Virus record (IMG/VR): IMGVR_UViG_3300022882_000020
Span: 1-22,796 of that record
Source of the DNA: a virus
Strand: one strand, 5' to 3'
DNA length: 22,796 nucleotides
Part shown: one piece after another, positions 1-22,796 of the stretch
Layout of the letters: every line of letters begins with the position of its first letter
How positions within the stretch are numbered: the first letter of the stretch is position 1
Program-made: the position numbers and the translations under genes
Notes under the pieces: generated by a model
Databases searched by the model: none
What the model was told of the DNA's origin: nothing
Seen by the model: the letters and a program-made list of their open reading frames with translations, nothing else

Positions 1-561
1 ATTTCCACCGTTTGAATCATTGCCCAGCTTATCAACATATAACACTCTGAAATAACGTGATTTACTCTCATCAAGATCATCCCAGTTTGAAGCTGTTTGA
101 CCAGGAGCGTCAACAATGGCCTGAACATATTCGCCGACTGACCAATGTTCCCCCCCCATATCACCTTCAACGGAAATCCGCCATGAATCTCCTATGACAA
201 TCGCACCTCCAGTTCCAGACCCTCCTGTTGCAGGAAACAAACCTCCAGACGCATCATATAACCCTCTAAATCTGAATATGCTGGTTACTTTTGTGTCTGT
301 ATATTCATTAGCACTTGTGAGTGTAGCCGCATCGCCATTATCGGCATACGTGGTTATTTCTTGCCAAATTGTATCGTCATCACTTGCAGTTAGACCTCTT
401 TCCCATCTTGCCGGATTAGTTCTTTTGTTTGCAGTGTATTTATGACCATCTATTGATAGTATATAGTCCTCACCTTCTAAAGCGCCTGCAATTGCAGGTA
501 AAGCGTCAACAACTGGCGGACGTTGGCCTCGTGACGGATTAGGCTGGAAAATATTTTTCAT
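1..561 (-). CDS. tail spike/fibre protein, N-terminal part (runs off the left edge)
   Basis: The frame is open from ATG 561 to base 1 (187 codons), so the C-terminus lies outside the window. The start at 561 is chosen because AAGGA sits 6 nt upstream; an in-frame ATG at 567 would leave no spacer. The N-terminus (MKNIFQPNPSRGQRPPVVDA) looks like a short virion-attachment segment. A Gly-rich central region follows, and the visible end reads YFRVLYVDKLGNDSNGGN. A 'yVdklGnDsN.G' string is a common entry to right-handed parallel beta-helix domains, so the missing part is probably a receptor-binding or polysaccharide-degrading beta-helix. The gene is last in the fibre module, which fits a receptor-binding protein. 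An 8-base G run (150-157) lies inside the coding sequence. Family assignment is inference; the reading frame is seen directly. Confidence 0.65.
   Translation of the reverse strand, partial: MKNIFQPNPSRGQRPPVVDALPAIAGALEGEDYILSIDGHKYTANKRTNPARWERGLTASDDDTIWQEITTYADNGDAATLTSANEYTDTKVTSIFRFRGLYDASGGLFPATGGSGTGGAIVIGDSWRISVEGDMGGEHWSVGEYVQAIVDAPGQTASNWDDLDESKSRYFRVLYVDKLGNDSNGGN
150..157 (-). repeat. homopolymeric G8 tract inside the spike gene
   Basis: Eight consecutive C on the plus strand read as G8 in the coding strand (ATG GGG GGG GAA in frame). It lies before the predicted beta-helix segment, so a one-base slip would cut off the receptor-binding end. Such a run stands out in this AT-rich sequence. 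Confidence 0.9.
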
Positions 562-582
562 TACCATTCCTTTTATCCTTTT

Positions 583-876
583 TTATTTATACCTTAGTTC
601 AAAAGCATATGGGATCTGCCCATTTGCAGTAAAACTATTGTTGTTTGAATAAGTAATAACAGGCATTGTGCAAGACGCAAGAGCTATTCCTAAGACCTGA
701 TTAGCCGCTGTATTTGAAAAAATGGCACTTATTACCTCAACCTCACGGCCTTTGTTATGTGTAATTACCGAGTCGCCTTCTGCTTGACTATCAATACCAT
801 CAGGAAAATAAGCCATGTCGGGTAATAGAAGGTTATTGCCAAAATTATCATCACTAACGCCCAAATTTCCCATCAT
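583..876 (-). CDS. small unknown virion-module protein (97 aa)
   Basis: I do not recognise a family. The protein is acidic in its first half and has alternating hydrophobic stretches (VEVISAIFSN, QVLGIALASC) ending in IPYAFELRYK, which suggests a small beta-rich protein without signal peptide or membrane segment. ATG 876 overlaps the stop of the preceding gene as ATGA, so it is probably translated by coupling. A second ATG follows directly (MMGN). It lies between a 93-aa unknown and the spike gene, so a baseplate or fibre-adaptor role is possible but not shown. Confidence 0.6.
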   Translation of the reverse strand: MMGNLGVSDDNFGNNLLLPDMAYFPDGIDSQAEGDSVITHNKGREVEVISAIFSNTAANQVLGIALASCTMPVITYSNNNSFTANGQIPYAFELRYK

Positions 877-1154
877 GTGTGCACCTCAATTGCAGGGTCA
901 ATAGCGCCTTCAGCAACCCAGATATAAACATCGACCGCAGGACTTACAACAATACCTTCGCTGTTCTTATTCTGAAATATCCACTGTGCCACAATAGGGA
1001 CGGCAGTTGGAGCTGCTTCTCCTGCTGTTTTGTATGTCATGTAATATATTGCTGAACTGGTATTCCTATGGACTGTCATGGAAGAGATGCTGCTGGCTAT
1101 TTTAGTCCACTGTCCTATACCGCTTGTCAAATCAATAAATAAGGGATTAGCCAT
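873..1154 (-). CDS. small unknown virion-module protein (93 aa)
   Basis: No family is recognised. The sequence begins MANPLFIDLTSGIGQWTK and has strands typical of a compact beta fold (SAIYYMTYKTAG, PIVAQWIFQNKN, VDVYIWVAEG). There is no signal peptide or transmembrane helix. Its ATG shares the A of the upstream TAA stop (TAATG), and its own stop overlaps the next ATG (ATGA), so it sits in a strictly coupled series. By position it belongs to the fibre/spike module; a link between baseplate and spike is one possibility. Confidence 0.6.
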   Translation of the reverse strand: MANPLFIDLTSGIGQWTKIASSISSMTVHRNTSSAIYYMTYKTAGEAAPTAVPIVAQWIFQNKNSEGIVVSPAVDVYIWVAEGAIDPAIEVHT

Positions 1155-1888
1155 TATCCTATTATCCTCCTTGCTTCGCTTATAAACAGAGTAGCGAGAT
1201 TATTATTTGTGAGGCGTTGCGTAGCCTTCTGAAAACCGCCTGTCGGTTTTATTTTTACCTGATCTGTTAAGATTCTTTCTTTTACCAGCTTGTTGCCGAC
1301 AAGCCTCATAACTTTATTGTTACCATTATCGTCTTTATCATAAAAAGGCTGCCGGATTCGTTGTGGCTCTTGTCTTGCAAGCCTCATAATAATTGCATAT
1401 TTCTGCTTACGATTTGGGAATGTCCTTATATCACGACCGCCGACTAATAATTTACGGGGTTTTGCTCTGTCTTTTCTAAACTTCCGACCCACAACACCCC
1501 TGAAGCTTTTGCCAACTCTTGCTTTTAAAGTAGGGACCCCAATTTTACCGTCTTCATAATCTCCAGTATTTTTTGTGCGTCCGAACTCCTGAGTTACTAA
1601 ATAATGCCCGCCGCCCTTCATCGCACGGATACCAACAACGGCATTGATTTTAGGCATGGGACGGTATAATCCGTTAGTCCGTACTGGATTAGATTCCATT
1701 ACTTGCACGGCGTTTTTAGTAAATGCCCGCCGGACTGTGAAATCCCTGCTTAATCCACGCTTATAATAACGTTGGATTTTATGTGCACCTTTATTCACCG
1801 CCTTTGCGCTTGCTATTTCAATACCGCCACGGACACTTCCAAGATGACGAAGGAATTCACGCTCATTTCGTATGTTCAGGCTTATCAT
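1154..1888 (-). CDS. basic minor tail protein Z / gp10-like protein (244 aa)
   Basis: A strongly basic protein with many Arg and Lys residues. The N-terminal part has an amphipathic helix (IASAKAVNKGAHKIQRYYKR) followed by DFTVRRAFTKNAVQVM. This resembles the AMAINRVAS...TKVRRKLVKERA pattern of lambda minor tail protein Z and related tail-completion proteins. The match is by eye and weak. Such proteins normally sit with the head-tail genes, yet this one lies among fibre genes about 11 kb away from them. It starts at an ATGA overlap with the upstream gene and ends at a TAATG junction. An alternative is a DNA- or fibre-associated basic structural protein of unknown role. Confidence 0.45.
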   Translation of the reverse strand: MISLNIRNEREFLRHLGSVRGGIEIASAKAVNKGAHKIQRYYKRGLSRDFTVRRAFTKNAVQVMESNPVRTNGLYRPMPKINAVVGIRAMKGGGHYLVTQEFGRTKNTGDYEDGKIGVPTLKARVGKSFRGVVGRKFRKDRAKPRKLLVGGRDIRTFPNRKQKYAIIMRLARQEPQRIRQPFYDKDDNGNNKVMRLVGNKLVKERILTDQVKIKPTGGFQKATQRLTNNNLATLFISEARRIIG

Positions 1889-2553
1889 GCTGTTTCATGT
1901 GAAACAATAACTTTCAGCTTATCCATATATTCCTGCCAGATTGCTTCTCCTTTGAGGATGCCCGCTGCTAAGGCATCCTCAAGGTCATCGGAGCTTACCT
2001 CATAAACCTTGTCGTCTGCCATTACCCAGTCCCCTGAGTAATTTTGCGTAATGGCTATGTTTATGTTGGGAATGTCGTCAGGGCGCACTTGGATGACCCG
2101 ACCATCTCCGAAGTCGTGAGTCATAGCCAGAAGGCTTACAGCTCGTTTCTTTTGAAGCCGCCGCCGCAATTCCTCTGATCTTGCCCATTCGTCTTCCTCC
2201 CATTTTTCTTCCACCTGATCCCAAAAGACAAATTCATTATCTGGCTCTTGCTGTGTGTGCTCAGGCTTCAGCTCCCCTATATAATCAATCAAGCCCTTTC
2301 GCATAGTCGCCTTTTCCCATATTACGCTACCACGCATATCCTTTACCAGTAGAATTTTATCCCCATCTTTTTGTAAGGTGTGGCCTTCTGGCACTTCGTT
2401 AAAAATATCATCATCTATCAATACTGATGTGCGAGGATTATATAAGTATGCGCTGCTTAATTTATTGTCAATCTCGTGTTTCGGATTTAATGTGGGCGTT
2501 CTTATATCCGTTAAAATATTTTGATTATTAAATATACAAAGCTTCTTTTTCAT
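1885..2553 (-). CDS. tail-fibre assembly-like protein with C-terminal DUF4376-type domain
   Basis: The 222-aa protein begins MKKKLCIFNNQN and has a middle region rich in acidic residues and Trp (FVFWDQVEEKWEEDEWARSE). Its C-terminal half runs RAVSLLAMTHDFGDGRVIQV to the end, matching the general look of DUF4376 domains (aromatic, 'dG..iQ.R..D', then a helical 'W......L..I' tail). Those domains occur in tail-fibre chaperone-type proteins directly downstream of fibre genes. Here the gene follows the collar-type fibre gene with a 12-nt gap and an AAGGAA ribosome site. A role in folding or attaching the fibre is inferred. The function of DUF4376 itself is not established. Confidence 0.6.
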   Translation of the reverse strand: MKKKLCIFNNQNILTDIRTPTLNPKHEIDNKLSSAYLYNPRTSVLIDDDIFNEVPEGHTLQKDGDKILLVKDMRGSVIWEKATMRKGLIDYIGELKPEHTQQEPDNEFVFWDQVEEKWEEDEWARSEELRRRLQKKRAVSLLAMTHDFGDGRVIQVRPDDIPNINIAITQNYSGDWVMADDKVYEVSSDDLEDALAAGILKGEAIWQEYMDKLKVIVSHETA

Positions 2554-2565
2554 AATTATTCCTTA

Positions 2566-3315
2566 TTAATAATATGTTCCTGCCCAGATGTATCTATTTT
2601 TTACCCACACTTCCGTCCCTGTGCCTGATAGAGCACAAAAAGAATCTGAAGCACAGTAACCTTGTGCTTGTTCACCGGTCTGTAATGCACCCCGACAAAT
2701 CCAATCATTCCATCCGCCAGCCGCAGTAGCAGTTAGCCAATGCTTATGTGCAGGAGACTGATCAAATTGTATTGTTCCAATAGCGTCACCTGAAACACCA
2801 TCACCTCTATCTGCTCTATAAACCGCTCCAGTATCAACACCAGCACCATTGTCTCCGATTCTGTAATGCAAACCGGAATCATCAGGCAGATAGAAGTGAG
2901 TTGAATCAGCATTCCCGAAAATTTTCCCTCCCCATGCTGTTATAATTTCGGGATATTCTGTATCAAGAAGAGACTGGCCTTGGTTAGGAAGTGCTCTCAT
3001 TACTAATTGTTGCGCCGTGGTTGGTTCGTATTGCAAGAGACATGGGCTTCCGGGAGCACCTAAAGATGATGATGTTGATATTATATCCAACAGAGCCGTC
3101 AAAAACTCACTACTGGTAGTAGTTTCAGCCGTGCCTGTCATATTCCCAGCTCCTACGCTATGATCAATAACAGCAGCAAGCGCATGGTATAAATCTAAAA
3201 AGATGTCGGCATGGTTAGTAGTCCCAGCAAGAGAAGTCGTTTTATCTCTAAATTTACCGTATGGATATCCAGTAACCGCTGCATCAGTATTGCCATATGT
3301 ACTAATTTTAATCAT
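2566..3315 (-). CDS. phage tail fibre with collar-type C-terminus
   Basis: The 249-aa protein has a helical N-terminal part (HADIFLDLYHALAAVIDHSV) and a C-terminal half of collar/fibre type. The latter shows HFYLPDDSGLHYRIGDNGAG, then RADRGDGVSGDAIGTIQFDQ with AHKHW at residues 189-193, and ends VWVKNRYIWAGTYY. The H-x-H pair (190 and 192) resembles the metal-binding HxH motifs of trimeric phage fibres such as T4 gp37. A strong AGGAG lies 8 nt before ATG 3315, and the upstream gp48-like stop is 1 nt away. Place in the baseplate series right after gp48 matches the usual site of the first fibre gene in Mu-type tails. Confidence 0.75.
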   Translation of the reverse strand: MIKISTYGNTDAAVTGYPYGKFRDKTTSLAGTTNHADIFLDLYHALAAVIDHSVGAGNMTGTAETTTSSEFLTALLDIISTSSSLGAPGSPCLLQYEPTTAQQLVMRALPNQGQSLLDTEYPEIITAWGGKIFGNADSTHFYLPDDSGLHYRIGDNGAGVDTGAVYRADRGDGVSGDAIGTIQFDQSPAHKHWLTATAAGGWNDWICRGALQTGEQAQGYCASDSFCALSGTGTEVWVKNRYIWAGTYY

Positions 3316-3316
3316 A

Positions 3317-4066
3317 CTAAAAGCTCCTTGCTTGTATTATTGCCCACATATTTGAAGGCTTTAACTCAATGACTGTTTCATATAAATATCTAAAAGCCTC
3401 TTCAGATAGGGCTAATAGTTCACTTTCTGTAGCTAACCTGTCTGCGAACGGCGACACAAAGAAAAACGAACCCCAATCCTCAGAATCCGGCAACCCTGAT
3501 TGATATTCAATCACATAAGGGTATAAGCCACGTTGTGTTCCGCCCATTTCAGCATCTCCCATTTCCAAATCTCCCATCTGATTGTCTCCAAATTCAGAGC
3601 GCAAATACGGGGAGTTCACGGCAAGTTGACCTGGTACATAAGTAGGATCATAAAAAATATTGCCGCCCATTTCAGCGTCCCCCATCTCTTCGTTTCCTAT
3701 TTCTGATACTGATTCAGGAACTGGAAAGTTTTCCAAAACATATAAGGGGAAGCCCTCAGTTTGAATTTGCTGTTGCAACCAACCAGGCCCTGATGCACCT
3801 GATAACGCAGCCCGTGAAATTATCTTTTTAACTTTATCTGCATCAGTACCTACAAGATACCGCATCCCGTATTTATTTGCATAGTCAGGAATAGATTCGA
3901 CGCTCATATGGGTATTCGGAACTACTGAGTTAAGCAGATCATTTTTTTCTGCCCGAATCCTTTCAAACTCAATAGACATACCGGCAAGGATATTGTTATA
4001 ATTCTCCCCTCCGAACCAAGTCCCTGCGCTTGATAAACTTTTTAAAAGTTTTCCTGAAATACTCAT
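3317..4066 (-). CDS. baseplate protein, Mu gp48-like (DUF2313)
   Basis: Synteny after gp46 and baseplate J, and a 249-aa size, fit the DUF2313/Mu gp48 family, which helps close the baseplate at the fibre-attachment side. The N-terminal part (LAGMSIEFERIRAEKNDLLN, then DYANKYGMR) and the final SNMWAIIQARSF are typical of the family. The middle carries an insert with five-residue repeats ending in Met: GNEEM GDAEM (residues 124-133) and GDNQM GDLEM GDAEM (160-174). Each run is followed by GG. The start is an ATGA overlap with the J gene. Identification rests on order and general similarity rather than on catalytic motifs. Confidence 0.8.
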   Translation of the reverse strand: MSISGKLLKSLSSAGTWFGGENYNNILAGMSIEFERIRAEKNDLLNSVVPNTHMSVESIPDYANKYGMRYLVGTDADKVKKIISRAALSGASGPGWLQQQIQTEGFPLYVLENFPVPESVSEIGNEEMGDAEMGGNIFYDPTYVPGQLAVNSPYLRSEFGDNQMGDLEMGDAEMGGTQRGLYPYVIEYQSGLPDSEDWGSFFFVSPFADRLATESELLALSEEAFRYLYETVIELKPSNMWAIIQARSF

Positions 4067-5187
4067 GTTATTGTAATATTCCTTACTTTTGCAAATTCTC
4101 CACCGATTAGCGTATAATTCTGAACTACTGAACCTGTAAACACTTCCGTAATTTCGACACTTACAACGACTCCACCATACTTCTGTGCAATACTGTCAGC
4201 TACGTTTGAAATATTTCCGTTTGTAAGTGTGTCGTGTCGTGTTATCGAAACACCTATCTGGTATGGCTCTAATGTCGGCAGGAAAGCGATTACATCAGCT
4301 TCAATCAATGCCTTAACATCTGCATCGCAGTCTTGAGTTACTATATTAATATCAAAAGTGGCTATGGTTATTGGGTGCATAGACAGGACAGCGCCAGTTG
4401 GTTTTCTTGACTTTAGACCATCATTCCCATATGTGAGGGCATATTCAAGTTCTGTAAGCTGACCGCCAGTTGGCACTCCATCTGTTTGATTATCAACTTT
4501 TCCATAAATATGCAGTGTGTTCGGAATGCTTATGTCTGAATAAATGCCTATCCATGTGAAATTAGGTTCTGAAATTCCCCAAAAATAATAATCAGCAGGT
4601 GATCCGCCTGTTAAGCGTCTCTTATATCGAAAAACAACCCTGTCCCTAAAACTTTCAAGGCTCTCCTGATCAGCTCCAGACGTTTTTGTACTTGTAACAA
4701 TAGCAATGCCATCAATAACTGAGTGTGAGGCTGTATCGTTTAATTCTGCCCCATTTTCGAGGTTTCCAATATCTCCTGCTGTTAAACATTCCAAAACTAC
4801 ATCAGTGGCCACACCTGCAATAATTTCAACAATAGCCTGAACTTCGTATATTGCACCATTATCAGCCGTGAACGCCCAGCCAGACTGAACGTACTCTCCA
4901 GTCGTTCCGGCAACTGTGCAATAAACTTCTGTCTGCACGGCATCAACTCTATAAATATTGACAATAGAGCCGAGCCAATTTAAAGCCTCCTCATCTGATT
5001 TTTGTGGAAATATCTGAGAATAAACCCATTTTATGGCATGATATAACAGGTAAGAAACACCTGCTTGACCAGCCGCTATTAATCTTATTAGCCTTTTTTG
5101 AGAGGTAGGGTTAGTTCGGCTTGTGGTGGATTCAATATCAGCCAAAATCCGTGCTTTTATTTCTGATATAGTTGGAATTGTGATCAT
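4063..5187 (-). CDS. baseplate J protein, Mu gp47-like
   Basis: The 374-aa protein has the baseplate J pattern. The N-terminus is MITIPTISEIKARILADIES, followed by the AALNWLG-type segment (SDEEALNWLGSIVNIYRV). A central GADQESLESFRDRVVFRYKR leads to RRLTGGSPADYYFWGISEPN, the family's characteristic 'R..GG...dY..wa' motif. In Mu gp47 and P2 gpJ this protein forms the wedge ring of the baseplate. It starts at an ATGA overlap with the gp46-like gene and ends at an ATGA overlap with gp48, so the three baseplate genes are translationally coupled. Length is close to the Mu protein. Confidence 0.92.
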   Translation of the reverse strand: MITIPTISEIKARILADIESTTSRTNPTSQKRLIRLIAAGQAGVSYLLYHAIKWVYSQIFPQKSDEEALNWLGSIVNIYRVDAVQTEVYCTVAGTTGEYVQSGWAFTADNGAIYEVQAIVEIIAGVATDVVLECLTAGDIGNLENGAELNDTASHSVIDGIAIVTSTKTSGADQESLESFRDRVVFRYKRRLTGGSPADYYFWGISEPNFTWIGIYSDISIPNTLHIYGKVDNQTDGVPTGGQLTELEYALTYGNDGLKSRKPTGAVLSMHPITIATFDINIVTQDCDADVKALIEADVIAFLPTLEPYQIGVSITRHDTLTNGNISNVADSIAQKYGGVVVSVEITEVFTGSVVQNYTLIGGEFAKVRNITIT

Positions 5188-5621
5188 GTTTCAAACCTCA
5201 ATTGTTGTTTTTCCCATAAGATACTGTATTTTAGAATTTCATCTGACTCTTTTCTCTCAATTCCAATGCTCCAGCCTATGCCAAATACGTTTAATATTTC
5301 ACCAGTCACTGTTATTTTTTGCGCTACGCTATCTGTTATCATAAAAGCCAAGGCGTTTTTTATTGCTTCTGTGCCATCATTTTTTGTTTTATCTGATACC
5401 GTTCCACGTGAAACTACATCTGGAAATTCAGAAATTAACCTTTCTGAATCTCTCTCAGTGATAGCATTTTGCCAATTCTTTTCCCCAAAAACAGATAAAA
5501 TGACCAGCGTTTCAAGGCCATCTGTCATAGTAATATCAACATAAGAATCAGAATCATAGCCTATGTCAAAAAGCCCTGTTTCTTCATTAATTTGTAGTAA
5601 AATGTCGCCTTCGTAACTCAT
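5184..5621 (-). CDS. baseplate wedge protein, Mu gp46-like (GPW/gp25 type)
   Basis: The 145-aa protein has the gp46 layout: an N-terminal DILLQINEETGLFDIGYDSD, then DGLETLVILSVFGEK, and a C-terminal ferredoxin-like segment (VAQKITVTGEILNVFGIGWS). The protein joins gp45 and gp47 in the Mu baseplate and is the counterpart of T4 gp25. It begins at an ATGA overlap with the spike gene and ends at an ATGA overlap with the J gene. No unusual feature is seen. Size and position agree with the family. Confidence 0.88.
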   Translation of the reverse strand: MSYEGDILLQINEETGLFDIGYDSDSYVDITMTDGLETLVILSVFGEKNWQNAITERDSERLISEFPDVVSRGTVSDKTKNDGTEAIKNALAFMITDSVAQKITVTGEILNVFGIGWSIGIERKESDEILKYSILWEKQQLRFET

Positions 5622-6127
5622 GGTATTCTGACCTTTTCAACTTTTGTCGTATCAATATCAGCTACGCTGGGAGCGGACGTTGTGGCCGTGGATGCTCCGC
5701 CGGGCAATATCCCGCCGTGTGTGTGGGTATTGTATTGACTCTGAAGCTCTTCAAATTCTCTTTTCAGGTCCTCAAAAGCAACGGCATAATCAGTGCCCTC
5801 ATTTAAAATGACCTGACCAGCCTGATCAACGTGAACAGTGCCCTTAATTATACCATCAATAATAGAATATAAAACCGCCTCTCCATCAGCAATGGCCTTG
5901 TTATAGTTATAATCATTTGTACATACAACTATATTGATTCCACCATTTTGAGCCAGTACTCCTATCACCTTGCCAGTAATGTCTGGCCGGGCAAAAACTC
6001 CTGGAGCTTGATAAATTTCACCTTCTATGGTCCGGCCTCCATATCCTTGCATCTTAGCGAATAAAGATTTTCCAAACGCAGTCTTGCCTCTTTTGAATAC
6101 TGTGGATAATATTTTTAGTATTTGCAT
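5618..6127 (-). CDS. baseplate spike / central puncturing protein, Mu gp45-like
   Basis: This protein (about 169 aa) has the gpV/gp45 organisation: an OB-fold N-terminal part (GEIYQAPGVFARPDITGKVI), a middle with GEAVLYS and INIVVCTNDY, then a C-terminal segment with repeated strands. It carries an H-T-H pair encoded at 5717-5725, in NTHTHGG. In P2 gpV and phi92 gp138 an HxH at the spike tip binds iron; here the position after the OB fold is similar. ATG 6127 is chosen because GGAGG lies 5 nt before it. The ATG directly upstream (6130) would leave only 2 nt. The hub gene's TGA stop overlaps this start (TGATG). Confidence 0.87.
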   Translation of the reverse strand: MQILKILSTVFKRGKTAFGKSLFAKMQGYGGRTIEGEIYQAPGVFARPDITGKVIGVLAQNGGINIVVCTNDYNYNKAIADGEAVLYSIIDGIIKGTVHVDQAGQVILNEGTDYAVAFEDLKREFEELQSQYNTHTHGGILPGGASTATTSAPSVADIDTTKVEKVRIP

Positions 6128-7155
6128 CATGGCCTCCAGAAAATATCTTGTTTATAATCAGGATTATAAACTATCGGCAAGACAAGGTCTAATGTTGCAA
6201 ACTCCTCTTTTGTGCCCTGCTGTAATGTAACTCCTGAGATTAAAAAGGTAGTTGGCTTATAGATACAACGTAGCGGAGAATATGCCGTTATCAATTTATT
6301 TTTCCGCCAAATTTCTCCAGACGGCGACCGCCATCCTGCTACTTTTGCTGACACAGTTACAAAATCAGAAATCGTCCTGGCTTTTCTCCATTTCAAGACT
6401 TCTGTTAAATTTTCAATCGCTGATTCCTCGGCAGTGAAAACAATAGGCCTGTACGCTGAAACATCATCATCTTTTAATGTCGAGCTTTGTTCAACAGCTC
6501 CGAATGATTGTGTCATGGCTGTAAAAGTTGAGAACCGTTTTGTGGAATCAAATGACGTGCTTAGATCAATCAGTGGCTGCTCGCCCTCTTTCAGGTGCGC
6601 CATCGGCTTTTGTTTTGTATCAGCACGAACAAAAGAAATGCTTTTCATATCTGTATCAGTGGACACCATGAAGCCAGCTTGTTTCGCAAGAGTTCCTATT
6701 AAGTCAAAAATCTTTTGACTTATCCCTCTGTTGACCTTGTCAAATTGCGGACTATCACCATGCGGAAAATTAGCTTTTATTCCGAACGGTTTTATGAGCT
6801 GCTCTGTGATTTGCTTTAATGTCATAAAAGAATAATCAAGTTGATCATCTAATGTCCCACAATCAACCAAAACGCCAGGAAATGCCCGGACCTGAACTGT
6901 CATTTGTGTGCCGCCACTTTCCATCCTTGCAGGTGTATGCGCTACTGCTTCACCTGATATATACAATTCATTGTCAATGAACAATTTACACTTTTGATAT
7001 TGCCCTGGTATCAAGCTTTGATCCGCAACGCTTCCGTGGCCAAACGGCGCTGTAAATGAAAAAGCATCAGCTACATTGCTTAGGGCCTGAGTCGCCCTGA
7101 TCCCTGACCAGCCTGTAAATTTTTTATTGTTTACCTCAATTGTTATATCAGCCAT
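6127..7155 (-). CDS. baseplate hub protein, Mu gp44 (gpP)-like
   Basis: The 342-aa protein begins MADITIEVNNKKFTGWSGIR and continues QALSNVADAFSFTAPFG, the usual opening of Mu gpP-type hubs. GTLAKQAGFMVSTDTD follows in the middle, and the end shows LDLVLPIVYNPDYKQDIFWR. These trimeric hubs sit on the spike and correspond to T4 gp27. ATG 7155 is preferred to an in-frame TTG at 7164 because GAGG lies 9 nt before the ATG and abuts the TTG. The start overlaps the gp43-like gene by 8 nt. Confidence 0.87.
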   Translation of the reverse strand: MADITIEVNNKKFTGWSGIRATQALSNVADAFSFTAPFGHGSVADQSLIPGQYQKCKLFIDNELYISGEAVAHTPARMESGGTQMTVQVRAFPGVLVDCGTLDDQLDYSFMTLKQITEQLIKPFGIKANFPHGDSPQFDKVNRGISQKIFDLIGTLAKQAGFMVSTDTDMKSISFVRADTKQKPMAHLKEGEQPLIDLSTSFDSTKRFSTFTAMTQSFGAVEQSSTLKDDDVSAYRPIVFTAEESAIENLTEVLKWRKARTISDFVTVSAKVAGWRSPSGEIWRKNKLITAYSPLRCIYKPTTFLISGVTLQQGTKEEFATLDLVLPIVYNPDYKQDIFWRP

Positions 7156-8359
7156 AAAAAACAACCTCTGTACCGGCTTGAATATTTAGGAATTCATCAC
7201 CAACTAAATGATTTGTTTGCATGAACTCTTCCAATAAATTCAAGCCCCCAGTTTCTTTATAGAAAAGAGCAATTGGATTAGAATCTATTGTTAGAACCTT
7301 TCTTTTTTCAATACGAAGATCAAACATTTGCAATAGCAATAAATTGACTACCTGTGAAACTGTACTATACGCAGCGGAGATATAATCATGGTCAATACCT
7401 AACTCAGAAACAATTTGTAATTGTTCCTGAGTCTTATCAATAACATAAAGGCTGTCTGTTCGTGTTTCCATGTCAATTGTCAGATTGCTCTCTGACATGG
7501 CCATCACTGCAAAGCATAGCGAAACTGTTTTTAATGTCTTATCGTTATCGCTTTCTTCAGGCATTAACGTGATGATTCCGGCTATCATATCAACGTAGCC
7601 TTCAATTTTTTGTTTAAGGTTTGACTGAATATCAGCAGGTAATCTCATCACTCTTTGAATAGCACCAAGAGCGTTAAAAATATTTCTGGCTATATCATCA
7701 ACATATTCCGACATTGAATTCTCTAAAGTGCTTAAATCCTTAATTTTTTCCGCAGCATCATCCGAAAAGCCATCAAAAATAGAAAGCACCGCATTCTTTG
7801 CAGTAGTGAACATCCCGCTTATCTTGTTTCCAATATCCGGCCCCGTTTCTCTGTCAATAGTCATCTGATTAACAAAATCAGGCTTGTGGTCATCTGTAAT
7901 TTGGTTGTCATCTATCACGGCTGTAATTTCAGACGCTTGATTTTCAGCCAATATAGGATATTGAGACGGCCAAACTTTCCTAAAGGTTATTTCAAATATT
8001 GCTCGCTGGACATTAGAAACAAAGCTTTCGGATTGATTAAATGCAATTGGCATAACGGGGATATTCCCCCATCTTGGGTGCTTTAATATTCCTGAATTTT
8101 CTTGTGAGTATTTTTCTGAAAGCATCTGATAAAATAAATCAGCACTTAAATCATAATCCTGCCCTGTAAAATATATAGAGAATTCATATGTATCAGAAAA
8201 TAAACCAGAATCTTGTGCAATTGATTCGTTAGAATTTATTAATTCAACAATTGCAGCCTTGCGCTCTTTGGATCTTTGCAAATCATCAAAGTAAAAATCT
8301 ATTTCAATGCCGCTTGGAGAAATAAATTGACCTTTTCTTAATCTGTCCGAATAGCTCAT
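7148..8359 (-). CDS. DNA circularisation / Mu gp43 (gpN)-like tail protein
   Basis: The N-terminal 150 residues match the DNA_circ_N family. Visible are IEIDFYFDDLQRSKERKAAI, the conserved HPRWGNIPV and the following AIFEITFRKVWPSQYP. The rest is mainly helical, as in Mu gpN, a tail protein placed between tape measure and hub. The 'DNA circularisation' name is historical; in Mu-type phages the protein is a baseplate/tail component. ATG 8359 shares its A with the tape-measure TGA stop (TGATG). Length (403 aa) is a little below Mu gpN. No odd feature is seen. Confidence 0.85.
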   Translation of the reverse strand: MSYSDRLRKGQFISPSGIEIDFYFDDLQRSKERKAAIVELINSNESIAQDSGLFSDTYEFSIYFTGQDYDLSADLFYQMLSEKYSQENSGILKHPRWGNIPVMPIAFNQSESFVSNVQRAIFEITFRKVWPSQYPILAENQASEITAVIDDNQITDDHKPDFVNQMTIDRETGPDIGNKISGMFTTAKNAVLSIFDGFSDDAAEKIKDLSTLENSMSEYVDDIARNIFNALGAIQRVMRLPADIQSNLKQKIEGYVDMIAGIITLMPEESDNDKTLKTVSLCFAVMAMSESNLTIDMETRTDSLYVIDKTQEQLQIVSELGIDHDYISAAYSTVSQVVNLLLLQMFDLRIEKRKVLTIDSNPIALFYKETGGLNLLEEFMQTNHLVGDEFLNIQAGTEVVFYG

Positions 8360-10161
8360 CAGTTCGCCCCCAGTGCAAGATTGATTTCTGGAATATTATC
8401 ACCAGAGCGTTTTGTTGTCGTTCCTGCTGGCAGATTATTAAAATTTACATCTAATCTTGAGTTCCTTCCCCGTATCATTGCCTGGGACTCAGGAGAAAGA
8501 AAACGCCTTGATCTGGAGCCTGTTGCTTGAGTTGATGGATCATCAGAAGAAAACGATTGACCAAGCCCCTTAACTCCGCTGACGGTTGCGCTCCACATTG
8601 CACTTAAACCTGTGATTTTGGCTATGATTTGTAATATCGTACTGAGGAAAGCCCATGCTGAGGAAATTGGCCCCGCCCACATATCTTTAAAAAGCTTGGT
8701 TATTTTATCCCAATTTTGGTAAAGCATTGCTCCTAACGTGACAAGAGTAGCAATCGCAGTAATAAACGCACCTACTGGATTCGCTATTAATGCAGCGTTC
8801 CAAAGAGTTTGCGCAAGAGTAACGGCTATAATAATACCACGATAAGCCGTTAAGGCCGCTCCGAAGGCTGATATAGCAAGCGCAACAGTCCACACGATAG
8901 CCTTGAATGTCAGCATCAGCCCAATGATCCTTAACATCCCAGCACCATATTCACGAAAAAAAATAGCGATCGACTTAACCTGAGGAGCTAACGAACGAAT
9001 TGCATCTGTCATGGATTCAATACCTGATTTACCTTCTTTTCTGAATACTTCCACAAATACAATTCCTAATTCTATCAGGGAAGAAACCATAATTTTTAAC
9101 TTATTTGTAAAGGATGTTCGCATTATGTCCGCTATGTTTTTTAAAGCGCCTTCGTTATCTTTGATTTTATCATACATTTCTTGCATAGCTGGAGTTGCCG
9201 CATTCCGTATCAAAATCGACCATCTATTGATGTGCCTCTTCCCAAAAATCGCATTCATCGCAAAAACTCGCTGCCGATCTGATAAATTGTTTAAAACGGG
9301 CGATAGTTCCTGCAAGACTTCTATAAGATTACGTGCCGAGCCAGACTGATCAAACATGTCGATTCCAAGTTTTTTTAATGCCCTTGAACCCTCAGATACC
9401 GGCGCTTGCAATCTGATTATACCCGTCTTTAAGGCAGTACCAGCCTCCTCACCTTTGATACTGGCATTAGCTAATAGGGCAGTCATGGTCGCGAATGTTT
9501 CCATTGATTGGCCCGAGTCAACAAAAACGGCCGCACCTTTTTTTATTGCCCCGAACATTTCCTCAACATCTTGGTTAGCAGCATTAACAGTCTTGGCCAT
9601 CACGTTAATAGCCTTCGTATATCTCTGCTGTAGCAAGACTGAATCTTTTGTAGCCTTGTTGAAAGCACCCAAAACATCAGATGCAATATCCGCAGCTCTC
9701 GCGAATTCAACATCAGCACCGGTTGCAAGATTAGCAGTATCATTTAATAATGCAAGAGATTGCTGCGCCGTGTAACCAGCCTTTGTAAAAAAAGCCAAGC
9801 CGCCGGCCGCCTGCGCTGCGGTATGTTCTGTTATTGAACCTACCCGCCGAGCCTCTTGACTAAAAGACTTTAATATTTCTTGTCCTTCTTTGGATGCTAT
9901 ATTGAAATTTTCGAGCCTTGATACTGCCTTCTTGATATTGTGATCAAAATCAAGGAACTGTGATCCAAGGCCAAAAACAGCCCCACCGATTCCTGCAATA
10001 CCCAGGTAACCGACTGTAGAAAACATTGCATTAGTTACCCGCCGCATTGCTCTTTCCATTACTGATGCCTGTCGCCTGACATTATTTGCCATTCGTCTAA
10101 CTGGACGAGTAACGCCATCTTGCATATTCAGTATTGTTTCTAATGCGAATCTACGAGCCAT
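8359..10161 (-). CDS. tail tape-measure protein
   Basis: The 600-aa protein has the PhageMin_Tail/TP901 layout. A basic N-terminus (RRMANNVRRQASVMERAMRR) leads to a hydrophobic glycine-rich segment (about residues 48-67). The conserved core includes AAQAAGGLAFFTKAGYTAQ, DVLGAFN, MEEMFG-type (DVEEMFGAIKKGA) and GTALKTGIIRL. Further hydrophobic helices lie at roughly 410-440 and 455-490 (TLWNAALIANPVGAFITAIA). It sets tail length and is probably threaded through the tube. At about 0.15 nm per residue the tail would be about 90 nm. ATG 10161 follows TAA of the frameshift extension directly. The protein has no peptidase domain. Confidence 0.93.
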   Translation of the reverse strand: MARRFALETILNMQDGVTRPVRRMANNVRRQASVMERAMRRVTNAMFSTVGYLGIAGIGGAVFGLGSQFLDFDHNIKKAVSRLENFNIASKEGQEILKSFSQEARRVGSITEHTAAQAAGGLAFFTKAGYTAQQSLALLNDTANLATGADVEFARAADIASDVLGAFNKATKDSVLLQQRYTKAINVMAKTVNAANQDVEEMFGAIKKGAAVFVDSGQSMETFATMTALLANASIKGEEAGTALKTGIIRLQAPVSEGSRALKKLGIDMFDQSGSARNLIEVLQELSPVLNNLSDRQRVFAMNAIFGKRHINRWSILIRNAATPAMQEMYDKIKDNEGALKNIADIMRTSFTNKLKIMVSSLIELGIVFVEVFRKEGKSGIESMTDAIRSLAPQVKSIAIFFREYGAGMLRIIGLMLTFKAIVWTVALAISAFGAALTAYRGIIIAVTLAQTLWNAALIANPVGAFITAIATLVTLGAMLYQNWDKITKLFKDMWAGPISSAWAFLSTILQIIAKITGLSAMWSATVSGVKGLGQSFSSDDPSTQATGSRSRRFLSPESQAMIRGRNSRLDVNFNNLPAGTTTKRSGDNIPEINLALGAN

Positions 10162-10455
10162 TTAATAATTTCCCTGTTTTATACCAAGTCGTTCATTCAC
10201 TATTGAAATGACCATATGTGGCGAAGGTGTTTTTTTCGGGTCTTTATTTATCATTTCTGACACTACTGCCTCTTCCGTGGCCTGTTTTAAATATTCACAA
10301 TACCATTGTTTTATATCTCTATTCCATGCCATCCCAAACATGTCCGGTATTGTCAAGCCACCTCTGAACCACCGTGCGAGGCTTGCTATGATTTCTATTT
10401 GATCATCATAACTTATATTTACTCTTATTCCATTCTTTCCGGGGATGAACGGACG
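10162..10455 (-). CDS. tail assembly chaperone, frameshift extension (Mu gp42-like position)
   Basis: This frame is continuous from the slippery site to a stop at 10162 and would add 97 residues to the gp41-like protein. It reads RPFIPGKNGIRVNISYDDQI, then EIIASLARWFRGGLTIPDMF and further helix to GIKQGNY. There is no ATG start with a ribosome site before this region; the only internal candidate is a TTG at 10356, which would remove conserved-looking residues. The upstream part reads as sensible protein across the gap between the two annotatable frames. That supports expression as a 224-aa fusion by -1 frameshifting, as is general for tail chaperone pairs. The extension would bind the tape-measure protein, whose gene follows at once. 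Confidence 0.8.
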   Translation of the reverse strand, partial: RPFIPGKNGIRVNISYDDQIEIIASLARWFRGGLTIPDMFGMAWNRDIKQWYCEYLKQATEEAVVSEMINKDPKKTPSPHMVISIVNERLGIKQGNY

Positions 10456-10835
10456 AAAAAACCGAGATTTACCGCATTTATAACTGCAATATCTCTGTGT
10501 TTAAGTCGTGTGGCGAATCCAAGCTCAATCCCGCACACTTTTGCGAGAAGAGCTATAGAGGACGATATTGCCTCTTTATCTTTATATCTTTCAACAATTT
10601 TAGTATCCTGCATGGTAAGCTCTTGGATTGAAACAAGCTCAATTTTCTCCCCCTCTTTTTTTTCAATTGGAGTAAATAATTTGTATTTAAAAATCCCATC
10701 AATAAATTCAAGGCGCTCATTTTTAACTGGCATGACAAGCTGATCAATTACACCTGAAAAATATGGCGCTTCTATGTCAGCTTCTAATTCGTCAGCCCAT
10801 CCCTTAATTTTTGCGATTGCTTCGTGTCTCTCCAT
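10425..10835 (-). CDS. tail assembly chaperone, Mu gp41-like
   Basis: The 136-aa protein has the gp41 pattern. An internal FKYKLFTPIEKKEGEKIELV is followed by SIQELTMQDTKIVERYKDKE, then helical ALLAKVCGIELGFATRLKHR. It lies between the tail tube and the tape measure, the standard place of the chaperone gene. The short form (136 aa) is made by normal termination at 10425. A minority would shift at 10455-10461 into the downstream frame. AAGGA lies upstream of ATG 10835. Function (tape-measure folding and tail initiation) comes from the family. Confidence 0.85.
   Translation of the reverse strand: MERHEAIAKIKGWADELEADIEAPYFSGVIDQLVMPVKNERLEFIDGIFKYKLFTPIEKKEGEKIELVSIQELTMQDTKIVERYKDKEAISSSIALLAKVCGIELGFATRLKHRDIAVINAVNLGFFVRSSPERME
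10455..10461 (-). promoter_or_regulatory. -1 programmed ribosomal frameshift site U_UUU_UUC
   Basis: In the gp41-like frame the codons are GGT TTT TTC GTC, so the heptamer T TTT TTC is exactly in phase for a -1 slip to TTT TTT CGT. The -1 frame then stays open to 10162. A weak hairpin candidate follows (stem 10447-10452 with 10430-10435, one G-U pair), only 2 nt after the heptamer. The stimulator is uncertain; the slippery site is clear. Confidence 0.8.
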
Positions 10836-10849
10836 TTAATTTTCCTTTT

Positions 10850-11218
10850 TTACTGTTTAATCACATCACCTTCTAAAGAAAGTGAGACTATCCCATTGCT
10901 GGCTACCACTTCTCCAGCTATAATACAGTCAAGAGATAGCACATCACCATTACCGAGTGTTGCTGTTCCTGCCCTGCTTACACCGTCTTGCATAGCAACC
11001 AGATTTGAAAGTATTTCTGGAGTTGCAATAATATCAACTTTAAAATAGCCAACAACCTGTTCCTGTGTCGAATATTTAGCTCCTCCCCCTGCCCTGTTTG
11101 CAGTGAATTCTTTGTTGCTTGCTTTTATTTCTGGTTCAGCATTCATAACAGTAAAGAGAGGAACTCCGCCCCATCTCAAATCATCAACACCGCCAACTAC
11201 GCCTAAATCACCAGCCAT
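10850..11218 (-). CDS. tail tube protein, Mu gpM-like
   Basis: The 122-aa protein starts MAGDLGVVGGVDDLRWGG. It contains KEFTANRAGGGAKYSTQEQV and ATLGNGDVLSLDCIIAGEV, and ends VSLSLEGDVIKQ. This is the Mu gpM tube pattern, where the C-terminal strand carries 'f.G..v...'. Size is near the Mu tube (118 aa). An AGGAGG lies 5 nt before ATG 11218. The gene follows the sheath by 9 nt, the normal sheath-tube order, and it precedes the chaperone. It forms the inner tube of the contractile tail. Confidence 0.88.
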   Translation of the reverse strand: MAGDLGVVGGVDDLRWGGVPLFTVMNAEPEIKASNKEFTANRAGGGAKYSTQEQVVGYFKVDIIATPEILSNLVAMQDGVSRAGTATLGNGDVLSLDCIIAGEVVASNGIVSLSLEGDVIKQ

Positions 11219-11227
11219 CTTGACCTC

Positions 11228-12742
11228 CTAATATAAAAAGCCATATTTTATGGCTATGATTCGAAGCGCTCTGGCTTCATCATCTGTCAGGGTTGCATCA
11301 ATCCTTGACTCATTACCGGTATTTATTTCAGCAGCAAGAGATGCAATGATTTCAGCAGCATTTTTTGACCATGCTTCAGGAATCCACAAATCATTTATGA
11401 TTTTAGTAATATCAGCCACAATGTCTTTTGGCCTCACAGCAAAATCTTTGGTGGTTACTGAACTATTATCAACAACAACGGCTCGGTCATAAGGCGAACT
11501 GTTAAAGACCTGATCAATACTGTATGCCTTCGCTTGCCTTAAACTTAAAGATACATAATCAAACCATTCTTCAGTGGCCGCTCCCAGGGTTGTGCTTCTG
11601 TAAGAAAGCGCTATATCTCCCCAGATCGGTTGGCCATTATCCAGAACCTTGCAATAACTCATACCTGCCCTGAATAATGCGTCAAGGTATGAATATCCAA
11701 GATTGTCAGTATCAAGGAAGGCAAGCCCTATTTCAGTATTTTTGTACGGTCTGGATGGTGCGAGATTTTGCTCATTAGCAATTCTACCGACCAGATCAGC
11801 AGCGAGTTCAAAAGACGGCGCAAGACACCTGTTATCCCAGACTAAACCTATAAATTCACTGTTCACGGTTGCTGGCAATGCAAGCGCTTGGGTATATGTT
11901 TTGTTTACATACCCTGTGACACCTCCGCAGAGCTTATGCGAAGTCGGCTCAAACCGTGCCTCCATAGCATTGTTGAATGTTGCAATGTTAGTTGTGTCCT
12001 GATAAGGCTGTACGAATATTGTGTACCAGCGATCACCGAGTATATCCTCGGAACTGGCATTAAAAAAAGCATCATTGATGGCAGGATCACCGGACCCGCT
12101 GGTAAAATATTCAGCACCCAAGGCAATCGTAATACCTTCAGGAGCTTTGTCAGATTGAATATCTCCGGCCGGAGATTGCACTAATCTTAGCTCATTTCCG
12201 CATGTTCCAAGCGTTTTAGCTGTTAAGGTTACAACATTAGTAGCAACACCAGACGAAACTGCAATATCCCGTAAAGCTGTCACGGCTGCGTCTATCTTAG
12301 TCGCAACTGCCGTATTCGCATCAGTGTTAGCAATAGCAACCGTAACGAGATCGCCCCCAACACTGAAATATAATGTTCCAGCTTTGGTGCATGTGCCCGT
12401 TGCTGTTATTGTCTGTGTTGCTGCAGCGGCACTTCCTGCATCAGCAATAGGAAACCAGTAAACGCCTCCGCCCTGCTGAAAGACCCCTGGGTTCTCCTTT
12501 TCGATTGCTTTTGCCATTCGGTGCGAATGACTTCCGAATCCGGCCAGTTCGCCCACCTTTTCCGCATTTATTACCTTCACAGGTAAATAATCAGTAGGTG
12601 CTTTGCCAACAATATACTGCCCCAGAAGTCCTACCGTTGGCGGTATGTAGTAACTTGCGTAGGATTTTTTCCTTCCTTCAATCTCAATGTTAAGAGATGA
12701 AGCGCGGTCACTTGGGCTGATGGTATTAAATGAAATAGTCAT
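11228..12742 (-). CDS. contractile tail sheath protein, Mu gpL-like
   Basis: The 504-aa protein opens MTISFNTISPSDRASSLNIE and continues with GLLGQYIVGKAPTDYLPVKV and ELAGFGSHSHRMAKAIE, the gpL signature (a '...G..GS.l..m' stretch). Residues about 109-188 form a repeated beta module (TQTITATGTCTKAGTLYFSV, then VTLTAKTLGTCGNELRLVQS) that is the variable outer domain in this family. The C-terminal part (DRAVVVDNSSV, then LRIIAIKYGFLY) supplies the inner sheath contacts. An AGGAG lies shortly before ATG 12742. The presence of a sheath makes this a myovirus. Confidence 0.94.
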   Translation of the reverse strand: MTISFNTISPSDRASSLNIEIEGRKKSYASYYIPPTVGLLGQYIVGKAPTDYLPVKVINAEKVGELAGFGSHSHRMAKAIEKENPGVFQQGGGVYWFPIADAGSAAAATQTITATGTCTKAGTLYFSVGGDLVTVAIANTDANTAVATKIDAAVTALRDIAVSSGVATNVVTLTAKTLGTCGNELRLVQSPAGDIQSDKAPEGITIALGAEYFTSGSGDPAINDAFFNASSEDILGDRWYTIFVQPYQDTTNIATFNNAMEARFEPTSHKLCGGVTGYVNKTYTQALALPATVNSEFIGLVWDNRCLAPSFELAADLVGRIANEQNLAPSRPYKNTEIGLAFLDTDNLGYSYLDALFRAGMSYCKVLDNGQPIWGDIALSYRSTTLGAATEEWFDYVSLSLRQAKAYSIDQVFNSSPYDRAVVVDNSSVTTKDFAVRPKDIVADITKIINDLWIPEAWSKNAAEIIASLAAEINTGNESRIDATLTDDEARALRIIAIKYGFLY

Positions 12743-12750
12743 ATTGACTC

Positions 12751-13359
12751 CTAATAGGTATAAAGGATGCTCCAGTTTTCTATTTGTTCAGGTGTTATTC
12801 CAATATTTTCAAGAGTCGGAGCATCTTGGGAATCCAGCACCTCTTGAACGATTGTGGCCTGTAAAGATACTCTTGCAGGCACATAGGTGTAAACAGATTG
12901 TTCAGTATTTTCAGGATCATAAAAAGTTGTTTCAGTTGAAATATTCCTATGAATTTGACTTTGCAATAATCCGAGTTTATGGTTTTTAGCATCTGTCAGG
13001 GCTGATTCCACTTGTGCTACTAAATAGTGAAGTCTTGCGACTGCGTTTTCATCAGCCGGGATAATATCCCCTGCACCATCTTCAGTATTTGAGCCTAAAC
13101 AATAACAATCACAAAAGAAAGTAACATTGTTTTGCTTATGACCATAAACGGCTGTCTGTGATGATGCTGCAATTGAATTGATGCGAACATTCACAATAGC
13201 CTTTTGTGTAAGGCTCAAAATATGCGGCAGATACAAATTCTTTGATGCTGAAAAGGCAAGCGCTGGTGACACGGCAGCATCCCTTATTGATACTTCTTTA
13301 AGGGCGCTGACAATTGCAGCTTGTGCTGTAGCCCAGAGCGGCATTGTGGTTGCTGCCAT
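12751..13359 (-). CDS. tail terminator / completion protein candidate
   Basis: The 202-aa protein lies directly before the sheath, where Mu-type and other contractile phages encode gp37-like (DUF1834) or tail-terminator proteins. It starts with a helix (LWATAQAAIVSALKEVSIRD), has strands KAIVNVRINSIAAS and NNVTFFCDCYCLG, then a long helix and a final strand PARVSLQATIVQEV. That alpha-beta order suits a terminator. A CDCYC cluster is unusual for a cytosolic virion protein and may be surface-exposed or metal-related. GGAGG lies 7 nt before ATG 13359, which shares its A with the upstream TAA stop (TAATG). Family assignment is by position and shape only. Confidence 0.55.
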   Translation of the reverse strand: MAATTMPLWATAQAAIVSALKEVSIRDAAVSPALAFSASKNLYLPHILSLTQKAIVNVRINSIAASSQTAVYGHKQNNVTFFCDCYCLGSNTEDGAGDIIPADENAVARLHYLVAQVESALTDAKNHKLGLLQSQIHRNISTETTFYDPENTEQSVYTYVPARVSLQATIVQEVLDSQDAPTLENIGITPEQIENWSILYTY

Positions 13360-13721
13360 TATATCGCCTCCAGTATCCGTATGGATACTGTTACATTTCC
13401 AAGAGATCTGTCATACATAGGATTTTTTACAATCCCTTCTATTTCAGATTCAAAAGAAGTGAACTTAATTTTTGAACCAGCAACATCAGCAATAAGAATA
13501 TTATCAAGCCGGAACGTGGCGGATATTCGCCGACCAGCAAAAGCCAGCCCTGTGCCAGCAAAAGCCAGCCCTGTGTTAGGATTTATGACAAGCCCAATGT
13601 CGGGACTGAATATTTTGATAGAATACTCAACCGCCGAAGGTGTGGTCAGAATAGCGTCCCAATTAATCCCGTTTGTTAGGCTTAACCGGTTCGCCAGTCT
13701 TATGTTGTTTAATAGAGACAT
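13359..13721 (-). CDS. head-completion / head-tail stopper candidate (120 aa)
   Basis: This small beta-rich protein has strands such as VEYSIKIFSPDIG, RRISATFRLDNILIAD and NVTVSIRILEAI. The size and pattern fit stopper-type head-completion proteins (lambda FII-like), and it lies between the capsid gene and the tail-terminator candidate. No specific family motif is recognised. It contains a perfect 7-residue duplication, TGLAFAGTGLAFAG, from a 21-bp DNA repeat. No strong ribosome site precedes ATG 13721, and its first 59 nt overlap the upstream 54-aa gene in another frame, so it may be translated by coupling. Confidence 0.55.
   Translation of the reverse strand: MSLLNNIRLANRLSLTNGINWDAILTTPSAVEYSIKIFSPDIGLVINPNTGLAFAGTGLAFAGRRISATFRLDNILIADVAGSKIKFTSFESEIEGIVKNPMYDRSLGNVTVSIRILEAI
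13534..13575. repeat. perfect 21-bp tandem duplication
   Basis: The units at 13534-13554 and 13555-13575 are identical for 21 bases. They add exactly seven residues (TGLAFAG) without changing the frame. Each unit also holds two CCAGC copies separated by AAAAG, which could aid slippage. Confidence 0.95.
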
Positions 13722-13827
13722 CTTTTATAAGTTCTGCCTTTACCATATCTTGCAAATCTTTATGGTTTTGCCAATATTTTATCACGGCTTCCGGTACAGG
13801 GTGACCAATTCTTAAATTGTGTGTCAT
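13663..13827 (-). CDS. small unknown head-region protein (54 aa)
   Basis: The start at 13827 is chosen because a full AAGGAGG lies at 13834-13840, 6 nt before the ATG; upstream in-frame ATGs at 13872 and 13848 lack such a site. The product MTHNLRIGHPVPEAVIKYWQ... is mostly helical and ends in a basic tail (KTGEPVKPNKRD). No family is recognised. It overlaps the next gene by 59 nt in a different frame. The strong ribosome site makes a real small gene likely. It could be a short head-completion protein or a leader that couples translation. Confidence 0.6.
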   Translation of the reverse strand: MTHNLRIGHPVPEAVIKYWQNHKDLQDMVKAELIKDVSIKQHKTGEPVKPNKRD

Positions 13828-13882
13828 GTTGCCCCTCCTTAAGCTCATTTTCCTTAGCGCTACATATCCCATATTTCACCTT

Positions 13883-15091
13883 TTATGCGTGCCATGCTGG
13901 TAAAGTAACCTTCTGAATAAAGTTAAGTATCCCAGCTTCATTATAAATAGTTTCAGCGAAATACCATGCTTTTGCTTCCCTTGTCAGTTTTAAAACATCT
14001 GGCTTCATGTCAGATTCAACTGTCAATCCACGCTTGATTGGAATCATCAGGTAAGGGTTAGGCACAATTACATGGATAACGCCGGCAGTGCATCCAATAT
14101 AGGTCGTGTCCGTATCTAAATACTCGTCATCATATGTAATAATTTCAGTATATTCAGATAGAGAGTTATATATTCTTTCGTTCGTGGACGGCAAACCCCT
14201 GATAACATCTACTATATTCCTTGCATCAGTAGCAGAGCAAAGGATTTTAAGATTCTGAGGCAGCAAAAACCGTTTTGTTATTGGATGAGTTCTCTTCGCT
14301 ATATCAGTAGCGGCTTTGGCAAGAGTCAGATAAAGCAGCTCCTGTGGTAATGCTCCCGTCTGAGTAGAAGCAGCGGTGGCTTTTGCTCCTGTATAAGTTC
14401 CGTTTAAAAGCGGAGTCATAGCGAGGTCATCTCTTTTGAGATTATAGCCTCTTGCAACAGCATCATTAATCATAGTACCGGACATCAGTTTACCAGAAAA
14501 AAGCTCTGCCAGTAATGTATGTGTCCAGCCTGCACCATAGATTTTAAAAGTTACCGTGCCAGTATCTCCGCCTCTCATTCTGCCCATAGGTACTGACTCG
14601 CCCTCCCCGTTTATTTCATCAAACTTTACAACGTAGGGTAGCATTTCCTGAAGAGTAATCGTTCTATCTGCATTTGGCATAAACATTTCATTGTAAATGC
14701 GTTGTCTAATAGTAGGAAGAGCGGAAACCCTCTGGGTCAAATCTATTCTAAGCACATCAATAAATTTTTCCCAGTCTGGTAAAAGCGTATTTGATGCGGC
14801 TTGTGGATCACTCATTTTATCAGGAAGCCCAAGGAATTTAACCCTTTCATATGCGTTCATTTTTTTACCATCTGACCACACGATAGGAACTTCCATGCCG
14901 CTATCATACTGTCCTTTAATCTTGATAGCTTTTTGAGTGCCCACAGGCCTTGCGCTTTGTAGCTGCCCAAAAGCACTGATTTGTTCAATGCCTTTGGAAT
15001 TAAACCTTATCCCTGAACTTGAAACTTCTACAGGAGCGGTTGGCGTATACCCTGTTTTTTGTAATGTTGCTTTACTTACTATGTCAATCAT
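13883..15091 (-). CDS. major capsid protein (HK97-fold type)
   Basis: The 402-aa protein follows protease, scaffold and decoration genes, the place of the major head protein. Visible segments fit an HK97-type fold: a helical/E-loop-like region (QRIYNEMFMPNADRTITLQE), a central YVVKFDEINGEGESVPMGRM, an extended core (RTHPITKRFLLPQNLKILCS), then TYIGCTAGVIHVIVPNPYLM and a C-terminal KLTREAKAWYFAETIYNEAG. AGGAG (15097-15101) lies 5 nt before ATG 15091 but only 2 nt before ATG 15094, so 15091 is preferred. It shows no clear match to lambda gpE. Identity as the major capsid protein is firm by context, less so by sequence. Confidence 0.82.
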   Translation of the reverse strand: MIDIVSKATLQKTGYTPTAPVEVSSSGIRFNSKGIEQISAFGQLQSARPVGTQKAIKIKGQYDSGMEVPIVWSDGKKMNAYERVKFLGLPDKMSDPQAASNTLLPDWEKFIDVLRIDLTQRVSALPTIRQRIYNEMFMPNADRTITLQEMLPYVVKFDEINGEGESVPMGRMRGGDTGTVTFKIYGAGWTHTLLAELFSGKLMSGTMINDAVARGYNLKRDDLAMTPLLNGTYTGAKATAASTQTGALPQELLYLTLAKAATDIAKRTHPITKRFLLPQNLKILCSATDARNIVDVIRGLPSTNERIYNSLSEYTEIITYDDEYLDTDTTYIGCTAGVIHVIVPNPYLMIPIKRGLTVESDMKPDVLKLTREAKAWYFAETIYNEAGILNFIQKVTLPAWHA

Positions 15092-15099
15092 CATTGCTC

Positions 15100-15783
15100 C
15101 TAAGATGTTTTAATTACATATTGAGACGGGAAATAGGGGATATATGTTACAGAATCAGAGCCGGAAGACTCTATAATTCCGCATTCAATATCGCCTACTG
15201 CATCTGCTGAATCTCTGAATGCCCCAGCCCCAGAAGCATCACCAGGTGTGAAAAATATCTTTTTACCAGCCGTAAAAGTTTGTGTAGCGGCAACCTGGGT
15301 GGTGCGGATAGACCGGTTGAAAGCCAATGCTTTGATATTCCCTCTTGCAAGGTCTGCAATGCCGTCAAAATCCCTGACTTCTCCGATATATAGACAGCCC
15401 TGCACTGCTGTTATTTTTGCACTTGTGCTGGCCTCTGCTGTTAAAACATCGCCGCTGACTAATGTCAGCAAGCCGGCTGCAACTGTTGCAATAGTGTAAA
15501 AACCATCATTGCTGGTCGTTCCGGTAACCCTGATAGTATCACCAGCCGCAAAACCTGCGGTGACAAACCCGCTGCCTGAATCAGCAATGGTATCAGGATC
15601 AGCATCTGCAAACGTAATGCTGGACGCTCCAAGAATAGTAGCTGAATAAGTCCCAAGGGCCACTATTTCATAAAATAGTGCAGTTCTGCCTGTGTTATTT
15701 ATTACTTCTATCTGAGAATTTTTAAGCTTTTGCTCATGAAATCCTGGATAGGCATATTGATTAGTAAAAACGCCTGTTTCCAT
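15100..15783 (-). CDS. capsid decoration / cement protein with inserted beta module
   Basis: The protein (227 aa) lies between the scaffold and the major capsid gene, the place of gpD-like or DUF2190-like cement proteins. The ends (GVFTNQYAYPG, IEVINNTGRTALFYEIVALG; then QGCLYIGEVRDFDGIADLAR, SVTYIPYFPSQYVIKTS) read as one small cement domain. It is interrupted at about residues 52-127 by a module rich in Thr and Gly. That module has SITFADADPDTIADSGSGFV, FAAGDTIRVTGTTSNDGFY and LLTLVSGDVLTAEAS, which resembles beta-sandwich modules found in many phage virion proteins. An AAGGAG lies 9 nt before the ATG. The insert would project outward from the capsid and may bind cell or environmental surfaces (inference). 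Confidence 0.68.
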   Translation of the reverse strand: METGVFTNQYAYPGFHEQKLKNSQIEVINNTGRTALFYEIVALGTYSATILGASSITFADADPDTIADSGSGFVTAGFAAGDTIRVTGTTSNDGFYTIATVAAGLLTLVSGDVLTAEASTSAKITAVQGCLYIGEVRDFDGIADLARGNIKALAFNRSIRTTQVAATQTFTAGKKIFFTPGDASGAGAFRDSADAVGDIECGIIESSGSDSVTYIPYFPSQYVIKTS

Positions 15784-15796
15784 AATGTTTTACTCC

Positions 15797-16165
15797 TTAA
15801 GCTTCGTAAGCCCCGCTGTCATCATTAATAATTGCTTTCTGCAGACCTAACGGCGCACCCAGTTTCATATCCTCAAATTTTGCGAGAACAATATCGGCTA
15901 TTTCAGATCTAATATCAGATTCAGCCTTTCCTTTTTTTATTGCAGATGCAATTAACTCGCTGACTTCCTCAATATCCTGATATTTTTTATCAGCCTGAAG
16001 CGCCATGAGGCCGGATACTCTATCTTTTTCAGCTTGGACAGCTTCCTTTATTGCTTTTTGAGAAGCGTCTCCATCTTTTGCTTGCTTTTCCCCAAGTGCT
16101 TTACCTTCTGTCACAGCAATTTTGTAAAGCTCAGGGTGTTTTTGTTTAAATTCGGTTAAATCCAT
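15797..16165 (-). CDS. nested in-frame head scaffold protein (Nu3-like), 122 aa
   Basis: Inside the protease gene an in-frame ATG at 16165 has its own AGGAGA (16171-16176), 5 nt upstream. The product starts MDLTEFKQKHPELYKIAVTE and is helical and highly charged (KAIKEAVQAEKDRVSGLMAL, then VSELIASAIKKGKAESDIRS). It ends GAPLGLQKAIINDDSGAYEA. Lambda makes its scaffold Nu3 from the 3' part of the protease gene C in the same way. The protein would assemble the procapsid core and then be removed by the protease. The linker before the ATG (YNKPKQQETE) is low-complexity, which suits a domain boundary. Confidence 0.75.
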   Translation of the reverse strand: MDLTEFKQKHPELYKIAVTEGKALGEKQAKDGDASQKAIKEAVQAEKDRVSGLMALQADKKYQDIEEVSELIASAIKKGKAESDIRSEIADIVLAKFEDMKLGAPLGLQKAIINDDSGAYEA

Positions 16166-16834
16166 TTCTGTCTCCTGCTGTTTAGGTTTATTATATTTAT
16201 CAAGTCTTGAAACAAGCTTTTCTAAAGCTTTAAAATCAAGATTTGAGTCTTTCTTTTTTATCGCATTTATGCTGGCTGTATGAAGTACTTTAGTTGTAGC
16301 GACTGCACTATCTCTATTTAAGTCTTCCTTGCTCTCAATTAATTCGTCTGCAAAGCCAGCCTCAACAATTTCTTTTCCGAAATAATACGTTTCTGCCTCT
16401 AATAACGTTTTAATTTCCTGTATAGATTTTCCGCTTTTTCTTGCATGAGCTTCAGCAGATAGATTTGCTAATCCCTCTAAAACGTCAGCCGTTTTTCTTA
16501 ACTCTGCATAATCACCAATTGCCATAGTCCATGGATTATGAATCATGTAAACGGCGTTGTCATATGCTTTTACATGAGCAGCCGGCAATGTGGAAATATA
16601 AGCCATCATGCTCATTACCTGCCCCTGCATTGTGATAGTTATTTTAGCAGTAGGAAAACTTGCTGTGTAGTCTCTCAATATATTATATATTTCAATGCCA
16701 TCATAAACAGAACCTCCAGGACTTACAATTTTTATATCAAGAGATTCGCCCGCAGCACTTGCTAATTCCTCACGCACTGCTTCAGGGTTGATTTCCCAGC
16801 CGACATCACCAGCTAAAACGAGTTCCTTAGTCAT
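15797..16834 (-). CDS. head maturation protease (ClpP-like) fused to scaffold
   Basis: The 345-aa protein is a ClpP/S49-type phage prohead protease. It has the opening LVLAGDVGWEINPEAVREEL and SPGGSVYDGIEIYN. The catalytic Ser is likely S75 in GQVMSMMAYIST and the His H99 in VYMIHNPW. The acidic residue aligns near E148 (AETYYFGKEIVEAGFADEL), where ClpP has Asp. A charged linker (about 200-223) joins it to the C-terminal scaffold. It is shorter than lambda gpC. The ATG overlaps the portal stop by 8 nt. It would cut scaffold and perhaps portal or capsid ends during maturation. Confidence 0.9.
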   Translation of the reverse strand: MTKELVLAGDVGWEINPEAVREELASAAGESLDIKIVSPGGSVYDGIEIYNILRDYTASFPTAKITITMQGQVMSMMAYISTLPAAHVKAYDNAVYMIHNPWTMAIGDYAELRKTADVLEGLANLSAEAHARKSGKSIQEIKTLLEAETYYFGKEIVEAGFADELIESKEDLNRDSAVATTKVLHTASINAIKKKDSNLDFKALEKLVSRLDKYNKPKQQETEMDLTEFKQKHPELYKIAVTEGKALGEKQAKDGDASQKAIKEAVQAEKDRVSGLMALQADKKYQDIEEVSELIASAIKKGKAESDIRSEIADIVLAKFEDMKLGAPLGLQKAIINDDSGAYEA

Positions 16835-18446
16835 TTTTTAATCCGCTTCCCTCAGTTGTTTTTTTACCGAGTTCATTATATTTTGCCCTTGTCGCTGCAA
16901 GCGCATTAAATTCGGTTTTGTTAATATCTAAATTTTCATCGTAATCCGACCCGTTTAACTCTTGTGCCACCCTTCTTCCAGTCGTATAGCCCATTTCATG
17001 GTTTAGCTGATGCCCCTTTGCTGTTCGCAAAGGATCAATATCGGGCTTCTGCACGCCAGTAAATTCAGATCGTGTCCATCCGTCTCTATTTTCTTCGTCA
17101 TCCCAACCTGTAACAATTATTTTGCCACGCTTGACCTCCTCATAAAACCACGCCTTATGAACAGCCCCTGCAAAATTACTACCGAATTTTTTTCTTTCCT
17201 TGTCGATGTGTAGCCACATTACAAGCAATTCGCCTCTTGCAGCCGTGTAAGTGTTTGTGAAATGGTATTCAACTGTTGATAAAGAAAGCCCGCACTGGGA
17301 TGTTATATCTTTTTTCATTGCTGTATAGAATTTTTCAAACTGAGGAGTCGGTCGTTTTGTGTCGTAACTCTCAATCGAATGTCCTGCCGGCATCTGGTCA
17401 ATGATAACGCTGCGTTTCTCTATGCCTATTTTTTCAATTGCAAGCTTTGTATCTACCGTTGCAGTTGTATCAGGATTGCTTGTTGCAGTTTTCCGTGCAG
17501 CGCCCCCAAACACGGCCTTGCTTGCCGCATTATCAGGCGGTTTTACCCATGCTGCAATCAAGCTATTCAATAAAACTGACTGTAATTCAAAACGAAGGTA
17601 ATCAGCAAGCATGGTAAGCTGAGGCATTACAAAAGTTAGGAGAGGCGTACCTCTTCTAAGATGTTCAAAAACTTTATTGTAATTAAACAAAACACCTGGC
17701 CTTCTGATATTCGGATCAAAAACATTATAACGAATTGAATTAGCTTGGTTATTATACAGTTCAGAGAATGGTCTTATCCAAGTTCCGACCATCCTGCCGA
17801 ATGGATTATATTCTATACCATCAACAATAACATGATTTTGTCTTGGGCTTCCACTTCCATCAATGTGATCAGACGGAATCAATTGTAAAGAAAGGGAATT
17901 CTTTTCGGTATAAGAAGTACTCCTATACCTTAAAAGCGCCATGCTTTCGCCAAACATAAGATAATTAAAAAAAGCGGCTACTGTCAGCTCATAAAAATTT
18001 CTTTCATGGAGATAATCAGCCTGTTTTGATAACGCCCACAGTCTGAACCTCGCCTCATGTGTCTGCATCCATTCCTTGCGAGCTTTATCATCCATTTTTT
18101 TAGCAGGATCAATGATCCTCCACATAGGATTTGATTCAAGCTCAAGACCAGCACCAACAACTAATTCAAGGGTTCTATCAACTATGGCTTTTCCAAGCCC
18201 TGATTGATAATAGGCAGTGTGAGAGGCAGCTCTTGCATATGCTAAGTCTGCATCAGTCCAGTCGCCATTCGACCTTGGCCCGTAAAGTTTTTCATTGATT
18301 GCCTGGCGGTTACCTATTTTCCCGAATGCTTCAGCCATGCGAGTCTTGGCTTTTGTGCTCTCAATATCAAGCCGTATTTGTTCCTGCTGTAAGCTGGTTT
18401 GGGCTTGTTCTAAAGTTTTCTTGCCGCTACTTTTAAAAGGCCACAT
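16827..18446 (-). CDS. portal protein, lambda gpB family
   Basis: The 539-aa protein matches the lambda portal family. The N-terminus is MWPFKSSGKKTLEQAQTSLQ, followed by the diagnostic DADLAYARAASHTAYYQSGL and AIVDRTLELVVGAGLELES. Later come VLFNYNKVFEHLRRGTPLLT, the stretch CGLSLSTVEYHFTNTYTAAR, and WDDEENRDGWTRSEFTGVQK. Lambda gpB is 533 aa, so this is full length. The dodecameric portal forms the DNA entry vertex and binds terminase and the gpW-like joiner. ATG 18446 lies 3 nt after the gpW stop, and the end overlaps the protease start by 8 nt. Confidence 0.92.
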   Translation of the reverse strand: MWPFKSSGKKTLEQAQTSLQQEQIRLDIESTKAKTRMAEAFGKIGNRQAINEKLYGPRSNGDWTDADLAYARAASHTAYYQSGLGKAIVDRTLELVVGAGLELESNPMWRIIDPAKKMDDKARKEWMQTHEARFRLWALSKQADYLHERNFYELTVAAFFNYLMFGESMALLRYRSTSYTEKNSLSLQLIPSDHIDGSGSPRQNHVIVDGIEYNPFGRMVGTWIRPFSELYNNQANSIRYNVFDPNIRRPGVLFNYNKVFEHLRRGTPLLTFVMPQLTMLADYLRFELQSVLLNSLIAAWVKPPDNAASKAVFGGAARKTATSNPDTTATVDTKLAIEKIGIEKRSVIIDQMPAGHSIESYDTKRPTPQFEKFYTAMKKDITSQCGLSLSTVEYHFTNTYTAARGELLVMWLHIDKERKKFGSNFAGAVHKAWFYEEVKRGKIIVTGWDDEENRDGWTRSEFTGVQKPDIDPLRTAKGHQLNHEMGYTTGRRVAQELNGSDYDENLDINKTEFNALAATRAKYNELGKKTTEGSGLKND

Positions 18447-18449
18447 ATA

Positions 18450-18707
18450 TTAATTCCATTCCAATGTCACAAAACGAGCGCCGGATGTCGTACTTCCTGC
18501 TTTTATCTGTTTTGCTTCCATCCATAAAGAAAGCGAAGCTTGAATATCTGTAATCTTTTGATATTCGACATCTTGCCTACCCTGCCCTGTATCAAATTCT
18601 AATACCTTCGCTTCCATAGCTGTATCCAAGATGCCTTGATATGTAACTATTTTTGCATCAATTTGTTCTGCTGTGTAGCAATTCGAAATTAATTCAGGGG
18701 TAAGCAT
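18450..18707 (-). CDS. head-tail joining protein, gpW-like
   Basis: The 85-aa protein has a helix (NCYTAEQIDAKIVTYQGILD), a beta turn (KVLEFDTGQGRQDVEYQKIT) and a second helix (DIQASLSLWMEAKQIKAG). This helix-hairpin-helix form fits lambda gpW (68 aa), and its position directly before the portal is the same as in lambda. It would seal the portal after packaging and make the platform for the tail. AAAGG lies about 6 nt before ATG 18707. It is the first gene after the palindromic control region. The family match is by shape and place rather than a clear motif. Confidence 0.7.
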   Translation of the reverse strand: MLTPELISNCYTAEQIDAKIVTYQGILDTAMEAKVLEFDTGQGRQDVEYQKITDIQASLSLWMEAKQIKAGSTTSGARFVTLEWN

Positions 18708-18734
18708 TGCAAGCCTTTATTTTTTATAGTGATT

Positions 18735-18766
18735 ATAATTATAGTTGCATATACAACTATAATTAT
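18735..18766. repeat. perfect 32-bp inverted repeat (13-bp arms, 6-bp centre)
   Basis: The arms 18735-18747 and 18754-18766 are perfectly complementary and separated by CATATA. The arm on the right reads CAACTATAATTAT. It lies at about +1 to +32 of the promoter candidate before gpW. It could be an operator for a dimeric regulator or, as RNA, a leader hairpin. No T tract follows in the minus direction, so it is not a simple terminator. Confidence 0.9.
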
Positions 18767-18773
18767 GCCGTGC

Positions 18774-18800
18774 AGTATCACAGTCAATCTTTTATGTCAA
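18774..18800 (-). promoter_or_regulatory. candidate sigma70-type promoter upstream of gpW and portal
   Basis: On the minus strand TTGACA (18795-18800) is followed after 15 bp by GATACT (18774-18779), which carries an extended TG one base before it. Initiation would fall near 18767, at the edge of the palindrome. The 188-bp gap between the ParB-like gene and gpW is otherwise non-coding. The -10 is weak (4 of 6), so this is a candidate only. Confidence 0.4.
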
Positions 18801-18895
18801 CCCCAAAGATATTTATTCTTTTTTTAGCATACCTCTTGACAATATGAACCGAAGGGCGCAGCGGGGAGTTTGATTTTTTATAGCACGCCTTCTTT

Positions 18896-19522
18896 TCAGC
18901 TCTTAAATTCGATAGAAACGTTTTCATAGCTCTTTATCAGATTTTTTAAAGGCTCTGTAGCGGCATTCATGTCAGCGAGATATTTAAAAACAATTTTCGC
19001 TACATGGTCTTTTTTTTTAATTTCAGTTTCATCGCCATCGGAATCAAGCAACCCATCAAACCCCCAATCATCAAGTTCCAATAAATCCCATTCGTTCGCC
19101 AGCAATTCAAAATCCCATTCGCCAAATGAATTATTATCCTTCATCGAAATTGCCCTAAGCTTTTTCGCTGCAAACTCACTATCAATTAGCTTGATATTGA
19201 GGCTGCCAATTTTTGTATTGTCTTTATTTAAGGTAACCCCTTCTATTCCCTGAAAAACGGCTACACGGTCAGAAGGTATTTGTAATTCTTTCAGGGCTTT
19301 AAGTCTCATGTTTCCACACAATACGATAAATTTATTTTCGTATTCGTACACGAGCATTTCACGCATTGTCAGCATCTCAGGATCATCAATGATTGATTGT
19401 AATAATTTATCAAACTTAGTATCCTTAATAATCCGTGGATTAGCCGGAACATCAGGTATCTGCCCTGTGTTCATTGATAATTGACTTAGTTTTATGTTTA
19501 CTATTCCGTGTTCGAGACCCAC
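18896..19522 (-). CDS. ParB N-terminal (ParB/Srx-fold) domain protein
   Basis: The 208-aa protein has the ParB-like order: ANPRIIKDTKFDKLLQSI with NPR at 28-30, then the box FIVLCGNMRLKALKELQIP (G70-x-x-R73, the ParB nucleotide-binding motif area). It continues with MKDNNSFGEWDFELLANEWD (GEWD at 134-137) and DDWGFDG (153-156). Such 'DN..fGeWD...LanEWd...L.dWGf' tails occur in phage ParB-like proteins that are often next to or fused with a DNA methyltransferase. None is present here. It starts at GTG 19522 with GAGGAGG (19530-19536) 7 nt upstream; G overlaps the terminase stop (TAGTG). The role is unknown; DNA binding or regulation of packaging are inferences. Confidence 0.75.
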   Translation of the reverse strand: MGLEHGIVNIKLSQLSMNTGQIPDVPANPRIIKDTKFDKLLQSIIDDPEMLTMREMLVYEYENKFIVLCGNMRLKALKELQIPSDRVAVFQGIEGVTLNKDNTKIGSLNIKLIDSEFAAKKLRAISMKDNNSFGEWDFELLANEWDLLELDDWGFDGLLDSDGDETEIKKKDHVAKIVFKYLADMNAATEPLKNLIKSYENVSIEFKS

Positions 19523-21900
19523 TATCCGACCTCCTCAAAGTATTCTTCAATTGTATTTATGAAAAAGGATTCGCCCATGTTGTCCAAAGGCTCAAATCCA
19601 TCCTTTTGCCGTTGTTTATTTATCATATCAAAAAGCAGGTTTTTCATTAACTGTTTTGCTCCTAAACCCATCTTTGCTATATCCAATGCCTCATTTCGCC
19701 TTTGTGCTTGGTTTTCTATCGTGATTGTCTCTATGCCTGCTCTGGATACTTTGCGAATTATGTCCTCAGCAACTAATTGTTTATAAAAAGCTGGCGGGAA
19801 CGTGTCCGGAAAATGAATAAATCCAAACGGGAAGCCACCATCCTTGTGAGGCCTCTTGCTCAGTTTATTATAAAGCTCTTTTTTTAAAAATTGGTCATTC
19901 AGCATCACCATAGGTGTTTCAATGTCATTCTGCACGAGCTTGCACCGCCGCCCTTGCGTTAGAGTTTGCCGACCTGCACACGGATAAACTCCTGATATGC
20001 TGTTTTCCCTGCTAAAACCATCGCAGAAGGAATTGACAACATCCCTTTGAAATCCTGCATCAATCAAGCTCATAATAATTTTAAGCTCACGACCATCTTC
20101 TGTTTTGTATGTTCTCAAAATCCTTTCTGATAGCTGCTCCCATGTTGAATCACTATGATCAGTTGGATTACCTTGTATTGCATCCGCACCCACGGCATGT
20201 CTTGACCAATCCAGGCTTTCCGGAAAAACCCAATAGTCAAGAAAATAAATTTGTTCCTTTTTTCCCCAGCCCATTAAGCCCGCCTCAATCCGGTTACCTT
20301 GTATATCTGCCTGTAATGTCAGGAATAATACGTCGTCAGGAATATGGCAGCGCTCCCTGTCACTTGCATAATGTGAAATATTTTCAGCAGTCGGCTTGGA
20401 AAGCATGTCTGTTGAGGGTTCGCCGAGTACATCATTAATGAAATCATTTAAAAGGCTTTTATCCATTTGTGCATTTTGCCACTGCTGAATCATATCCAGC
20501 CAATTTCTGTAAAAGAATCCTGGGATATGATACGACCTGACTCCAAACTCTTTCGCCTTTACAGTCGGCTTCCAGATAGCGCCTTTTTCCTCTGATAAGA
20601 AAAAATCCCTATCACTTTCGTACCATTTGCCCTTACATTTTATACACTCATACCAGACTGGCCTATTGGTAATGACAGGCCGTCCGTTTACTTCTTTTGT
20701 TTCAATATTTAGTTGGCCGGTTTCATCTTTTTCCCATCTGAATTGACTCCACTTCATTATTTGTAACTCGCCACAATACTTACACACAGTATAATAATAC
20801 CTTTGATCACCTCTTAAAAAAAGTGGGTAAATATTACTTGCATCCTGGTCTTTAGGTGTTGATAATCCGAATACCTTTTCCTGTTTATTTTTGGCGTATG
20901 TATTTACACGCCTCATGGCTTTTTCAATTGTATTACCGCCGCCACGCAGCATCGGTGGGTACACATCAGTTTCATCTAATATCAAAATACGTATCGGGAA
21001 TGACCTTAGCTTGCCCTCGGAGTTGGGGCCGACAGCCCGCATAAATGTCCCACCATACATTTTCGAAACTTTTGTATCTCCAGTAGCTTTTTTGTGTTTT
21101 TTTTGAGTATTCGGGGCTATCTTGTCCTCTAATCCACACCCATAGATAACGTCATCAATGCGCTTTTCCATTGTTTCAGCGGCTATATCGCCATCTGCTG
21201 AGACAAACAGCATGGGGCCAATACCATATTTAACACAAAAGCCCATTAAATTTTCAGCTAAGCCAGTGTTACCGCCCACTTGCGCTGCTTTCATGAGATA
21301 TAATTGTCTTGTCGAGCTTTGTGGCGAAAGCTCCTCTGCGGGTTCACGCATGTAGGGGGTTCTATCAAAACTGAATTTACCCGGTGTCGCCGTCAAGCCA
21401 CTGCTTATATACCTGTCATTTTCGGCAAACTCTGCTACTGTTTCTGTAATATTAACTTCTCTGAAGGTGTCAATACGATCCAATAGCCATTGCTTCCAAT
21501 CCAACAAAACTGATTCAGGCGGCAAATAAGGCGGCGGCCTCAATCCTCCGGATGGCGCTCTCCAAATAACTTTTGAACCATATCCTTGCCGCTTTTTAAT
21601 CAAGTGGATTAACAGCAGGACTTCTATTATAATAACGTCACGTGACGTTTTAAGCTTTTGAGTAATAGAAAGATGTTTAGCTTTAAGCCATTCTGTATCT
21701 TTACTACACCAGCTTTCATACAAGCTATAGTAATTAGCTGTATTTATTTTTAATAAAACTGGATCAGCATCTTTATCTTTTGTTAATGATTTAAGAATAA
21801 AGCGAGCATGGTTAACTAATTCAATAGGCCGATCTTCAGTTACAATTTTTACTATCTCTGCATATGTAACACTTACTAATTTTTCGATAGGGTTATTCAT
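19522..21900 (-). CDS. terL: terminase large subunit, GpA family
   Basis: The 792-aa protein has an ATPase and a nuclease part. Numbering is from ATG 21900: a deviant Walker A (KAAQVGGN, about 204-211), Walker B ILILDE (D309, E310), and coupling motif FGLSTPKD (about 344-351). A zinc-ribbon pair follows (C373/C376 and C419/C422), then the nuclease start FLTLQADIQGNRIEAGL with D532. The GpA type makes cos-end packaging likely. ATG 21900 overlaps the small-subunit stop as ATGA, and it is preferred to TTG 21921. Lambda gpA is 641 aa; about 125 extra residues lie before the usual start region (VLLDWKQWLLDR). Confidence 0.93.
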   Translation of the reverse strand: MNNPIEKLVSVTYAEIVKIVTEDRPIELVNHARFILKSLTKDKDADPVLLKINTANYYSLYESWCSKDTEWLKAKHLSITQKLKTSRDVIIIEVLLLIHLIKKRQGYGSKVIWRAPSGGLRPPPYLPPESVLLDWKQWLLDRIDTFREVNITETVAEFAENDRYISSGLTATPGKFSFDRTPYMREPAEELSPQSSTRQLYLMKAAQVGGNTGLAENLMGFCVKYGIGPMLFVSADGDIAAETMEKRIDDVIYGCGLEDKIAPNTQKKHKKATGDTKVSKMYGGTFMRAVGPNSEGKLRSFPIRILILDETDVYPPMLRGGGNTIEKAMRRVNTYAKNKQEKVFGLSTPKDQDASNIYPLFLRGDQRYYYTVCKYCGELQIMKWSQFRWEKDETGQLNIETKEVNGRPVITNRPVWYECIKCKGKWYESDRDFFLSEEKGAIWKPTVKAKEFGVRSYHIPGFFYRNWLDMIQQWQNAQMDKSLLNDFINDVLGEPSTDMLSKPTAENISHYASDRERCHIPDDVLFLTLQADIQGNRIEAGLMGWGKKEQIYFLDYWVFPESLDWSRHAVGADAIQGNPTDHSDSTWEQLSERILRTYKTEDGRELKIIMSLIDAGFQRDVVNSFCDGFSRENSISGVYPCAGRQTLTQGRRCKLVQNDIETPMVMLNDQFLKKELYNKLSKRPHKDGGFPFGFIHFPDTFPPAFYKQLVAEDIIRKVSRAGIETITIENQAQRRNEALDIAKMGLGAKQLMKNLLFDMINKQRQKDGFEPLDNMGESFFINTIEEYFEEVG

Positions 21901-22571
21901 ATACCCATAACTTCTCTGCAATATTTCTTAACTTCTTGAATACCGACCTCCACCTCTTTATTAATTATCCCCTCAACCACAGACTCCATTCCGACTGTAT
22001 TCATTTTAGAGCAAAGATCGGCGGAAAGTCGCTGGCCTAAATAGACAAAATTCATTGTAATTGCGTTGTCTATAGCACCGAGCGTTTGTTTTACAAGTGC
22101 CTGTAATATCACTTCTTTTTGTTTTTCAGCTATTATAAGTTTTAGCTGTTCATTTTTCAGGACTACTGTCAAATCCTTAGGCGAGAGATTATCAAATGCA
22201 GGGCTATGAGCTGCGGGGGCTATCGGACGTACTGGTATAGGATGTTGGCGGCTTTCCTGAATAGGAGGGGTATCATTGACATGGCCAGGTGTTGCCCTTT
22301 GCTCATTGCCTTTGTTTCGTTCATAAAGCAGTTTAGCCCGTTCAGCTTTATCTATTTGCCTCTGTTTTTTTTTTGAATCTGCAACTAATCGGCTCGGTTT
22401 CCTCGCTCCAGTTACATATTCCCAGAATGACATTTTATTGGTATCAACACTACTCCCCTTAAAGAAATTCCAGGCGTTGCGATTTAGCTTGGAAAGGGCC
22501 TGTCTTGATACCGCTTTTTCTCTGAATCCGTTTATAATTTCCAATGCTTCGGACTGTGTTAGTAGTGCCAT
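21897..22571 (-). CDS. terS: terminase small subunit (Nu1-like)
   Basis: The 224-aa protein has an N-terminal helix-turn-helix-like segment (LTQSEALEIINGFREKAVSR and QALSKLNRNAWNF). A Lys/Arg-rich linker with a run of Lys and a Pro-rich segment (TPPIQESRQHPIPVRPIAPA) follow, then a helical C-terminus (LKNEQLKLIIAEKQKEVILQ). This is the usual order for lambda Nu1-type proteins: cos DNA binding first, then oligomerisation and large-subunit binding. It is the first gene of the block and is coupled to terL by ATGA. AGGGAAGGGG lies about 5 nt before ATG 22571. Direct sequence similarity to Nu1 is weak; position supports it. Confidence 0.7.
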   Translation of the reverse strand: MALLTQSEALEIINGFREKAVSRQALSKLNRNAWNFFKGSSVDTNKMSFWEYVTGARKPSRLVADSKKKQRQIDKAERAKLLYERNKGNEQRATPGHVNDTPPIQESRQHPIPVRPIAPAAHSPAFDNLSPKDLTVVLKNEQLKLIIAEKQKEVILQALVKQTLGAIDNAITMNFVYLGQRLSADLCSKMNTVGMESVVEGIINKEVEVGIQEVKKYCREVMGI

Positions 22572-22609
22572 TATTGCCCCTTCCCTGTCTTTTCCAACAA
22601 CGCCTGCTA

Positions 22610-22638
22610 AAGTTTACACTATTATTTTGAAGTTTACA
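22610..22638. repeat. two AAGTTTACA direct repeats, 20 bp apart
   Basis: AAGTTTACA occurs at 22610-22618 and 22630-22638, with the following bases CT and TT. The exact 20-bp step (about two helical turns) places both on one DNA face. They are 40-60 bp before the small-subunit gene and could be terminase (cosB-like) or regulator sites. Confidence 0.6.
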
Positions 22639-22653
22639 TTTGAAAATAATAGT
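22618..22653. repeat. inverted repeat with 11-bp perfect arms in the terminase leader
   Basis: ACTATTATTTT (22618-22628) pairs perfectly with AAAATAATAGT (22643-22653) across a 14-base loop. It lies inside the predicted leader RNA downstream of the promoter at 22677-22705 and interleaves with the AAGTTTACA repeats. Confidence 0.8.
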
Positions 22654-22665
22654 AATGCTATGCCC

Positions 22666-22680
22666 TTGTCTTGTAGACAA
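22666..22680. promoter_or_regulatory. 15-bp palindrome TTGTCT-TGT-AGACAA, operator candidate
   Basis: Six-base perfect arms flank a 3-base centre. The site overlaps the -10 region of the terminase promoter, and a further half-site (TTGTC, 22699-22703) lies in the -35. Such an arrangement fits repressor control, which is an inference. Confidence 0.5.
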
Positions 22681-22705
22681 TATTATAGGATTATGCGGTT
22701 GTCAA
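22677..22705 (-). promoter_or_regulatory. candidate sigma70-type promoter for the terminase/structural operon
   Basis: On the minus strand TTGACA (22700-22705) is separated by 17 bp from TATTGT (22677-22682). The -35 is perfect and the -10 matches 4 of 6. Transcription would start near 22670, giving a leader of about 100 nt before the small-subunit ATG at 22571. Confidence 0.5.
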
Positions 22706-22796
22706 CTATTCGATACATAGCTACGGGATGTTTATCAAAACTACCATGCGAAACTAAAAAAGCTTAGACGTTCGGGATGGGCTATTGGCGGGAGTT

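Follow-up and report, generated by a model that had tools for sequence, protein, structure and literature searches.

A putative repressor operator at a candidate internal promoter before the head and tail genes of a contractile-tailed phage

The one large intergenic gap in the packaging/head block of a contractile-tailed phage carries a strong dyad, and a diverged relative keeps a TTGACA box and the symmetric core of this dyad at identical spacing before the same gene. As its sequence and position suggest, the dyad is probably an operator at which a repressor acts on an internal promoter of the head and tail genes. Taken as a whole, the explanation that we favour, with somewhat better than even confidence, is an operator for a homodimeric winged-helix repressor at an internal minus-strand promoter; from this arrangement we infer that the promoter is active, that a regulator binds the dyad and represses transcription, and which kind of regulator it is. 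The window, i.e. the whole stretch of 22,796 nucleotides that was analysed, is a 22.8-kb piece of the phage genome in which all annotated genes lie on the minus strand. They encode a GpA-type terminase, a ParB-like protein, an 85-aa protein, a lambda-family portal, a ClpP-type protease, decoration, capsid, and sheath proteins, and a tape measure. The block is tightly packed, with gaps of at most 15 nt apart from 68 nt before the tape measure gene and 188 nt between the ParB-like and 85-aa genes, and the latter is the sole large gap of the packaging/head block, as the earlier note had stated; no other gap between packaging/head genes exceeds 14 nt. The 68-nt gap (10357-10424) lies between the ORF of a 136-aa tail protein and a 64-aa TTG-start ORF; the interval before the tape measure is the usual site of the tail-chaperone frameshift. 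The features around the 188-nt gap are the following:

19522..21921, minus strand: terminase large subunit (GpA family), assigned by domain search
18896..19522, minus strand: ParB-like protein, the upstream neighbour of the gap, with weak PHROG matches only and no Pfam match
18708..18895, minus strand: intergenic gap of 188 nt that separates the 85-aa ORF from the ParB-like ORF, with 34% GC against 41% in the window
18795..18800, minus strand: TTGACA, putative -35 box, 38 nt upstream of the core and at equal distance in the relative
18772..18780, minus strand: TGaTACTGC, weak extended -10 candidate after a 17-nt spacer; the relative has TGtTATGGG
18735..18766, minus strand: dyad ATAATTATAGTTG-TATATG-CAACTATAATTAT (gene strand), putative operator, the best dyad of the window
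18745..18756, minus strand: TTGTATATGCAA, putative operator core, 11 of 12 positions conserved in the diverged relative (contigs L006/L164, 5540-5551)
18450..18707, minus strand: 85-aa ORF that would open the putative second unit, with 64% identity to its counterpart in the relative
16827..18446, minus strand: portal protein (lambda family; PF05136, E 2e-45), second gene of the putative second unit

The dyad consists of two perfect 13-bp arms around the 6-nt centre TATATG and ends 27 nt before the ATG of the 85-aa gene (18707). The perfect arms that had been described initially are thus present, but the palindrome is not perfect over its 32 bp: a central pair just inside the arms (18748 C / 18753 A) is mismatched, leaving 15 of 16 pairs matched. 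No stronger dyad exists in the window, and 60 order-1 Markov shuffles peaked at 11-bp arms. A search for further copies in the window, allowing up to three mismatches, returned this single occurrence.

TTGACA is present in the gap on the minus strand, where it had been noticed before. Counted from it, the predicted +1 falls at about 18765, which places the dyad at about +1 to +32, in line with the previous description of a palindrome starting near the transcription start. The extended -10 candidate fared less well: its TG and first TA are there, but the remainder fits the consensus poorly, and the hexamer is poor in both the window (TACTGC) and the relative (TATGGG). A consensus promoter scan of the minus strand gave two other weak candidates (9/12), with a number of promoters not above that of shuffled sequences, and either phage has 13-14 copies of TTGACA on its gene strand.

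Two near-identical contigs (L002 and L003) match the region without a single change and, being near-identical, provide no independent evidence. The diverged relative L006/L164 (19.6 kb) shares 71% protein identity in the terminase, 69% in the portal, 73% in the capsid (MCP), and 64% in the 85-aa protein. Directly before its 85-aa gene stand TTGACA (5496-5501), 38 nt, and TTGTATATACAA (5540-5551), followed by the ATG at 5567. The distance from TTGACA to the core is equal to the nucleotide in both phages, which have the arrangement TTGACA-N38-(TTGTATATRCAA) before the 85-aa gene in common. In the relative, the core sits in a perfect 14-bp palindrome, TTTGTATATACAAA, and the outer arms of the window dyad are lost. 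Absence of the dyad from close relatives had been named beforehand as evidence against a function; instead, it is exact in the two near-identical contigs and its core persists in the diverged one. The proposal of a regulated internal promoter before a head/tail unit gains support from this shared arrangement in a relative at the ~70% level.

The 56-nt pattern has one match in the 19.6 kb of L164 and none in 200 shuffles of the contig. The L006 gap was also shuffled 20,000 times with its dinucleotides preserved, and no shuffle placed a core as good as the real one 36-40 nt from a TTGACA; the caveat is that we chose the spacing and the core window once both sequences were known. By itself, the core turned up at some place in the gap in 14 of 5000 shuffles. 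As L164 has another TTGTATATACAA within a coding gene (position 18024), this 12-mer is not unique. The comparison comprises two independent lineages: searches of the viral contigs with terminase, portal, and capsid queries returned only the same three contigs. In a search for the host, the terminase query found no relative among genome contigs, and a sample of 1,172 genomes from three phyla yielded no match at E<=1e-100, which is uninformative in a run without a positive control. A chance dyad without function would be easier to accept in an AT-rich setting such as this gap (66% AT), and when the two gaps are aligned locally without constraints, their similarity is indeed not significant (53 of 1000 shuffles equally good). 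Nevertheless, we regard chance as improbable, given arms longer than the best found in shuffles of the whole window and the exact TTGACA-N38-core before the same gene in a diverged phage.

The dyad might also act as RNA, i.e. as a stem-loop in the 5'-UTR of a polycistronic late mRNA that marks a site of processing or stabilisation or adjusts how well the 85-aa gene is translated. The window transcript would indeed form a strong hairpin between two translation units (-16.8 kcal/mol, z -3.41, with none of 200 shuffles as stable). However, the corresponding region of the relative has the DNA symmetry without the hairpin (z -0.08), the hairpin-making arms are what was lost, and an Rfam search yielded no family match. 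A symmetric core kept where there is no RNA hairpin points to selection on DNA symmetry, and the shared part includes the central ATAT, which would be the loop in RNA and thus favours a protein reading a DNA dyad. We therefore consider a role as RNA unlikely. An intrinsic terminator was also rejected as a candidate, with a stem that is AU-rich and lacks a U-run and a terminator scan that called none.

In the relative, a 410-aa radical-SAM gene (4071-5303 in L006/L164) sits exactly between the ParB-like and 85-aa genes as accessory cargo in the packaging/head block. The gap could accordingly be a cargo slot, with promoter and operator left over from an accessory gene that brought its own regulator and has since been lost. 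Cargo that comes and goes in this slot would suit such a history, as would a gap that is AT-richer than the phage and a site of a host-type operator class. Still, TTGACA and core of the relative lie beyond the cargo, beside the 85-aa gene, and coexist with this cargo, so that they go with the head genes rather than with the insert; a relic of lost cargo is, in our estimation, a rather unlikely origin.

The operator reading, to which we return, also points to a class of regulator. At least 118 exact loci of the 20-mer ATAGTTGYATATRCAACTAT were found in a collection of species-representative genomes, against roughly one to a few that base composition would predict (our own estimate). Among the 20-mer matches listed, a MarR-family ORF starts within 150 bp in 44 of 118 loci, and MarR-like ORFs make up 44 of 140 near ORFs (31%) versus 26 of 1090 far ones (2.4%) at the same loci. 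Pfam assigned MarR to 45 of the 125 ORFs adjoining the 20-mer among the matches listed, GntR to 9/125, and UTRA to 8/125. Since the 20-mer adjoins MarR genes, and less often GntR/UTRA, the site belongs to a known operator class; going by the letters of the site, this class is MarR first and GntR/HutC second. The gap flanks were compared with the 118 genomic loci as well, and the dyad itself was the sole match.

The 20-bp sequence is of the same class as MarR-family operators from several bacterial phyla, which are TTGC/GTTG...CAAC dyads near the promoters of marR-type genes. Among the described members of this broad MarR operator class is TTAGCAAGCTAA of SlyA (PMC8070244). There are also differences from the genomic MarR loci. 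TTGACA-like boxes at these loci stand mostly 15-29 nt (16/31) or 35-54 nt (9/31) upstream of the dyad centre, whereas TTGACA is 50 nt from the dyad centre here, so that the dyad falls downstream of +1. MarR-family operators adjoin MarR genes, while neither a MarR nor a GntR gene was found on the four phage fragments, which exclude the early region. Operators of the GntR/HutC subfamily have GTATATAC-type cores, a class that the palindrome of the relative and the shared TTGTATATRCAA of both phages fit too; the outer arms in the window (ATAGTTG...CAACTAT), however, fit the MarR set better. A literature search for MarR operators in phage late promoters retrieved nothing directly relevant. In two bins, CAJXZK01 (SRR5620817_bin.58) and JAUPUU01 (Cyanobacteriota WHONDRS bin.40), the 20-mer dyad occurs in many copies, some of them paired 56-66 bp apart and mostly without a MarR neighbour, possibly as a dispersed palindromic repeat family.

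The ParB-like protein had been suggested earlier as one possible ligand, in which case the dyad would be a parS-like centromere or loading site. In the window its gene directly precedes the gap, in the relative it precedes the radical-SAM insert, and ParB-like PHROGs are weakly matched. On the other hand, no Pfam ParB or HTH domain was detected at E<0.1, no relative with a solved structure was found, and the best PHROG matches are proteins of unknown function, nucleases, and methyltransferases and not partition proteins. The dyad is also unlike the classical parS (TGTTTCACGTGAAACA), and an AF2 model of the protein built from two sequences was uninformative (pLDDT 36). With no DNA-binding domain detected, which does not prove that there is none, and a core class that adjoins MarR genes, the suggestion finds no support, and we rate a parS-like site as very improbable.

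Under the repressor-operator explanation, a homodimeric winged-helix protein, MarR-type by the site or possibly GntR/HutC-type, would bind the dyad. The internal promoter, with its TTGACA at 18800-18795 and the weak extended -10 at about 18775, would drive the 85-aa gene, the portal gene, and the downstream head and tail genes, with the operator at about +1 to +32. Bound repressor would block RNA polymerase at or just after the start, i.e. at initiation or escape, and once it leaves, the structural genes would be transcribed above the level that read-through from the promoter of the terminase provides. In its place at or just after the predicted start, the phage dyad resembles downstream (roadblock) operators, of which lac O1 is an example, with a dyad at or just after +1. 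A more far-reaching version, which we regard as unlikely and offer as speculation, is that a ligand-sensing repressor of MarR/GntR type, host-encoded or captured and distinct from the lysogeny repressor, puts virion production, separately from the packaging genes, under the control of a host metabolite or stress signal.

Structural blocks of phages are usually treated as one late operon. If the reading is true, a conserved and separately operated promoter means that packaging and head/tail genes are tuned independently. As the site sequence points to a named, host-type class of regulators, the ligand can be searched for directly. Operators at phage promoters are common and the significance is thus modest: this is a gene switch of a common kind in an uncommon yet plausible location, and it adds one example to a known kind of element.

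The head of the packaging operon has a TTGACA of its own in both phages (22705-22700 in the window, 213-218 in L006), and the repeat found there (TGTAAACT) differs from the dyad. In the window (22610-22638), TGTAAACTT occurs twice as direct repeats 20 bp apart, and L006 (280-318) has a perfect palindrome with 15-bp arms, TGTAAACTCTATAGT...ACTATAGAGTTTACA. An operator of the same sequence as the dyad was not found at the operon head, where the repeats are likely a second, different operator. The different repeat leans towards a different control protein, and two operator types at two promoters would fit independent control, the idea of separately timed units that the earlier note had raised.

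Scanning the viral contigs for TTGACA-N35-40-TTGTATATRCAA returned 32 stretches, many of them inside genes and probably due to chance. Two units have TTGACA, 35-40 nt, and TTGTATATACAA close to packaging genes, namely 35 nt before the terminase large-subunit gene in L137/L138 (L137:6452-6541) and 22 nt before the terminase small-subunit gene in L146 (11514-11591). They differ from the window in their terminase family and in that the unit precedes the terminase and not the portal. The structural proteins of these phages show no detectable relation to those of the window phage at E<=1e-4, except for one weak protease match in L138 (28% identity, E 2e-9). Because chance matches are expected in a pattern scan, these units are a lead only, and they may represent a recurrent operator of packaging genes or a coincidence.

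Two minor observations concern the upstream half of the gap. A GC-rich stretch at ~18840-18870 was considered as a repeat or mobile element and dismissed, with matches among phages, plasmids, and viral contigs only in the two near-identical contigs. Upstream of the dyad, both phages have an outward-facing TGTCAA...TTGACA pair, separated by 35 nt in the window (18836-18841 and 18795-18800) and by 31 nt in L006/L164 (5459-5464 and 5496-5501), and the opposite strand of L006 at this pair has an 11/12 promoter match (TTGACA-16-TATAGT).
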